From Streptomyces sp. BA2 (lineage in GTDB: Bacteria; Actinomycetota; Actinomycetes; Streptomycetales; Streptomycetaceae), in the NCBI RefSeq assembly GCF_009769735.1, contig NZ_WSRO01000002.1, positions 186,001 to 250,000 of the forward strand: a stretch of DNA of 64,000 bases, in the 5' to 3' direction. Below the pieces are notes generated by a model that did no database searches, was not told the origin of the DNA, and saw only the letters and a program-made list of their open reading frames with translations. Below, piece by piece: positions 1 through 64,000 of the stretch (within the stretch, counting starts at the first letter, position 1; each line of letters starts with the position of its first letter). The position numbers and the translations under genes were made by a program.

Positions 1-41
1 GCTGCGCATCTGATCCAGGACGGGCCACTGGCACATCCTTT

Positions 42-458
42 TCATGCAGGCCCAGCGCGGGCTGCGCGTGTCACGGTCCTTCGTCCACCGGCCGCACGGT
101 CCAGCAAGCAGGTACCGCAAGAGGTCCCTGCTCGACCGGCGGCCGCGATGAGGAACTGCGGAGGGTTCGTCAACGGATCCTCCGCCTCGATCCAAAGATC
201 GTGGCCCGCCAGCTGCAGCGTGACGCCATCCCCGTTCGGCACAGCGGTCCAGGTCGTATGCCCCATACCGCTCGACAGCGTCGTCCACGGTCCACCGCTC
301 ACGAGGGCGCAGGGTGGGCCATGCGGGTCGTCGTCGGCACCGGTGCGGTACTTCCACGCTACGGCCTCGATCACCGTGCGGTGGCTGTGCAACCGGCCGC
401 CCCGTGCAGGCTGGCGTGGGAGCAGATCCTTGATCCGCTCCCACGCCGTGTCGGTCAC
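42..458 (-). pseudogene. IS5-like transposase remnant (N-terminal piece)
   Basis: The reading frame opens with a GTG codon and its first 40 or so residues (WERIKDLLP, then the HRTVIEAVAWKYRTG block) are the N-terminal helix-turn-helix region of IS5-type transposases. After the KYRTG block the expected catalytic part is gone and the rest of the frame is unrelated. No DDE motif is present. This is a dead remnant, probably joined to other sequence by a deletion. Confidence 0.6.
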
Positions 459-553
459 TGCGCACGCGTGATCAGGGCTGAGTGGGGCACTCGTCTGTCG
501 GCGTAGCCACCGGAATCGCCTGTGGTTCGCCGCTCATCGGCAGGAGAAGACAG

Positions 554-736
554 ATGCTGGCATTCGTGGCGGCCGTGCTCTTCGTCATCGCCTTCGTCAT
601 CCACGCAACCGAGACGTCGACCGAGGCAGTCTTCAGCCCGACGAGTCTCATGCTCGTCGGGCTCGCCCTCCTCGCCCTGCACTCGGGCGGCCTGGGGTCC
701 GGATGGTCCCCCCGCAGCCGCGGTCGCCGGCGCTGA
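554..736 (+). CDS. Small membrane protein, hypothetical
   Basis: A 60-codon frame beginning MLAFVAAVLF, preceded by an AGGAGA-type ribosome binding site about 6 bases upstream, which is why this ATG is preferred over the longer frame starting at 482. It has two hydrophobic stretches (about residues 3-16 and 30-43) separated by a short polar loop, and ends in a basic tail rich in Arg and Gly. This looks like a short two-pass or hairpin membrane protein of the kind common in Streptomyces. I do not recognise a family and cannot suggest a function. It stands alone between an IS remnant and the convergent Asp23-like gene. Confidence 0.45.
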   Translation: MLAFVAAVLFVIAFVIHATETSTEAVFSPTSLMLVGLALLALHSGGLGSGWSPRSRGRRR

Positions 737-851
737 GTGTTCTCGGTCTCCGACTGGACTGTCGAGCGCGTGGCATGCCCGTCGTCGTCCGGCACACGCG
801 CGGCGCGCCCGGTGATTCCGGGCGGCCGCGCGCGTCGCCTTGAGCGTAGTG

Positions 852-1244
852 TCACTGCACCCGGCCCTCGCCAGTCTCTGACGTGTTGTCTTCGGGCAGG
901 CGCACGTCGTTGACGGAGATGTTCACTTCGACGACTTCGAGACCAGTCATTCGTTCCACCGCCCCGATCACGTTCTCGCGTACCTCCGCGGCGACCTCGG
1001 TGATGCGCACTCCGTACTCCACGACCACTTCCAGATCGATGGCGGTCTGCTTCTCGCCGACCTCGACCTTGACGCCGCGGCCCGCGCTGGAGCGTCCGCC
1101 AGGCACACGATCGCGCATCGCACCCACGGTGCGGCTGAATCCGCCTCCAAGTGCGTGGATTCCAGGCACTTCGCGTGCGGCGATCCCGGCACCTCCTCGG
1201 GGGTCCACGGGCTTCCGTACGCCGGCAACCATCGGTCGCCGCAT
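852..1244 (-). CDS. Asp23/Gls24 family envelope stress response protein
   Basis: A 130-residue member of the Asp23/Gls24 family, cytoplasmic proteins that attach to the membrane periphery and accumulate under cell-envelope stress in Gram-positive bacteria. Visible family marks are the GIAAREVPGIHALGGG block near the N-terminus, the GRGVKVEVGEKQTAIDLEVV strand block in the middle, and the RENVIGAVERMTGLEVVEVN block near the C-terminus. The start at 1244 is chosen because a GGAGG motif lies about 8 bases upstream; a longer open frame extends to 1532 but has no family similarity. The usual TTIAD segment before GIAAREV is replaced by an unrelated sequence, so the extreme N-terminus may be altered. 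It stands alone. Actinobacteria usually carry several paralogues, so the exact role is unclear. Confidence 0.85.
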   Translation of the reverse strand: MRRPMVAGVRKPVDPRGGAGIAAREVPGIHALGGGFSRTVGAMRDRVPGGRSSAGRGVKVEVGEKQTAIDLEVVVEYGVRITEVAAEVRENVIGAVERMTGLEVVEVNISVNDVRLPEDNTSETGEGRVQ

Positions 1245-1637
1245 TTCGCACCAGCCTCCAAGTACCTTGTGGCACAACGGATATGCACACCAGGTACCGC
1301 TGAACCTGGCCGATGACCAGCCCTTGAGAATGGGCAGCTTCCGGACACCTACTCGAGCGGGATGGGGACTATCCTGAAGTACGGACGTCCCGGACCCCGG
1401 CGGACCTGTTGCTGCTCGACACAGATGGCTGCGAGGAGCGGACCACGTCGTCCGGTCCCCCGGTGCATCCCTTGGAGGGACTGAGCGGTTCCCTTGTCCT
1501 GGTGGACAGATTGTGTTGGACCGCCTGTTCACCTGCCTCCGCCGAATCTCTGCCTCTGCCGGGCCCGTCCCAAGAGGAACCGGGAGCCCGATTCCCCTGC
1601 GTGACTCTGTCCGGCGGATCTCTGGAACTGAGGCGTC
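1245..1637. other. Intergenic, divergent spacer; nothing recognised
   Basis: The 393 bases separate the divergent Asp23-like and STAS genes and should hold both promoters. I found no convincing consensus promoter, palindrome or short gene here. Confidence 0.4.
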
Positions 1638-2075
1638 ATGCCTTTACCGCACTTGAACATCTACCGGCACGACAGAAGGACCAGGACGCTGATCACCCTG
1701 GCCGGTGAGATCGATCTGGAGACGGTGCCGCTGATGCGCGCGACGTTTGAGCGGTGCCTCCGGGACGGCGTGCGCATCATCGACGTCGATCTCACCCCTG
1801 TCACCTTCTGCGACTGCAGCGGCCTCAACACCATCATCGAGGCGTACCTGCACTCCACCGCGGCTGGGGGCACGCTACGGCTGCATTACCCGCCTCCCAT
1901 GCTGGCGCGGATGATCGACCTGAGCGGTTGCGGCTTCATGCTCATGGGCCTGCCTGCTGTTCCAGGACCAACCCCCCTCCAGAGCCCCCTCTCCGCTGCC
2001 CCGGCTCCACTCCCCGCGGCGTGTTTCGAGGCAGTGCATCAGCTCGCTCCTACTGTCTCGGGCGGTGCGCTGTGA
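1638..2075 (+). CDS. STAS-domain anti-sigma factor antagonist
   Basis: A 145-residue protein with a single STAS domain (about residues 8-105), the fold of SpoIIAA/RsbV anti-anti-sigma factors that bind a kinase-type anti-sigma factor and free a sigma factor. The strand IYRHDRRTRTLITLAGEIDLETV and the loop CDCSGLNT match the family; the Ser in that loop is the expected phosphorylation site. The last 40 residues are Pro/Ala-rich and not conserved. The stop codon overlaps the start of the next gene (TGATG at 2073-2077), so the two are translationally coupled. It heads an operon with an acetyltransferase-like gene and a GAF-ANTAR gene. No cognate anti-sigma kinase is in the window, so its partner is unknown. 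Confidence 0.85.
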   Translation: MPLPHLNIYRHDRRTRTLITLAGEIDLETVPLMRATFERCLRDGVRIIDVDLTPVTFCDCSGLNTIIEAYLHSTAAGGTLRLHYPPPMLARMIDLSGCGFMLMGLPAVPGPTPLQSPLSAAPAPLPAACFEAVHQLAPTVSGGAL

Positions 2076-2737
2076 TGGCCTGGCCCCCGCGGCAGCAGCC
2101 ACGTAAACCCGCAGGCGACGAGTTGCCCGGCATCGGCGGGGAGCGGCTGCGCCGGGTGAACCGCTGGCTGGCGGAGGACCTGCTTGAGGATCTGGCGGAT
2201 CTGTACGTGGAGTCCTCCGAAAGGGAGCCGAGCGAGGACTACCGCAGTCGCAGTCGGCAGGACTTCCTGAACCGTCTGGCCGGTGACATCCGTCAGCCGG
2301 GGTTCGCCATGGTGATCGCGGAGACGGACGCCTTGGTGGGATGTGCCTTCGGCTTCCCGGTGCGCAGCGACGGCTTCTGGTGGTTCGGCTTCGACGGCAC
2401 GCTACCGCGCAGCGTCGAGCAACTCACCGAGTCCGACGGCGTCTTCGCGATCACCAACATCCTGATCCGGCCACACTCACAGGATCAGGACCTGGCCTGC
2501 CGTCTGCAGGAGCGACTGCTGGCCGACCATCAGGCGTCGCTCGGCACCATCTTGGTGGACCAGGCCGACCGCCCGGCCCTCAATGCCTTCCGCTCGTGGG
2601 GTTGGCAGGACATCGGAGAAATCTGGAGGCCCGCCAGCCCCACGATGTTCCGGGTGCTGGTCCTTCCTGTCGGAGACCGAACCGTGGCGAGGCTGGAGAA
2701 ACCTGCTCACCACGCCTGGACGCGGCGGCCCGGGTGA
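2075..2737 (+). CDS. GNAT-like N-acetyltransferase, first of two paralogues
   Basis: A 220-residue protein with the layout of a GNAT acetyltransferase. A central VFAITNILIRP strand is followed by a turn and the helix ACRLQERLLADHQAS, where acetyl-CoA would be held; the R/Q-x-x-G/A pyrophosphate loop is poorly kept (HSQDQDLA). The C-terminal strand block ends near VLVLPVG. The ATG overlaps the stop of the STAS gene and the stop overlaps the ATG of the following GAF-ANTAR gene, so all three are one translationally coupled operon. A close paralogue lies at 6018-6671, sharing long identical blocks such as EDLADLYVESS and LQERLLADHQASLG. The substrate is unknown. Position next to STAS and ANTAR proteins suggests a stress or signalling role, which is inference only. 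Confidence 0.6.
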   Translation: MAWPPRQQPRKPAGDELPGIGGERLRRVNRWLAEDLLEDLADLYVESSEREPSEDYRSRSRQDFLNRLAGDIRQPGFAMVIAETDALVGCAFGFPVRSDGFWWFGFDGTLPRSVEQLTESDGVFAITNILIRPHSQDQDLACRLQERLLADHQASLGTILVDQADRPALNAFRSWGWQDIGEIWRPASPTMFRVLVLPVGDRTVARLEKPAHHAWTRRPG

Positions 2738-3495
2738 TGCCCGACAGCCGGCCGTCGCGGATCCGCCTGCTGGTCGCCGAGCAGGCGGCCCGGCGTGGTG
2801 CCCGGGTCGGAGTGATGGACGTGTGTACCGCGGCGGTGGCCTCTCTGCCGGTCGGCGGGGCGGGGGTGTCGGCGATGTCCCGGACCGCGGCGAGCCATCC
2901 GTTGTGCAGCACCGACGACATCAGTGAGCAGTTGGACGAGCTGCAGCTCACGTTGGGCGAAGGGCCGTGTGTGGATGCCTTCACGCACGGTGCGGCCGTC
3001 CTGACGCCCGACCTGCGGGTAGGTGAACTGCAGGACTGCTGGCCCGTGTTCGCCGGCGCGGCCTTGGAGGCCGGGGCGCTCGCGGTCTTCGCGCTCCCTC
3101 TGCAGATAGGGGCGATCAGCCCTGGGGTTCTGGATCTGTACACCCAGGTCCCGGTCCGGTTGAACACGGAGGAGCTGGCCGACGCTTTGGCCTTCGCCGA
3201 TCTCGCGACGCTGGTGCTGCTCGACGCCCGGGTCGATGAGACAGGCGCGTCGCCCAACGACGGCGCAGCGAAGGGACAGAGCGAGCATCTGGGCGGGTAC
3301 CGGGCGGAGATCTCCCAGGCCACCGGCATGCTCACCGTCCAGCTCGGTGTCGGTATCGAGGAAGCCTTCGTGCGGCTGCGCGCCCATGCCTATGCCCACG
3401 GGCGTCGGCTCACCGGCGTGTCCGACGACGTGGTGGCAGGCCGGCTCCGCTTCTCCCCCGACGCGGAGCCGACCCGGAGCGACGAGGACACATGA
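2737..3495 (+). CDS. GAF-ANTAR domain protein, RNA-binding antiterminator type
   Basis: A 252-residue protein with an N-terminal GAF-like sensor domain (about residues 10-165; the EGPCVDAF motif is typical of actinobacterial GAF-ANTAR proteins) and a C-terminal ANTAR domain (about residues 185-240, YRAEISQATGMLTVQLGV onward). ANTAR domains bind paired hairpins in nascent RNA and prevent termination. The ATG overlaps the stop of the acetyltransferase-like gene (TGATG at 2735-2739); a GTG one codon earlier is also possible. It is third in the STAS operon. A second GAF-ANTAR gene follows after 82 bases. The regulated transcripts are not evident. Confidence 0.85.
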   Translation: MPDSRPSRIRLLVAEQAARRGARVGVMDVCTAAVASLPVGGAGVSAMSRTAASHPLCSTDDISEQLDELQLTLGEGPCVDAFTHGAAVLTPDLRVGELQDCWPVFAGAALEAGALAVFALPLQIGAISPGVLDLYTQVPVRLNTEELADALAFADLATLVLLDARVDETGASPNDGAAKGQSEHLGGYRAEISQATGMLTVQLGVGIEEAFVRLRAHAYAHGRRLTGVSDDVVAGRLRFSPDAEPTRSDEDT

Positions 3496-3577
3496 CGCCC
3501 TCGCTCGATCCAGTGAACGCACGATGCGCCACGCTTCCCTCCCCATTCGGGCAGGGCCCGTCTTCATAGAGGTGTAA

Positions 3578-4297
3578 ATGATGGATGAGCGACTACTGGC
3601 CAAGACCTTCGTCGAGTTGGCGGACAATCTGGTCGCCGACTTCGACCTGATCGACTTCCTGCGCCTGCTGACCGACCGCTGCGTGGGAATGCTCGGCGCG
3701 AGCGCCGCCGGAGTGCTGCTCGCCGACCGTGACGGCGAACTGCGGGTGATGGCCGCCTCCGACGAACAGGTGCGCCTCCTGGAGCTCTTCCAGCTCCAGA
3801 ACGACGAGGGCCCCTGCCTGGACTGCTACCGCACCGGAACGCCCGTGGCCGTCCCGGACCTGCGTAGGGAGACCGTCCGCTGGCCCCGCTTCGCCGCCCG
3901 GGCCCAGCTTCACGGCTTCAGCGCGGTCCAGGCCCTGCCCATGCGCCTGCGGGACGAGGTCGTCGGCGCGCTGAACCTCTTCCGTGTCGCCCCCGGCCCC
4001 TTCGACCCGGTGGGCACGCCCATCGCCCAGGCCCTGGCCGACGTCGCCACCATCAGCCTCCTGCAACAGCGCACCACCCAACGCACCACGGTCCTCAATG
4101 AGCAGTTGCAGACCGCGCTGAACAGCCGCGTACTGATCGAACAGGCCAAGGGAAAACTCGCCGAACGCCAGGGCATCGACATGGAGCAGGCGTTCACCGC
4201 CTTGCGCAGCTATGCCCGCGCCCACAACCGCCGTCTCTCCGACGTGGCCCGCGCCTTCATCGACGACACCGAGCCTTTCGCTGATCTGGTGTCCTGA
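3578..4297 (+). CDS. GAF-ANTAR domain protein
   Basis: A 239-residue protein with an N-terminal GAF domain (about residues 20-165, with the NDEGPCLDCYRTGTPV block) and a C-terminal ANTAR domain (about residues 180-232; LIEQAKGKLAERQGIDMEQAF and the aromatic/Arg block LRSYARAHNRRLSDVA are textbook ANTAR). The start has two adjacent ATG codons (3578 and 3581) behind a GAGGTG ribosome site. It follows another GAF-ANTAR gene, from which it differs a good deal, so the pair is probably not a recent duplication. The likely role is ligand-controlled antitermination of stress genes. The ligand is unknown. Confidence 0.88.
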   Translation: MMDERLLAKTFVELADNLVADFDLIDFLRLLTDRCVGMLGASAAGVLLADRDGELRVMAASDEQVRLLELFQLQNDEGPCLDCYRTGTPVAVPDLRRETVRWPRFAARAQLHGFSAVQALPMRLRDEVVGALNLFRVAPGPFDPVGTPIAQALADVATISLLQQRTTQRTTVLNEQLQTALNSRVLIEQAKGKLAERQGIDMEQAFTALRSYARAHNRRLSDVARAFIDDTEPFADLVS

Positions 4298-4532
4298 CCC
4301 ATACCCCAAAGAGTGGCCAGACTTCCCAGCATGACCGCTCCGGGTACGAGCAGGGTCTCTGCGCCGGGAGCGCGGGATCTGGGTCCGGCCTCCCGAGGGA
4401 GATGCGGCCGGTTGGTCCTGGCTGCCGGTTCCGAGCAGTTCCGAGCAGGGATGGATCTGTCTCCCGGCCCGGTGCGGCCTTCGGCAGCGAAAGCAGCAGC
4501 CTGTTCCCCACCGGCAGGGGTACCCGCCCGGC

Positions 4533-5876
4533 ATGCGAACCCTCGAACCGCGTCCCGGCGTACGCACGAGCCTCGCCTCCCCGGCCACGAAGGGCCTGAC
4601 CGGCAACCGCAGCGCACGCCGGGCCGCCCTGCGCGGTACCGGCTCGCTGGCCCTTGTCTCCGCCGCCATCCAGGCCACCACCAAGGCGCTCGACAAGCGT
4701 CGACCGCTCCGGCATCCGCCGAGCGGGGTGGCGACCTCTTTCCGCACGGCCGGAGCCGCCGCCCTCGCAACTGCTGCCACCCTGGAGACACCCCGGCTGG
4801 GGGCCGCCCTCATTCCCCTCGCCGCAGGCATCGCCGTCTCCCGCCTCCGTGCCGGAGCACACACGCCCGGCCGGGTTCTCATGGACGCCGCGTTCGGCGT
4901 GGGGATCGCCGTGGCGACGTGCCGCTGGTGGCCGCTGCACCGCGACGAGCCCGCCGACAGCGCCCGGCCGAAGCTCCCGGTTCCCGCTCTTCCGTCCGGC
5001 GAGGGTCTTGTCGTGGTCGTCAACAGCGACGCCGGTGGCGAAGTGCCGGCCGACGTCGAACTACGCACTCTGCTACCGAAAGCGGACCTGCGGGTCTGCG
5101 AAGCAGGCGAGGATCTGCACACCGTGCTTCGGCAGGCCGCCGCGCAGGTACAGGCACGCGGCGGCGCACTGGGCGTGGTCGGGGGCGACGGCACGGTCAA
5201 CGCGGCGGCCGTGCTGGCCGTCGACAACCGGCTGCCGCTCGCGGTGTTCCCCGGCGGCACCCTCAACCACTTCGCCGCCGACCTTGGACTGCCGACCTTG
5301 AAAGAGGCCGCCGACGCGGTGGAGGCGGGCCGCGGCGGTGCCGTCGACCTCGGCCGGATCACCGGCGACGGCACCTGCACCTACTTCCTCAACACGTTCA
5401 GCATCGGTGTCTACCCCGAACTCGTCCGGGCCCGCGAGGCCCGCGAGAGGGCCCTAGGCAAGTGGCCCGCCCTCGCCATCGGCCTGCTCCGCGTCCTCGC
5501 TGACGGCGCCCCCATCGACGTCACCCTCGACGGACAGCCCCGGCGGCTGTGGCTGCTCTTCGCCGGCAACAGCCGCTACGACCCGCCCGGCTTCGCCCCC
5601 TCCTACCGCCGCACCCTCGACGACGACCTCCTCGACCTGCGCATCGTCGACGGAAAACACCCCTTCGCCCGCACCCGCCTCGTCGCGGCCTTCCTCACCG
5701 GAACCCTCGCCCGCTCCCGCGTCTACCAGGAAACCACCGCCACCCGCCTGCGCATCGAGGGTGTGGGCACGGCAGGCGACTACACCCGTGACGGTGAAGT
5801 GAGCCCCGCCGCCGACACCCTCGTCCTCGACAAGAGGGGCCACGCCCTCACCGTCTACCTGCCCGCTCCCCAGTGA
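4533..5876 (+). CDS. Diacylglycerol kinase-like lipid kinase fused to a degenerate PAP2 domain
   Basis: A 447-residue protein. The C-terminal two thirds (about 155-445) is a diacylglycerol-kinase catalytic domain: GGDGTVN at 217-223 binds nucleotide and FPGGTLNHFA follows near 236. The N-terminal 130 residues align with the membrane PAP2 phosphatase half of known Streptomyces PAP2-DAGK fusions, but it is shortened and its catalytic motifs are ruined: the usual PSGH is RTAG (near 71-74), and in SRLRAGAHTPGRVL the catalytic Asp is Arg (position 114). So the kinase half looks intact and the phosphatase half looks dead, perhaps serving only as a membrane anchor. The start at 4533 is the first ATG; no PAP2 N-terminus is found upstream in other frames. 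It follows the GAF-ANTAR genes in the same direction. Confidence 0.75.
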   Translation: MRTLEPRPGVRTSLASPATKGLTGNRSARRAALRGTGSLALVSAAIQATTKALDKRRPLRHPPSGVATSFRTAGAAALATAATLETPRLGAALIPLAAGIAVSRLRAGAHTPGRVLMDAAFGVGIAVATCRWWPLHRDEPADSARPKLPVPALPSGEGLVVVVNSDAGGEVPADVELRTLLPKADLRVCEAGEDLHTVLRQAAAQVQARGGALGVVGGDGTVNAAAVLAVDNRLPLAVFPGGTLNHFAADLGLPTLKEAADAVEAGRGGAVDLGRITGDGTCTYFLNTFSIGVYPELVRAREARERALGKWPALAIGLLRVLADGAPIDVTLDGQPRRLWLLFAGNSRYDPPGFAPSYRRTLDDDLLDLRIVDGKHPFARTRLVAAFLTGTLARSRVYQETTATRLRIEGVGTAGDYTRDGEVSPAADTLVLDKRGHALTVYLPAPQ

Positions 5877-6017
5877 GCCTGTGCCATCAGCGGACAGCAA
5901 CGCAGTACGGATCCGGGACTATGCTGCGAAGCAGACGCCCCAGACCCTGGCCGCGCACCGCCAATTGGACACGATGCCGTCCTGCGTGTCTTCCGGTCTT
6001 CTGAACCGAGGCGCCCC

Positions 6018-6671
6018 ATGCACACCCCGCAGCACCCACACGAACCCGACAGCTCAGAGCCGTCCGCCATGGACGCCGTGCGTCTGCGCCGGCTGAACCG
6101 CTGGCAGGCCGAGGAACTTCGAGAGGACCTCGCGGACCTGTACGTGGAATCCTCCACAGTTGACTCCGGTGAGGAGTTCCACGGCCGACAGGAGTTCCTG
6201 CACCGCCTGGCGCACGACGTACAACAGCCAGGATTCGACATGCTGGTCGCCGAGGCGAAAACACTGACCGGCTGCGCGTACGGACTTCCCGTGGCGCGCG
6301 ACGGCTCCTGGTGGCAAGGGTTTGACGGTCCTCTGCCCCAGAACCTCGAGCAACTCACCGCGTCCGGACACGTCTTCGCGATCACCGAAACCCTCGTCCA
6401 TCCGCACGAGCAGGCCCGCGGACTCGCCCGCCGTCTGCAGGAACGCCTGCTCGCCGACCACCAGGCATCCCTCGGCGTCACCCTGGCCGCCCAGGCCGAT
6501 CACCCGGCGCTCGCCGCCTTCGAAGCCTGGGGCTGGCAGGAGATCGGACAGATCCGCCGGCAGCCACCTGCCCCGACAACCCTGCGCGTACTAGTCCTTC
6601 GGCTCGGAGCGCGCACGACAGAGAACCCTGACGGTCTGGCTCACAACGCCCGGACCCAGCGGCCCGAGTAG
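6018..6671 (+). CDS. GNAT-like N-acetyltransferase, second of two paralogues
   Basis: A 217-residue paralogue of the protein encoded at 2075-2737. By eye more than half of aligned positions are identical, including EDLADLYVESS, QPGF, VFAIT and LQERLLADHQASLG. This copy keeps the better acetyl-CoA loop (HEQARGLARRLQERLL, an R-G-x-A type arrangement), so it is the more likely active enzyme of the two. The first 17 residues differ between copies; an internal Met at residue 18 is an alternative start. It is transcribed alone, 141 bases after the lipid kinase gene. The substrate is unknown. Confidence 0.6.
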   Translation: MHTPQHPHEPDSSEPSAMDAVRLRRLNRWQAEELREDLADLYVESSTVDSGEEFHGRQEFLHRLAHDVQQPGFDMLVAEAKTLTGCAYGLPVARDGSWWQGFDGPLPQNLEQLTASGHVFAITETLVHPHEQARGLARRLQERLLADHQASLGVTLAAQADHPALAAFEAWGWQEIGQIRRQPPAPTTLRVLVLRLGARTTENPDGLAHNARTQRPE

Positions 6672-6883
6672 CCCCGCATCCGGCAGCCGCACGCGGAGCG
6701 TGCGGAGATGCTGCAGGGCCCTTGTTTGGGATCCGCACGCCGGGCTACCCGAGCGGGGCGTCCGACGGTCGACCCGGGCGAAGGCACCGGAGGGTTGGGG
6801 ACACAGCTCCCGGTGCCGCCCGCGCACCACCCCCACTCCCCCGCTCGCAACTCCCGCCGTTCGTCGCATGGTTGCGCGACGCG

Positions 6884-7264
6884 TCAGCGCTTTGGCACCG
6901 CGCCCAGCTGAGGGCGGTCAAGACCGGGGTCGGTAAATCCTCTCGCAACGACGTGCAGGACGCGGGCCATCGCCTGGGCTCGGACGACTGGTCGGGGTAC
7001 ACGGAGAGAAGGCGCACGTCACTACGCCGGTTAGTCACGGCACGGCTGGGCGCAAGGGCCAGGCTGAGGCCGACGGCGACCATGGCCTGCGCTTCCTGGT
7101 AGTCGTGGGAGGCGTAGGCGATGCGCGGTTCGAAGCCCGCCTGACGGCAGGCACCCCGGAGCACCTCCGCGACCGAATGGTTCTCGGCGCGGATGATCCA
7201 CTCCTGGTCCGCGAGCTCGGACAGTCGCACACGCTCGGAGGCGACCAGCGGGGAACTGGTCGGT
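6884..7264 (-). pseudogene. LysR-type regulator, C-terminal fragment with frameshift
   Basis: The frame carries the effector-binding domain of a LysR regulator (SSPLVASERVRLSELADQEW, then EAQAMVAVGLSLALAPS), but the DNA-binding N-terminal half is absent. Similarity breaks after RLLSV and resumes in another frame (RVLHVVARGF to the stop at 6884-6886), so there is also a frameshift. The 5' end of the similarity stops at the inverted repeat at 7270-7310. Confidence 0.7.
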
Positions 7265-7269
7265 GTGAC

Positions 7270-7310
7270 TGAGCACGGTAGTTGGCCAGCTTGGCCAACT
7301 ACCGTGCTCA
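7270..7310. repeat. Near-perfect 41-nt inverted repeat
   Basis: Left arm TGAGCACGGTAGTTGGCCA (7270-7288) is exactly complementary to the right arm ending at 7310, with a 3-nt centre, giving a 19-bp stem. It marks the point where the LysR fragment is cut off. It could be a terminator, or a scar or site of a mobile element. Confidence 0.8.
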
Positions 7311-7384
7311 ACGGTGGCGTGCCAGCCGCTGACGGCCGTTATGCAGAGTTGCGCAGCACCGAAGCAGGTTGGGCGCCGTGCTGG

Positions 7385-7516
7385 TCAGACGGCCAGTACG
7401 AGGCGTCCGGGCAGGCCACCCGCTTCAGTCCGGCGGTGGGCCTCGGCGGCCTGTTCCAGGGGGAGGACATCAGCGACGCGGATGGTGAGCGTGCCGGTGG
7501 CCAGGCGCTTTTGTAG
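7385..7516 (-). pseudogene. NADPH:quinone reductase-like dehydrogenase, C-terminal fragment
   Basis: About 44 residues, from LQKRLATGTLTIRVADVLPL to GGLPGRLVLAV at the stop, match the last segment of medium-chain zinc-type or quinone reductase proteins (the EAAEAHRRxEAGGxxGRLVL ending). Everything upstream in this frame is unrelated and no Rossmann domain is present. It is a truncated remnant. Confidence 0.6.
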
Positions 7517-7684
7517 CCACAGTTTGGAGCTGACCGTCTGACCACCGCGACGCCGATTCCAATGCAGGCGGTCCGGGTTGGTCAGGCTGCATCCGCGGTG
7601 GAGGGAGCGGAGATCTTCAGGCGGCTGGAGGGCCGTACGTGCATCCAGAACAGCAGGATGAGTCCACGGCGGTCCTCGCCGGTG

Positions 7685-7813
7685 AGGCGACCGGCACGTG
7701 CGACGGCCATGACCGACGAACAGGTACGGCACGCCCGCGACCTGCTCGCCCGCCCGGAGAGCAGTGTCACCTCAATCGCGAAGCTGCTCGGTGTCTCTCG
7801 CAACACCATCGTT
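7685..7813 (+). pseudogene. Serine recombinase (resolvase) C-terminal HTH fragment
   Basis: The stretch TDEQVRHARDLLARPE...SIAKLLGVSRNTI is the C-terminal helix-turn-helix of Tn3-type resolvases/invertases. The catalytic N-terminal domain with its Ser nucleophile is missing, and similarity ends abruptly after NTI where the resolvase would end. It is a remnant of a mobile element. Confidence 0.6.
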
Positions 7814-7821
7814 CAGCAGGC

Positions 7822-8925
7822 TCAGGCTGGGCCTTGCGATGTTTCGGCGGCGGTGATGTGGACCTCGGTCGCGCCGAGGACGCGTCCGTTGGCCTGGACC
7901 TCGATGCGGTGCGGGCCGGGGTGGATCGTGCGGACCGAGAGGCACTCGAACCGGTGCCGGCGTGAGAAGCCGACCGCCTGGCCCGCGGGGAGGTCCCGGG
8001 CGGTCAGCTTGAACACCTTGCCCGCCTTGGGGCCGCGAACCCCTTGGTAGTGGACTATGTAGTCGATCGCCGCTCTCGTCGCGTCGGTGGCGTGCAGCGT
8101 GAAGGTGACGGTGGTCGCCTCCCCGATGGAGATGGTGGAGGGCGAGCAGGCGAGGTCCGTGATCTCGATCGGAGCATGGTGATCGAACCCCAGAACCGCG
8201 AGAGCCTCCGGGTGTCCTCGCTTGACGAGTGTCCGCAGGCCGTGGCGTACGACGAAATCGCCCTGTGTGCTGCCGCGCAACCATCGCCGGGCGGTGACGA
8301 GGACGAGGTCGGGGTGGTCCTTGCTGATGTCGTTGAGGTGGTTCGCCACGGAACGGCGCACGTAAAGGGACTCGTCGTTGACGAGAGGCTCCAGGAGCGC
8401 CAGCGCGGGAGCGGGGTCGGCGACGAACCGCGAGAGCTGCGATGCCCAGGGCAGCCGCGGGCGCGTGCCCTCCGAGACGAGCCGCCGAACGTGTTCGTCC
8501 GGGTCGGTGGTCCACGCCCTGAGCTGGTCCATCGTGACCTCGTAGTGGGCTTCGACGAAGGGGCGGATAGCGAACTCGGCGGTGTAGCGGGAGGTGAGCG
8601 CGGCCAGCAGCGGCAGCGCGACGTCGGGCCGGTCCAGCAGCGCCGAGGCGACGTAGGCGTTGACGGGCATGGAAGCCCACCCCGTGAGGCCCCCGCTGTC
8701 GAGGGCACCACGGATCACCCGGCCGGCTTCCTCGGGGGACGTCGGCATCGTCGCCGCGAGGGCACGGGCGATCCAGTCGATACGGGCCTTCAGCTCCAGG
8801 TCACCGATACCGGTGCCCGCGAGCTGCTCGAATGCCGTCCGGTCGAACGAGGCCGAGGCACCGGCGAGGTCATCCGCGAGACGCCCGATGAGCTCCGGCG
8901 ACAGTTCATCTTTGAAATCGGCCAT
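7822..8925 (-). CDS. alkC: AlkC-like DNA alkylation repair protein with C-terminal Ig-like domain
   Basis: A 367-residue protein of the AlkC branch of HEAT-like-repeat DNA glycosylases, which remove positively charged alkylated bases without flipping them out. Helical repeats fill about residues 1-250; the block DESLYVRRSVANHLNDISKDHP (near 180-205) is highly characteristic of this branch. From about 260 to the end lies an immunoglobulin-like domain (SPSTISIGEATTVTFTLHAT onward), known as an extension of AlkC but not of AlkD. The start MADFKDELSPE is the first ATG of the open frame. The gene stands alone between a resolvase fragment (8 bases past its stop) and an IS5 fragment (immediately upstream), so flanking recombination has stopped just short of it. 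The upstream IS fragment may have changed its promoter. Confidence 0.8.
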   Translation of the reverse strand: MADFKDELSPELIGRLADDLAGASASFDRTAFEQLAGTGIGDLELKARIDWIARALAATMPTSPEEAGRVIRGALDSGGLTGWASMPVNAYVASALLDRPDVALPLLAALTSRYTAEFAIRPFVEAHYEVTMDQLRAWTTDPDEHVRRLVSEGTRPRLPWASQLSRFVADPAPALALLEPLVNDESLYVRRSVANHLNDISKDHPDLVLVTARRWLRGSTQGDFVVRHGLRTLVKRGHPEALAVLGFDHHAPIEITDLACSPSTISIGEATTVTFTLHATDATRAAIDYIVHYQGVRGPKAGKVFKLTARDLPAGQAVGFSRRHRFECLSVRTIHPGPHRIEVQANGRVLGATEVHITAAETSQGPA

Positions 8926-8926
8926 C

Positions 8927-9058
8927 TCAACGCCCGCCCGCGGTCACGTCGAGGCCCCCGACCGCTCGCCCCGTACAGCACTCGGCCGGCGGGAGGAGGG
9001 GCTCGATGCGCTCCCACTGTTCGTTCGGGAGCGGTGTGAATCTCGACCTGGGCATCAT
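8927..9058 (-). pseudogene. IS5-like transposase N-terminal fragment
   Basis: A 43-codon frame beginning MMPRSRFTPLP and NEQWERIEPLLPP, the N-terminal segment of IS5-type transposases, then running into unrelated sequence and a stop next to the AlkC start. It is a different copy from the remnant at 42-458. Confidence 0.6.
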
Positions 9059-9543
9059 GATTTCGAGTCTGCCACGGACCACTGACACACGGCCGGTACC
9101 TCAGGCGCTCTGAGCTGCGACGACACCCCGCTTCGCGCAGCCAGCCTGCCATGCTGGACCAAGGATCGTTTCTGACAGTGGAGGCTGAGCGTCGCGGCCG
9201 AGCAGGGGGCGGCTCCGTTCTGCTGTGCGGCGTGGGGGTGTTGTAGTGTGTTCGAGTTCCTGCGCCAGGTTTCGGTGGCAGTGACTGGACCTCCTGTTCC
9301 TTCTGTTTCGATCTTGGGGTGACGTCTTATTAACCAGGCCATGTAGTCGTCCGTGTTCCCCGCGTGCTGTTGTGTCGCACGTTTCCGGGGGCGGACGTCG
9401 CGCTGGCCTGAGTTGCGTCACCCATCCCCGCAGTTTTCCTTCCCGGGTGCAGCTCTGCCGTCTGCCCCGGGTTCCGTGTTTCCCGGCCCCGGTGCGGCTG
9501 TCGGCAGGGCTCCCCCGATTCCTTTGGATCAGGAGTTCCCGTT
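9059..9543. other. Intergenic region upstream of the exporter; nothing recognised
   Basis: This 485-base stretch leads into the MFS exporter gene. It contains locally AT-richer DNA near 9320-9335 (TCTTATTAACC) that could belong to a promoter. I see no regulator gene, palindrome or convincing short gene. Confidence 0.35.
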
Positions 9544-11025
9544 TTGTCTTCCTCCGCGCTCGGCAACGAGCCGCAGCACACCACCACCCAGACCCCGACC
9601 CACCCATCACCGGGACCCTCGAAGATGGCCATGGGAACCTGGATCGCCCTCCTGGTGCTGCTGACCGCCGAGCTGATGAACATGCTCGACCAGTCGGTCG
9701 TCCTGACCGCCCTGCCCGCCATCCAGGAGTCGACCGGCGCCGGACCGGTCGCGGTGCAGTGGCTGACCACCGCCTATTCCCTGCCGGTCGCCGTCGGGCT
9801 GATCACCGGCGGACGGCTCGGTGACATCTACGGCCGGCGCAGGATCCTGCTCATCGGCACCGTCGTGTTCACTGCCGCCTCGCTGCTGTGCGGTCTGGCC
9901 ACCGGCCCGGGCGTGCTGATCGGCGCCCGCCTGCTCCAGGGCGTCGGCGTGGCCGTGATGATCCCGCAGGTCCTGGCGACCATGCACGTCACCTTCGAAG
10001 GCCAGAACCGCAGCAAGGCGTTCGGCCTGTACGGGGCCGTCCTGGCCATCGCCAACGTCCTGGGCCCGGTCCTGGGCGGCGTGCTCACCCAGGCCGACCT
10101 GTTCGGGCTGTCCTGGCGGCCGATCTTCCTGGTCAACGTGCCCGTCGGGCTGGCCGTACTCCTCCTGGGACGCAAGTTCATCCCCAAATCGACCGTCCGC
10201 AAGGCCGACCGGCTCGACCTGGTCGGCATGCTGCTGTCCGGCCTGGCCATCGTCCTGATCCTCTTCCCGCTCACCGAGGGCCACGCCCACGGATGGCCGC
10301 TGTGGTGCTTCGTCATGCTCGCCGCCGGCGTCCTTGTCCTCGGTGTCTTCCTGCGCCACCAGCTGCGCAGGCAGAGCAACGCCCCGCTGGTGGCCCTGTC
10401 CCTCTTCCGGGTCAGGCAGTTCTCCGGGGGCATGGCCGCGGACCTGCTGCACGGCCTGCTGTGCGGCCTGTTCTTCATGACCTGGACGCTGTACCTGCAG
10501 CGCGGACTGGGTATGAGTCCGTTCCACGCGGCCCTGGCCTTCGTGCTGCTCTCCGTGGGAGAACTGGGCGGCGCAACGGTCGCGGCGAAGACCGCCGGAC
10601 GTTTCGCCCGCCGTCTGCCGCAGGCCGGAGCCCTCATCGCGACCGCTGCGATGGTCACCTACGGGCTCCAGATCGGCAGCCACCAGGCCGAGCTGACCCT
10701 GCTGGCGATGACCGCTCCGGTGGTGCTGATCGGCTTCGGACTGGGCATGGTCTCCGGCCCGCTCGCCGATTTGTCGCTGGCCAGGGTCCCGCACGAGGAC
10801 GCCGGTTCGGCCTCGGGCTTGTTCAACACCGCCATCCACCTGGGCATCGCGCTGGGCACCGCGCTGACCGCCGTGGTGTTCTTCGCCATCACCGGCGGCT
10901 CTCCCGACGGGTCGGTCAACCGCGACGCGTTCGTCACCGTGCTGTGGTGGGTCGGCGGCCTCCTCGCCGTGATGTGGGCGCTGATGTTCTGCCTGCCCAA
11001 ACAGGCGGAATACCAGGCCGGCTGA
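9544..11025 (+). CDS. DHA2-type MFS multidrug exporter
   Basis: A 493-residue major facilitator protein, probably a proton-driven drug exporter of the 14-segment EmrB/QacA (DHA2) group. Many hydrophobic segments are visible. Motif A is GRLGDIYGRRRIL (near 95-110); the family block ARLLQGVGVAVMIPQVLA and a VLGPVLGGVL motif-C-like segment follow. The start is a TTG, preferred because AGGAG lies 8 bases upstream; an ATG 27 codons in would remove the Ser/Thr/Pro-rich cytoplasmic tail. A strong hairpin follows the stop by 12 bases, so it is monocistronic. No regulator is adjacent, unlike many such pumps. The substrate cannot be read from sequence. Confidence 0.88.
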   Translation: MSSSALGNEPQHTTTQTPTHPSPGPSKMAMGTWIALLVLLTAELMNMLDQSVVLTALPAIQESTGAGPVAVQWLTTAYSLPVAVGLITGGRLGDIYGRRRILLIGTVVFTAASLLCGLATGPGVLIGARLLQGVGVAVMIPQVLATMHVTFEGQNRSKAFGLYGAVLAIANVLGPVLGGVLTQADLFGLSWRPIFLVNVPVGLAVLLLGRKFIPKSTVRKADRLDLVGMLLSGLAIVLILFPLTEGHAHGWPLWCFVMLAAGVLVLGVFLRHQLRRQSNAPLVALSLFRVRQFSGGMAADLLHGLLCGLFFMTWTLYLQRGLGMSPFHAALAFVLLSVGELGGATVAAKTAGRFARRLPQAGALIATAAMVTYGLQIGSHQAELTLLAMTAPVVLIGFGLGMVSGPLADLSLARVPHEDAGSASGLFNTAIHLGIALGTALTAVVFFAITGGSPDGSVNRDAFVTVLWWVGGLLAVMWALMFCLPKQAEYQAG

Positions 11026-11037
11026 GCAACTTCCCAC

Positions 11038-11070
11038 GGCGGCGGTGCCCGCACCCCGGGCACCGCCGCC
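11038..11070 (+). terminator. Factor-independent type hairpin after the MFS gene
   Basis: Arms GGCGGCGGTGCCCG (11038-11051) and its exact complement (11057-11070) enclose a 5-base loop, 12 bases past the stop codon. There is no T tract, as is common in high-GC bacteria. Confidence 0.8.
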
Positions 11071-11234
11071 CCCTCCTATTCCAGGGTCTGTACGTCGCGC
11101 CTCCCGCCGACTACCGGTCAGGTGCGTGTGGCCACATAGGCGTTCCAGTCGCGGGCTGCTCGGCGGGTTGGCTTTATTCATGAGTAGTAGATCTGGCTCA
11201 ACTCCTGGGCTCTGTCACTGATTTGGGAGCGTGA

Positions 11235-12108
11235 TCACGGCGATAGCAGTATGCGGCGCCGCAGCAGGTCGAAGTTGACCCGGCCATACATTTGCCTTTT
11301 CAGCAGCTCGATCCTGGTGACGTTGCCCTCGGCCGCTCCTGATGTAGGTGGTGGTGAGTGCCGCCAGGACGGCTGCTCGGTCGCGGCGCATACCGCTGGC
11401 CAGGGTGCGGAGTTCTCGTTGTCCTCTAGGCGGACGTCGGCGAGCCAGACCTCGAGGACCAGGTGCTCGTTGCGCCGTTCGCGCAGAATCAGGGCCAGGC
11501 GGCGGGCGTACTCGGTGGTCGTGGCCAGTGCAGGACTGCGATCACACAGGTCATCAAGACACTTGCGCTCGGTCCCCGTGAGCTGTTCGGGCCTGCGCAT
11601 GATCCAGCCGGTGACGCGACGGACAGTCATATAGGACAGCGGGGCGTCCGGCGGGATCGCTCCGGTGCGGTAGGGCCGCACGTAGCGGCGGACGGTGTTG
11701 ACGTCACGGCGTTAGCCCAGTTACTGGATCTCCCGGGCCAGGGCGGCGGACAGCCGCGCCGAGGAGCTCCTCGACATCTGCAGCCCCGGCGAAGCGGAGG
11801 ACGGTGCCGCGGCTGAGGTGAAGTTCACGGCCGATGGCACGCAGGCTGTCGCCGCGCTCGATCCGCTCGTGGATCTGCTGGTAGCGCTCGCGGGTCCGTG
11901 ACACCAGCGGGCGCGGTCGGCCGTGGATGTCGAGCTCATCGGCGGACGCCTGGTCCGCAGGTGGGGCAATGGCTGACAACGCCAGGATTTCACGCAGATC
12001 AGCTCGGTGTCGGCCGACGATGCGCTCCACGGTCTCGGCCAGGTTGTGGAGCAGGTGCCAAAGGTCGGCCACTTGCCTGGTCTGCGGCCCGGCGGACGCG
12101 AAGGCCAT
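11235..12108 (-). mobile_element. ISL3-family transposase remnant, frameshifted and 5'-truncated
   Basis: Two frames give the middle and the end of an ISL3-family transposase. The part at 11704-12108 has the QVADLWHLLHNLAETVE block; the part at 11235-11681 ends with SGAAEGNVTRIELLKRQMYG and NFDLLRRRILLSP, the family's C-terminal signature. They lie in different frames, so there is at least one frameshift near 11690. The N-terminal half is missing. The 5' boundary abuts the end of the glycosyltransferase gene, so the truncation may have touched that gene's 3' end. Confidence 0.85.
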
Positions 12109-12112
12109 TTCG

Positions 12113-13363
12113 TCAGGAGTTGCAGGAAGGAGTCTGGTACTCAGGACTCAAGAGCGAGCTCAAGACGGTTGCCGCTCCGTCTTCGCTGCCGATGATCTTT
12201 GAGAGCTCGGCACACCGGTCACGGTACTGCCGGTCATGCAGTGTTGTGTGCAGGGCGTCGGCCAGCTCCCGTGCCGTCAGCCGGCGTGCGGCGAGGAAGG
12301 TGGGGGCCAGGCCCAGGGCCGTCATGCGGCGGGCCCAGAAGGGCTGGTCGAGGGAGAGGGGCACAGGCACGGTGGGGACCCCGGCCTTCAGGCCGGCACC
12401 CACAGTCCCGGGACCGGCGTGGTGCACCAGGGCGGTCATGCGGGGGAAGAGCCAGTCGTGAGGGCACTCGCCGATCGTCAGGACGTCATCCGCGGAGACA
12501 TCGAGGCCCTGCCAGCCGGCCTGTACCACCGCTCGTACGCCAAGCCTGCGGACGACCTCCTTGATGGTGGTGCCCAGACGCTCCGCGTCGCCCGGAGAGA
12601 CACTGCCGAACCCGAAGTACACGGGAGCGGGCCCCGCGGCGAGGAAATCAACCAGGCGCTCGTCGGGGCGCCAGCCAGGGTCCCGGGCCGGCCACCAGTA
12701 CCCCACGCACGCGTGACCGTCGGACAGAGGGAAATCTTTCGGCAACAGGGCGCCGCTGTACCCGTGCAGGACACGTTGACCGCGCAGGACGTCGCCGAGA
12801 GCGCCGGCCTTTCTCCGCCGCGTCCCCAGTTCCTGGTTGATCCAGGAAAGAGCCGGAGCGTACAAGGGGCTCATGGCCGCTCGCGCCAGGGTTTCGGCGA
12901 GCCGGTAGCCGTGGCGGGACATCACAGGGGGTGCACTCAGCCGGGGCAGGAGCATCCCTGGTGCGGCCGTGTAGATCCCGACGCAGGGCAGGCCCGTTCG
13001 CTCGGCGATCACGGCACACAAGGGATGGGCCAGAGGATGGGCGAGGATCACGTCCGTGCCCTGCCCGACCGCGTCGAGAACGCCGCGGGCGATCACTTGA
13101 GCAATGTCCTGGGCATTGCTCACCCTGCGCCGGATCCGGCTGGGGCTCTGCCATCGGTCGAACCGGTCCGCGGCCAGCGCGGACTCTTCCTGCCGGGCCA
13201 GGGGAAGGACATGCACAGGTATGTCGTGGAGGCGGAACCTGGGTGCGTGGCGCTCCGAAGTGGCGACCACCACCTCCTGCCCCGCGGCCCTCAGCCGCAC
13301 CCCCAGCCCCACGTACGGGGCCACGTCCCCCGTCGAGCCCCACGTCACCAGCAGCATCCGCAT
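12113..13363 (-). CDS. GT1-type glycosyltransferase (UDP/dTDP-sugar dependent)
   Basis: A 416-residue enzyme of the MGT/UGT type, transferring a sugar from a nucleotide donor to a lipid or small hydrophobic acceptor. The N-terminal acceptor domain opens with MRMLLVTWGSTGDVAPYVGL. The C-terminal donor-binding signature is HHAGPGTVGAGLKAGVPTVP followed by LDQPFWARR (near 330-370). The start at 13363 is chosen because the conserved first strand begins there; a longer frame runs to 13447. It is divergent from an alpha/beta hydrolase gene, leaving about 140 bases for both promoters. The layout recalls RhlB of rhamnolipid synthesis. The last residues (SPEYQTPSCNS) abut an ISL3 remnant and may not be original. 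Confidence 0.82.
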   Translation of the reverse strand: MRMLLVTWGSTGDVAPYVGLGVRLRAAGQEVVVATSERHAPRFRLHDIPVHVLPLARQEESALAADRFDRWQSPSRIRRRVSNAQDIAQVIARGVLDAVGQGTDVILAHPLAHPLCAVIAERTGLPCVGIYTAAPGMLLPRLSAPPVMSRHGYRLAETLARAAMSPLYAPALSWINQELGTRRRKAGALGDVLRGQRVLHGYSGALLPKDFPLSDGHACVGYWWPARDPGWRPDERLVDFLAAGPAPVYFGFGSVSPGDAERLGTTIKEVVRRLGVRAVVQAGWQGLDVSADDVLTIGECPHDWLFPRMTALVHHAGPGTVGAGLKAGVPTVPVPLSLDQPFWARRMTALGLAPTFLAARRLTARELADALHTTLHDRQYRDRCAELSKIIGSEDGAATVLSSLLSPEYQTPSCNS

Positions 13364-13505
13364 GCCGCCGAGTATGAACAGATCGACCGGCACGCACGGC
13401 ACGGAACGTCTCCCCGCACCCAAGGGAGCACGGCGTGACACTCGCACGGATGAACCCGCCGGGAAACACCCTCATCGGCCAACCGGCCGCTGCTATAGAG
13501 ACGGG

Positions 13506-14414
13506 ATGTCTCAGAGCACCTGCATTCAAGCGACGGATCACGAGCTGGACTACCGCGGATTCCGCTTCGTGGCCCGCACAGCCACTGCGGGTAACGCGGC
13601 CACCGAGCCCCTCGTCGTCCTCGGCGGTTCCTCGCAAGACCGCCTCTCCTGGACGCGGTACGAGCGGCTGATCCTGTCGCACACCAGCATGCTGACCCTG
13701 GAACTGCCCGGCTACGGGGACGCCGACCCCCTCCCCGTCGAGCACGGCATGGACTTCCTCGCCGACACCGTCCGCCATGCCGTCGACACACTCTCGCTCG
13801 GACCGGTCAATGTGTTCGGAGCCTGCTTCGGAGCCTCCGTCGCCCTGCGGTACGCACAACGGCACCCGCACCGGATCGCGCGTCTGATGCTGGGAGGAAC
13901 CGCCGTGGAGATCTCCCCCGAGTACACCGCCTCCGCCAAACGCTGGCGCCGCATGGTGGACGAGGGCCTGCTCGACGACTTGGCCCGGGACATGGTCGAG
14001 CAGTTCATGGCCCCGCCCGACCACGGACTGGTGCGGCGACGGGCTGCTGTAGCACGCCTCATGGGGCAGAGGTTCGCCCAGCTCACCGAGCGCGAACTCG
14101 CCATGGACATCACCCATCACGAGCGTCTCCTGTCACACCCGTGGAGCCTGCCCGAGCCGGCCGTCACCCTTCCCGTCCTCGTGTTCACCGGCGAACACGA
14201 CACCATCACCCCACCTCCCGTAGGGCGGCGGGTCGCACAGGGGCTCCGGGCGCGGTTCACCACGATCAAGGAGGCCGACCACCTGGTCCAGATCGAACGC
14301 GATACCGACCTGGCTGACCTGATGGCCCGCTTCTTCACCGATCAGCCGCTCGAGGCGCTCTCCTACCTCAACCCCGTCGAGCGCTTCCCACAACCCGTCA
14401 GTGGCTCTCGCTGA
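13506..14414 (+). CDS. Alpha/beta hydrolase-fold protein with a Cys nucleophile, RhlA-like
   Basis: A 302-residue alpha/beta-hydrolase. The oxyanion block is VVLGGSSQDRLSW (near 37-49). The nucleophile elbow reads GACFG, so Cys107 replaces the usual Ser; Asp232 (GEHDTITPPP) and His259 (EADHLVQIE) complete a triad. A helical lid lies between about 140 and 215. A Cys at the nucleophile position is known in dienelactone hydrolases and some acyltransferase-like members. The gene faces a glycosyltransferase gene on the other strand, as a lipid-forming RhlA partner might. The ATG at 13506 follows an AGAGACGGG stretch. Its substrate and whether it hydrolyses or transfers acyl groups are unknown. Confidence 0.7.
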   Translation: MSQSTCIQATDHELDYRGFRFVARTATAGNAATEPLVVLGGSSQDRLSWTRYERLILSHTSMLTLELPGYGDADPLPVEHGMDFLADTVRHAVDTLSLGPVNVFGACFGASVALRYAQRHPHRIARLMLGGTAVEISPEYTASAKRWRRMVDEGLLDDLARDMVEQFMAPPDHGLVRRRAAVARLMGQRFAQLTERELAMDITHHERLLSHPWSLPEPAVTLPVLVFTGEHDTITPPPVGRRVAQGLRARFTTIKEADHLVQIERDTDLADLMARFFTDQPLEALSYLNPVERFPQPVSGSR

Positions 14415-14723
14415 TCTGCGGTGAAGTCATACGCTCACCCTGGGCAACGGCGGCTCGATCGCTGCCCACAACGCGTCATCGACTTCCCACGGCTTCGGCC
14501 GGGCCACCCCGCCCCCCAGGCCAGCGCTCCCGGAGTGATCCAAACACCTCGAAGATCATTTCGTGAGGAGTTCGGTGACCACCGTTGCCCGGCGGCACCG
14601 CTTACGCAGCGGCTGCGGGAGCCGTGGCCGGGAGAGACGATGGTGGTCACGGTGTCGCCTGCCGAAGGAATGTGGACTTGGTGCTGCTGTCACCGTGCCG
14701 ACGGGTGGGAGGAGCGGCTGGCC
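14415..14723. other. Intergenic spacer; nothing recognised
   Basis: An open frame joins this stretch to the phosphatase gene downstream, but the residues it would encode show no domain and the good ribosome site lies just before 14724. I see no hairpin or other gene. Confidence 0.4.
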
Positions 14724-16802
14724 ATGGACAAGGACGGGCTTCAGGCCGATCTTGGACCCGCAGGGAGTGCGGAGCTGAGAGGCTCACCACGGGGCGGGCT
14801 GCTGGACATGCTGGGTGTGGCGGCGATCGTGCTGGATGCGGATGGGCGCATCGTGTTCTGGAGTCCGCAGGCTGAGACATTGACGGGCTACAGCGCCGGG
14901 GAGGCGCTCGGTCGGTATGCCGCTCAGCTTCTGGTGGCGGACGAGCACGTCGATCTTGTGCTCCGGTTGTTCGCCGAGGTGATGGGCGGCGAGGGGAGCT
15001 GGGCGGGCACCTTTCCAGTGCGGCACAAGGACGGCCGGACGCGGCTGCTGGAGTTCCGCAATATGCGGCTGGAGGACGATCTCGGCGATCTGTATGCGCT
15101 GGGTCTTGCCACGGACCAGGCTGTCCTGCGGCGTGTGGAACGGGATCTGGCGCTGTCGGTACGGCTGGTGGACCAGTCGCCGATCGGGCTGGCCGTCATG
15201 GACACCGATCTGCGGTATGTGATGGTCAACCCGGCGCTCGAGCGGATCAACGGCCTGTCCGCTGACGAGCACCTGGGGCGGCGCGTCGGGCACGTGCTGC
15301 CCTTCCTGGACGCCGACAGCATCGAGTCCGCGATGCGCCAGGTCCTGGTCACCGGAACGCCGCTGCTCGATCAGGAAACCGTCGCCCGCACCCCTGCCGA
15401 CCCGGACACCGAGCACGCCTGGTCGGTGTCCTTCTACCGCCTGGAGGACCCTGGCGGAAAGGTACTCGGGGTGGCGACCTCAATCGTGGATGTCACCGAC
15501 CGGCACCGGGCCGACATGGACGCGGACCGGGCCCGGCACCGGCTCGCCGTTGTCGCCGACGCTTCCGTACGCATCGGAACCACCCTGGACCTGGAACAGA
15601 CCGCCCGTGAGCTGGCCGATGTCGCCGTGCCCGAACTCGCCGACATAGCCGCCGTGGATATCCTCGACTCCGCTCTGTCCGGCCACCGCGCCCCTGCCTC
15701 CGCCAACGGACCGGCGGTGTTCAGAGCCCTGGCGGTCGCTACCGCCTACCCCACCGACGCCGCCGCGGCAGCTGACCCTCCGGGCCAGGTGGCCCGCTAC
15801 GACGCCGATCGCCTGGTGACCCGATGTGTGAACACCAGCCAGCTGGTCATGGTGCCCCACGCGGACGAGGCAGACCTGTCTCTCATCGCCCGCGACCCCA
15901 GGGCCGCGGCTCTGCTGGCCAAGGCAGGGGTCCACTCCTACCTGGCCGCCCCCTTGATCGCCCGCGGCGAAGTCCTCGGCGCCCTGGATCTCGTACGGGC
16001 CCGTAACCCTCTGGCCTTCACCGATGACGACGCCACCCTGGCCGGTGAACTGGCCGCCCGCGCCGCCGTGTGCATCGACAACGCCCGCTGGTACCAGCAA
16101 CAGCGCGACACCGCACTCACCCTCCAGCGAAGCCTCCTGCCCCAACCACCGCCGCACCTGTTCGGCCTCGAGGTCGCCTCCCGCTACCAGCCCGCCAGCG
16201 CGGCCATCGAAGTCGGCGGCGACTGGTACGACATCCTCCCTCTCACTGAGAACCGGACCGCGCTCGTCGTCGGCGACGTCATGGGCAGCGGCATCAACGC
16301 CGCCACCACCATGGGACGGCTGCGCACCGCCACCCAGACACTCGCCGGGCTGAACCTGGCGCCCGCAGAGGTACTGCGCAACCTGGACCGGATCACCGCT
16401 TCCCTGGACCCCTACATCGCCACCTGCACCTACGCGCTCTACGACCCCCACCACGCTCAGTGCCACATCTCCACCGCCGGACACCTGCCCCCCATCCGCA
16501 TGCGGCCCGGACACCCGCCCGAACTCCTCGACCTCCCCACCGGCGCCCCGCTGGGGGTCGGCGGCGTGCCCTTCCGTACCACCGCCGTCGACCTCGACCC
16601 CGGCGACCAGCTCCTGCTCTACACCGACGGTCTGGTCGAGACCCGCGATGAGGACATCGACTCTCGCCTGGGCGTCCTCCTCGCCCTCCTCGAAGGCCCT
16701 CACCGCGACCTCGAATACACCTGCGACCACCTGCTGGCCGCACTGCGACAGCCCGGCGACCACGACGACGTCGCTCTCCTCATCGCCCGCGTCCGCCGCT
16801 GA
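14724..16802 (+). CDS. PAS-PAS-GAF-SpoIIE serine/threonine phosphatase
   Basis: A 692-residue PP2C-type phosphatase with sensors. Two PAS domains cover about residues 28-135 (IVFWSPQAETLTGYSAGEALG) and 145-260; a GAF domain covers about 280-450; the SpoIIE/RsbU domain runs from about 470 to the end, with GGDWYDILPL, VGDVMGSGINAA, STAGHLPPI and YTDGLVETRD contributing metal ligands. Such enzymes dephosphorylate STAS anti-anti-sigma factors. ATG 14724 is chosen because GGAGGAG lies about 9 bases upstream and the reading before it has no domain similarity. No RsbW-type kinase domain is present, unlike many Streptomyces relatives. The STAS protein at 1638-2075 is a conceivable but unproven substrate. 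Confidence 0.85.
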   Translation: MDKDGLQADLGPAGSAELRGSPRGGLLDMLGVAAIVLDADGRIVFWSPQAETLTGYSAGEALGRYAAQLLVADEHVDLVLRLFAEVMGGEGSWAGTFPVRHKDGRTRLLEFRNMRLEDDLGDLYALGLATDQAVLRRVERDLALSVRLVDQSPIGLAVMDTDLRYVMVNPALERINGLSADEHLGRRVGHVLPFLDADSIESAMRQVLVTGTPLLDQETVARTPADPDTEHAWSVSFYRLEDPGGKVLGVATSIVDVTDRHRADMDADRARHRLAVVADASVRIGTTLDLEQTARELADVAVPELADIAAVDILDSALSGHRAPASANGPAVFRALAVATAYPTDAAAAADPPGQVARYDADRLVTRCVNTSQLVMVPHADEADLSLIARDPRAAALLAKAGVHSYLAAPLIARGEVLGALDLVRARNPLAFTDDDATLAGELAARAAVCIDNARWYQQQRDTALTLQRSLLPQPPPHLFGLEVASRYQPASAAIEVGGDWYDILPLTENRTALVVGDVMGSGINAATTMGRLRTATQTLAGLNLAPAEVLRNLDRITASLDPYIATCTYALYDPHHAQCHISTAGHLPPIRMRPGHPPELLDLPTGAPLGVGGVPFRTTAVDLDPGDQLLLYTDGLVETRDEDIDSRLGVLLALLEGPHRDLEYTCDHLLAALRQPGDHDDVALLIARVRR

Positions 16803-17239
16803 CCCTCCCCGTGGGCAGCCCCGGCGATCCGGGCGCCCAGGGAGGGGTCGTTGTTGCGCTGCCGGAACGCCATGTCCAGCTCGATGACCACGACAGCCCA
16901 GCATCTTCTTGCACGAAGGCAAGCGGCGCGTTCAGGGGACGGGATTCCTCATCGGCAGAGGCACCGCCACCGGCCAGCCCCACTGCGGCAACCAACTCCG
17001 TTGCCAGAGGCAGGACTTAGCCTTACGACATGACCCACAAGGTGCCGCCGACCAGCAGGGTGGCCACGGTAAGCAGCAGGACGAGGAGTAGAACGGTGAG
17101 GGTCATGCCCGAGCCGCCATCCGGTCCGGTTCTCCCGCCCCATGCATGGCGCGCCTCGTTCTTGCCCGGCGACCAAGCAGCGGACTTTCGCCGAGCCCGC
17201 CACGCCGGCTCCATACCGGAGCCGGACCGCGTCACGCCG
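16803..17239. other. Convergent intergenic region
   Basis: The 437 bases lie between the convergent phosphatase and GH62 genes. Apart from the tiny hydrophobic frame listed separately I see no gene or clear terminator hairpin. Confidence 0.4.
17023..17106 (-). CDS. Possible 27-residue single-span membrane peptide
   Basis: The frame starts at an ATG at 17106 and encodes MTLTVLLLVLLLTV followed by ATLLVGGTLWVMS, almost entirely one hydrophobic segment. Very short membrane proteins are common in Streptomyces. No good ribosome site is seen, so this may be chance. Confidence 0.25.
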   Translation of the reverse strand: MTLTVLLLVLLLTVATLLVGGTLWVMS

Positions 17240-18724
17240 TCAGCGCTGCAGTGTCAGCAGACCCGGACGGTAGGGCAGGAGGCCGTAGTCACCGCCGGAG
17301 TTGGGGCTGCGTCCCTGGTAGAGCATCTGCAGATTGCACGGATCGACGGTCATGGTCTGATCGGCGCTGGTGCGGAGCAGTTCGCCGTGGCTGATGTCGT
17401 TGGTCCAGGTGGCGCCGCTGTTGGCCTTGCCGGCGAAGGGATTGCTCTCGGTCGCGGCCTGGGGTGTCCATGAGCCGTTCAGACTGGTGGCCGTGAACGA
17501 GCGGAAGTAGCGGCCCTGCGAGCCGATCGCCTCGACAATCATGAGGTAGCGGTTCTGGCCCTGGAGCTTGTAGACCTGCGGGGCTTCGAACAGGTTGTTC
17601 GTCGTATCGCTCATGACCACTGTCGAGTTCGAGCCGAAGCTGCCCGGGAAGTTCCCGATCGGCATACTGGCCCGGTAGATCTTGCCGTTGTCACCGGCGA
17701 AGAACAGGTACATGTTCGACCCGTCGGCGATGAGTGTCTGGTCGATGGGTCCGGTTCCGGAGCCGGGGATGCTTCCGGAGAAGAGCACCTGCTCGGACGA
17801 CCAGCCATTCGGGTTGGTGGGGTCGCTCGAGGTCCGGTAGGAGAAGGCGGTCCCACCCCACTGGTAGGCGAGCACTTAGATGTTCTTCGGCGCGAAGTAG
17901 AAGAGCGTGGGCGCGACAGTGGACGAGGACATCGTGTTCTGGCTGGCCGCGGCCATCTCCGACCAGTTGGTGAACGGGCTGAAGTTCATCGAACCCCACC
18001 TCGTCCCCGTGTCGTGCGTCGTCGCGTAGACGAGTTGCTTGCCGTTGTAGGGGGCGACGGTGAAGTCCTTGACCGAGACCCACCCCGGCTTGGGCTGCGC
18101 CAGCGCGCCCGTTGAGTTCCAGCGGTATGTCGACGGAAGATCGCACGGACCGGGGTTGCCGCCGCCGACCTTGACGAGCTGCCACTGCTGGTTGGTTCCG
18201 CCCCAGTCGTCGTACTGGACGACGTTCGCGTTGTCGGCGGTGGAGCCGCCCTGTACTTCGAGGGCCTTGTTGCTGTGGCGCGAGATGAACCTCACGTAGC
18301 CGTCCGAGCTGTCGGCCAGCCGCCACTGCTGGCTGGTGCCGTTCTGGTCGGCCCACTGAACGATCGACCCGCCGTTGGCGGTGGACCTGTTGTGGACGTC
18401 CAGTACCTTGCCGGAGTGGCGGGACTTGATGCGGTAGTTACCGCCGCCGGAGTCGACGAACTGCCACTGCTGCTGGTTCTGGTCGTTCCTGGTCCACTGG
18501 GTGATGCGGGCGCCGTCGTTGGTCGCCAGATTGTGGACGTCCAGGGCCTTGCCGCTGTTGCGGTTGACCAGCACATACCAGGCGTTGGTGTCGACGGTCG
18601 CCGCGGCCGCGGGCGGGGCACCGAGGAAGGTAGCCACAAGCAGCAGTGGCGCAAGGACGGCGAGCAAGCGCCTCAGGGGGACTAAGCGTCTCAGGTGGAC
18701 CGGGGGCGGATGGCGGAACCACAT
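17240..18724 (-). pseudogene. Secreted GH62 alpha-L-arabinofuranosidase with CBM13, broken by an in-frame stop
   Basis: One continuous frame of 495 codons is interrupted by a single TAA at 17876-17878. The first part (282 residues) has a signal peptide with Arg-rich start and an Ala-rich cleavage region, then a ricin-type CBM13 (about 43-190, QxW repeats such as NQQQWQF and SQQWRLA), then the beginning of a GH62 catalytic domain (CDLPSTYRW, then [11 protein letters not shown]). The second part continues without loss: [20 protein letters not shown] to the stop at 17240. GH62 enzymes have Trp where the stop lies (KNIW-VLAYQW), and TGG to TAA needs two changes. GH62 cleaves arabinose from arabinoxylan. 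ATG 18724 has AAGGAG upstream. Unless the stop is read through or is an assembly error, only a truncated lectin-like protein is secreted. The CBM13 closely resembles that of the esterase at 23411. Confidence 0.85.
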
Positions 18725-18913
18725 CAGAAGGACTCCTTGGGAGGGCGGGAGTTAGGTGACCCCGATGAACCACGGAGCGGCCGCGCCGGGGTTCAGGGAC
18801 GGACGGGATAGGTGTGAAGGCGGCCGCTCATGCCGAAGAGTTGGTGCTCTGGGCGCTCCAGCCGGAGCACTTCGCTGACCATGGGCCTCCGGGGTGGGAA
18901 CGTCGGTTCAATC

Positions 18914-18928
18914 CCGAAAACTTTTCGG
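18914..18928. promoter_or_regulatory. Palindrome CCGAAAAC/TTTTCGG type, candidate xylan-gene operator
   Basis: CCGAAAA (18914-18920) and TTTTCGG (18922-18928) flank one base, a perfect inverted repeat. GAAA-n-TTTC palindromes of this type occur upstream of Streptomyces xylanase genes. It sits about 190 bases upstream of the GH62 start, in the divergent region shared with the cellulase. Confidence 0.5.
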
Positions 18929-19050
18929 AAACTTCTCGAATTCCTTGACGCCATAAGCTAGGAACGTGGGGCCTCCGGGTCAAGACCTGTCGCCGATCTG
19001 TCCACAAACAGCGCCTCCTTTGGGCTTGACCAGCATGTCGGGCCGACCGG

Positions 19051-19067
19051 AAACTCTTCGAAAGTTT
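19051..19067. promoter_or_regulatory. Imperfect palindrome centred on TTCGAA
   Basis: AAACTCTTCGAAAGTTT is palindromic apart from one position on each side of the centre. It resembles the element at 18914-18928 and may bind the same regulator. Confidence 0.35.
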
Positions 19068-19245
19068 GCGGCACAGTTCGCCAGCCCAGGCGTCCCACAG
19101 AGGAGAGAAGTTGAGCACGCAGCGCCCGGCCCCCGCCGTCACATCTTCAACTCCCTTACGAGTCCACACCTGTTGACGACTGCTCTACGCGTCATTACTG
19201 TCCGCCTCGAATCTTCGATACGCCGACCGCTGTTCGAGATTTCGA

Positions 19246-19261
19246 CTGGGAGCGCTCCCAG
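19246..19261. promoter_or_regulatory. CebR-type operator
   Basis: CTGGGAGCGCTCCCAG is a perfect palindrome and contains the exact 14-nt CebR consensus TGGGAGCGCTCCCA. CebR is the LacI-family repressor that responds to cellobiose and cellotriose in Streptomyces. It lies about 280 bases before the GH9 start and just before the small frame at 19278. Confidence 0.88.
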
Positions 19262-19277
19262 AGAGAGAAGGACGATC

Positions 19278-19514
19278 ATGTCGGTGCGACCCCGATCTCC
19301 GAGACGTCGGTCACGGACACTCAAGGGCTCAGCCGCTCAAGGGCTCAGCGGTCGTCGCGGTGTCCAAGGCGACCAACGTCTACAAGGTCACCAGGACAAA
19401 CCAGTACCTGGACACAAGACATCAGCCACGGTCGAGACGGTCCGCGCCGGGGGCGACTACCTCCGCCTGCCCTGGCGCATGGGCCTGCTCCCCCAGACCA
19501 ACTCCCCCTGCTGA
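19278..19514 (+). CDS. Unrecognised 78-codon frame directly after the CebR operator, perhaps a decayed gene
   Basis: The ATG follows an AGAAGGACG ribosome site and stands 17 bases after the CebR operator, the position expected for a cellulose-induced gene. The encoded peptide begins MSVRPRSPRRRSRTLKG, Arg-rich like a signal peptide n-region, but no hydrophobic core follows. I do not recognise the rest. It ends 24 bases before the GH9 start. It could be the stump of a deleted secreted enzyme, a leader peptide, or chance. Confidence 0.3.
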   Translation: MSVRPRSPRRRSRTLKGSAAQGLSGRRGVQGDQRLQGHQDKPVPGHKTSATVETVRAGGDYLRLPWRMGLLPQTNSPC

Positions 19515-19538
19515 CCACCATCTCCACAGGAGCCGCTC

Positions 19539-21689
19539 ATGCCCCCCACCCCTTCGTTACGCCACCCCAGACGCCTCGCCGCCACCCTGCTGACGAGTTC
19601 CCTCCTCGTCGGCGGCCTCCTGACCGCGCCCACCGCGGCAGCCGCCCCCTCCGCGGCGGCGACCTCGGCCGTACGCGTCAACCAGGTCGGCTACCTGCCT
19701 GACGGACCCAAGCGCGCCACCGTGGTCACCACGGCGACGCAGTCGCTCACCTGGCAGTTGCGCGACGCGTCCGGGACGGTGGTCGCCTCCGGTGCGACCG
19801 TCCCACGCGGCGCGGACACCCCCTCCGGGCAGTCCGTCCAGGTGGCCGACTTCTCCTCGTACCGAGGGACCGGATCGGGATACGTCCTGGCGGTGGACGG
19901 CAGTGGCAGCGTGCCCTTCGACATCCGCGCGAACCTGTACGACGCTCTGCGCTCCGATGCGATGGCGTTCTTCTACCACCAGCGCAGCGGCATCCCCATC
20001 GACGCATCCCTGGCGGGATCCGCCTACGCGCGCCCGGCCGGACACCTCGGTGTCGCGCCCAACAAGGGCGACACCTCCGTCCCGTGCCAGGCCACCGTGT
20101 GCGACTACACCCAGGACGTCAGGGGCGGCTGGTACGACGCGGGCGACCACGGCAAGTACGTGGTCAACGGCGGCATTTCCACCTGGCTGATGGTCAACTC
20201 CTTCGAGCGGGCCAAGCGGGCGGGCAAGGACGCGGCGCTCGGCGACTCGACCCTGCGGGTCCCCGAGCGGGACAACGGCGTACCCGACGTCCTGGACGAG
20301 GCGCGCTGGGAGCTCGACTTCCTGATGCGGATGCAGGTGCCCGAGAACAAGCCGTACGCGGGCATGGCGTTCCACAAGATCCATGACGCGGACTGGACCG
20401 GCATGCCGACCCGCCCCGAACAGGACGCTCAGCCCCGCGAGCTGCACCGTCCGTCCACGGCGGCGACCCTCAACCTCGCGGCAGCCGCGGCGCAGTGCGC
20501 CCGCGTCTTCAGGCCCTACGACGCCGCCCTCGCCGACCGCTGCCTGTCGGCCGCCCGCCGGGCCTGGACGGCGGCCAGGGCCAACCCGGCCCTGTACGCG
20601 CCGGATTCGGACAGCACGGGCGGCGGCGCCTACGGCGACACCAAGGTCACCGACGAGTTCTACTGGGCAGCGGCCGAGCTGTATGCCACGACCGGTGACA
20701 GCGACTACCGGGACGCGGTCACCGACTCGTCCTGGCACACTTCCCCAACTGCCTTCTCCGACTACGGGTTCGGCTGGGCGGATACGGCCGCGCTCGGCCG
20801 GCTCACCCTGGCCACAGTCCCCAACGGCCTCCCCGCATCCGACCGGGACCGGGTCAGGGCCTCGGTAACGGCAGCCGCCGACGGCTACCTGTCCCGGATG
20901 GCCGACCAAGGTTACGCGGTGCCCGTCCCGGCGGACGGCTACTTCTGGGGCTCCAACGGCGCGGTCGCAGGCGACGCGATCGTCCTGGCCGTCGCCGGGG
21001 AGCTGACCGGCAACGAGCGCTATCGCACCGGCGCGCTGGAGACAATGGACTACCTGCTGGGCCGCAATGCCATCGGCCAGTCCTACGTATCCGGCTACGG
21101 CGAGAAGTCATCGCGCAACCAGCATCACCGCTTCTGGGCACACCAGTTGGACGCTTCGCTGCCCAATCCTCCGGCGGGGTCCCTGGCGGGCGGGCCCAAC
21201 AGCGCGCTCCAGGACCCAGTGGCGCAGGAGAAGTTGGCCGGTTGTGCGCCCGCCGCCTGCTACATCGACGACATCGGCTCGTACTCCACCAACGAGGTGG
21301 CGGTCAACTGGAACGCCCCGCTGGCCTGGCTCGCCGCCTACGCCGCCGAGCGGAGCTCCACCGGCGAACCCACCGGTGCCTGCGCGGTGACGTACAAGGG
21401 CGACAGCGTCTGGAGCACGGGCTTCACCGCGACGGTCACCGTCAAGAACACGGGCTCGAAATCCATGGACGGCTGGAAGCTGAGCTGGACCTACCCGGCA
21501 GGCCAGCGCGTCACGAACGCCTGGAACGCGACCGTCACCCAGGAGGGCACCGCCGTCGTCGCCCGCAACGCCGACTGGAACCGGACCATCGAACCCGGTG
21601 CGACCGCGAGCTTCGGTGTCCGGGGGACGTACAAAGGGACCAACCCCTCCCCCAGGGCCTTCACGCTCAACGGGCATGCCTGCACCTGA
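19539..21689 (+). CDS. Secreted GH9 endoglucanase with N-terminal Ig-like domain and C-terminal CBM2
   Basis: A 716-residue cellulase. A signal peptide (about 1-36, Ala-rich cleavage region) is followed by the CelD_N Ig-like domain (about 42-130, [12 protein letters not shown]), the GH9 catalytic domain (about 135-605) and a CBM2 (about 615-716, opening [15 protein letters not shown] and ending NGHACT). Catalytic landmarks are [16 protein letters not shown] with the base/nucleophile Asp residues, SRNQHHRFW with the substrate His, and [15 protein letters not shown] with the acid Glu. The enzyme hydrolyses beta-1,4-glucan outside the cell. The ATG at 19539 follows ACAGGAG. The CebR operator at 19246 points to induction by cello-oligosaccharides. 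It is followed by the GH10 gene after about 250 bases. Confidence 0.93.
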
Positions 21690-21873
21690 TCCAGGCTCGG
21701 CCAGACCCGGGCAGACGATCCCGCCCGGGCTCACTCTGCAAGGCCCCCTACGTCACCCGGCGATCGACCGGGTGCTGTCCGTACCGGCCGGCATCGTCCC
21801 GGTTCCATGACCGCGGTGACCGGTGATCCCGTGCTGCCCGGGTTCCGGCCCGGCCCGTCCGTCTGCCAAGTGA

Positions 21874-23379
<1,506 letters not shown>

Positions 23380-23410
23380 TGGCGCCTGCCACCAACGAAA
23401 GCGTGAATCG

Positions 23411-24781
23411 ATGAAGACCTACGGTGCGGCTTCCCCCGCCCCTCTACGAAGACATCGCTGGTGGTCCCGGGTCGCCGCTGTGGTGGCCGCGGCCCTCGCG
23501 ATCGGCCTGCTCGGCGCGGTCAATCCGACCCCCGCCGAGGCGGCGACGGTGGACACCAACGCCTGGTACGTCCTGGTCAATCGCAACAGCGGCAAGGCGC
23601 TGGACGTCCATGACGCGTCCACCGCCGACGGCTCGCGGGTCACCCAGCGGACGCGCAGCGACGGAACCAGCCAGCAGTGGCAGTTCGTGGACTCCGGCGG
23701 TGGCTTCTACCGGCTCAAGGCCCGGCATTCGAGCAAGGTCCTCGACGTGGCCGGCGCCTCGACCGCCGACGGTGCCGCGATCCAGCAGTGGGCCGACCAC
23801 AACGGGGCCAACCAGCAGTTCCGCCTGGCCGACTCCGACGCGGGCCACGTCCGGCTGATCAACCGCAGCAGCGGCAAGGCGGTGGAGGTGCAGGGCGCCT
23901 CCACCACCGACGGCCGCAACGTCGTCCAGTACCGCGACTGGGAGGGCGCCAACCAGCAATGGCAGCTGGTCAAGCTGTCGTCCGGTGGTGGCGGCGGATG
24001 CGGCAGCGCCCCGACTCTGGCGAGCGGTACGCACACGATTCAGAGCAGCGGTAAGAGCCGCAGCTTCACCCTCAGGGTTCCCGCCAATTACGACAACAGC
24101 CACCGCTACCGGCTGATCTTCGCGTTCCACTGGCGCGGCGGAACCGCCGGAGACGTCGCCTCGGGCGGCACGAGCGGGAGCGCCTGGTCCTACTACGGCC
24201 AACAGGAGCAGTCGAACAACAGCGCGATCCTCGTCGCCCCCCAGGGCCTCGGCAACGGCTGGGCCAATTCGGGCGGTGAGGACGTCACCTTCGTCGACGA
24301 CATGATCCGGCGTATCGAGGGCGGCCTCTGCGTCAACCCGGCACAGCGTTTCGCCACGGGATTCAGCTGGGGCGGCGGTATGAGCTACGCACTCGCCTGC
24401 ACCCGGGCGAACGTCTTCAGGGCCGTCGCGGTCATCGCCGGCGGCCAGATCAGCGGGTGCAGCGGCGGCACCCAGCCCATCGCCTACTTCGGAATCCACG
24501 GCATCAGCGACAACGTCCTCACCATCGGGCAAGGACGTTCCCTGCGCGACAAGTTCGTCGCCAACAACGGCTGCACTGCCCAGAACCCGCGCGAGCCCGC
24601 CCCGGGCAGCCGGACGCACATCACCACCACCTACTCGGGCTGCCGTGCCGGGTACCCGGTCCAATGGGCAGCGTTCGACGGAGGCCACATACCCGGCCCG
24701 GTCGACGGCTCCCCCAACGAAAGCGGCATCACCACCTGGACCAAGGCAGAGATCTGGAGGTTCTTCGCACAGTTCCAGTGA
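23411..24781 (+). CDS. Secreted CE1-type esterase (feruloyl/PHB-depolymerase-like) with N-terminal CBM13
   Basis: A 456-residue protein: signal peptide (about 1-44), ricin-type CBM13 (about 45-190) and an esterase domain (about 200-456) of the LpqC/poly(3-hydroxybutyrate) depolymerase-like group that includes feruloyl and acetyl xylan esterases. The nucleophile elbow is GFSWGGGMSY; the His lies in FDGGHIPG near the end. The CBM13 is very like that of the GH62 protein (both open with [20 protein letters not shown]), so the binding module is probably shared by duplication. It follows the xylanase closely and a 15-bp-stem terminator ends the unit. The likely job is removing ferulate or acetate from xylan; substrate specificity is inference. 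Confidence 0.82.
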   Translation: MKTYGAASPAPLRRHRWWSRVAAVVAAALAIGLLGAVNPTPAEAATVDTNAWYVLVNRNSGKALDVHDASTADGSRVTQRTRSDGTSQQWQFVDSGGGFYRLKARHSSKVLDVAGASTADGAAIQQWADHNGANQQFRLADSDAGHVRLINRSSGKAVEVQGASTTDGRNVVQYRDWEGANQQWQLVKLSSGGGGGCGSAPTLASGTHTIQSSGKSRSFTLRVPANYDNSHRYRLIFAFHWRGGTAGDVASGGTSGSAWSYYGQQEQSNNSAILVAPQGLGNGWANSGGEDVTFVDDMIRRIEGGLCVNPAQRFATGFSWGGGMSYALACTRANVFRAVAVIAGGQISGCSGGTQPIAYFGIHGISDNVLTIGQGRSLRDKFVANNGCTAQNPREPAPGSRTHITTTYSGCRAGYPVQWAAFDGGHIPGPVDGSPNESGITTWTKAEIWRFFAQFQ

Positions 24782-24795
24782 CACGCCCGCGCCAT

Positions 24796-24828
24796 GGAGT
24801 GGAGCCAGGATGATCCTGGCTCCACTCC
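24796..24828 (+). terminator. Strong hairpin after the esterase gene
   Basis: GGAGTGGAGCCAGGA (24796-24810) and its exact complement (24814-24828) enclose a 3-base loop. It begins 15 bases past the stop and ends the xylanase-esterase unit. Confidence 0.85.
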
Positions 24829-24976
24829 GTCAACTTCTGTTTCAGATATTTCAGGGCGCAGGGCGATGGCCGCAGTTCGAGCCATGGCAGCCGGCGGTGG
24901 CCATTGCACCGCAGCTCAGCTACGCCGAGCTGGTGACCCCGGCGATGATGCAGGCCATGCTCGGCTGCACCTCGCC

Positions 24977-25846
24977 TTACTCCAGCCGGCCGAAACGGCG
25001 GGCGGCCCACAGCAGCACGCCCGCGCCCAAGAAAGCGAGGACCACGATCTCCACCGCGGCCGGGACCGGCCAGTCGCCCCAGCGCACTTCGGCGGCCGCG
25101 GGACCCCCGGGGACGTACTGCGCGATGCTGCGCCGCAGCACGTCGACGGCGTACGCGAGGGGGTTGACGGCGGTCAACTGGGCGAGCCAGCCCGGCAGGG
25201 CGGTCAGCGGGAAGAACGCCCCGGAGAGGAAGAGCAACGGCATCAGGGCCAGGCTGAGCAGGATGTGGAAGGACTCCACGCTGCGGATACCGAGGGCCAG
25301 CGCCGCCGCCAGCACCGTGAGGACGAACGACGTCAGCACCATCATGGCGAGCAACGTCAGGAGCAGCACGGGGTGATAGGGCAGTCCGACGACGCCCGCG
25401 GTGGCCAGCAGGACCGCGCCCTGGACGGTGGCCTCCGCGGTCCCGCCCAGGCAGCTTCCGCAGAGCAGCGTGGAGCGGCGTACGGGGGCCATCAGGGTCT
25501 CTCGGAGGTAGCCGCTCTCCCGGTCGGAGATCAGGCGCATGCCGACCGTCACCGCCGGGGTCTGCACGGTCATCACCAGCACGCCGGGGAAGAGATAGAC
25601 GCGGTAGTCGCCGCCAACGGCCGTCGCGGGCACCAGGGCTGCCAAGCCTCCCCCGAGGAGAAGCAGGAACAGCAGGGGCTGCACCAGCATCAGCACCGTC
25701 TGCGCGGGCTGGGCGAGCATGCGCAGCAGATCCCGCAGCACGAGGGCATGCACGGCACGCAGTTCCCGTACCAGCGGGGATGCGGCTTCGGAGGCGGGAG
25801 GTGTCGCGGCCGCCGGCGGTACTGAGCGTTCCGCGGGGGCCGTCAC
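24977..25846 (-). CDS. ABC-2 type transporter permease, likely lasso peptide export/immunity
   Basis: A 289-residue ABC-2 type permease with about six hydrophobic segments, the first near 50-70 (VLMLVQPLLFLLLLGGG), and the typical LLFLSGAFFPLTALPGWL block before the last spans. The N-terminal 25 residues are Pro/Ala-rich. The GTG start overlaps the stop of the ATPase gene by 4 bases, so the two are translated together. The pair is divergent from the lasso precursor-cyclase genes and is the natural candidate for export and self-protection. DrrB-type drug exporters have the same layout, so the link to the lasso peptide rests on position. Confidence 0.85.
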   Translation of the reverse strand: MTAPAERSVPPAAATPPASEAASPLVRELRAVHALVLRDLLRMLAQPAQTVLMLVQPLLFLLLLGGGLAALVPATAVGGDYRVYLFPGVLVMTVQTPAVTVGMRLISDRESGYLRETLMAPVRRSTLLCGSCLGGTAEATVQGAVLLATAGVVGLPYHPVLLLTLLAMMVLTSFVLTVLAAALALGIRSVESFHILLSLALMPLLFLSGAFFPLTALPGWLAQLTAVNPLAYAVDVLRRSIAQYVPGGPAAAEVRWGDWPVPAAVEIVVLAFLGAGVLLWAARRFGRLE

Positions 25847-26889
25847 CGGCAGTCCCCGGCACCGGGCGTGTCATGACCGTCGCCGGAGGCCGTGTCGGCG
25901 TGGCCGGGTGGGGGGCCGGTGTGGGTGATGAGGCGGCCGGTGTGGTGGAAGAAGACGTCGTCCAAGGTGGGTTCCGTGAGGGTGATGGCGTGCACGCGGA
26001 TGTCCCGGGCGGCCAGGGCCGCGCACAGCCGGGGAACCTGTTGTGCGCCCGCCGCCACGGCGACGGTCAGGCCGCTCGGCCCTGTGGCCGGCCGCAGGGC
26101 GAGATCCTGCCTCAGGACGACCGCCGCCGCGGCGTCGTCGGCGGTGCGTACACGTACATGGTCGTCGCCGATCGCGGCCTTCAGCGCTGCCGGGGTGCCG
26201 TGGGCGACGACACGGCCCCGGTCGAGGATGGCGAGGCGGTCGCAGTGCTCGGCCTCGTCCAGGTAGTGCGTGGTGACGAAGACGGTGGTGCGCCGGTCGG
26301 CGCGGAGCCGCGCCAGATGGTCCCAGACCTGGACGCGGGCGTGCGGATCGAGGCCGACGGTGGGTTCGTCGAGGAAAAGCACGCCGGGTTCGTGGAGCAG
26401 AGCGCGGGCGATCTCCAGGCGACGGCGCAGCCCTCCGGAGAGTGTCCGTACGCGGTCCCGGCGGCGATCGGTCAGGCCCGTCAGTTCCAGGAGTGCCGCG
26501 CTGCGGGTATGGGCGCGGGCACGGGAAAGGCCGTACAGCCGCGCGTGCAGATACAGGTTGCGTTCCGCGCTGAGGTCCGGGTCGACGGCGCTGTGCTGGA
26601 ACAGCAGGCCGACGCCGCGCCGCACCTGCTGCGGCTGCGTACGGATGTCGGCTCCGGCCACGCGCGCGTGCCCGGAGGTGGGGCGGGCCAGGGCGCAGAG
26701 CATCGCGATGGTGGTGGTCTTGCCCGCGCCGTTGGGCCCGAGGAAGGCGAACGTCTCCCCGGCCCGTACGTGGAGGTCGACCCCGCGGACCGCCTCGGTG
26801 CCGGGATAGTGCTTGGACAGGTCATGGGCGCAGATCGCGTACGGACCCGGGTCACCGGCGTGGCAGCCGGTGCGGTCGGCGCCGGTCAC
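25843..26889 (-). CDS. ABC transporter ATP-binding protein, DrrA-like, likely lasso peptide export
   Basis: A 348-residue ATPase subunit. Walker A is GPNGAGKTTT, the signature is LSGGLRRRLEIARAL, Walker B is VLFLDEPTVGLDP, and the switch His is in VTTHYLDEAEHCDR; a DrrA-type C-terminal extension follows. The GTG at 26889 is chosen because GGAG lies 8 bases upstream and no ATG starts the conserved domain; the open frame runs further up but has no similarity. It is divergent from the lasso precursor, with a 185-base promoter region between, and its stop overlaps the permease start. Together they should form a two-protein exporter (two ATPases, two permeases). Confidence 0.88.
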   Translation of the reverse strand: MTGADRTGCHAGDPGPYAICAHDLSKHYPGTEAVRGVDLHVRAGETFAFLGPNGAGKTTTIAMLCALARPTSGHARVAGADIRTQPQQVRRGVGLLFQHSAVDPDLSAERNLYLHARLYGLSRARAHTRSAALLELTGLTDRRRDRVRTLSGGLRRRLEIARALLHEPGVLFLDEPTVGLDPHARVQVWDHLARLRADRRTTVFVTTHYLDEAEHCDRLAILDRGRVVAHGTPAALKAAIGDDHVRVRTADDAAAAVVLRQDLALRPATGPSGLTVAVAAGAQQVPRLCAALAARDIRVHAITLTEPTLDDVFFHHTGRLITHTGPPPGHADTASGDGHDTPGAGDCR

Positions 26890-27074
26890 CGCTCCGTCTC
26901 CGGTGGGCGGTCGGCGTGCGGCGGCATGCCATTCGGGGCCCCGGGGTTCATGTGGTTGCTCTCTTTTGACGTGGCACGCTCCACCCCGCAAGCTGGAAGA
27001 GGAAGGGAAAAAACACCCTATATGCCGTTTGTCGTCGTCGCGGCGACGACCCGGGAGCAGGAGGAAGGTGAGCC
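26890..27074. promoter_or_regulatory. Divergent promoter region of exporter and lasso operon
   Basis: The 185 bases should hold both promoters. AT-rich DNA near 27005-27024 includes TATATG at 27019-27024, a possible -10 element. A small hairpin (GTCGTCG at 27031-27037 with CGACGAC at 27044-27050) precedes the precursor's ribosome site AGGAGGAAGG at 27059-27068. No pathway-specific regulator gene is nearby. Confidence 0.4.
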
Positions 27075-27191
27075 ATGATGCGCCTGCGTTACACACCTCC
27101 GAAGGTCGTCCGGATCGGACGGGTGGAGAAGCTGACTGGGCAACTGCGTCGGGGCGTTCCCGACTTGCTCGGCCACGGCAACATCATCTGA
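27075..27191 (+). CDS. Lasso peptide precursor (A), predicted 16-residue lassomycin-like core
   Basis: A 38-codon gene with the strong ribosome site AGGAGGAAGG upstream and two adjacent ATG codons (27075, 27078). The leader is canonical: Tyr6-x-x-Pro9 for RRE binding, a branched aliphatic residue at 11, Gly15, and Thr21-Gly22 as the last two leader residues, matching the YxxPxL...G...TG spacing of known precursors such as fusilassin. The predicted core is QLRRGVPDLLGHGNII, with a ring from the Gln1 amine to Asp8 (eight residues) and an eight-residue tail. Leu2, Arg3, Arg4, Asp8, Leu10 and a C-terminal NI match lassomycin (GLRRLFADQLVGRRNI), a ClpC1-targeting lasso peptide. The gene is followed by a hairpin and then C, B1 and B2. 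The expected monoisotopic mass of the lactam without other changes is about 1739.0 Da. Confidence 0.9.
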   Translation: MMRLRYTPPKVVRIGRVEKLTGQLRRGVPDLLGHGNII

Positions 27192-27205
27192 CCGATCTCA
27201 GTACA

Positions 27206-27230
27206 GGGCGGAGCCTGCCCGGCTCCGCCC
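27206..27230 (+). terminator. Hairpin between precursor and cyclase genes
   Basis: GGGCGGAGCC (27206-27215) and its exact complement (27221-27230) enclose a 5-base loop. It lies 15 bases after the precursor stop and could partly end transcription or protect the 3' end of the precursor message, giving more precursor than enzymes. It also makes the ATG at 27231, right at its foot, an unlikely cyclase start. Confidence 0.75.
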
Positions 27231-27257
27231 ATGTCATGGGGCGAGTTCAGGAGCGCG

Positions 27258-28970
27258 ATGGCCGACCAGCACCTCACGGAGTTCCCCGGGTGTTCCGGGC
27301 GGATCACCGCCGGTACGGGCACCGTGGACCACATTTACACACCCTTCGACGCCCGGCAGGCCAACCGCCGTCCCGGCAACCGTGTTTGCCAGTGGACTCC
27401 GGCGGGCACCGCCCCCGCGGCAGCCGTCCCGCAGCCAGTACCCAACGCCGTCCTCGCCCTCGCCGGCCCCTTGCCGTGCGAGCTGACGCCGGGTCTGGCA
27501 GAGCGGGTGATCCGGGACGTCGAGCGCGGGCACTACGCCGTACTCCGGCAACTGCCCCCCGAACTCGCCGGTGCCGTCGTGACGCCCCGGCGAGTCGTCC
27601 TCTTCCGCGGTGTGTGCAGCGCCGACCAGCTCTTCTTCCGTACATCGGAGGGCCTCACGGAGTGGTCGAGCGACCCACGCGATCTGCTCGACGGCCCACC
27701 GGAGTTCGACCGCGAAACATTGTGGCGGGCCTGCCGTGGCGAGGACGTCTTCGTCTTCCCGGGCATGGACCGGCTGCCTCCCGGAGGGCTCGCTGTCGCG
27801 GACGGCTCGTCCGCGCGCGCCGAGACCTATGACGGCATCAGCGCGTTGCCCCTGCCGCAGCGCACCCCGCTGCACCGGTACGCCGACCTCGCTTACGAAC
27901 TGCTGCTGGAGGAGACCCGCCCCTACGCGTCCGCCGGCCGCATCGGTGTCCTGCTCTCCGGAGGCGTCGATTCGGCCGTCGTGCTGGCCGGACTCGCCGA
28001 CCACGGGGCCGATGTGACCGCGTATCACATGCACAGCCCCGACCCCCTCGCCGATGAGCTGCCACGCGCGCGTGAGGTGTGCCGTGCGCTGTCGGTCCCG
28101 CTGGTGACAGTGGACCCGCCCGGTGAGGACGAGTCCTACTTCCCCGTCGGGCACGACCACCCACTGCCCTTCAACCATGTCTGGTTCCGCCGCCTCGACC
28201 TGACGGCCCGCCGGATCGCCGAAGACGGGGTGCGCACGGTACTCAGTGGCCTGGACGGGGATATCGTCTTCGGACCGCTGCGCTATGGCCTGTACGACGT
28301 CGCCGTCGCGGGCGTGCCGTGGCGCGAACGGTGGGCCATGGTCAACGGCCTGCTCAGTTCCCGCTGGGAGCTGAGTCGGATCGTTCGCAGTGTCCGCCCC
28401 GGCCACTCGCTCTACGACGACCCCGAAGCGACCGAGGAGACCGAGCGCGCGAGTGACTTCCTCGTCCCGGTCCCCGGCGCCGGTGCCGAACGCTACGAAC
28501 CGGACTCCGCCGCCCAGGAACACACCCTGAACCTGACGGTCTGGAGGCCCTACGGCATCCACTGCGCCAAGCCCTGGGGCGGCCGGGAGCTGCGCCGACT
28601 TGCAGCCCGGCTCCCGAACGCCTACCGGGTGATCCCCTACGCCGGCCGGACCATCGACAAGCCCGTGCTGCGTCTCGCCGCCGCCCGCCGGGGTGTTCCC
28701 TCCCTCGTGTGGCGGCACTACGGGCGGGACTGGCTCGGTGCGCCGGACGAGACGTGGTGCCTGCGCCATCCGGACGCCGTCGCGGACGTACTCGGCGGTC
28801 CCGACGCACGACTGCCCGCCTTGGGCGTCGTCGATCCGCGCCGCCTGGCCGCGGTCATCACCGACCCGCGCGCGTTGCGACGCAACGCGGAGAACCTGCT
28901 GTGCACGGCCATGGTCGAGTTGTTCCTGCGCGACCTGGCGCACAAGCTCACTCCGGTCCCCAGGGAGTGA
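27258..28970 (+). CDS. Lasso peptide cyclase (C), asparagine synthetase homologue
   Basis: A 570-residue lasso cyclase that would adenylate the Asp8 side chain of the core and close the macrolactam with the N-terminal amine. The synthetase half carries the PP-loop LLSGGVDSAVVLAGL (near 235-250) and the downstream LSGLDGDIVFGP block. The N-terminal half is a degenerate glutaminase fold lacking the catalytic Cys2 of true asparagine synthetases, as in known lasso cyclases. ATG 27258 is preferred because AGGAG lies just upstream and the in-frame ATG at 27231 sits at the foot of a hairpin. It lies directly after the precursor gene and 64 bases before B1. True asparagine synthetase is ruled out by the missing Cys and the neighbours. 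Confidence 0.9.
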   Translation: MADQHLTEFPGCSGRITAGTGTVDHIYTPFDARQANRRPGNRVCQWTPAGTAPAAAVPQPVPNAVLALAGPLPCELTPGLAERVIRDVERGHYAVLRQLPPELAGAVVTPRRVVLFRGVCSADQLFFRTSEGLTEWSSDPRDLLDGPPEFDRETLWRACRGEDVFVFPGMDRLPPGGLAVADGSSARAETYDGISALPLPQRTPLHRYADLAYELLLEETRPYASAGRIGVLLSGGVDSAVVLAGLADHGADVTAYHMHSPDPLADELPRAREVCRALSVPLVTVDPPGEDESYFPVGHDHPLPFNHVWFRRLDLTARRIAEDGVRTVLSGLDGDIVFGPLRYGLYDVAVAGVPWRERWAMVNGLLSSRWELSRIVRSVRPGHSLYDDPEATEETERASDFLVPVPGAGAERYEPDSAAQEHTLNLTVWRPYGIHCAKPWGGRELRRLAARLPNAYRVIPYAGRTIDKPVLRLAAARRGVPSLVWRHYGRDWLGAPDETWCLRHPDAVADVLGGPDARLPALGVVDPRRLAAVITDPRALRRNAENLLCTAMVELFLRDLAHKLTPVPRE

Positions 28971-29034
28971 ACGCCCCGCGCCCATGGACCGATGGGCGGG
29001 TGCCGTGGCCCGTACCCCGCGAGAGGAGACCGAA

Positions 29035-29337
29035 ATGCCGCTGATTCACCTGGCAGAGCAGACAGTCTTTGACCCCGCCGACGGCACGGGAGTCCTCCTG
29101 GACACCGCCGAAGGCGTCTACTTCGAGCTGAACCCCACAGCGACCCTCATGCTGGCGGCGGCCCTGCACTGCGAGACGTACGACGAGGCCGTCCGCGACC
29201 TCACCGCACGCATCGACGCCGCCGACGGCGAACTGCGGGAGGGCATACGGTCGCTCGCCGCCCAGCTCTCCGAGAGCGGTCTCACCGAGCGCGGTCTCAC
29301 AGACCCGGGCGGCAATCAACCAAGGGTTGGGCCATGA
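29035..29337 (+). CDS. Lasso peptide RRE protein (B1), PqqD-like
   Basis: A 100-residue PqqD-like protein, the RiPP recognition element that binds the YxxP part of the leader and presents it to the protease and cyclase. It shows the typical order: a DGTGVLLDTAEGVYFELNPTA strand region, then helices ending with the LREGIRSLAAQL block. The last 15 residues (Thr/Gly/Pro-rich) are extra. ATG 29035 has AGAGGAGA upstream; an open frame extends farther but lies over the end of the cyclase gene. The stop overlaps the start of B2 (ATGA at 29334-29337), so B1 and B2 are translated together. Confidence 0.92.
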   Translation: MPLIHLAEQTVFDPADGTGVLLDTAEGVYFELNPTATLMLAAALHCETYDEAVRDLTARIDAADGELREGIRSLAAQLSESGLTERGLTDPGGNQPRVGP

Positions 29338-29834
29338 GGTCCGCGGCGACCGCGGGCTGGGCCTTCCTGCTCTGGGGCGACGACGCGGCCGGGCCCGTGC
29401 CCCATACGCCCCTCACGGCGCGGCTGGCCGCCGCCACGCACACGGCACGCGCGTTGCGGACCCTGAGAAAGCGCGGCTGGGGAGTGGCGCAGTCCCATCT
29501 GAGGGAACTGCAACTCCCCCAGGGCGCCCACCGCGACCTGCCGGAGGCCACAGCGATCCGCCTCGCCCGCCGCGAACTGCCCCGCTGCCAGCTCGTGGTG
29601 CGGCTACTGGACCCCGACGCGCTCTGCCTGTCCAGGTCGTTCGCACTGGCTGTCCACCTGTCGGCACTCGGCCTTCCGGCCGAGACTGTCATCGCCCGGC
29701 AGCGTTCGTCGATCGGCGCACGGTTCGCCTTCCACTCCTGGACGGAACTGCACGGTGAGGTCCTCAACGACGTCCCGGCCGTCCAGAGCGGCCATACGGT
29801 ACTCCACCGGGTAAGGTGCGCCGCCCTCGTGTGA
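29334..29834 (+). CDS. Lasso peptide leader protease (B2), transglutaminase-like
   Basis: A 166-residue cysteine protease of the transglutaminase-like B2 family, which removes the leader after Thr-Gly. The catalytic Cys is in DALCLSRSFAL (near residue 100) and the His in FAFHSWTELHGE (near 138), with Asp in the following VLND. The first 85 residues are the usual poorly conserved helical region. The ATG overlaps the B1 stop. It is the last recognisable gene of the operon; no methyltransferase, kinase, acetyltransferase or isopeptidase gene follows. Confidence 0.92.
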   Translation: MRSAATAGWAFLLWGDDAAGPVPHTPLTARLAAATHTARALRTLRKRGWGVAQSHLRELQLPQGAHRDLPEATAIRLARRELPRCQLVVRLLDPDALCLSRSFALAVHLSALGLPAETVIARQRSSIGARFAFHSWTELHGEVLNDVPAVQSGHTVLHRVRCAALV

Positions 29835-30224
29835 CCCGCTCCCTCGCTGCTTCGTGCGGCGTGGCATGCAGGAGCCGGAGGGTCTACGTCCTGCCCGCCG
29901 CGTCCCAGTCTCAGGAAGTCGGCCAGGGCGCGGCGCTGCTCGCGAGAGTTTTCGGGCGGCTGCGCCCCTGCATCCCGGGACAGCCGAGGGCCTCTAGGTC
30001 AGCGGGGGCGCCCGGTACGCGGGCACAGCAGAGCCGTGGCTGGTCGCAGCAGGTGAGACTTAGCGCTCTACTTGGCCCTTTAGCGCCGTACTTGTCCATC
30101 CGCGCTGCCAGCCAGGCGCAGAGCCTGGCGTGCTGGAGTGAGCTGGCGACCCCCTCTCACCTTTGAGTGTGAGGGGGTCGCCGTATCGTCAGGAGGGGCG
30201 CGTTGCTCCAGGTCCGGCTCGTGA
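29835..30224. other. Region after the lasso operon; no gene recognised
   Basis: This stretch is GC-rich with long but unconvincing open frames on both strands and no family similarity. It contains the hairpin at 30148-30179. Confidence 0.45.
30148..30179. terminator. Hairpin, possible end of the lasso operon
   Basis: GACCCCCTC (30148-30156) pairs with GAGGGGGTC (30171-30179); after one T-T mismatch a further CAC/GTG extends the stem. It lies 314 bases past B2, so which transcript it ends is unclear. Confidence 0.6.
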
Positions 30225-30359
30225 TCAGCCGAGATCCATGTCGCCGAGATTGGAAGAGTTGTTGGTGACGCGGGTGAAGTTGTCGACCATGGTGCCGGGT
30301 CCCCAGGTCTGCTTGCTGATGACGACGTTGTCGTCGTCCGGGCCCGCGGCGTAACCCAC
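30225..30359 (-). pseudogene. Unrecognised 44-codon fragment
   Basis: From a GTG at 30359 the frame reads VGYAAGPDDDNVVISKQ and continues to SSNLGDMDLG at the stop. The composition is natural for a protein, with good third-position GC, but there is no ribosome site and a stop lies two codons upstream. It is probably the C-terminal stump of a lost gene. I do not recognise the family. Confidence 0.35.
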
Positions 30360-30557
30360 TAGTTACCATGAGTGACAGTCAAGTGCGGAGAGTTATGGTC
30401 TCGGGCGTGGCAAGCCTCCCCCAAGCGCCATCTCCAAGCCGATCCGCCTCGCCGCCGCATCACTACAACTGCGCCGCAGAACGCCGTCGACGAGCTCAAC
30501 AACCTCGGTACCGCAACAGGCTGCCAACGACCGTCGCCGCCCCACCTCAGAGTCCCC

Positions 30558-30586
30558 CTTCAGTTGGCCAAACGGGCCAACTGAAG
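30558..30586 (-). terminator. Hairpin after the YjbQ-family gene
   Basis: CTTCAGTTGGCC (30558-30569) and its exact complement (30575-30586) enclose a 5-base loop. It lies about 55 bases past the stop of the gene at 30641-31168. Confidence 0.65.
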
Positions 30587-30640
30587 CGCTCAGTCACACC
30601 TGCTGCCCTCATCCGTGTGTGCGGAGAATGCGGTAAAGCC

Positions 30641-31168
30641 TCAGGCCGTGGCCGAGGTGCCGCTGCGCACGCGAACGAGGAGCTCGCGGTCGCGGGGCCC
30701 GTCGTACTCGGTGAGCATGATGGACTGCCACGTTCCCAGGTAGAGCGCGCCGTCGGTGACTGGGATGGTGAGCTCGGGGTGGGTGACGAGCCACGCACGG
30801 GCGTGTGTGTGGCCGTTGGGGCGGTCACCGTGCGTTGCCCGGATGGTCTCGCTGCGCTGCTTGTCGTGTGCGTAGTACTGAATGCTGGTGTTCGGTATGA
30901 GCCGTTCCAACGCGTCGTTGATGTCCGACGCCAGCAGGTCTTCGTACTTGTTGATGATCAGGCCGCACGTTGTGTGTGCGCAGTAGATGTGCACGTCCCC
31001 TTCGGTGACCTTCGCTTCTTGGACGAGCTGCCGCACCCAGGGTGTGAGATCAACGACGGTTTGCGCCGCTTCAATGGTGACCGCGAGCCGCGCCGACAAC
31101 GCGATCGAGCCTTCATTTGGAACCTTGCGCGATGCTATCTCCACGCGTGTGCCTGATGCGGTCGTCAT
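30641..31168 (-). CDS. YjbQ/UPF0047 family protein
   Basis: A 175-residue member of the YjbQ (UPF0047) family, sometimes annotated as secondary thiamine-phosphate synthase because some members show that weak activity; the physiological role is unsettled. The family signature is visible: HIYCAHTTCGLIINKYED (His and Cys/Thr of the putative active site), then GHTHARAWLV, and the C-terminal GTWQSIMLTEYDGPRDRELLV. ATG 31168 is chosen because GGAGG lies 7 bases upstream; the frame opens eight codons earlier without a ribosome site. It stands alone, with a hairpin past the stop. Confidence 0.88.
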   Translation of the reverse strand: MTTASGTRVEIASRKVPNEGSIALSARLAVTIEAAQTVVDLTPWVRQLVQEAKVTEGDVHIYCAHTTCGLIINKYEDLLASDINDALERLIPNTSIQYYAHDKQRSETIRATHGDRPNGHTHARAWLVTHPELTIPVTDGALYLGTWQSIMLTEYDGPRDRELLVRVRSGTSATA

Positions 31169-31539
31169 GTTGCCTCCAGGTAGGTAGAGCACGGTGGTGC
31201 TTGTCCATGAGGCGGTGCAGGGCGCGCAGGTACGTACTCAGCATGCCGGGCGCCCTTCACGGGGTCAGGGGGGCGCGTGGCGGCGCACAACGGCACGCGG
31301 GCGCACCTGTGCCGCGTCAACGCCTGCAGCGCGCGTCCGAACGGAATGCCTCGCGCGGTGAGCTCACCGTTGACCGCGTCGCTTCCCTGCGGGTCACCTA
31401 GATGTCCTGTGCCAAATAGGTGTGGGCACACCGAGTTTGTGGCCTGCGGTGCTCACACTTGCGTGGCACGACGCAGGGGCAGGTGTCCCGCTGAAGTGTG
31501 GGCAGGCCGCGCTGGCCCGTGGGTGTGGTCCGGGCAGCG
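31169..31539. other. Intergenic; nothing recognised
   Basis: About 370 bases between the YjbQ gene and the MmyB fragment. Open frames exist on both strands but none shows a family or a good ribosome site. Confidence 0.4.
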
Positions 31540-31705
31540 TCAGCGTATTGGGTGGCGGCCCAGGAGGTGAACGAGGTGAAGGCCCTCTTCGTGGGATGAG
31601 CCGGGTTCGGCGGTGTAGACGGTGAGGGTGAGGCCGGATTCTGTGGCCGTCTCCAGCCCCCTCGTAAGCGAGGGTGAGGTCACCGACAGCGTTGGCCAGC
31701 GGCAT
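31540..31705 (-). pseudogene. MmyB-like regulator, C-terminal fragment with frameshift
   Basis: The frame begins NAVGDLTLAYE, then the family continues one frame over with SGLTLTVYTAEPGSSHEEGL and ends HLLGRHPIR at the stop at 31540-31542. This is the end of a MmyB-type sensor domain; the intact protein at 32038 has the matching LTLTYQAF and HAEPGSPSAQSLNLL. It is a decayed second copy, not a piece of the intact gene. Confidence 0.65.
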
Positions 31706-31820
31706 CCACGATCAACGCCTGTTCATCTCACCCCGACTCGACCTCGTCGTCGTGCACTTCGGCTCCCAGGTCATGTCGCCTGCAGTGCCCCCTGCCCCAC
31801 TCATGCAGGCATTCCTCCAG
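31695..31820 (+). pseudogene. Serine hydrolase (beta-lactamase-like), C-terminal fragment
   Basis: ASGIHDQRLFISPRLDLVVV followed by HFGSQVMSPAVPPAPLMQAFLQ is the ending of class C beta-lactamase-like serine hydrolases. The SxxK and YxN catalytic motifs are absent, so only the tail of the gene remains. The rest of the stretch to 32037 holds nothing recognisable. Confidence 0.55.
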
Positions 31821-32037
31821 AGCCGTGTGGATGCCGGCAGCAACTGCCGTTCGGCGAGCTCGTCGTGGATGGCGTTTGACGCAGTAATGCGCATCACTGT
31901 CATAAGGGAGTCGAACCGCAGCGAGGCGGGCGGCAGAGCGCGGCCGTCCCGCCAGCGCAGACGCCCGTCCACCACCTGTGAAACACACGGAGGCGAAGCC
32001 GACCCATCGCCGCCGATCTCCACGTTCCGTCGGCTGG

Positions 32038-32874
32038 TCAGCGGTGGGGCTGGCGTCGTGTGGCGTGGATGGAACCGAGCAGATTGAGGGACTGGGCGCT
32101 GGGGCTGCCTGGTTCGGCGTGATAGATGACGAGCTGCTGGCCAGGCGCATCGCGTACGTCGAATGCCTGGTAGGTGAGGGTGAGGGGGCCGACGTCCGGG
32201 TGGAGGAAGTGTTTGGCGTCCTGGGTCTTGCCGCGCACGGTGTGGGAGTTCCACAGGCTAGTGAAGTCCGCGCTGTGCTCAGTGAGGGTGCGGACGAGTT
32301 CGCGCAGCCGTGGGTTGTCCGGGGCGAATCCGGTTGCCTCGCGCAGGTTGGCGACGGTGGCCTGTGCTGCCCGGTCCCAGTCCGTGTAGAAGGTGCGGCC
32401 CGCAGGATCGAGGAAGGTCATGCGGGCCAGGTTGTCCGCCGGTTCGAACGGGGCGTAGAGGGCATCGGCCAGGGCGTTGATGGCGAGAAGGTCCAGGGTC
32501 CGGCTCATGACGAACGCTGGAGTGTTCGGGTAGCCGTCCATCAGCTGTCGCAGCGCCGGGCTGACCCGCTCGGCGGCGTGGACGGCGAGCCGGTCGTCCG
32601 ACGTGGCCCCGGCCAGCCGGTACAGGTGCGCGCGGGCGTCCGCGTCGAGGCGCAGCGCGCGGCTGAGCGCGTCGATCACCTGGGGTGAGGGGTTGCGCTC
32701 GCGGCCCTGTTCCAGGCGGGTGTAGTAGTCGGCGTTCACTCCGGCCAGGACGGCGACCTCCTCGCGGCGCAGTCCGGCGACTCTGCGGGCCCCGTAGCTC
32801 GCCATGCCGACGTCCTGCGGCTGCAGACCGGCGCGGCGTGTGCGCAGGAAATCTCCCAGGTGATTGTCGTCCAT
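32038..32874 (-). CDS. MmyB-like XRE-family transcriptional regulator
   Basis: A 278-residue regulator with an N-terminal helix-turn-helix (about 8-75; the GARRVAGLRREEVAVLAGVNADYYTRLEQGRE stretch is hallmark) and a C-terminal MmyB-type PAS-like ligand domain (about 105-270) that in relatives binds fatty acids. It is divergent from an Atu4866-domain gene and two SDR genes, the arrangement typical of this family, whose members often control adjacent short-chain dehydrogenases. A perfect 33-nt palindrome lies in the intergenic region and is the probable operator. A decayed relative lies just downstream. Confidence 0.88.
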   Translation of the reverse strand: MDDNHLGDFLRTRRAGLQPQDVGMASYGARRVAGLRREEVAVLAGVNADYYTRLEQGRERNPSPQVIDALSRALRLDADARAHLYRLAGATSDDRLAVHAAERVSPALRQLMDGYPNTPAFVMSRTLDLLAINALADALYAPFEPADNLARMTFLDPAGRTFYTDWDRAAQATVANLREATGFAPDNPRLRELVRTLTEHSADFTSLWNSHTVRGKTQDAKHFLHPDVGPLTLTYQAFDVRDAPGQQLVIYHAEPGSPSAQSLNLLGSIHATRRQPHR

Positions 32875-32900
32875 GTCTTCAGGCTAGGCGGCGGTCCGGT

Positions 32901-32933
32901 GTGCTGCCTGGGTGTGCCACACCCAGGCAGCAC
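32901..32933. promoter_or_regulatory. 33-nt perfect palindrome, probable MmyB operator
   Basis: GTGCTGCCTGGGTGTG (32901-32916) and its exact complement (32918-32933) flank a single base. It lies 27 bases before the regulator start and about 80 bases before the divergent Atu4866 gene, so it could control both. Confidence 0.75.
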
Positions 32934-33013
32934 GCGTCCTGGTTGGTGGCCGCTGACCTGCCCAGACTCGGTGGAGCGGGAAGGACCGCACCATTCGAGG
33001 AAAGGAGTTCGCC

Positions 33014-33280
33014 ATGGCCGGGCCCGTTGAGGGCGACCACGTCGACGTGGTCGGGATGTGGGTGACCGCGGATGGTCACATCCGTCAGGAGCTGCTGCCG
33101 GACGGCCGCTACGACGAAGCCCGCGGCGAGCGGCGCAGCGCGTACACCGGCCGGTACACGGTGACCGGCAGCCGCCTGGATTACGTCGACGACACCGGGT
33201 TCACCGCCACGGGCGACATCCGGGACGGAGTGCTCTATCACGAGCACCTCGTGCTCCGCCGGGAGCGGAAGTCGTCGTAG
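33014..33280 (+). CDS. Atu4866-domain protein
   Basis: An 88-residue protein of the Atu4866 family, a small beta-barrel thought to bind a small ligand. The family core is plain: GMWVTADGHIRQELLPDGRY, then RRSAYTGRYTVTG, YVDDTGFTATG and the VLYHEHLVLRRE ending. ATG 33014 follows GAAAGGAG. Proteins of this type often accompany short-chain dehydrogenases, as here. It is likely first in an operon under the divergent MmyB-like regulator. Confidence 0.85.
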   Translation: MAGPVEGDHVDVVGMWVTADGHIRQELLPDGRYDEARGERRSAYTGRYTVTGSRLDYVDDTGFTATGDIRDGVLYHEHLVLRRERKSS

Positions 33281-33391
33281 AGGAGGCCGGGCCGCGGCGC
33301 CTGGTCACCGGAAGGCGAAGCCGCCGTCGGCGGACCCATGAGTCCCCACACACCAGTCAACCAGCATCAACGAGAAGCAAGGACGATACCC

Positions 33392-34150
33392 ATGACAGGA
33401 CAACGACTTGACGGCAAGGTCGCGCTGATCACGGGCGCGACTGGCGGCCTCGGCACAGCGACCGCCGAGCTCTTCGCCAGCGAAGGCGCCCGGCTGGTGA
33501 TCACCGATGTCGCCGAAGGCCCCCTGCGGGACCTGGCCCACCGGATCGAGGCACGTGGTGCGGAGGTCGTCGCTGCCCGCCTCGATGTCTCCTCCGCGCG
33601 GGAGTGGGACGAAGTGATCACCGTCGTACGCGACCGGTTCGGCACGCTGGACGTGCTCGTGAACCTCGCGGGCATCGTGGACTGGCCAGGTATCGAGGAC
33701 ACACGGGAAGAGGCGTGGGACCGCGTCATTGACGTGAACCAGAAAGGTACATGGCTCGGCATGAAGGCGGCGATGCCGCTCCTGCGTGCGAGCGGCAACG
33801 CGTCGGTGATCAATACGTCGTCAGTACTCGGCCTGGTGGGAAGCGGTGCGGCTGCGGCCTATCAGGCGTCCAAGGGGGCCGTGCGCCTGTTGAGCAAGAC
33901 GGCCGCGGTCGAGTACGCCCGGCAGGGAGTACGGATCAACTCGGTGCACCCTGGGGTGATCGCCACGCCGATGATCCAGGATCTCCTGGACGACCAAGGC
34001 GACCAGCAGCCGGACATCCAACGCACCCCCATGCGCCGAGCCGGCCGCGCCGACGAGGTCGCCCCCGCGATCCTTTTCCTGGCCTGCGACGACTCCTCGT
34101 TCGTCACCGGCGCGGAGCTGGTGGTCGACGGCGGGCTCACCGCGCACTGA
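33392..34150 (+). CDS. Short-chain dehydrogenase/reductase (SDR)
   Basis: A 252-residue classical SDR. The cofactor motif is TGATGGLG (near 13-20) with Asp after the second strand (ITDVAEG), suggesting NAD(H) preference; NLAG follows and the active-site Tyr-Lys is YQASK with the upstream Ser in INTSSVLG. The C-terminal motif GAELVVDGGLTAH is typical of fabG-like members. The ATG follows an AAGGAC element. It is between the Atu4866 gene and a second SDR, in a unit probably controlled by the MmyB-like regulator. The substrate is unknown. Confidence 0.9.
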   Translation: MTGQRLDGKVALITGATGGLGTATAELFASEGARLVITDVAEGPLRDLAHRIEARGAEVVAARLDVSSAREWDEVITVVRDRFGTLDVLVNLAGIVDWPGIEDTREEAWDRVIDVNQKGTWLGMKAAMPLLRASGNASVINTSSVLGLVGSGAAAAYQASKGAVRLLSKTAAVEYARQGVRINSVHPGVIATPMIQDLLDDQGDQQPDIQRTPMRRAGRADEVAPAILFLACDDSSFVTGAELVVDGGLTAH

Positions 34151-34297
34151 ACAATCCCGCCGTACGACGTCCACGTGGGCCTGCCGTGGATGCCTCAACG
34201 GCACGGCCCGCCCGGTCCGCGCACCACCACTGCACAGCACTTCAGGTGTCCTGCACCGACACCTGCACTCACAGTCACCTTCTCCAGGGACCGCACC

Positions 34298-35080
34298 ATG
34301 ACACCTGCAACCACATCCGCATCCGCATCCGCATCCGCATCCACCGAGTTCGCTGGGAAGATCGCCCTCGTTACTGGAGCCGCGCGAGGGGTGGGCCGGG
34401 AGACCGTGGCGCTCCTCCACGCCCGCGGCGCCCAGGTCGTCGCCCTCGACCTCCGCTCCGACGTCACGAACCTGGCGGAGGAGTTTCCCGGCGTCGTCGC
34501 GACAAACGGTGACATCACCCAGGAGGAGACCGCCCACCGCGCGGTGGCAACGGCCCTGGACGCCTTCGGCGGCCTTGACATCCTTGTGAACAATGCCGGG
34601 CGCACCCAGAACAAGCCCGTCACCGAAACCACGGCCGAGGACTGGGACACCGTGATGGCGGTCAACGCCCGCGGCTCCTTCTTCCTGGCCCGCGAGGCAT
34701 TCCGGGCCATGAAGAGCCGCGCCGGCGGCGCCATCGTCAGCACCGGCTCGTACGCCTCCACCGTCGCCCTGCCCGAAGGCGCCGCCTACAGTGCGTCGAA
34801 GGGCGCTCTGGCCCAACTGACCAAGGTGCTCGCCGTGGAGGGCGGCCCGCTGGGCATCCGCGCGAACCTCGTGGCCGCGGGCGTCATCGAGACGGACTTC
34901 CTCGACACGATCCGCCCCGACAGCCGCGCCTACCTGGCGTCCTTCTCCGCCGCGCAGCCACTGGGACGTGTGGCGCAGCCTGAGGAGATCGCCGAGGTCC
35001 TGTGCTTCCTTGTCTCGCCCCGCTCCAGTTTCGTCACGGGGGCCGTGGTCGCCGCTGACGGCGGTTTCACCGCGATCTAA
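34298..35080 (+). CDS. Short-chain dehydrogenase/reductase with repeat-encoded N-terminus
   Basis: A 260-residue classical SDR with TGAARGVG (cofactor), LDLRSD after the second strand (NAD preference), NNAG, STGSYAS and the catalytic YSASK; it ends GAVVAADGGFTAI. The first 16 residues are an added tail made by a hexanucleotide repeat (alternating Ala-Ser). It follows another SDR by about 150 bases. Two SDRs and an Atu4866 protein next to a MmyB regulator suggest a small redox pathway of unknown substrate. A hairpin at 35135-35170 follows. Confidence 0.9.
   Translation: MTPATTSASASASASTEFAGKIALVTGAARGVGRETVALLHARGAQVVALDLRSDVTNLAEEFPGVVATNGDITQEETAHRAVATALDAFGGLDILVNNAGRTQNKPVTETTAEDWDTVMAVNARGSFFLAREAFRAMKSRAGGAIVSTGSYASTVALPEGAAYSASKGALAQLTKVLAVEGGPLGIRANLVAAGVIETDFLDTIRPDSRAYLASFSAAQPLGRVAQPEEIAEVLCFLVSPRSSFVTGAVVAADGGFTAI
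34313..34342 (+). repeat. Hexanucleotide repeat GCATCC inside the SDR gene
   Basis: ACATCC followed by four exact copies of GCATCC. In frame it encodes Ala-Ser repeats at the N-terminus, so copy-number change would alter the length of the tail without shifting the frame. Confidence 0.85.
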
Positions 35081-35134
35081 CGGCGCATCAGGCAGCACAC
35101 ATCTGGCGACCACGGCCCCCAGGCCCCGGTCGTC

Positions 35135-35170
35135 GGCACCTTCCACCGAATGATGCAATCGGAAGGTGCC
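35135..35170 (+). terminator. Candidate terminator hairpin after the second SDR
   Basis: GGCACCTTCC (35135-35144) and its exact complement (35161-35170) enclose a 16-base loop, 55 bases past the stop. The large loop makes this moderate. Confidence 0.5.
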
Positions 35171-35381
35171 CGAGTCGCGCAGCGCCATAGTCAGGTGCCT
35201 GACCGCAGCCGCTGGCTCCAGCACTCCACGACGGGGACCACCACCGGCGGTATCGCGGACAGTTCTGCGCTATCGCGTCTGCGCAGCCGACCGATCGGCC
35301 GTATCCGCCGCTGCGCGGGGGCGGGGCACGGCTGCGGCGGCTGGCGCCAGGTCGAGGCGCTTGTCCATATCAAGGCGGAAG

Positions 35382-35705
35382 GTGCCGTACGGGTTCACGT
35401 TGGACCAGGACAGCGCGGTCAACTTCGCCGAGGCGACCGCCCCGACCTGCTGCTTCATCGACCAGCGTCCGGGTCAGGGACACGGCGCAGTGGGCACCTG
35501 GATGGATGAACTCGGTTCCGAGTGCGGGGAATGGCCCTTGCTGACCGCGTACCTGGAGATGATCGCGCACGTAATGGAGACCGGCGAGGCCCTGGACAAC
35601 CACGTCCCCCGCATCGATCCGCCGGGAGACCTGTCCTGGCGCGCCCGAGTGACCGAACCGCCACCCGCCGCGGGCACGCATCCGGGGCGACAGCTGGTGC
35701 TGTGA
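35382..35705 (+). CDS. Hypothetical protein, possibly partial
   Basis: From a GTG at 35382 the frame encodes about 107 residues beginning VPYGFTLDQDSAVNFAEATA and containing GTWMDELGSECGEWPLLTAYLE. A GGCGGAAG stretch precedes the GTG. Codon use looks coding here, while the open frame upstream (back to 35166) does not. I do not recognise a domain. It may be the end of a larger lost gene. Confidence 0.4.
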   Translation: MPYGFTLDQDSAVNFAEATAPTCCFIDQRPGQGHGAVGTWMDELGSECGEWPLLTAYLEMIAHVMETGEALDNHVPRIDPPGDLSWRARVTEPPPAAGTHPGRQLVL

Positions 35706-35716
35706 CCGCATAGGTT

Positions 35717-35756
35717 CGCCGGGACGCCGGGACGCCGGGACGGCGGGTCGGCGGGT
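35717..35756. repeat. Tandem 8-nt repeat
   Basis: Three copies of CGCCGGGA are followed by two copies of the related CGGCGGGT. It lies between convergent genes and has no evident role. Confidence 0.75.
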
Positions 35757-35889
35757 GGAGCGGTTGGTTGGGCGGTGACGTTCGTTCCGACCGCTGGATG
35801 TGTGGTGGCCGAGCCTGTGCGGGTCCGCCGACTGACCGTTCACGAAGGGCAGAGGTCTGTCGGCGACGTACTTCAGGCCGCAGAGCGCG

Positions 35890-36954
35890 TCAAACGTCCC
35901 GAGGGCTGTCCGTCGCCGACGCCGTGTCGTCGGTGCTGAGGCCGGCGGCGTGCCTGGCGGACAGTTCAGGCGGGGTCTTCCCTGCGGCGAGGTGCTCCAG
36001 TACCTCTGCGAGTTCCCGGCAGGCACTCCGCACCGATCGTCGGGTGGCACGCTGTTCAGCGACCATGGCAGACAACAAGAGCGCCGTCAGCGCGGTGGCA
36101 CCGTTGAACGCCTGAAGTTTGGTCATGACCTCGATGGGCGACAGGTGGAGGAAGGCCCCTTGCTGCCTATTTGCCTCGAATGTGGTCAGCACCGAAGCGA
36201 ACAACGCGCACAACATGCTCCCTGCCAGCTGGAAGCGCAAAGCCACCCAGATGAGCAGCGGGAAGACGAGGAAAAGCAGGCTCAATTCGCCGACCACAGC
36301 CACAGGCACGACGATCAAGGCCGCAAGGCCCAGGAACAGCATCTCCTTCCAGCGCCTCAGTTGCAGTGGTCCAGCGGCGCCCAACAGCACGAGCAGGAGC
36401 GGAGTGACCAGCAGGACACCCATCGCATCGCCCACCCACCAGGCCAGCCACACGGACCAGAACTGCCCTGTCCCCAGTCCACCGGTCAGCACCTGCAGCC
36501 CGACCCCCGCCGTAGCACTGATCAGCATGGCTCCGAGCCCGCCGATGAAAACCAGGGCAAGGCCATCCCGCAGACGTGAGATTCCGACCCGGAAACCAGC
36601 CCGTCGCAGCATCAGATAGGCGCAGAGCGGGGCGATGGTGTTGCCCGCCACGGTGACCAGTGTGGTGAGCTGAGGGGTGGTGAGGGACGCGATGATGAGG
36701 AAGGAACCAACAGCGATCCCGGGCCAGACCGCCACGCCGTAGACAAACAGTGCGGCGACGGCGACGCCGGTGGGCGGCCAAATGGGTGTGACGATCACTC
36801 CTTCGACGGTGAGTCGACCGTGCAGGCCCAGACGCCCGGACACGTAATAGCAGGCAGCCACGGCCAGCGCCTTGAGGACTATCTCCGAGGACTGCCGGAA
36901 CCGCCGAGTCACCAACACAGAGCCATCAGACACCGACCGGCGCGCTTCGGCCAT
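35890..36954 (-). CDS. MASE1-domain integral membrane sensor
   Basis: A 354-residue membrane protein with a MASE1 sensory domain (about 20-315) of some eight hydrophobic segments, including GVIVTPIWPPTGVAVAALF and SVWLAWWVGDAMGVLLVTPL, both typical of MASE1. A short cytoplasmic tail after about 300 is Arg-rich and then Ser/Thr-rich and disordered; there is no attached output domain. The SpoIIE-type phosphatase gene lies 92 bases upstream in the same direction. In many actinobacteria a MASE1 domain is fused to such a phosphatase, so here the sensor and output may be a split pair. The signal is unknown. Confidence 0.82.
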   Translation of the reverse strand: MAEARRSVSDGSVLVTRRFRQSSEIVLKALAVAACYYVSGRLGLHGRLTVEGVIVTPIWPPTGVAVAALFVYGVAVWPGIAVGSFLIIASLTTPQLTTLVTVAGNTIAPLCAYLMLRRAGFRVGISRLRDGLALVFIGGLGAMLISATAGVGLQVLTGGLGTGQFWSVWLAWWVGDAMGVLLVTPLLLVLLGAAGPLQLRRWKEMLFLGLAALIVVPVAVVGELSLLFLVFPLLIWVALRFQLAGSMLCALFASVLTTFEANRQQGAFLHLSPIEVMTKLQAFNGATALTALLLSAMVAEQRATRRSVRSACRELAEVLEHLAAGKTPPELSARHAAGLSTDDTASATDSPRDV

Positions 36955-37046
36955 GCGAAGGCCCTGCCCATGTCCGAGCGCGTCCGCAGTCTTCGGGCGT
37001 CTTCCCCCCTCGCCTCAGTCCACGGGCGTGCGGTGGGGGGGCACCA

Positions 37047-37871
37047 CTACAGGGCGCCGGCGTCGTGGCCGACGACGAGGACGGCGGCATCGTCCTCATG
37101 CCCCACCGTGTCCGCCAGCCGCATTACACCGCCTACAAGAGCGTTGATGCCCAGCCCGGCAGCGGTAGTGATCTCGGCGAGGCGCATCACCCGCCGCAGG
37201 CCGTCATCGAGGCTCAGTGACGGCCCTTCCACCACTCCGTCGGTCAGCAGCACGACGACACCATCCGTGGTGAGACGGCGGCACACCACGGGGTACTCGG
37301 CGCCTTCGAGCACGCCGAGCGGGGGGCCGCACTCACCTTCGTCGATACCAGACCGGCCGTCGGCCGTGGCCCAGATGTGGGGGATGTGGCCGGCCCGAGC
37401 GCACTCCAAGGCGCCGGTGGCCGGATCAAGCCGGAGAAAACTACACGTCGCGAAGAGGTCCGCGCCCAGGGCGACCAGGAGATCGTTGGTACGCATGAGC
37501 AGTTCCCCTGGGTCGCCCGTGACGGAGGCCAGCGCACGCAAGGCCACACGGACCTGCCCCATGAACGCGGCGGCCTTGATGTTGTGCCCCTGCACGTCAC
37601 CGATGGACAGGCCGATACGGCCGTCGGGCATCGTGAAGGCGTCGTACCAGTCTCCCCCGACGTTGAGCCCGTGATTGGCGGGCATGTAGCCCACGGCCAG
37701 CCGGACGCCAGGAGGCTGCGGAAGATCATGAGGCAGCATGCCGCGCTGCAGCGCCACTGCCAGCTCAACCCGGGAGCGCTGCATCTCAGCGAGCTCCCGA
37801 GCCCGGGCAGTCAGCGCCCCGAGCCTGGCGAGCAGCTCGTCACTGTCGTCGGCCGCCTGCGTACGGAACAT
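37047..37871 (-). CDS. SpoIIE/RsbU-type serine phosphatase
   Basis: A 274-residue PP2C-type phosphatase. An N-terminal coiled-coil-like helix (about 5-45, DELLARLGALTARARELAEM) leads to the catalytic domain with GGDWYDAF, SIGDVQGHNIKAA, CARAGHIPHIW and LLTDGVVEG. The start at 37871 is chosen because the helix begins there; the open frame extends to 37991 without similarity. The coiled-coil start is typical of enzymes joined to a sensor; the MASE1 membrane protein is encoded directly downstream. Likely targets are STAS-domain proteins. Confidence 0.85.
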   Translation of the reverse strand: MFRTQAADDSDELLARLGALTARARELAEMQRSRVELAVALQRGMLPHDLPQPPGVRLAVGYMPANHGLNVGGDWYDAFTMPDGRIGLSIGDVQGHNIKAAAFMGQVRVALRALASVTGDPGELLMRTNDLLVALGADLFATCSFLRLDPATGALECARAGHIPHIWATADGRSGIDEGECGPPLGVLEGAEYPVVCRRLTTDGVVVLLTDGVVEGPSLSLDDGLRRVMRLAEITTAAGLGINALVGGVMRLADTVGHEDDAAVLVVGHDAGAL

Positions 37872-38285
37872 TGATCGCCCCGGTTCCGCGAGAGCACCCC
37901 GCGTCAGTTCAGCTGGTCTCCGCCACATGCACCACTGGCACAACCTCGCGCTCAAGTCTGCCCGCAAAGGGCGACCATCGCACCCTGTCACGCCTCCCCC
38001 GAAAATCCATACGGCTCCCTGAGCGAGCGGCGTGCCACCAGATCGTCACGGCCCGGCCGTGGTGACCGGTGCCGCTGTTCCTGCGCAGCGGCATCCTGTT
38101 GATGCTCCTGCCCCGGCAGACGCGCTACGCCGCCCCGGCCGAGCCGAGCGGCGGGGGATCGCCCATGCGCTGCGCACCGTCGCCGACCTCATCCAAGCCG
38201 CCGACGGCATCTTGTGGGCACGCCGGCGACTGTGCGGAGCTGTGCCGCGCGGCAGGTGATGCCATGGCCACCAGGCCTGTCGCCC
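37872..38285. other. Intergenic; nothing recognised
   Basis: About 410 bases upstream of the phosphatase gene and past the end of the Sir2 gene. No hairpin, palindrome or convincing gene was seen. Confidence 0.4.
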
Positions 38286-39179
38286 TCAGGGACACACCCG
38301 CGTCACCAGGGCGGGCAGCGCCTCCCCGAGGGGCAACTCGACTCGCTGGGTGGCCCAACGGTCACCTCGGGTCGGGCCCTGATTGACGATCAGGACCGGC
38401 GTGCCGGAATCCGCCGCCTGGCGCACGAAACGCAGCCCGGACATGACGGTGAGGGAGGAGCCGAGCACCAGCAGGACGGCAGCCTCCTCGACAAGGTGTC
38501 GGCACGCCGCAACCCGCTCGAGGGGCACATTCTCTCCGAAGAAAACGACGTCAGGCTTGAGGACCCCGTCGCCACAGGCCGAACACGCCACCACCCGGAA
38601 CTCGCGCACCGCCTCCTCGGGCAGTTCGACGTCACCGTCCGGATTGACCCGCGCCGCACGGTAACGCTCGGCGGCAGCCTCGAACCCCGGATTGACTTCA
38701 CGCAGCCGTTGGTCGAGCTCCGAACGGGCGCTGCCTTGCCCACAGGCCAGGCATACCACCCTGCTTAGGCTTCCATGGAGTTCGATGACATCCCGGGCCC
38801 CGGCGGATTGCTGCAGCCCGTCGACGTTCTGTGTGATCACACCGGTGACCAGACCTGCTTCGGCCAAGGCGGTCACGGCCCGATGACCGGCGTTCGGACG
38901 GGCGCGCGTCATGGCCCGCCACCCCAGCTGACTGCGAGCCCAATACCGCCGCCTGGCCTGCTCGGCGCCGACGAACTCCTGGTACGTCATGGGAGTGTGC
39001 CGACGCAGGGAGCCGTGCTCGCCACGGTAGTCCGGGATGCCGGACTCGGTGGACAGCCCGGCCCCGCTCAGTACCGCGACCCCGCCTCCGCGCACCGCCT
39101 CGACGACGGCCGTGAGGTCGGTCAGGGCCGGGGGCAAGCCGCCAGTGGGCTCCCAGGTCAGCGTGGGGCGTGTCCGCAT
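38286..39179 (-). CDS. Sir2-family NAD-dependent protein deacylase
   Basis: A 297-residue sirtuin. NAD-binding motifs are SGAGLSTESGIPDYRG (near 38-53), TQNVDGLQ with the catalytic His in ELHGS, and GSSLTV. Four Cys in two pairs (CLACG and CSACG) make the zinc site. The C-terminal part ends LPALVTRVCP. The start at 39179 places the first conserved block at a normal distance; the open frame continues to 39404 over the P450 promoter. It is divergent from a cytochrome P450 gene. It removes acyl groups from lysines using NAD; targets are unknown. Confidence 0.92.
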   Translation of the reverse strand: MRTRPTLTWEPTGGLPPALTDLTAVVEAVRGGGVAVLSGAGLSTESGIPDYRGEHGSLRRHTPMTYQEFVGAEQARRRYWARSQLGWRAMTRARPNAGHRAVTALAEAGLVTGVITQNVDGLQQSAGARDVIELHGSLSRVVCLACGQGSARSELDQRLREVNPGFEAAAERYRAARVNPDGDVELPEEAVREFRVVACSACGDGVLKPDVVFFGENVPLERVAACRHLVEEAAVLLVLGSSLTVMSGLRFVRQAADSGTPVLIVNQGPTRGDRWATQRVELPLGEALPALVTRVCP

Positions 39180-39333
39180 GACTGCCAGCCTACGTTTCGG
39201 ACGCCCGCGTACGGCGATCACACGGACATCAGCGCGAATCCCACCAGGCCGCTGATGCGCGCTGTGGAACTGTTGGCGTTCAATCCAGCATCGACAGGGG
39301 CGGGTCTCCGATTTCCGACTGGACGTCAGCGCA

Positions 39334-40524
39334 GTGGACGGTGACAACGAAATGGGAGGCAACGTGGGATCTGTGGTGCACGGCAGCGGGGGGCACGCGT
39401 ACACCTCGGGTTCCTGCCACAGTGCCCTGGACGGGCCCGCTCCGGCGGACCGCCGGCTCGTCAGTTCCTATGGCGAGGCACGCCGGTTCCTGGTCGACCC
39501 GCGGAACAGCCGCGCCCGTCTGTTGCAAGTACCGTCCGGACCGGCTTCCGCGATGTCGGTGACGGAGATGGACCCACCGCAACACACGCGCATCCGTACC
39601 CTGGTGAGCTCCGCCTTCTCTGCCCGCGCGATCACGCGGCGCGTTCCGATGCTGCAACGGCGTGCGCATGCTCTGACCGAACGCATGCGCAGGTCGGGGG
39701 CCAACTGTGACGTGATGACCGAATTCTGTATCCCCTTCGCCTACGCGACGCACTGCGACGTGCTCGGAGTACCGGAACAAGTGCGAGGGGAGCTGTACCG
39801 CTGGTCGTGTGCGAGATCGGCTGGCCCCGACACGAGCGGACCGCAGCTGTATCGGGCGGAGACGGGTCTACATCGCGCTGTGAGCGACCTGCTTCTCTCT
39901 TCCCGTCGCCTTGGCGGACTTTTGGGGGAATTGGCCGAAGCTCACAAAGGTGGTGCTGTGAGCGGGCAGGAGCTGACGGGGTTGGCCGCCTCTTTGTTCT
40001 TTGACGGGCACATCCTGGCTTCGAATCAGCTGGCCAACGCGCTGCTTTGCCTTTTTGTCCACCCCAGCCACCTGGCCCGCCTGCTGGCCGACCCTGCGCT
40101 GCTGGACGCGACGGTCGAGGAGACGCTGCGCTACAGCCCGTCCATCACCATAGGCATGACTCGATTGACACATACCGGGTCCCGTGCCGCGGTGGCCTTC
40201 GGCACAGCGAACCGAGACCCGCACGTGTTCAACGAGCCCGACCGCTTCATCCCCCTGCGCGCCGCACCCCACCATCTGTCCTTCGGACGGGGCCCTCACC
40301 ACTGCCTCGGCGCCGAGCTCGTCCGCGCAGAACTTCGCACGGCGCTGACTGTCCTGTTCAACCGCCTACCGGGTCTTCGGCTGGCTGCTGCCGACGACGC
40401 CGTGACCTGGAGTGCCAGTGCCACGGTCCGCGGCCCCCAGAAGTTGCCCGTCAAATGGGACCACACGACCGGCGCCCAACGCCTCGGCTCTCGGCGCGTT
40501 AAGAGGCCGCGCAGATGGGCGTGA
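39334..40524 (+). CDS. Cytochrome P450
   Basis: A 396-residue P450. The heme ligand is Cys in FGRGPHHCLGAELVRAEL, ExxR is ETLRY, and the C-helix/ligand block DPPQHTRIRTLVSSAFSA is normal. The I-helix reads LAASLFFDGHILASNQLANAL and lacks the usual acid-alcohol pair (AGxDTT), as in unusual members like CYP121. The start is uncertain: GTG 39334, ATG 39352 or GTG 39364, the last with the best GGAGG site. It is divergent from the Sir2 gene and has no ferredoxin partner nearby. The substrate is unknown; a role in natural-product oxidation is likely from the family. Confidence 0.85.
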   Translation: MDGDNEMGGNVGSVVHGSGGHAYTSGSCHSALDGPAPADRRLVSSYGEARRFLVDPRNSRARLLQVPSGPASAMSVTEMDPPQHTRIRTLVSSAFSARAITRRVPMLQRRAHALTERMRRSGANCDVMTEFCIPFAYATHCDVLGVPEQVRGELYRWSCARSAGPDTSGPQLYRAETGLHRAVSDLLLSSRRLGGLLGELAEAHKGGAVSGQELTGLAASLFFDGHILASNQLANALLCLFVHPSHLARLLADPALLDATVEETLRYSPSITIGMTRLTHTGSRAAVAFGTANRDPHVFNEPDRFIPLRAAPHHLSFGRGPHHCLGAELVRAELRTALTVLFNRLPGLRLAAADDAVTWSASATVRGPQKLPVKWDHTTGAQRLGSRRVKRPRRWA

Positions 40525-40528
40525 GTGA

Positions 40529-40752
40529 ATGAGCGACGAGTCGGGTGCCTTCTGGAACCGCGCCGAGATGGAGAATGACAAGATTTCGTACGCAGCGCTG
40601 TCCTCGACGACCCGGCGCCCGGCGCCGCGGCGGGCGTCACCATCGCTGAGGGCCTGACCCAGGAGTCGGCCGCGCATGTCCCGCACACCACGGAGAGCCT
40701 GATGGTGCTCTCCGGAACGGCGGTCGTCGGCCAGCTTCCGCGCAAGCTGTGA
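40529..40752 (+). pseudogene. Frameshifted small gene remnant
   Basis: An ATG four bases past the P450 stop opens MSDESGAFWNRAEMENDK, which stops near 40657; in another frame the stretch VLDDPAPGAAAGVTIAEGLT continues to HVPHTTESLMVLSGTAVV and a stop at 40752. The second part has a cupin-like look. Together they suggest one broken gene. The family is not certain. Confidence 0.3.
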
Positions 40753-40766
40753 ACCTCAACGGAGCG

Positions 40767-43700
40767 TCACTCGTCGAAAACCCCCAGCCGGTGCGCGATG
40801 GCCGCGGCCTCCCCTCGGCCTGAAGCGCCCAGCTTGGCCAGGATGTTGGAGACATGCACGCTCGCCGTCTTCGGCGAGATGAACAGCTCCTGCGCGATTC
40901 TCCGGTTGCTCCGCCCAGCGGCGACCAGCCGCAGCACGTCCCGCTCCCGGACGGTCAGCCCCAGCGCCGCAGCCGGCTCCGGGGGCGGGGCCGCCTCCCG
41001 ATCGCCCTGCCGCAGCGGGATCCGGGCGCGGCCGGCCAGCGTGGTGATCTCCGTCCCGAGCGGCGTCGCGCCCAGCTCGCGCGTCACCGCCTCGGCCTGG
41101 CGCAGCAACTCACCGGCCGCTTCGCGGGACCCGGCGCCGCCATGGGTGATCAGGGCCTCCGCGAGCCGCAACCGGGCGGTGGCAAGCAGCACCGGGGCCT
41201 CCAACTGCTCGGTGGCGGCGACGGCCTCCGTCCAGCGGGCGATGGTGTCCCGGCCCTCGGTGGTGAGTAGTTCGGCCTCGGTCATCTGGGACAGCACGGC
41301 CCACAGCGGTGCGAATTCGGGCTGGCCCCGCATCGCCTCGCGGATCTGCTCCAGCGCCGCCTCGCGCCCCAGCTCGGCCACCGCGTGCCCGCGGGCCCGC
41401 GCCTCCGCCGCCGCGGCCTCGTACAGCAGCGGCCAGCCGTAGCGTTGGTGGCCGGGGGCGATGGCCTCGCCGACCGCCGTATCGAGCAGGGAGCGGACGT
41501 CGAGGATCCGGCCGTCGGCAGCCGCAAGGGCGATGGCGACCCGGGCCATGGCCAGGCTGTGCTGCGGCTCCGGGTAGCGGCCGGAGGTCCAGCTGTCGGA
41601 CTCCTCCATCAGCCGCCGGGCTTCGTCGTAGGCGCCCCGGGCCAGGGCCAGTTCCGCCCGCTGCCCGGCGATCTGCCCCCGGGTGCGGAGGCTCGCCCCG
41701 CGGCGGCCGCCTGCCCTCTTGAGCACCGCGTCGGCGTCGACCCAGCGGCCGAGCTGGGTGAGGGACTCGGCGAGGTTGGCGTCGATGAACGAGGCGGTGT
41801 CCGGCAGCCCGTGGCGCTCGGCAAGGCCGCTGCCCTCCTCGGCGACCTCGACGGCCTCGGTGTAGCGGCCGATGCCGTGCAGCGCAGTGGACAAGTTGCC
41901 GTGGCCTTGAAGCAGGACCCTGGCGTTGCCCGGTTCGAGGTCACGGGCGCACACGTCGCGAGCCCGCTCGAGTCCGGCCTCGACGTCGCCCAAGTTGATG
42001 GTGAGCCAGGCCAGGGTGAGCTGCGCGGCAAGGCCGGTGTTCTCGGCGCCCGTCATCCGGCAGAGTTCCACCGCCTCTTCGGCGGTCTCGACCGCCTTCG
42101 GCCCCGGCTGGTGCACGGCGTACCAGTGCGCCGCATGCGTCAGCACATCGGCGTGTACGACGGACGGCGCGAGGCCCTTGAGCAGCTTCTGGGCCTGGAC
42201 GATCTCGTCCCAGCCGTCGGAACGGGAGAGGTCGCGCACGAGTTGGTAGCGCTCGGTCCAGAACCAGGCCGCTCGCAGAGGGTCGCCTTCCAGTTTGCGC
42301 AGCGCCCGGTTGCAGAGGGCGAGCGCCCGCTCCCGCTCTCCCGCGAGGCGCGCGGCAACAGTCATCGCGGCGAGCAGGTCCACGAAGTCCCCGGGCATGT
42401 CCGGGGAGATGGCCGGGCTCAGGCCGTCCTCGACACCCTGCCGCATCGCCTTGCGGCGCAGCTCCTCGGGGGCGTCGTCCCACACCTCCAGTGCCCGCTC
42501 GAGCAGTTGGTGCTGCTCGGCGAACGCGTGCCGGCCACGGGCGGCGGCCGCCGCGGCGATCATCGCAGGCAGCGCTCTGGCGGGGTCGCGGGCGTCGAAC
42601 CAGTAACCGGCAAGGCGCCCGGCCCGCTCCTCGGACCGTACGAGCGTCGGATCGGCCTCCAGCGCCTCCGCATAGCGCCGGCTGAGCCGGGAGCGCTCCC
42701 CGGGCAGCAGGTCGCCGGCCACGGCCTCGCGCATCAGGGCGTGTCTGAAGCGGAAGGACTCACCCTCATGGGAGGGCTGCAGGACGGCGGCACCGACAGC
42801 GGCACGCAGGATCTCGATCAGTTCGTCCTCGGCGAGGCCCGTGACGGCGGCAAGGAGAGGGAACTCCACCTCGGACCCGCCCTCGGCGGCGATCCGCGCC
42901 ACGCGCTGCACCTCGTCCGGCAGTGCCTCGATCCGGACCAGCAACAGGTCGCGCAGGGATTCGCTGATGCCGCCCGGGGAGCCTTCGACGATGCTGCGGG
43001 CCAGCTCCTCCACGAAGAACGCGTTGCCCTCGGAGCGTTCGAAGACCCGGTCAAGGAGCTGCTCGGGCGGGGCATCGCCGCGAATGGCGGTGAGCTGGCG
43101 GCGGACTTCGGTGCGGTCGAAGCGGGGCAGCGCGAGGCTGGTGACGGTGCGCAGCCGCTCGTACTCGGCGAGGGCGGGGCGCAACGGGTGGCGACGGTGC
43201 AGGTCGTCGGCGCGGTAGGTGGCGACGATGAGCAGGCGGCTGTCGGTGACGGCGCGCAGCAGAAAGCTGAGCAGCTCGCGGGTGGAGCGGTCGGCCCAGT
43301 GCAGGTCCTCCAAGGCCAGGATGAGGGTCCGGTCCGCGGCGAGGCGCTCAAGGAGGCGGACGGTGAGCTCGAAGAGCCGGGCACGGCCGTCGGTTTCGGG
43401 GAGGCCCAGGTCCATCTCCCCGAGCTCGGGGAGCAGCCGGGCGAGCTCGCCCTCCTGGCCGGCGACGGCGGCGTGGAGTTCCGCGCCGAGCTGGCGTCGC
43501 AGGGAGCGCAGGGCGGTGGAGACGGGGTGGTACGGCAGGGCGTCGGCGCCGGTCTCGACGCAGCCGCCCAGGGCGACGACGGCCCCGTCCGCGGCGGCCC
43601 GGCCGAGAAACTCCTCCAGGAGCCGGGTCTTGCCGACGCCGGCCTCACCGCCGACGACCAGAGCGCAGGGCTCCCCGGCGTCCGCCCGGGACAGGGCCTC

Positions 43701-43775
43701 GCCGAGGGCGGCCAGTTCGGCGCTGCGGCCCACGAAGAAGGGGCTTATGTGACTGCTTTGCACGGTGCCGAGCAT
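40767..43775 (-). CDS. LAL-type LuxR-family transcriptional regulator
   Basis: A 1002-residue large ATP-binding LuxR regulator. An AAA/STAND ATPase domain occupies about 15-330 (Walker A GGEAGVGKT at 42-50, Walker B LILALEDLHWADRST); a long helical TPR-like region follows; the C-terminal LuxR helix-turn-helix (about 930-995) has LTVRERDVLRLVAAGRSNRRIAQELFISPKTASVHVSNI split over its helices. The start at 43775 (MLGTVQSSH) lies shortly before the ATPase domain; a longer frame would add a low-complexity Glu/Ile/Thr repeat. Such proteins often activate secondary-metabolism or sugar genes. A 59-residue basic protein gene lies just upstream. No obvious target cluster is adjacent. Confidence 0.9.
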   Translation of the reverse strand: MLGTVQSSHISPFFVGRSAELAALGEALSRADAGEPCALVVGGEAGVGKTRLLEEFLGRAAADGAVVALGGCVETGADALPYHPVSTALRSLRRQLGAELHAAVAGQEGELARLLPELGEMDLGLPETDGRARLFELTVRLLERLAADRTLILALEDLHWADRSTRELLSFLLRAVTDSRLLIVATYRADDLHRRHPLRPALAEYERLRTVTSLALPRFDRTEVRRQLTAIRGDAPPEQLLDRVFERSEGNAFFVEELARSIVEGSPGGISESLRDLLLVRIEALPDEVQRVARIAAEGGSEVEFPLLAAVTGLAEDELIEILRAAVGAAVLQPSHEGESFRFRHALMREAVAGDLLPGERSRLSRRYAEALEADPTLVRSEERAGRLAGYWFDARDPARALPAMIAAAAAARGRHAFAEQHQLLERALEVWDDAPEELRRKAMRQGVEDGLSPAISPDMPGDFVDLLAAMTVAARLAGERERALALCNRALRKLEGDPLRAAWFWTERYQLVRDLSRSDGWDEIVQAQKLLKGLAPSVVHADVLTHAAHWYAVHQPGPKAVETAEEAVELCRMTGAENTGLAAQLTLAWLTINLGDVEAGLERARDVCARDLEPGNARVLLQGHGNLSTALHGIGRYTEAVEVAEEGSGLAERHGLPDTASFIDANLAESLTQLGRWVDADAVLKRAGGRRGASLRTRGQIAGQRAELALARGAYDEARRLMEESDSWTSGRYPEPQHSLAMARVAIALAAADGRILDVRSLLDTAVGEAIAPGHQRYGWPLLYEAAAAEARARGHAVAELGREAALEQIREAMRGQPEFAPLWAVLSQMTEAELLTTEGRDTIARWTEAVAATEQLEAPVLLATARLRLAEALITHGGAGSREAAGELLRQAEAVTRELGATPLGTEITTLAGRARIPLRQGDREAAPPPEPAAALGLTVRERDVLRLVAAGRSNRRIAQELFISPKTASVHVSNILAKLGASGRGEAAAIAHRLGVFDE

Positions 43776-43808
43776 TGCATGACGTACGAGGTCAGGAACA
43801 GCGGATTC

Positions 43809-43856
43809 GATCTCGGTCTCGATCTCGGTCTCGATCTCGGCCCCGGCCTCGGTCTC
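43809..43856. repeat. Four-copy 12-nt tandem repeat upstream of the LuxR gene
   Basis: Two exact GATCTCGGTCTC units are followed by GATCTCGGCCCC and GGCCTCGGTCTC. It lies 34 bases upstream of the regulator's start codon, in its leader or promoter region. Confidence 0.8.
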
Positions 43857-43906
43857 GGCGGGGGCCGCTTCAGCCGGGCGCCCGGCCAGGCGACGCCCTT
43901 GCTCGC

Positions 43907-44086
43907 TCACGCGGTGCGGACGTAGCACTGACGGCTGGCGCCGCCGGAGGGCCTCTCTGCGGCGGAGATCCTGTCGGCAGTACGCACCGCCTTCGCGGCC
44001 TGCTTTGCCTCGCGGATCAGACGGCGCCGCGCCGCGCGGGCGAGCACCTCGGCCTGGCGAGCGCTTTGGAACTCGTGATGCATCAT
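43907..44086 (-). CDS. Small basic hypothetical protein
   Basis: A 59-residue protein starting at one of two adjacent ATG codons (44086, 44083) with AGGGAGACC upstream. The sequence MMHHEFQSARQAEVLARAAR and the Arg/Lys/Ala-rich helix after it form one long amphipathic helix, ending in a flexible tail. Similar small proteins are scattered in Streptomyces genomes. Function unknown. It lies 131 bases upstream of the LuxR gene in the same direction. Confidence 0.55.
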   Translation of the reverse strand: MMHHEFQSARQAEVLARAARRRLIREAKQAAKAVRTADRISAAERPSGGASRQCYVRTA

Positions 44087-45661
<1,575 letters not shown>

Positions 45662-45773
45662 GAGCACAGATCACAGACGCCTATGGAGGCCCGCCCCTTT
45701 GCCTCCTTGCCGCCGAGCGATGCCGGCAGCTCTCACGCCCGCCCGGGGCAACAGGGCGGGCAAGCGCCCGAGG

Positions 45774-46554
45774 CTACGATTCGAGGAATCTGAGCGCCCG
45801 TGCGACGAATTCGTCGTGGTACTGGAAGAGCCCTCCGTGGCCGGCGTCGGGGTAGAGGGGTACGAGTTCTCCCTGGGGCAACCGGGCTGCCAGGTCGCGT
45901 GTGTTGACACTGGGGACCATTCGGTCGCTCTCACCGTTGGCCACGAGAGCCGGATGGTGGATGCGCGACAGATCGGCCGGCGCCTGGACGCCCCATAGGT
46001 GGATGGCCTTCAGCTGGGCGCGGAACGACGAGAGGGAGATGGGCTTGTCGCTTGCGGGTCAGGACCGCCTTGAGGGTGTCCTTGATGGTGAGGCTTGTGA
46101 CCTTGTCGATGCCAGGGCCTCCGGCGGGGCCCGTGCCCGCGAGGATGATCGTGCGCACGAGGTGCGGTTCCTCCGCTGCGACGACCTGGGCGATGAAGCC
46201 GCCCATCGACAGGCCGAGCAAGTCGACACGGTCGTACCCGAGGGCTCGGATGAACAGCACCGTGTCGCGGGCCATCGCCTCGATGGTGTCGGGCGTGGAG
46301 CCGCCGGACGCACCGACTCCGCGGTTGTCGAAGGTGATCACTCGGCGTCTTGCGGCGAGTCCGTCGACGACGCGGGGGTCCCAGTTGTCCAGGACCGCGG
46401 CCAGGTGGTTGAGGAGGATCAGCGGTACGCCGTCGTCCGGACCGAGCAGCCGGTAGACGAAGTCCACGCCGCGCACGGACACGGAACGGGTCGGCGTGCT
46501 CTTGTACGACGACGGGGCGGGGGTGGGGGCGGGGGAACTGGACTGTGCGTTCAT
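45774..46554 (-). pseudogene. Alpha/beta hydrolase, broken by a deletion and frameshift
   Basis: The N-terminal part is a normal alpha/beta hydrolase (FVYRLLGPDDGVPLILLNHL, nucleophile elbow GLSMGG, then AGTGPAGGPGI). After IKDTLKAVLTRK the frame is lost; the family continues one frame over with DKPISLSSFRAQLKAIHLWG and ends GHGGLFQYHDEFVARALRFL at a TAG (45774-45776). By comparison with the family about 25-30 residues are missing at the junction (near 46050). ATG 46554 follows the reductase stop by about 60 bases, so it was the last gene of the TetR-controlled operon. Confidence 0.78.
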
Positions 46555-46613
46555 GGCTTGCCCTGGGGCCGCGTGGGGGGGGGATGGGGTGTGCAGGGGG
46601 CTCGTGCCTGCCC

Positions 46614-47618
46614 TCAGGTCATCGCGACGACGACCTTGCCGGCCTTCGCACGGCCCTTCTCGACGTATTCCATGGCCTGAAGTGTGTCGTCGAACGGGAA
46701 GACGCGATCGACGACGGGGCGGATCTTCCCGGCGTCGATGAGCGGTGTGAGTTCGCGCAGTTGGTCGCCGCTGGCCTTCATGAACAGGAACGAGTACGTC
46801 ACGCCGTGGCGCTTGGCGCTGCGCCGGGTCTTGAAGCTCAGCGCGCTCATCGCCAGGCGCAGGATCGGGTTCGCTCCGAGTTCGCGGGCGAAGGCCGCGT
46901 CGGGTGGGCCCGCGACGCTGATGGCCGTGCCGCCGGGCTTGAGTACACGCAGGGATTTGGCGAGGTTCTCGCCGCCGAGGCTGTCCAGGACGACGTCGTA
47001 GCCGTCGAGGTTCTCCTCGAAGGCCTGTGTGCGGTAGTCGACGACGACGTCCGCGCCGAGTTCCCTCACCAGGTCGACCTTGGCGGTGCTCGCGGTGGTG
47101 GCCACGTGCGCGCCGAGCGCCTTCGCCAGCTGGACGGCGATGGAGCCGAGGCCGCCGGCACCCGCGTGGATGAGGACCTTCTGGCCCGGCTGTACATGGG
47201 TCCGCTCGACCAGTGCCTGCCATGCGGTCAGGGCGACCAGGGGAAGGGAGGCGGCATCTGTCATGGAGAGGGTGGCGGGTTTGAGTGCCAAGTCGTCCTG
47301 ATGGACGGCAATGAGTTCGGCGAAGGTGCCGATGCTGTCCTTGTCGGGCCGGGCGTAGACCTCGTCGCCCACCGCGAACCGGGTGACGGACGACCCGACC
47401 TGGAGGACCTCCCCGGCGAGGTCGTTGCCCAGGACGAGCGGGAGACGGTAGGGCATGAACGCCTTGAAGTCCCCGTTGCGGATCCTGAGATCCAGCGGGT
47501 TGACGCCTGCCGCGTGGATCTTGACCAGGACGTCGTCGGGGCCCACCTGGGGGTCGGGTACCTCGGCGGCGCGCATCCCGGCTTGATCGCCGTACTTCTC
47601 GACCATGAAAGCCTTCAT
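46614..47618 (-). CDS. NADP-dependent quinone oxidoreductase-like protein (zinc-free MDR)
   Basis: A 334-residue medium-chain reductase. The N-terminal GroES-like part has VLVKIHAAGVNPLDLRIRNG and VLGNDLAGEV; the cofactor motif is HAGAGGLGSIAVQLAKALGA; the C-terminal end KGRAKAGKVVVAM is typical. Zinc ligands are absent, as in quinone reductase/crotonyl-CoA-like members. ATG 47618 has a GGAG upstream. It sits in an operon SDR, aldo/keto reductase, this gene, hydrolase, divergent from a TetR regulator. Probably a response to reactive carbonyls or quinones; the substrate is not known. Confidence 0.88.
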   Translation of the reverse strand: MKAFMVEKYGDQAGMRAAEVPDPQVGPDDVLVKIHAAGVNPLDLRIRNGDFKAFMPYRLPLVLGNDLAGEVLQVGSSVTRFAVGDEVYARPDKDSIGTFAELIAVHQDDLALKPATLSMTDAASLPLVALTAWQALVERTHVQPGQKVLIHAGAGGLGSIAVQLAKALGAHVATTASTAKVDLVRELGADVVVDYRTQAFEENLDGYDVVLDSLGGENLAKSLRVLKPGGTAISVAGPPDAAFARELGANPILRLAMSALSFKTRRSAKRHGVTYSFLFMKASGDQLRELTPLIDAGKIRPVVDRVFPFDDTLQAMEYVEKGRAKAGKVVVAMT

Positions 47619-47754
47619 CGTCGTCTCCGTTCCGTTTCCCGTCCGTGAGAGGGCGGGGTCACCGTTCGCCCCGGGCTTCTCCCAGTACGCGACAGTTTGT
47701 GTCGTTTTCTTGGCCGCGGCGCGGGCGCACTGTCTCCTCAGCCGCGTTCGCCTG

Positions 47755-48810
47755 TCACGCCACCGGCACGACCGGGGCGATGACACGCTCGGCGGCACCT
47801 CCCTGGAGGCGGCCCAGGGAAGCGGAGATCCCCACGTGGGGCACGCCGAGTGGGACCGCGCTGACTTCGTTCAGGCGGGTGTGCTGCTCCTCGGTCAGGT
47901 GGACGTCGAGGGCACCGAGGTAGCTGTCGAGCTGGGCGAGAGTGCGCGGGCCGATGATCGGGACGAGCGTGGCCACGGAGCGTGCGGCGCGCTCACGAAC
48001 CCAGGCCACCGACACCTGGGCGGGCGGTACGCCGGTCTCCTCGGCGATGGCCAGGACGGTGTCCACTACGGCGGCCTTCTGGTCGGTGCTCTCGGTGTGG
48101 ATGACCATGCCCAGGTCGCTCAGGCGCCCCTCGGCGGAGTTGCGGTACTTGCCGGTGAGCAGTCCGCCGCCGAGCGGGGACCACAGGGCGGCGCCGAGTC
48201 CGAGGCTCTCGGCCATCGGGAGCAGCTCGCGGTCGGCCGTGCGCTCGACGAGGCTGTACTCGTACTGGATGCCCACGATCGGGGCCCAGTTCTTCAGGTC
48301 CGCGAGGGTCACCGCGCGCGAGACGCGCCAGGCGGGGAAGTTGGACAGCGCGGCATGGTGGATCTTGCCGGAGCTCACCAGGTCGTCGAGCCCGCGCAGG
48401 ATCTCTTCCATGGGGGTGAGCTCGTCCGGAAAGTGCACCCACAGCAGGTCGATGTAGTCGGTGCCCAGGCGCTTCAGGCTGGCCTCCACGGAGGCGACCA
48501 TGTTCTTGCGGCTGTTGCCCGTCTTGGAGATGTCCGGCTGCGGGGCGGCACCGAGGGCGAACTTGGTGGCCAGCACGAAGTGCTCGCGGTCGGCGGAGAT
48601 CAGCTTTCCTGTCAGTTCCTCCGACTCGCCGAACTGGTAGCCGTCCGCGCTGTCGAGGAAGGTGCCGCCCGCCTCGGCGAACCGGTCGAAGATCCGGCGT
48701 GCCTCGTCCGCCTCGGCTCCGGCGCCCCAGCCGGTGCCGAAGTTCGCGGTGCCGAGCGCGTATTCGGATACGCGCAGTCCGGTCCGGTGTCCGAAGGTCG
48801 TGTAACGCAT
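47755..48810 (-). CDS. Aldo/keto reductase
   Basis: A 351-residue aldo/keto reductase of the AKR family with a TIM barrel. The catalytic Asp and Tyr are in FLDSADGYQFGESEE, Lys in VLATKFALG, and His in DLLWVHFPDELTP; the NADPH-binding end has LVPIIGPRTLAQLDSYLGAL. It follows the SDR gene after about 56 bases and precedes the quinone reductase-like gene. All genes point away from the TetR regulator at 49669. The likely role is reduction of aldehydes or ketones. Confidence 0.92.
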   Translation of the reverse strand: MRYTTFGHRTGLRVSEYALGTANFGTGWGAGAEADEARRIFDRFAEAGGTFLDSADGYQFGESEELTGKLISADREHFVLATKFALGAAPQPDISKTGNSRKNMVASVEASLKRLGTDYIDLLWVHFPDELTPMEEILRGLDDLVSSGKIHHAALSNFPAWRVSRAVTLADLKNWAPIVGIQYEYSLVERTADRELLPMAESLGLGAALWSPLGGGLLTGKYRNSAEGRLSDLGMVIHTESTDQKAAVVDTVLAIAEETGVPPAQVSVAWVRERAARSVATLVPIIGPRTLAQLDSYLGALDVHLTEEQHTRLNEVSAVPLGVPHVGISASLGRLQGGAAERVIAPVVPVA

Positions 48811-48866
48811 CAGGTGTCCTTACTCCAGGAAGTCGACAAGAGGGAGGCGGTGCGGCGGGGCGTGCC

Positions 48867-49553
48867 TCACGTCCCGCCGGGCGAAGCGGCCAGGCTCTGC
48901 CTGACGTACCGGGTGGTCTCGTCGGCGAGGATCTCGGGCAGGCCCCCTTCGATGCCGTACAGGGCCTGCGCGGCGACATCGGCGGGGTCGGCCTTCTGAT
49001 CGGCTGGGACTCCCGCGGCCATGTCGGTGTCCATGTATCCGACGTGCAGTGCCGAGACGGTGATCCCGCGGGGCGCCAGTTCCTCGCGGGTCGCATTCGT
49101 CAGCGCCCATGCGGCGGCCTTGGCGGCGGCGTAGGACCCGAGGCCGGCCGGGTGCAGCCAGGACAGGACGGACAGGACGTTGAGCACCGCTCCGCCGCCG
49201 TTGCCCTCCATGACGGGGGCGAAAGTCCGTGTCACGGCGAGCGGACCGAAGAAGTTCGTCTCCATCTCCCCGCGCACCGCGTCCAAGCGGCCCGCGATCA
49301 GCGGTGTGGCGGTGGAGATGCCGGCGTTGTTCACCAGCAGCGTCGCGTCGGACGCGGTGCGGGCCGCGGCCCGGATCGAATCCTCGTCCGTCACGTCCAG
49401 CCTCAGCGGGGTGACGCCGGGCAGGTCCACCGTCTCGGGGCGGCGGGCCGCCGCGTACACCTTCGCCCCGCGCTCCACGAGCTGGGCGGCCAGATGCCGC
49501 CCGAGCCCCCGGTTGGCGCCTGTGACCACCGCGACCGCGTCCTTCAGTTCCAT
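48867..49553 (-). CDS. Short-chain dehydrogenase/reductase, first gene of a TetR-controlled operon
   Basis: A 228-residue SDR with TGANRGLG (cofactor), AARRPETV after the second strand (NADP preference), NNAG, LNVLSVLS and the catalytic YAAAK. ATG 49553 is chosen because GGGAG lies about 6 bases upstream; the open frame runs on to 49796 across the regulator gene. An operator-like palindrome at 49598-49619 overlaps the expected promoter. It heads the oxidoreductase operon. Confidence 0.9.
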   Translation of the reverse strand: MELKDAVAVVTGANRGLGRHLAAQLVERGAKVYAAARRPETVDLPGVTPLRLDVTDEDSIRAAARTASDATLLVNNAGISTATPLIAGRLDAVRGEMETNFFGPLAVTRTFAPVMEGNGGGAVLNVLSVLSWLHPAGLGSYAAAKAAAWALTNATREELAPRGITVSALHVGYMDTDMAAGVPADQKADPADVAAQALYGIEGGLPEILADETTRYVRQSLAASPGGT

Positions 49554-49597
49554 GCCCACTCCCGACGTTGCGTGCGGGCGACGAGCAGCCCGCGTAA

Positions 49598-49619
49598 TTA
49601 GATTATGACTACAATCTAA
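49598..49619. promoter_or_regulatory. TetR-type operator palindrome
   Basis: TTAGATT (49598-49604) and AATCTAA (49613-49619) form a perfect inverted repeat with an 8-base centre, in AT-rich DNA between the divergent SDR and TetR genes. The regulator probably represses both directions from here. Confidence 0.8.
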
Positions 49620-49668
49620 ACCACAGTCTAGGATAGATGGCAATCGACATCCAACCGGGAGGTGGCTC

Positions 49669-50229
49669 ATGGGCCGCGTATCGCAGGCGCAGGCGGCGGA
49701 GAACCGCCGGCGGGTTGTGGAAACCGCATCCCGGCTGTTCCGGGAACAGGGCACCCACATCAGCGTCGCCGACCTCATGAAGGCGTCCGGCCTCACCCAC
49801 GGCGGCTTCTACAAGCAGTTCGCCTCCAAAGAGGCGCTCGTCGACGAAGCCACCGCCCACGCGTTCGACGAACTAGCCCAGCTGCACAAGGACGGACTCG
49901 AGCGGCACGCCGGGCAGCGCGACGCGGCGCAGCGGGCGCTGATCGACGCCTACCTCTCCGTCGAACATCGCGACAGAGCGGCGGACGGCTGCCCGGTCGC
50001 CGCACTCGCCGGCGACATCGCGCGCGAAACCGGAGATCGCGAGGCGCGTCGCGTCTACACCAAGGGAGTGGACGACTTCGCCGGCTTTCTCGCCACCGAC
50101 GACCAGGACGGCATCGCCCGGCTGTGCACCATGCTCGGCGCACTCGTCCTGGCCCGGGCCACCAAGGGCTCCCCGCTCTCCGAGGAGATCCTCACCACCG
50201 CGCGAACCGCCTTGACGAAGAGCAGCTGA
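49669..50229 (+). CDS. TetR-family repressor
   Basis: A 186-residue regulator. The N-terminal helix-turn-helix (about 8-55) has RRRVVETASRLFREQG and GLTHGGFYKQFASKEAL. The ligand domain includes DGCPVAALAGD, a block found in the group that controls oxidoreductase genes. The ATG follows GGGAGGTGG. It faces the SDR/AKR/MDR operon across a palindrome and probably represses it until a reactive ligand binds. Confidence 0.92.
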   Translation: MGRVSQAQAAENRRRVVETASRLFREQGTHISVADLMKASGLTHGGFYKQFASKEALVDEATAHAFDELAQLHKDGLERHAGQRDAAQRALIDAYLSVEHRDRAADGCPVAALAGDIARETGDREARRVYTKGVDDFAGFLATDDQDGIARLCTMLGALVLARATKGSPLSEEILTTARTALTKSS

Positions 50230-50261
50230 TCGGGGGCACGGCACGGTCCGGGCCGTCGCAA

Positions 50262-50694
50262 CCGACCTGGATCGCCTTCGCCTGCACGGCGTCGCTGCCC
50301 GAATCCGCTCCGAAGCAGGTTGAGGGCAGACCGCGGGTGCCGGACCGGCAGGCGCTCTGCGGGATCTTGTTCGTCCTGCACACCGGTATCCAATAGGAGT
50401 ACCTGGCCCAGGAGTTGGGCTTCCCATGTCCTGGCCGCTCGGCGGGGCCCAAAAGCGGGCCCGGCCCGTTCGACCGCGCACGCCCGGGCAGCAGACGCAG
50501 CGTCCTCCGATGGGCAGGGCATCCCGTTCGCGGTCTCGCTGACCGGCGGGAACTGCAACGACGTAACCCAACTGCTGCCGTTGCTCGACAAGATCCCAGC
50601 TGTACCCGGCGTCGCCGGCGGACCACGACCGAGATCCGCCGCGCTCCTGGGGGACCGCGGCTGCGACCACGATAAATACCGACGACTCCTCTGA
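50262..50694 (+). mobile_element. IS5-family transposase remnant with internal deletion
   Basis: The pieces QVEGRPRVPDRQALCGILFV, HTGIQ then a stop, EYLAQELGF, and in another frame ARRGPKAGP, FAVSLTGGNCNDVTQLLPLL and CDHDKYRRLL all match one IS5-type transposase in order. An in-frame stop follows HTGIQ and the central part after ELGF is missing. It is non-functional and lies just upstream of the NB-ARC gene. Confidence 0.82.
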
Positions 50695-50863
50695 GCCCGA
50701 TGCATTCGACCGCTCATCGCTAGTGTCTCTGTGGAGCGGACTCTCGGACTGCCCTGGAGTGCCTCTCCGCGCTCCCCGACCGCCCCACTGCGCTGGTTTG
50801 CGCGCAAAGCACAGCTGGAAGCATGTGTCACGGAGTCCTGTGCACTCTTTCCCGGGGGGACTG

Positions 50864-53134
50864 GTGGACGCGAGCCTGGTCTGGACTGCCGTGGGCACAT
50901 TGGGGACGTATGCCGGGCTGGGAATGGCGTGGCTGCAGTTGCGGGTCCAGCCCGTGGAGAACCGTCAGGAACCGGTGCCAGGGGCGCTGACCCTGTTCGG
51001 GGTGTCGGTGGTGCCACCCACCGGGGCGTTGCCGCTCGAGACGCACGGCCGCGATCAGATACTGGGACCACTGTGGAAGTGGACGCGCAGGCCCCCCGCG
51101 ACAACCATCGTGCTTGTAGGGATGGGCGGCATCGGCAAGTCGACGGTGGCCACGGCGCTGGCCGAGCGTGCTGCCCGCGGCCGGAGGTCAGGCCGTTGGA
51201 GCAGACGGGTGTGGTGGGTCTCGGCTGCGGATCAGTCAAGTCTCGCGGCCGGGCTGGTCACTGTTGCCCGGCAGTTGAATGCCGACCCCGCCGACCTGGA
51301 GGCGTTGGCGTCGGGGGCACCGGATGCCCCTGACCGGTTCTGGTCGTTGCTGGAGCGGGCGGCGCCCGGGTGGCTGTTGGTCTTCGATGCGGCTGATGAC
51401 CCGGAGGTGCTTGCCGGGGGTGCCTCGGCGGTGGGCGACGGAACCGGCTGGATACGCCCGTCGGCCCGCGGACTGACCGTGGTGACGAGCCGGAACTCCG
51501 ACCCACGAACGTGGGGGCGCCACGCCAAGGTGTGTCGGATGGATCCGGTGGATGAGGGCGCCGGCGCCCGAGTGTTGCTTGATCTGGCTCCCCGGGCGGG
51601 AGATGAGGCCGAGGCACAGTTGCTGGCCCAGCGTCTGGGTGGCCTGCCGCTGGCGCTGTATCTGGCAGGAACGTACCTGGATACCGCCGTTGCACGATGG
51701 CGAACCTTCGCCGACTACCGCCACGTACTCGACAGCGGTGGCGGGGTACGGCTACTGGACGACCCCCGGGCGGAGGCTCGTGGCGTGGTGACGCGAACGT
51801 GGGAGATCTCCCTCGACGACCTGGCGCGATGCGGAGTGCCACACGCGCGTCCCCTACTCCGCTTGCTGTCCTGCTGGGCCCCCGCAACCCCGATACCGCT
51901 CGACCTGCTCGACGCTCGTCACATCGCGTGCCTGCTCCGGCCACGAGCTTTTGGCCAGATCGACGAGGGGGACGCCGACAACGCGGACCAACTGGAGGAG
52001 GCACTGCGCGGTCTCGACAAGCTGGGCCTGATCGAGGCACGAGTATCCGGCCCGCAGACCGCGATCGTGATCCACCCGGTCGTGGCAGACGCCAATCGCA
52101 TCCACCTTTCGTCGGCCGTCGCACGCCCGGGCGACGAGCCGGACGCGAATCTCGTTCGGCGAGTCGCTGTCGAAGTCATCACCTCCGAGCTGTCCGGCCT
52201 GAGCCCGTACGCGCCCGCCGACTGGCCACGCTTCCGGTTGATCGGCACACATCTGCGCACCCTGCTCGACACTGTTGCTCCGCACTTGACGCAGGAGCAC
52301 CTCGCAGCGCTGGTCTCAGCCGTCTGCACCACAGGCTGCGCCATCGACCAGAGCGGAGCCATCGATGTCGGCGAAAGCTTGTGCCTTGCCGCCTTGGACC
52401 GCGCGTCCGGTCTCGATGCGGATCACCCCGTAGTCCTCCAACTCCGGCACCAGCTTGCATGGGATTCGGCCGCCATGGGACGCCGGAACCAGGCGGAGGC
52501 CATGTATCGACAGGTGTTCGTGGCACGTCGACGGCTACTCGGGGAGGACTATCCCGACACGCTGGTCACTCGCCACGAACTAGCCTGGATCGCCGCCGCC
52601 CAGGAACGGCGGGAAGAGGCGGAGAGCGGCTACCGGCGTGTCCTGCCCGCTCTCCGGAGGGTGCTCGGCGAGGAGCACATCGCCACCCTGTTCACCAGAC
52701 ACGAACATGGCTGGGCGTTGGCGAACCAGGGGCGCCTGGAGGATGCCGAGGCGGAGCTGCGGTCCGTCCTGCGGACCCGACGACAGGTTCTCGGCGAGGA
52801 GCATCCGCACACGCTGGCGACACTCCACGAGCTGGCGTGGATCACGGCCAGGCGCGGTCGGCCCGCTGAGGCGGAGGTGAAGTACCGGCAACTGCTGGAA
52901 ACTCGCCTGCAGGTACTCGGCGACGAGCACCACCACACCCTGTCCGCCCATCACGAACTAGCCTGGATCCTGGCCCTGCAAGGCCGTTGGAGCAAGGCAG
53001 CGGCCGAGTACGAGAACGTTCTCCGGGCACGCCGACGGGCGCTCGGAGAGGAGCATCCCGACACGCTGGCGACTCTTTCGGCGCTCCAGCAGCTCGGAAA
53101 CCGTCATATCGCCGACGCATTCCACGTCGCCTGA
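50864..53134 (+). CDS. NB-ARC/TPR STAND-type protein with N-terminal membrane segment
   Basis: A 756-residue protein. A hydrophobic segment near residues 5-24 is followed by an NB-ARC ATPase (about 60-370): P-loop GMGGIGKST at about 86-94, Walker B WLLVFDAADD, and the GLPL-like LGGLPLALYLAG. The C-terminal part (about 500-745) contains about six TPR units of 42 residues, each with the LGEEHPDTLxTxHELAWxxAxxGR pattern. GTG 50864 is preferred because GGGGGGA precedes it; the frame opens 47 codons earlier. Such proteins switch state when the sensor repeats bind a ligand, and some are phage-defence proteins. Here no effector domain is visible at the N-terminus beyond the membrane segment. An AAC(3)-like gene follows after a short repeat. 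Confidence 0.85.
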   Translation: MDASLVWTAVGTLGTYAGLGMAWLQLRVQPVENRQEPVPGALTLFGVSVVPPTGALPLETHGRDQILGPLWKWTRRPPATTIVLVGMGGIGKSTVATALAERAARGRRSGRWSRRVWWVSAADQSSLAAGLVTVARQLNADPADLEALASGAPDAPDRFWSLLERAAPGWLLVFDAADDPEVLAGGASAVGDGTGWIRPSARGLTVVTSRNSDPRTWGRHAKVCRMDPVDEGAGARVLLDLAPRAGDEAEAQLLAQRLGGLPLALYLAGTYLDTAVARWRTFADYRHVLDSGGGVRLLDDPRAEARGVVTRTWEISLDDLARCGVPHARPLLRLLSCWAPATPIPLDLLDARHIACLLRPRAFGQIDEGDADNADQLEEALRGLDKLGLIEARVSGPQTAIVIHPVVADANRIHLSSAVARPGDEPDANLVRRVAVEVITSELSGLSPYAPADWPRFRLIGTHLRTLLDTVAPHLTQEHLAALVSAVCTTGCAIDQSGAIDVGESLCLAALDRASGLDADHPVVLQLRHQLAWDSAAMGRRNQAEAMYRQVFVARRRLLGEDYPDTLVTRHELAWIAAAQERREEAESGYRRVLPALRRVLGEEHIATLFTRHEHGWALANQGRLEDAEAELRSVLRTRRQVLGEEHPHTLATLHELAWITARRGRPAEAEVKYRQLLETRLQVLGDEHHHTLSAHHELAWILALQGRWSKAAAEYENVLRARRRALGEEHPDTLATLSALQQLGNRHIADAFHVA

Positions 53135-53159
53135 GAACGCTTCACAGCACACCACCCAA

Positions 53160-53201
53160 ATCACCCGGAGCACCCGACAGATCACCCGGAGCACCAGACA
53201 G
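53160..53201 (+). repeat. Two-copy 21-nt tandem repeat
   Basis: ATCACCCGGAGCACC followed by CGACAG (53160-53180) and then the same unit with AGACAG (53181-53201). It lies in the gap between the NB-ARC and AAC(3)-like genes, directly upstream of the latter's ribosome site. Confidence 0.85.
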
Positions 53202-53217
53202 AGGGGAACGCGACATC

Positions 53218-54060
53218 ATGACGATCACCGCTGAAGAGCTCGTCGCGACGATCGACGAACTGGCGCTGGCGCAGCGGCCGGTCATGGTCCATGCATCGCT
53301 TCGGTCCTTCGGTATGCCCGTTGAGGGCGGGGCGGACGCTGTTCTGGACGCCTTGCTCTCCCGTGGCTGCACGGTCCTGGTCCCGTCGTTCACCGAACCG
53401 CAGTTCGGCGTCGTCCCCCCGACCACGATGCGCCCGGCCCGAAACGGAATCGACTACGCAGTCCTCGACAAGGCAACGCCCCGGCCCCAGGCAGCCGCCA
53501 ACTACACCGTCGACTGCGAAGTCATCAACTCAGGCATGGGCGTCCTTCCGGCGCGACTACTCGCACGCGGCAAGGCGCGACGCGGCCGACACCCGCTCAA
53601 TTCCTTCGCGGCCGTAGGGCCGCAAGCTGCCGAACTCGTCGCCGCGCAGACCCCCACCAACGTGTACGGCCCCGTGCGCACGCTTGCAGACGAGAACGGC
53701 GCCATACTCCTGCTGGGTGTCGAACTGAACCGGATGACTGCGCTCCACCTCGCCGAACAGGACTCCGGCCGACGACTCCCCGTCCGCTGGGCGCGCGCAG
53801 CCGACAACAGAGTGATCATGGTGGAGACAGGGTCGTGCTCAGAGGGATTCCCACGCCTGGAACCTTGGCTGCGATCGCTGCCACGCACTGCCCGGGTGAG
53901 CGAGTCCCGATGGAGCGCCTACCCGGCGAAGGAGACACTTGCCGCCGCAGTCGCCGCCATGACCGCTGATCAGAGCGTGACCCACTGCGCCGACGCGGCT
54001 TGCCTCGCCTGCCGAGACTCGGTGGCCGGCGGTCCGATCGGCCCGATTCCTTTGGGATGA
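53218..54060 (+). CDS. AAC(3)-family aminoglycoside-type N-acetyltransferase
   Basis: A 280-residue protein of the AAC(3)/YokD family. The N-terminal VMVHASLRSFGMPVEGGADAVLD block, the central TMRPARNGIDYAVLD, the GRHPLNSFAAVG motif with the catalytic His, and GAILLLGVELNRMTALHLAE all fit. The C-terminal HCADAACLACRD has three Cys in a CxxxxCxxC pattern. Family members acetylate the 3-amino group of aminoglycosides, but many chromosomal ones act on unknown amines. ATG 53218 follows GAGGGGAAC. It lies 83 bases after the NB-ARC gene in the same direction, so co-transcription is possible. Confidence 0.85.
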   Translation: MTITAEELVATIDELALAQRPVMVHASLRSFGMPVEGGADAVLDALLSRGCTVLVPSFTEPQFGVVPPTTMRPARNGIDYAVLDKATPRPQAAANYTVDCEVINSGMGVLPARLLARGKARRGRHPLNSFAAVGPQAAELVAAQTPTNVYGPVRTLADENGAILLLGVELNRMTALHLAEQDSGRRLPVRWARAADNRVIMVETGSCSEGFPRLEPWLRSLPRTARVSESRWSAYPAKETLAAAVAAMTADQSVTHCADAACLACRDSVAGGPIGPIPLG

Positions 54061-54273
54061 TCCAACCGGGCCCGCCCCGGGACACGGGCACGACCGCTGC
54101 GCATGGGCGGGTGAGCCCGGCACCCGGTGCGGACGTGCGGTCCGCGCAGCAGCATCGCTGCCCTTCCCAGTGGCCGCCACGTCTTTGTGCGTTGGGGGGG
54201 TGCCGTCGTCCGGGCCGGGGTCTGGACTCAATCATCGGGTGTCGAAGTGCTGCCCCCCTTGAGGGCAGGGGTG

Positions 54274-54885
54274 TCAGCCGGCGGGGTCCGTCTTGGCGAG
54301 CAGGCGCGCGCGGTCTCGCCAGGCCTGTTCCCACTGACGCGTCAATGCGGGGTAGATGATCAGGTAGCGGAACGGTGCGATGAAGGCCATGTACAGCCGT
54401 CCGAACACCCCGTTGGGTTTGACCAGGGCCGCCATGTGCAGTTCGTATCCGCCGTCGCCGGTCGGTACCCAGCCCAGATGCATGATGTCGTGGACGGTCT
54501 TGTTGGCCAGTTCGCGCGCGGCCTCGTCGTCGAGCAGGTACACCTCGGTGAACGGGTCGGTGCAGGGGGTGGCGTCCTTCGCGGTCCGGGCGAGGTCACG
54601 CGGGAGGCGGTCGCGCAGCGAGGCAACCCGCCTCCCCAGACCCGCCTGAGGATCCTCCCAGCCGAGCAGGCCACCGAGCTTCCATCGCACCGCGAACAGG
54701 AACCGGACGGCGGCGGGCTCCTTGCGAGTGTCATAGGCCGCCTTGAGCGCGTCGAGCATCACGGGAAAGTCGTCGCGCCCGGCACCGGGGGCGCGGAAGG
54801 ACCACACGTCCTCGATCCGGAAGTCGTGGGTGAACTCGTGGATCCGCCACGGCTGTGCGGTGTGGGCGGCTTTCGGGATTCGCAT
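54274..54885 (-). CDS. DUF2867 family protein
   Basis: A 203-residue protein of the DUF2867 type, a START-like fold. Typical features are the N-terminal PWRIHEFTHDFRIEDVWSF, a middle FTEVYLLDDEAARELANKTV, and the C-terminal aromatic block VFGRLYMAFIAPFRYLIIYP. Function is unknown. It is divergent from a TetR regulator across a palindrome and is probably its target. Confidence 0.82.
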   Translation of the reverse strand: MRIPKAAHTAQPWRIHEFTHDFRIEDVWSFRAPGAGRDDFPVMLDALKAAYDTRKEPAAVRFLFAVRWKLGGLLGWEDPQAGLGRRVASLRDRLPRDLARTAKDATPCTDPFTEVYLLDDEAARELANKTVHDIMHLGWVPTGDGGYELHMAALVKPNGVFGRLYMAFIAPFRYLIIYPALTRQWEQAWRDRARLLAKTDPAG

Positions 54886-55011
54886 CTGTCATTCCTTCCG
54901 ACCTGGTGCGCGCCACCCACTCGGGACGGGGCGGGCGGGCCGCTCCCGAGGACTGCGCGCCGCGTGAGGTGACCAGGCGGCGACCGAGCCGAGGATTGCC
55001 GAACCATCAGT

Positions 55012-55047
55012 TACGGAACCGCTAGTTTCGATACTCCGAGTTCCGTA
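55012..55047. promoter_or_regulatory. Widely spaced inverted repeat between DUF2867 and TetR genes
   Basis: TACGGAAC (55012-55019) and GTTCCGTA (55040-55047) are exact complements with 20 bases between. It lies between the divergent genes, 10 bases before the TetR start, and is the likely operator. Confidence 0.65.
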
Positions 55048-55057
55048 TGATGCATGC

Positions 55058-55687
55058 ATGTCTGCTCGAAATCAACCCCGAAGCCAGGGGGGCCGCCCCC
55101 GGGACAGTCGCGTCGATGACGCCATCGCCTCCGCCGTGCTGGAGCTGCTGACCGATGTGGGGTACGCGCGGCTCACGATGGGCGAGGTGGCAGCGCGTGC
55201 CGGCGTGGGCAAGGCGGCGATCTACCGGCGCCACGCCACCAAGCAAGAAATGATCTTTGACGTCCTCACCCCGGGCCAGTTCCTGGCCGTGGCACCCGAC
55301 CACGGATCGCTCCGCGCCGACCTGGCCGCCGTGCTCGCCGAGATCGCGGACAGCATGACCTCACCACCGCCGGGGACGATTCCCGGCCTGCTGGCCGACA
55401 TCCACGCCGACTCCGCACTGCTCGAACGGTTCGACGCGAAGTACCTCGGCGTCCAGCGCCGGACCCTCACCGAGATCCTGGACCGCGCCGTGGCACGCGG
55501 GGAGCTCACCATCCGCCCCGACCCGGCCATCCTCAACGCCCTGCTGGTCGGCCCCATCTTCGCCTGGTTGTTCCTGCTGTCCGGATCCCCCGACCAACTC
55601 CCCGCACTTCTCGACGCGGTACTCGCCCTCACCAGCACCGAGCCCCCTGCCACCCCAGACGACTCCGGCAGTGAGGTGGCGCCGTAA
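55058..55687 (+). CDS. TetR-family regulator
   Basis: A 209-residue TetR-type repressor. The helix-turn-helix (about 15-65) has AIASAVLELLTDVGYARLTMG, EVAARAGVGKAAIYRRHATKQEM. The C-terminal domain is of the TetR_C type with FDAKYLGVQRRTLTEILDRAV. It is divergent from the DUF2867 gene and should control it and itself. A hairpin overlaps its stop. Confidence 0.9.
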   Translation: MSARNQPRSQGGRPRDSRVDDAIASAVLELLTDVGYARLTMGEVAARAGVGKAAIYRRHATKQEMIFDVLTPGQFLAVAPDHGSLRADLAAVLAEIADSMTSPPPGTIPGLLADIHADSALLERFDAKYLGVQRRTLTEILDRAVARGELTIRPDPAILNALLVGPIFAWLFLLSGSPDQLPALLDAVLALTSTEPPATPDDSGSEVAP

Positions 55688-55712
55688 CGAAAACGCCACG
55701 TCGCGCCACCTC
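55673..55712 (+). terminator. Hairpin overlapping the TetR stop codon
   Basis: GAGGTGGCGC (55673-55682) and its exact complement (55703-55712) enclose a 20-base loop that includes the TAA stop. Confidence 0.5.
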
Positions 55713-55843
55713 TTCCGCCCCGTAGAAATATCTACCAGCATGAGCATGGCGAATCGGGCCAGAACATGGGAATTCGCGCATTCTTGCGGTCTGTCGAGGG
55801 GGTCAGATCTGGCAGCAAGACATCAGCCATGGTGGAGGAGCGC

Positions 55844-56404
55844 ATGAGAAGTCACGCGAAACGAGCAGTCGAGTGGCTTGCCGCCGCTGCGACGGACCCC
55901 CGGGCGTGCAAGAGAGCTTGGCACGCGGAGAACGGGACCGCGGTGCTGTCATCCGGACGGTTTTGGGATGTGCTGAGTGTGCCGGAGGAGTTGGGCCTTT
56001 TCGCCCTGGACGTTCTGTTGCGCACCCCGCTGCAGGAACCCGGCCCCACGCTTGCGGACTTCGCCGCCCACCGGGTGGGCTTCTTCCTGCCCCCGGATCC
56101 CGAAAGCCGCTGGGTCGGCTCCGGTATCCGTTACGCGGGCAAGGACGCGTGGATTGCCGTACCGGCCCCCCATCGGGCAACGGGCCCCTTGCGGTGGCTC
56201 GTTCCTCCCGACGGCAGCGGCACCCTGTTCTCCCCCGCCACCGTGGAACTGGCGCTCCAACAGGCCACCGGGATACTGGCCGCCCTCCTCGAGCCCGCCG
56301 CACCCCCTGACCCCGGCAAGACGACCGCTGTCATCGGGACCCATCGCGGCCGACTCGCGCCGCGCGGAACGAGCGCCCTGGACACCGGCGGAAGGCTGGA
56401 GTGA
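55844..56404 (+). CDS. Conserved hypothetical protein
   Basis: A 186-residue protein starting MRSHAKRAVEWLAAAATDP, with a GGAGGAG ribosome site just upstream; a longer frame to 55766 lacks one. It contains CKRAWHAENGTAVLSSGRFW, then LADFAAHRVGFFLPPDPESRW and WLVPPDGSGTLFSPATVELA. Conserved Streptomyces proteins of this layout resemble the N-terminal part of prim-pol-like or bifunctional DNA primase/polymerase proteins, but I see no clear catalytic triad. Treat as unknown. Confidence 0.6.
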   Translation: MRSHAKRAVEWLAAAATDPRACKRAWHAENGTAVLSSGRFWDVLSVPEELGLFALDVLLRTPLQEPGPTLADFAAHRVGFFLPPDPESRWVGSGIRYAGKDAWIAVPAPHRATGPLRWLVPPDGSGTLFSPATVELALQQATGILAALLEPAAPPDPGKTTAVIGTHRGRLAPRGTSALDTGGRLE

Positions 56405-56427
56405 TCACGTCCGTCGGTGCGGATTCG

Positions 56428-56712
56428 TCAACTGACGGGATCCGCACCGGCCTGAGAGGCGCCCACACGTTCCCCCCGCCCCGCGCCGACCCCGGCGCCC
56501 ACGTCGCCTCGCCCTGCCTTGGGCGGCATGGTGAGGGCACTCCACTGCGCATCGCGCCATCCGGGCACCATCCGCCCCCTGGCCCACCACTCGGCCACCA
56601 AGGCGGAGTAGATCGGCGGGTTCGCCCCGTACGCATCGGCGAGTTCGACGTACGCCGGATCGTGCCCCTCCTGGTCCAGGAGACACCCGGTCGTGGTGGA
56701 AGTGCTGTCCAT
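56428..56712 (-). CDS. Small hypothetical protein
   Basis: A 94-residue frame whose first 65 residues look like real protein (DQEGHDPAYVELADAYGANP, YSALVAEWWARGRMVPGWRD), followed by a Gly/Ala-rich tail. No strong ribosome site is seen before the ATG at 56712. No known domain. It is convergent with the preceding conserved hypothetical gene. Confidence 0.45.
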   Translation of the reverse strand: MDSTSTTTGCLLDQEGHDPAYVELADAYGANPPIYSALVAEWWARGRMVPGWRDAQWSALTMPPKAGRGDVGAGVGAGRGERVGASQAGADPVS

Positions 56713-57168
56713 GCCACTGCAACACGGGCCGGCACACCGGCGGTACGCCCACGCTCGCCGATGACCCCGGATCGAGTGAGCATGCCCCCTCGATCGGGGC
56801 CATGTACTTGTCGGATAAGACCTCTACTGCTTTCGACCGTACGGCTGGCTCCTACGGGGACGACCCCGCCCCCGCACGCGGTGCTCCTCGCCTGCCCAGC
56901 CCTGCCCCCCGCGCATGCAGAGACGTTGCGCCCGCGCCCCGAGAGGCTCAAATGATCACCGTCAAGAGGTGGGTTGAGGGCATACGGGTATGGCGTCGAT
57001 GCTGCCCGAGGCGATGCTCGCCGAGCCGGAGCCGGCCTGCACTGCGGGCGAGCCGGGCGGGAGAGCCGGGCAGGCGGGCCGAAGTGGGACGAGTTCCGGG
57101 CATGGAACTTTATGACCCCCGCGCCCCCTGGCGGACCGCTGCCCCCCCTTACCGTGCGTTTTCGGCGC
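56713..57168. other. Intergenic; nothing recognised
   Basis: About 450 bases with no intact gene, palindrome or domain similarity. Near 56950 an ATG with AGAGGC upstream opens only a short unconvincing frame. Confidence 0.4.
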
Positions 57169-57753
57169 TCAGTTGAAGATGTCCACGATGTCCAGCCTGG
57201 AGCCGTCCGTGGCGGGGCGGTGCCGTAACGGGAGCGGATCCGGGTAGGTCTCCGCTGCGGCCCTCGCGCGGACGATGTCCGGCCCGCCGCACGCCGCGAC
57301 CGCGAAAGCGCCGAAAACCTTGGCGAACGCGGCCGGGTCGCGGAACTCCACGCCGATCGCCCGGCCGTCCCGCAGCGGCATCCACACCACCCGGTCGAAC
57401 CGTGGCCATTCCAGCACCGGCTGGTCGTCCGCGGTCGACCGCCCCTCCAGCCACAACCGCGCCACGTGCAGCAGGTTCACCTTTTCCATCGGCAGCCGCT
57501 TGCGCCGCAGCCGCATTTCACGCTCCGTCAGCGCGAACCGCTGGTCCTTCTTCGAGTACCAGACGATGCCGACCCCGAACGGCGCCCACAGCAGGATCCC
57601 GATCATCGGCCAGACCAAGGCATTGCCCCATGACCGGACCAGCCCGCCGTCCAGCACGTACAGGACCCCGAAGACCAGAACCCACTTCGCCGTCATCCGC
57701 CAGAACCCGCTGCCTTGCCGGTACAGGACCCGCCGCTTCCCCGTCATCGCCAT
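57169..57753 (-). CDS. Hypothetical protein with two membrane segments
   Basis: A 194-residue protein. Two hydrophobic segments (about 23-40, WVLVFGVLYVLDGG, and 47-65, WPMIGILLWAPFGVGIVWY) form a hairpin, and the remaining 130 residues are a PH-like cytoplasmic domain with LTEREMRLRRKRLPMEKV and WMPLRDGRAIGVEFRDPAAF. This arrangement is typical of small actinobacterial membrane proteins of unknown function. It stands alone. Confidence 0.65.
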   Translation of the reverse strand: MAMTGKRRVLYRQGSGFWRMTAKWVLVFGVLYVLDGGLVRSWGNALVWPMIGILLWAPFGVGIVWYSKKDQRFALTEREMRLRRKRLPMEKVNLLHVARLWLEGRSTADDQPVLEWPRFDRVVWMPLRDGRAIGVEFRDPAAFAKVFGAFAVAACGGPDIVRARAAAETYPDPLPLRHRPATDGSRLDIVDIFN

Positions 57754-58038
57754 GCCCGCACGCTATCCGCCGCCCCCCAACTCACCGCAGGCCCCCGTCG
57801 GGTACAGCCGGGGCGGGCGGCGTCACCGATGCCACTGCCAGCCTGAGCGTGAGCCAGCTGGCGGGGACTACGGCGGGAGGTGCCGCCAGCGGGTCACACC
57901 CGACACCCGAGCCGAAACCCAACTCCTTCGGCAGCGATGCGATCCCTGTGCACCGACACCGCCACCGCGTGGGTACTCGAAGGCCACCGCGGCGCAACGC
58001 CGCACGGGAGCGACGCGGCGGGTTACAAGGCGAACAGC

Positions 58039-58344
58039 TTACGAGGCGAACAGCGCGGCCCGGGCGACAGGCCGGACCGACCGGTCCTCGCCAGCGCGCT
58101 CCGGCTGGTTGATTTCGGCCCAGACCGTGTCAAGGGACAACCCGAGGATGTCGGCGATCGCGGCGATGGTCGGAAAGGCGGGGGTGGCCACGCGGCCGGA
58201 TTCGATCTTTCGGAGTGTCTCCGGCGAGATGCCCGCGGCGAGCGCGACGTCGAGCATCGAGCGGCGGCCCCGGGCCTGGCGGAGCAGGGCACCGAGGCGC
58301 TGTCCGCGTTCGACCTCGGCGGGAGTGAGCGGCAACCTGACCAT
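58039..58344 (-). CDS. XRE-family helix-turn-helix regulator
   Basis: A 101-residue single-domain regulator. The HTH (about 14-72) has LGALLRQARGRRSMLDVALA, AGISPETLRKIESGRVATPA and IAAIADILGLSLDTVW. It is divergent from a methionine aminopeptidase gene; 64 bases separate the two starts and contain two direct repeats that are its likely binding sites. XRE/aminopeptidase pairs of this kind recur in Streptomyces. Confidence 0.88.
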   Translation of the reverse strand: MVRLPLTPAEVERGQRLGALLRQARGRRSMLDVALAAGISPETLRKIESGRVATPAFPTIAAIADILGLSLDTVWAEINQPERAGEDRSVRPVARAALFAS

Positions 58345-58360
58345 GTAGCCATTCTAATAC

Positions 58361-58385
58361 CGGTACAGTTAGAACGGTATAGTTA
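58361..58385. promoter_or_regulatory. Direct repeats between XRE and aminopeptidase genes
   Basis: CGGTACAGTTA (58361-58371) and CGGTATAGTTA (58375-58385) are 14 bases apart start to start, in locally AT-rich DNA. They overlap the probable divergent promoters and fit dimer binding by the XRE protein. Confidence 0.6.
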
Positions 58386-58408
58386 TTGGAAGCGCGTGAG
58401 AGGCCCCC

Positions 58409-59185
58409 ATGATTGAGATCCTGAACTCCACCCGGCTCGAGCGGGCGAAGGACACCGGAGCGCTGGTCGGCGACATCCTGCACACGCTGAAGCAGCGCAG
58501 CACGGCCGGCACGAACCTTCTGGACATCGACCAGTGGGCCAAGGAAATGATCACTGAGGCGGGCGCACAGTCCTGCTACGTCGACTACGCGCCGTCCTTC
58601 GGTCGCGGCCCCTTCGGCCACTACATCTGCACGGCCGTCAACGACGCCGTGCTCCACGGCCGGCCCCACAACTACACGCTGGCCGACGGCGACCTGCTGA
58701 CCCTCGACCTGGCTGTCTCCACGCGCGGAGTGGCCGCGGATGCCGCGATCAGCTTCCTCGTGGGCAAGGCCCGGCCGGCGGAGAGCGTCGCGATGATCGA
58801 GACGACCGAACGCGCACTGGCCGCGGGCATTGCAGCCGCCAAGCCAGGGGCACGCATCGGCGACCTCTCCCACGCCATCGGTACGGTCCTCAGCGAGGCC
58901 GGCTACCCGATCAACCTTGAGTTCGGCGGTCACGGCATCGGCTCGACCATGCATCAGGACCCACACGTCGCGAACAACGGACGGCCCGGCCGGGGCTACA
59001 AGCTCCGCCCTGGACTGCTCCTGGCCTTGGAGCCCTGGGTCATGGCCGACACCGCCACGCTCGTCACCGACGCCGACGGCTGGACGTTGCGCAGCGCAAC
59101 GGGCTGCCGGACGGCACACAGCGAGCACACCATCGCCATCACTGACGACGGAGCCGAAATCCTCACTCTGCCCACGCAGGCGTAG
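58409..59185 (+). CDS. map: Type I methionine aminopeptidase, accessory copy
   Basis: A 258-residue metallo-aminopeptidase that removes the initiator Met. The metal ligands of the family are in place: Asp in LLTLDLAVST, Asp in VAADAAISF, His in GGHGIGSTMHQDP, Glu in LLALEPWVM and Glu in SEHTIAI. ATG 58409 lies after GAGAGGCC. Streptomyces have housekeeping map genes elsewhere; this one is paired with its own XRE regulator. A spare, regulated copy could serve as a back-up when the main enzyme is inhibited; this is inference. Confidence 0.9.
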   Translation: MIEILNSTRLERAKDTGALVGDILHTLKQRSTAGTNLLDIDQWAKEMITEAGAQSCYVDYAPSFGRGPFGHYICTAVNDAVLHGRPHNYTLADGDLLTLDLAVSTRGVAADAAISFLVGKARPAESVAMIETTERALAAGIAAAKPGARIGDLSHAIGTVLSEAGYPINLEFGGHGIGSTMHQDPHVANNGRPGRGYKLRPGLLLALEPWVMADTATLVTDADGWTLRSATGCRTAHSEHTIAITDDGAEILTLPTQA

Positions 59186-59549
59186 CCACGAGGCGCCACG
59201 CCCGCAGTACCGCTGCAGGCGGCGGCATGAGGTACGGCGCCCCTCGGCTCACGCGCGCCTAGCCACTGGTCCTAGCGGAGGTCCAGCATGCCTTTGCTCA
59301 TGCGGCATGTTTGCAGGCAGCACTGACAACTGGCCTTCTTCTTCGTGGCCTTCGCCTGAGACTCCGCCCCGAGACTTCTGAGGTTTGTCGTTGGTTCGGG
59401 GGTGTTGCGGGGGTGGCTTCGCGATCGCGACTATCGGCCGACGTCGACTTCGAGGAGGTAACGGCCTCCGAGGGGATGCTTGACGCTTCCGGTGGGCTGC
59501 CGCCCGCGCAGCCCACGGCGAGGCCGCGGGCACCCGAGCCCTGATCGAG
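59186..59549. other. Intergenic, likely mobile-element debris
   Basis: About 360 bases between the aminopeptidase gene and the IS21 remnant. No gene recognised; the last 20-30 bases read in frame into the IstA remnant. Confidence 0.35.
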
Positions 59550-60185
59550 GTGCTGCTGCTGGCCCGGCACATGGAGCACGACCACGTCGTCAACGGTCTC
59601 GCGGCCGCCCACCGGGCCGGGGCACTGACCGCGGACGCGGACGCGCTGGAGTGCGATGCCAAGCCCAGTATCGACCCGGCCACGGTCAACACACTGGCCA
59701 CCTGCGACTGGGTCAAGGAGGGCGAGCCGCTCTGCCTGATCGGCGACTCCGGCACCGGCAAGTCCCACCTGCTGATCGCGTTGGGGACCGAGGCCGCCAT
59801 GCTCGGCTACCGCGTCCGCTACGTGCTGGCCACGAAGCTGGTCAACGAACTGGTCAAAGCCGCCGACGAGAAGCAGCTGTCGAAGACCATCGCCCGCTAC
59901 GGACGCGTCGACCTACTCGCGATCGATGAACTCGGCTACATGGAACTCGACCGGCGCGGAGCCGAGTTGCTGTTCCAGGTGCTGACGGAGCGGGAAGAGA
60001 AGAACAGCGTCGCGATTGCTTCCAACGAGTCGTTTTCCGGGTGGACGAAGACGTTCACAGATCCGCGGCTCTGCGCGGCCATCGTCGACCGGCTCACCTT
60101 CAACGGCGCGATCATCCAGACTGGCACCGAGTCCTACCGGCTCGCCCACACGAAGGCGGTGGCCGAGCGCGCCGAAGCCAGCTGA
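59550..60185 (+). mobile_element. istB: IS21-family remnant: IstA tail fused to most of IstB
   Basis: The first 35 residues (LLARHMEHDHVVNGLAAAHR, AGALTADADALE) are the end of the IstA transposase. They run directly into IstB from NIDPATVNTLATCDWVK-like sequence onward: the P-loop GDSGTGKSHL, DLLAIDELGYMELDRRG and AIASNESFSGW, ending EASYRLAHTKA-like sequence. The N-terminal third of IstB and nearly all of IstA are missing, so one deletion has fused the two. The ATPase core looks intact, but the element cannot transpose by itself. Confidence 0.82.
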
Positions 60186-60417
60186 CCGGCCGCCGCGCGG
60201 GAGACCCTCCCGGCAGCGGCCCCGAACTCAGCCTTCTCGCTATGGGCTGACAAGTTGTGCGGGATCTCTCGGGAGACGGCCTGTCGGGCAGGCCCGGGTG
60301 GGTCTGCCCGACGGTGTGCAGTGTGTGACACCCTGCCCGAGCTTTCGGGTGAGGGTGGTGCCTGTGGTGTGGCTAGGCGGCCGGCTTACGGATGCTCAGC
60401 GATGCCTGGCCCGCCGG

Positions 60418-60723
60418 TCAGTCGATGCCGTCGACAATGCGGAAGTCGCGCTCGACGCCGTCGGGGAGGGCCACCAGCGCCTTCTGGTATGCCTCACTCT
60501 CGTATGCCGCGACGGCCTGTTCAAAGCTGTCGAACTCGATCAGAACGACGCGTTGCGTGATTCCGGCCTCGTGGGCGACAACTCGACCGCCACTGGACGG
60601 GATCCGGGACAGGACGCGCCCGCCCCCAGCCTGGACAGCCGGACCGGCCAGCTTGTCGTAGGCAGTCAGCCTCTCAGGGTCGGAAATGGCGGGGTAGACA
60701 CTGACCCAGTAGCCCTTAGCCAT
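60418..60723 (-). CDS. DUF1330 family protein
   Basis: A 101-residue ferredoxin-like-fold protein of the DUF1330 type: MAKGYWVSVYPAISDPERL, then VVAHEAG, VLIEFDSFEQAVAAYESEAY and the terminal RDFRIVDGI. ATG 60723 has a perfect AGGAGG 5 bases upstream. It is divergent from a LysR regulator and likely under its control. Biochemical role unknown. Confidence 0.88.
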   Translation of the reverse strand: MAKGYWVSVYPAISDPERLTAYDKLAGPAVQAGGGRVLSRIPSSGGRVVAHEAGITQRVVLIEFDSFEQAVAAYESEAYQKALVALPDGVERDFRIVDGID

Positions 60724-60773
60724 GGAAACCTCCTGTGTTCGGCCGGACACGTCCGACTTCGAATTGACACTCA

Positions 60774-60785
60774 GATCGATCGATC
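60774..60785. promoter_or_regulatory. GATCGATCGATC palindrome between DUF1330 and LysR genes
   Basis: A 12-nt perfect palindrome in the divergent region, just after TTGACA (60764-60769). It could be part of the LysR binding region; no clear T-n11-A box was identified. Confidence 0.35.
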
Positions 60786-60910
60786 CCGGCGACGGGCACT
60801 GAGGTCAGTTGAAGCGTCATATGCGCAGGTTAGGGCTTGACGTGGAGTCAGGGGAAAGACCGATACGGGATAGACTCAGAACGGATCGTTATCAATCGGC
60901 AGGGGGGCAC

Positions 60911-61813
60911 GTGGCGCCGGATACGGTGAGCCTGCGGTACTTCCTGGTGCTGGCGCAGGAGTTGAACTTCACCCGCGCGGCCGCACGCATCGGTATCGCA
61001 CAGCCCGCACTCAGCGCCCGGATGCGCCGATTGGAGGCGGAACTCGGTACGGCCCTGCTGGTTCGAGACACGCGTAGCGTCGTATTGACCACGGCCGGTG
61101 CGGCTTTGGCGGAGTCCGCGCCGCCCTCGCTGGCGGCGCTGGACCGGGCATGGGACACCGCCCGGAGCGCGGCGGCCGGTGAACTGGGCACGCTGCGCAT
61201 CGGATACAGCCTCAGCACTGGGGCCGAGACGGCACCGGCCCTGGTGGACAGGCTGATTCGCGGCAACAGCGGACTCGAGGTCGGCGCGGTCCCGATGGCG
61301 ACACCGGAGATCTCCCCCGCGGTCGCCGACGGCCGCATCGATGCCGGGATCACCCGCGGTGAACAGCCGGGCCGTGGCGTGCACCGGTTCCTGCTGCGGC
61401 GTGCGCGCATCGGGGTCCAGCTGGCGCAGCACCATCCGCTGGCCGAACACCCGGAGATCGAGATCGCCGAGGCGGCCGCGTATCCGCTGCGCCTCCCGGA
61501 CCGTGCGGCCAACCCCGTGATCCACGATCAGCTGTCCGCACTGTTCCGAGACACCCGACCACACCCCCGATTCCACACGCCCGCAGTCTCTTTCGACATG
61601 TCTCAGCGCGACCTGCGCGACGGGGTCACCCTCGCCCCGGCCGGAGAAGCCGCGGCCACGGCACAACCGGCCGGTCTCACCTGGCGACCGCTGCGAGGCG
61701 CGCCCAGCCTGACGATCCACCTGGTCCTCCCACGCGAGCAGTCGCCGCTGCACCGCCGCATCCGTGCCGTCGCCAAAACCCTGGCGCACGAGCTGCACTG
61801 GCTGCCGGACTGA
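60911..61813 (+). CDS. LysR-family transcriptional regulator
   Basis: A 300-residue LysR regulator. The winged HTH (about 5-62) has LRYFLVLAQELNFTRAAARI, AQPALSARMRRLEAELG and VLTTAGAAL. The effector domain (about 90-295) follows. GTG 60911 is chosen because AGGGGGG precedes it and the HTH begins directly after; the frame opens earlier without similarity. It is divergent from the DUF1330 gene. Confidence 0.9.
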   Translation: MAPDTVSLRYFLVLAQELNFTRAAARIGIAQPALSARMRRLEAELGTALLVRDTRSVVLTTAGAALAESAPPSLAALDRAWDTARSAAAGELGTLRIGYSLSTGAETAPALVDRLIRGNSGLEVGAVPMATPEISPAVADGRIDAGITRGEQPGRGVHRFLLRRARIGVQLAQHHPLAEHPEIEIAEAAAYPLRLPDRAANPVIHDQLSALFRDTRPHPRFHTPAVSFDMSQRDLRDGVTLAPAGEAAATAQPAGLTWRPLRGAPSLTIHLVLPREQSPLHRRIRAVAKTLAHELHWLPD

Positions 61814-61972
61814 CGCGCAAGAGGTCAAGCGAGACGGACGCCTGCGGTGGCGAGGCCAAAGGCCTTGCGCCCGGCGGACTTCGCGGTGATGACGACGGCG
61901 GTCTTGCTGAATGTCCGACACGACCTCACTACGCCGGCGGATCAGCATCCGATGATGGCCCCAGGGCCAAGC

Positions 61973-62296
61973 ATGGCGACGTACCACCCCCATCGCGACC
62001 AGCTCCTCGTCGAAGATGTTCTGGCCGCCCTCGGTCGCCCCGTCCGAATTGGCATCGTGCGCGAACTCGCCGCCTCGAAGGGAGAGCGCACCTGCGGCAG
62101 CCTTCCCATGAACGTCACCAAAGCCACCGCCACCTTCCACTGGCGCGTGCTGCGCGAAGCCGGCGTGACCCGCGAACACAAGGTCGGCCGCTACAAGTCC
62201 GTTGATCTGCGCCTCGAAGACCTCGACGCCCGCTTTCCCGGACTCCTTGACGCCGTCCTCGCCGCCACGCTGCCCACACTTGACCCCACTGCCTGA
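61973..62296 (+). CDS. ArsR-family winged-helix regulator
   Basis: A 107-residue regulator of the ArsR type: LLVEDVLAALGRPVRIGIVR, then the recognition helix in NVTKATATFHWRVLREAGVT and the wing REHKVGRYKSVDLR, ending in the ARFPGLLDAVLA helix common in actinobacterial members. There are no metal-binding Cys pairs, so it is not a metal sensor of the classical type. The start at 61973 is the first Met before the conserved helix; ATGs at 61952 and 61955 are alternatives. It stands alone; its target is unknown. Confidence 0.8.
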   Translation: MATYHPHRDQLLVEDVLAALGRPVRIGIVRELAASKGERTCGSLPMNVTKATATFHWRVLREAGVTREHKVGRYKSVDLRLEDLDARFPGLLDAVLAATLPTLDPTA

Positions 62297-62418
62297 GGCT
62301 GACCTCGACGCTCGATGACCATGGCGCTCCTATCGCCGCACCCGCACCCGCACCCGAGCCGAAGCAACCGCCAAGGCCAGCTGGCACCTGCCGGTTCCGA
62401 CTCGACGGCCCGCCGCCC

Positions 62419-62919
62419 TCACGAGCGGCGGGCCGCCGCGCCTCCCTTGCCCTGACGACGGTGTGCTGCCGCGTCCCGGATCTCCTCGGTGGCCGCCCGG
62501 AAAGCAGGGGCGGCGTGAGCGAAGTAGTCGAAGAGAACGGCGCGTTGGTCGGGCGTGTACCGACTGAGAACCTCGGCGATCTGGCGCCGGGCAGGCCCGA
62601 CCACCTTCTCAATACGGTCGAGGGAGTCGGCCACCGGCTCGACGATGACCTTGCGTCGATCATCCGGATCGGCAACCCGGCGGGCGAATCCGGCTCGCTC
62701 CAGCCGGTCGATCAGGCGAGTGGTCGCCCCGGTGGTGAGACCGGTACGCGCGGCCAGTTCTCCCGAGGTGAGCGTGCCCTCCAACGCGATCTGGCTGAGC
62801 GCATACCACTCGGAGGCGCTGAGCCCCACCGCTTCCGCCCCGGCCATGCCGTGGAGTCCCACAGCGTCGAGGTACTGACGGAAGACCAAGTGCTCGCCTG
62901 CCGGCGTCGGGTCTGCCAT
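62419..62919 (-). CDS. MarR-family transcriptional regulator
   Basis: A 166-residue MarR-type regulator: SASEWYALSQIALEGTLTSG, ELAARTGLTTGATTRLIDRL with the recognition helix, and the wing FARRVADPDDRRKVIVEPV. ATG 62919 is used (AGGGAC close upstream); an in-frame ATG at 62952 lies within the operator-like DNA and is less likely. It is divergent from the SnoaL-like gene at 63011 across TGCA-rich palindromic DNA. Confidence 0.88.
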   Translation of the reverse strand: MADPTPAGEHLVFRQYLDAVGLHGMAGAEAVGLSASEWYALSQIALEGTLTSGELAARTGLTTGATTRLIDRLERAGFARRVADPDDRRKVIVEPVADSLDRIEKVVGPARRQIAEVLSRYTPDQRAVLFDYFAHAAPAFRAATEEIRDAAAHRRQGKGGAAARRS

Positions 62920-62947
62920 GTCCCTGGGTGCCCCTTGCATAGTTAGC

Positions 62948-62985
62948 TGCATGCATGCAGATAATGCATACCTGCAATACCTGCA
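62948..62985. promoter_or_regulatory. TGCA-rich palindromic operator region of the MarR gene
   Basis: TGCATGCATGCA (62948-62959) is a perfect palindrome, followed by TGCA at 62965, 62973 and 62982. The spacing of eight to nine bases and the place between divergent genes suggest MarR binding. Confidence 0.6.
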
Positions 62986-63010
62986 TCAGTGCAACCACCT
63001 GGAGAATTTC

Positions 63011-63460
63011 ATGCCCACCACGGACGACCGGAATGCCGTCACCACGGTGATCGCCTCACTCGTCGACGCCTGGCGACGCCACGACGCCGACGCGTACGGT
63101 GCGCACTTCACACAGGACGCCACCTACGTCACCTTCGTCGGCACGTACTACCAGGGCCGTCGCGACATCATCGACAGCCACCGGACGCTGTTCGCCAAAT
63201 TCCTCAAGGGCACACAGCTCGCCGACGAGATCCTGGACATCCGCTTCTACGGGCCAGACACCGCCGTGATCACCGGCCGCGGCGACAGCTACAAGGGCAG
63301 CAAGCCGAAGAAGCTGACCAAGGTCCAGACCTACACCCTGGTCCGGGAGCCGGACGGCCAGTGGCGCATCGCGGCCTTCCACAACACCAAGCGCAAGCCG
63401 CTTATGGAGGCCATCTCCTTCAAGGCCGCCCCCGCTCTCGTCCCGGCATCCCAGAAGTGA
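63011..63460 (+). CDS. SgcJ/EcaC-type SnoaL-like protein
   Basis: A 149-residue NTF2-like protein. The helix VTTVIASLVDAWRRHDADAY, then FTQDATYVTFVGTYYQGRRD and ADEILDIRFYGPDTAVITGR fit the SgcJ/EcaC group, small proteins often annotated as oxidoreductases but more likely ligand-binding or isomerase-like. ATG 63011 follows TGGAGA. The MarR regulator faces it and should control it. Its substrate is unknown. Confidence 0.82.
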   Translation: MPTTDDRNAVTTVIASLVDAWRRHDADAYGAHFTQDATYVTFVGTYYQGRRDIIDSHRTLFAKFLKGTQLADEILDIRFYGPDTAVITGRGDSYKGSKPKKLTKVQTYTLVREPDGQWRIAAFHNTKRKPLMEAISFKAAPALVPASQK

Positions 63461-63950
63461 CCGGTGAAGCTGGCCCCGCATCGGCGCATGGGCAGGCGCC
63501 AGCACACTCACACCGCACTTCTCAACCACTGCCCCATCAACCGACAGCGCGCAGCGCCACCACGCAAGGGATACCCCGGACGGTGGGGCGTCCCACGCAG
63601 CGACGTCATTTTTCATGAACATTCACGCCGCCGCTGACCGTCACATGCCTCTCGAGCCGGTGGAGAAACGCTGTCGCCTGAAGTGAACGAAGCCACCGCC
63701 ATCGTCCTCTGTGTCAATGCGAGGTCGATCATCGCGGGGAACCAGAGCCAGGAGCGGGATGTCTTGCGGGATGCCTTGCGGGAGGCACCGAGAGGAAGTG
63801 TCCCGCAAGGCGATCGCGGCCCTCGCCAGGGCGGATGGTAGATCTCAGTCGCCCGGCCACGGCCATTTCCCGCGCCGTGCCGTGCCCTGATGGTGTCCGC
63901 GGCAACAGCAGTATCGCGGTCTGCGCCACTCATCTCCCGGTACGACACAG
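63461..63950. other. Region without a recognised gene
   Basis: About 490 bases. Short open frames exist on both strands, none with a family or a ribosome site. Near 63762-63783 TTGCGGGA occurs twice as a direct repeat, and TCCCGCAA occurs at about 63799, which may be small hairpin-forming debris. Confidence 0.35.
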
Positions 63951-64000
63951 CCCTTGCCGCCTCCCAGGCAGCGGCACCGTGGCCTGGGAGGCGGCAAGGG
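63951..64000. terminator. Strong hairpin at the window end
   Basis: CCCTTGCCGCCTCCCAGGC (63951-63969) and its exact complement (63982-64000) form a 19-bp stem with a 12-base loop. It probably ends a gene lying beyond the window. Confidence 0.75.

What the first reader, a model, noticed from the sequence alone, without database searches (positions are those of the whole stretch)
27075..29834. Complete lasso peptide locus with an unannotated-size precursor and a lassomycin-like core
A 38-codon gene precedes a lasso cyclase, RRE protein and protease in the canonical A-C-B1-B2 order. Its leader has the YxxP motif, Gly and the terminal Thr-Gly at the spacing seen in known precursors. The predicted core QLRRGVPDLLGHGNII shares Leu2, Arg3, Arg4, Asp8, Leu10 and a C-terminal Asn-Ile with lassomycin (recalled as GLRRLFADQLVGRRNI), which kills mycobacteria through ClpC1. 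The exact core is not one I know. Loss of the two tail arginines of lassomycin and its replacement by His-Gly would be expected to alter target binding.
Basis: partly seen in the sequence, partly recalled or inferred. Interest (0 to 1): 0.95.

Follow-up and report, generated by a model that had tools for sequence, protein, structure and literature searches.

The report
Lasso peptide cluster with glutamine start
A Streptomyces gene cluster that very probably makes a small knotted (lasso) peptide of a conserved but apparently unstudied family; its sequence looks like a patchwork of three known lasso peptides, two of which act on mycobacteria, but its own activity is unknown.

Summary
In detail: a 37/38-codon precursor (27075/27078-27191, +) precedes a lasso cyclase, an RRE protein and a cysteine protease; mass 1738.995 Da. 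Thirteen precursors read here share the QLRxG...D8...GN core.

'Lassomycin-like' is only partly right. In register the core is nearest to lagmysin (6 of 16 identical), then lariatin A: G11-H12-x-N14-x-I16 sits exactly where lariatin has it, His12 and Asn14 being its plugs. Lassomycin fits well only with a gap; Arg4 is kept in 10 of 13; no methyltransferase was found among 24 neighbouring ORFs scanned. Nor is it a lagmysin cluster: lagmysin's cyclase aligns to this one over only 115 residues (33%), five other cyclases full length at 44-47%.

One cluster with a lagmysin-lineage cyclase carries the same GN(L/I)L tail and the sister-type exporter (71%).

Best view: a new class II lasso family member in Streptomyces; activity untested.

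The parts
27075..27191 (+). Precursor gene A (38 codons; the second ATG at 27078 gives 37): leader MMRLRYTPPKVVRIGRVEKLTG, core QLRRGVPDLLGHGNII
   Evidence: lasso_leader_L3 20.5 vs 19; third-position excess; 13 precursors
27258..28970 (+). Lasso cyclase C (Asn_synthase fold, SGGVDS loop); open frame from 27231
   Evidence: PF00733 60.2 bits; database form 570 aa
29035..29337 (+). B1, RRE (PqqD-like) protein expected to bind the leader
   Evidence: weak match to TfuB1 structure 6jx3, E 0.0085
29334..29834 (+). B2, cysteine leader peptidase; Cys (DALCLSRS), His (FHSW) and Asp (LND), recalled as the catalytic triad, kept in all 14 loci aligned; start overlaps B1 stop (ATGA)
25843..26889 (-). DrrA-type ABC ATPase, likely GTG start at 26889 (open frame to 27096), divergent from A; proposed exporter/self-protection
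   Evidence: TIGR01188 318.7 bits (cut-off 312.45); (80-89% identical in L002, L003, L046)
24977..25846 (-). DrrB-type ABC-2 permease, start overlapping the DrrA stop (GTGA)
   Evidence: 79-89% identical in L002, L003, L046
26966..26994 (+). Promoter-like block TTGACG-N17-CAAGCT before A; the first half is the same in the four DrrAB-clade loci, the second half varies (CAGGCT, CAGCAT, CAGTCT)
   Evidence: function inferred

Best explanation
A class II lasso peptide cluster. B1 binds the leader (YTPP motif to Thr-Gly), B2 cuts after Gly22, and C joins the freed amino group of Gln1 to the side chain of Asp8, giving an 8-residue ring. The tail threads the ring and is held by His12 and Asn14 in the way known for lariatin A, with a short loop between. 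DrrA/DrrB exports the product and may protect the producer; in this clade it stands in for the one-chain ABC exporter of sister clusters. The most likely role is an antibiotic-type weapon of narrow range, mycobacteria or other actinomycetes being the first guess. Shown: genes, families, conservation, exporter difference. Inferred: maturation, ring, threading, export, activity.
For: Enzyme families; Cys, His, Asp of B2 in 14 of 14 loci; Q1, L2, R3, G5, D8, G13, N14 invariant in 13 of 13 precursors read; G11-H12-x-N14-x-I16 in register with lariatin A, whose His12 and Asn14 trap the tail and whose Gly11 and Asn14 are needed for activity (PMC4960549, abstract and passages); DrrAB present in 4 of 4 members of the clade; one-chain exporter directly after B2 in 5 of 5 sister loci and, at 48-50%, in 2 of 5 outgroup loci; both exporter groups are single clades of the cyclase tree, support 100/99.
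Against: No expression, mass or structure data. Gln1 is absent from all 62 tabulated lasso peptides, and N-terminal Gln can turn into pyroglutamate (general knowledge), which would compete with ring closure. Lariatin's Tyr6 (aromatic needed) is Val here and its Lys17-Pro18 end is missing; C-terminally cut lariatin variants were not made properly or were weaker. G11 is G in 10 of 13, H12 is H in 12 of 13. B1 and B2 fall below their NCBIfam cut-offs. Short cores match by chance easily: astexin-1 also reaches a shuffle P of 0.0005 with a score of only 7.
Confidence: 0.85

Rival explanations
1. The product is a true lassomycin analogue: a ClpC1-binding anti-mycobacterial lasso peptide in which the LRR ring face makes the contact.
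For: L2, R3, R4, D8, L10 identical in position; G-x-x-N-I tail if one gap is allowed (gapped score 24, second of 56, shuffle P 0.0045); L2, R3, D8 invariant in 13.
Against: In-register score 8, shuffle P 0.06; Arg4 in 10 of 13; tail basic residues of lassomycin absent here; no O-methyltransferase among the 24 other ORFs scanned. Lassomycin's own cyclase was not compared.
Confidence: 0.12
2. The product is a lagmysin-type lasso peptide with unrelated, perhaps non-antibiotic, activity; the likeness to lariatin and lassomycin is chance in short peptides.
For: Highest core score of 56 (28 in register, shuffle P 0.0005; 29 gapped, P 0.003).
Against: The cyclase of a cluster with the exact lagmysin core (L057) aligns to the window's cyclase over only 115 residues (33%, E 5.5e-5), while five non-family Streptomyces cyclases align full length at 44-47%; lagmysin's cyclase instead groups with those of L060 and L063 (41-45%). 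Ring residues 1-4 differ wholly; N14, invariant here, is Ser in lagmysin. S. rimosus has a cyclase 79% identical to this one and two listed lasso clusters, one 80% similar to lagmysin and one 50% to moomysin (PMC9045324 table passage); which of them it belongs to is not known.
Confidence: 0.15
3. The cluster is decayed or silent and makes nothing.
For: No expression data; family scores of B1 and B2 are low.
Against: Frames are open with the B2 residues kept; mostly third-position differences between relatives; promoter-like block partly conserved in four loci.
Confidence: 0.07

Closest known systems
Lagmysin (LAGQGSPDLLGGHSLL)
   Same: 16 residues, D8 ring; G5, P7, D8, L9, L10, G11 identical; found here in a Streptomyces-family genome (L057)
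   Different: Ring start LAGQ vs QLRR; tail GHSLL vs HGNII; starts with Leu; cyclase of another lineage
Lariatin A (GSQLVYREWVGHSNVIKP)
   Same: Eight-residue ring; G11, H12, N14, I16 in register; His12 and Asn14 are its plugs
   Different: Ring closed by Glu8 from Gly1; Tyr6, Trp9 and Lys17-Pro18 absent here; its enzymes were not compared
Lassomycin (GLRRLFADQLVGRRNI)
   Same: 16 residues, L2-R3-R4, D8, L10; G-x-x-N-I tail if one gap is allowed
   Different: Gly1; two tail Arg; C-terminal methyl ester and its methyltransferase, none found here; Arg4 not conserved in this family; its enzymes were not compared
   Same: Same leader type and QLRRG core, same C, B1, B2
   Different: One-chain ABC exporter right after B2 instead of divergent DrrA/DrrB
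   Same: From the Asp on, the tail has the same spacing and GN(L/I)L end; exporter 71% identical to that of the sister loci
   Different: Cyclase of the lagmysin lineage; Asp would be residue 10, a ring two residues longer

Membership tests
Lasso peptide clusters (class II, split B1/B2) | Leader with Thr at the last but one place and YxxP motif, Asp/Glu at core position 7-9 | tested here: met
   YTPP, Thr21-Gly22, Asp8; lasso_leader_L3 20.5 bits vs 19
Lasso peptide clusters (class II, split B1/B2) | RRE protein, cysteine leader peptidase and asparagine-synthetase-like cyclase together | tested here: met
   Pfam PqqD, Transglut_core3 and Asn_synthase above cut-off; NCBIfam B1 and B2 models matched but below cut-off
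Lasso peptide clusters (class II, split B1/B2) | No cysteines in the core | tested here: met
   sequence
Lasso peptide clusters (class II, split B1/B2) | Threaded lariat product | not testable with these tools
   needs MS and NMR
Lassomycin-like | C-terminal carboxyl methyltransferase in the cluster (LasF, StspM, SakeM) | tested here: not met
   none among 24 ORFs of the window other than A, C, B1, B2 scanned with Pfam; other window ORFs were not scanned
Lassomycin-like | Arg-Arg in ring and in tail | tested here: not met
   ring Arg3-Arg4 present here, Arg4 in 10 of 13; tail is His-Gly
Lassomycin-like | Acts on ClpC1 | not testable with these tools
   -
Lariatin-like | Gly11, His12, Asn14 in register | tested here: met
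   in the family G11 10 of 13, H12 12 of 13, N14 13 of 13
Lariatin-like | Aromatic residue 6 and basic residue 17, needed or favourable for activity | tested here: not met
   Val6, core ends at 16
Lariatin-like | Enzymes related to the lariatin enzymes | not tested
   lariatin genes were not fetched
Lagmysin-like | GxPDLLG core at positions 5-11 | tested here: met
Lagmysin-like | Cyclase groups with lagmysin's cyclase | tested here: not met
   33% over 115 residues only, against 44-47% full length to five non-family cyclases

The most novel reading that the evidence does not exclude
A lasso family whose ring is always closed from an N-terminal glutamine (Gln1-Asp8), a ring-forming residue absent from the 62 tabulated lasso peptides, with a lariatin-type His12/Asn14 plug on a lassomycin-type LRR ring. 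Its tail occurs with two cyclase lineages (this one and L060's) and with two exporter kinds, so tails, cyclases and exporters of lasso clusters would be traded as modules; possibly a new narrow-spectrum anti-mycobacterial scaffold.
Probability: 0.3. Interest if true: 0.55.

Novelty: new member of a known kind. Interest (0 to 1): 0.37.

Why it matters
If matured as predicted, it adds glutamine to the ring-starting residues, gives natural variants (11 distinct cores) for structure-activity work, and joins the plug of lariatin with the ring face of lassomycin, so that one could test which part carries anti-mycobacterial activity. The exporter exchange with an unchanged core is a clean case for asking what a lasso exporter recognises.

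Tried and rejected
Considered and rejected: chance small ORF (conservation and codon-position pattern); lassomycin as the single closest relative; a lagmysin cluster (core nearest, but cyclase of another lineage); plasmid-borne relatives (no cyclase match at E 1e-5 in 72,556 plasmid records); a viral copy (one exact 20-base pattern of the core gene, 0 in viral contigs; a very narrow test); spread outside the genus at E 1e-100 (2 of 394 genomes of the class, own and one relative of the same genus). Solved-structure searches gave only a weak TfuB1 match for B1, one very weak match for C and unrelated weak matches for B2.

Mistakes found and mended: the DrrA query was cut in the wrong frame; one search repeated it. 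The precursor-profile search of 394 family genomes lists 131 genomes at E up to 0.1 (its list of matches is cut): four places, own included, are strong (E < 1e-20). Of the weak ones, the frames of eight loci were printed (nine asked for; L023 gave nothing) and the surroundings of eight places were fetched; G519, G383, G164, G687 and G525 have lasso precursors of other kinds and G515 a class I type. I did not read the remainder; many lie inside long frames.

Dropped rows: one search used 56 of the 62 tabulated cores; lariatin B, lariocidin B, moomysin (same letters as cattlecin), siamycin I and II and specialicin were left out, disulfide marks were removed, and astexin-1's printed 'O' was typed as Q. 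The gapped optimum for lariatin A (23) is not the in-register alignment.
Full report
The window lies in a 10.04 Mb genome (contig C2, 9.44 Mb, window at 186001-250000). The genus is inferred to be Streptomyces: the two named relatives of the cyclase are Streptomyces, and genome G086, given as 'same genus', has a contig of the same length and the same precursor core as the named S. violens contig. At 27075 a frame of 38 codons reads MMRLRYTPPKVVRIGRVEKLTG-QLRRGVPDLLGHGNII and matches NCBIfam lasso_leader_L3 above cut-off. After it come C (open frame 27231-28970, likely start 27258), B1 (29035-29337) and B2 (29334-29834), with Pfam Asn_synthase, PqqD and Transglut_core3 above cut-off. The NCBIfam models for B1 and B2 match below their cut-offs (50.9 of 70; 32.3 of 33). 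B2 keeps Cys, His and Asp in all 14 loci aligned. The cyclised core weighs 1738.995 Da.

Relatives. A scan of named genomes gave two loci, S. ochraceiscleroticus (cyclase 83%) and S. violens (77%). In 392 genomes of the genus, 13 have a cyclase at E up to 1e-60; 8 of these, own included, carry a QLRxG core and five (L011-L015) do not. In 394 genomes of the class two reach E 1e-100, own and one of the same genus. A protein search with one relative's precursor found four more precursors, one named by NCBI as a lasso leader peptide protein of Streptomyces sp. NPDC017529. The cyclase search lists 74 proteins at E up to 1e-30, the window's own among them (only the 7994 candidates sharing most words were scored), including S. 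rimosus (79%), S. purpurogeneiscleroticus (83%) and S. ferrugineus (66%).

The family's core. In 13 precursors (11 distinct cores) Q1, L2, R3, G5, D8, G13 and N14 never vary; R4 is R in 10, G11 is G in 10, H12 is H in 12, P7 is P in 12; residue 16 takes the most kinds (L 9; I, A, W, F once each). Nine aligned genes differ at codon positions 1/2/3 in 269/121/572 pairwise cases, the mark of a translated gene. The window's exact core was seen in no other precursor read. No paper of the held library contains any of six 8-letter fragments, QLRRGVPD among them; supplements were not searched, and most subscription papers are not held.

Which known lasso peptide is nearest in letters? Table 1 of PMC12427821 (section read) gives lassomycin GLRRLFADQLVGRRNI, lagmysin LAGQGSPDLLGGHSLL and lariatin A GSQLVYREWVGHSNVIKP. 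Against 56 of its 62 cores the ungapped score is 28 for lagmysin, 17 for lariatin A, 8 for lassomycin and 7 or less for the rest; with gaps 29, 23 and 24, the next being caulosegnin II with 20. Shuffles that keep residues 1 and 8 reach the ungapped score in a fraction 0.0005, 0.0005 and 0.0625 of 2000 cases, and the gapped score in 0.003, 0.0005 and 0.0045. Such scores are weak evidence one by one: astexin-1 also gets 0.0005 ungapped with a score of 7. The in-register lariatin match is the informative one: G11, H12, N14 and I16 coincide, and in lariatin A His12 and Asn14 trap the tail while Gly11 and Asn14 are needed for activity (PMC4960549, abstract and passages). Against full equivalence, lariatin's aromatic residue 6 and Lys17 are absent here, and C-terminal shortening spoiled lariatin. 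Reviews say that the lassomycin cluster is markedly similar to lariatin's except for an O-methyltransferase (PMC8498205 passages; see also PMC9266682 passages) and that synthetic unthreaded lassomycin is inactive. No methyltransferase was found among 24 other ORFs of the window scanned with Pfam: DrrA, DrrB, the regulator at 32038, the esterase at 23411 and 20 more between 3578 and 49796, one of which (7822-8925) had no hit. (The cyclase itself weakly matches a domain named tRNA_Me_trans, which I take for its ATP-binding fold.) Other ORFs were not scanned.

Is it a lagmysin cluster? The profile search had brought in lagmysin itself: L035/L057 encodes MTMAYERPTLTKVGDFQKVTG-LAGQGSPDLLGGHSLL, and three further loci a one-letter variant. 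The lagmysin cyclase (L057, Asn_synthase 130 bits) aligns to the window's over 115 residues only (33%, E 5.5e-5), while the five non-family cyclases L052-L056 align full length at 44-47%. Lagmysin's cyclase instead is 41-45% identical to those of L060 and L063. So the lagmysin-like core does not go with lagmysin-like enzymes; lariatin's and lassomycin's enzymes were not fetched.

Gln1. None of the 62 tabulated peptides begins with Gln (the script's 56: G 38, S 7, C 4, A 3, L 3, W 1). The metanodin paper (PMC12670498 passages) reports Asn as a new first residue, lists Gly, Cys, Ser and Ala as examples of observed ones, and mentions a Gln at that place in a neighbouring, predicted precursor. So a matured Gln1 ring would be unusual, yet Gln has been seen in predictions. 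That the family never varies there suggests the cyclase needs it; this is inference.

Exporter. Upstream and divergent lie DrrA (25843-26889) and DrrB (24977-25846), 79-89% identical in the three nearest relatives and at the same place. In five sister loci (12.7-16 kb fetched) DrrB is not found, DrrA matches only the exporter's own ATPase part, and a one-chain ABC exporter (ABC_membrane plus ABC_tran) starts at the end of B2. A 48-50% relative of it lies in outgroup loci L055 and L056 and 46-71% relatives in L057, L060, L062 and L063 of the eight stretches. The two exporter groups are each one clade of the cyclase tree, support 100/99. The simplest story is that DrrAB replaced the one-chain exporter in the window's clade. 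DrrA beside lasso genes is not unique: in L064 a DrrA-like gene (54%) lies near a class I type precursor with four cysteines. A search joining lasso peptide, DrrA, ABC transporter and immunity listed one unrelated review (listing only).

An unexpected link. L060 (precursor read) has a lagmysin-lineage cyclase but a putative core HFRKGKGPPDILFKGNLL whose part from Asp on has the spacing and the GN(L/I)L end of this family, and an exporter 71% identical to that of the sister loci. One case cannot prove it, but tail and exporter seem to have travelled together between cyclase lineages.

Verdict. A real, intact lasso cluster and a new member of a known kind, in a conserved and apparently unstudied Streptomyces family. 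'Lassomycin-like' should be replaced by 'own enzyme lineage, lagmysin-like middle, lariatin-type plug, LRR ring from Gln1'. Anti-mycobacterial action is a fair guess and no more.

Noticed in passing
17240-18724 (-): A GH62 arabinofuranosidase with ricin-type lectin domain is split into two adjoining frames (profile 1-89 and 91-272); either a pseudogene or a sequencing slip.
   Followed up: no
17240-24781: A run of plant-polysaccharide genes (GH62, GH9 with CBM2, GH10 with ricin lectin, a PHB-depolymerase-like esterase with ricin lectins) abuts the lasso cluster.
   Followed up: no
L047-L051 versus window, L002, L003, L046: Exporter exchange beside an unchanged lasso core.
   Followed up: yes
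L060 (G519:C1:2624000-2640000): Lasso cluster with putative core HFRKGKGPPDILFKGNLL: Asp at residue 10 would make a ten-residue ring, longer than the 7-9 given in PMC4960549; tail and exporter resemble the window's family, cyclase does not.
   Followed up: partly
   Followed up: no
L064 (G515:C66): Putative class I lasso precursor ending CLPSGDCPDFLGCGRALWCI with a DrrA-like gene (54%) nearby.
   Followed up: no
L012, L013 (upstream of cyclase): Related cyclases (45-48%) sit by precursors whose leaders end in Thr-Ala, with putative cores beginning HGGILLPD and MGGLLVHD.
   Followed up: no
L014, L015: A further related group has putative cores WLTIGQTFDNVITTHRRL(S/R), starting with Trp.
   Followed up: no
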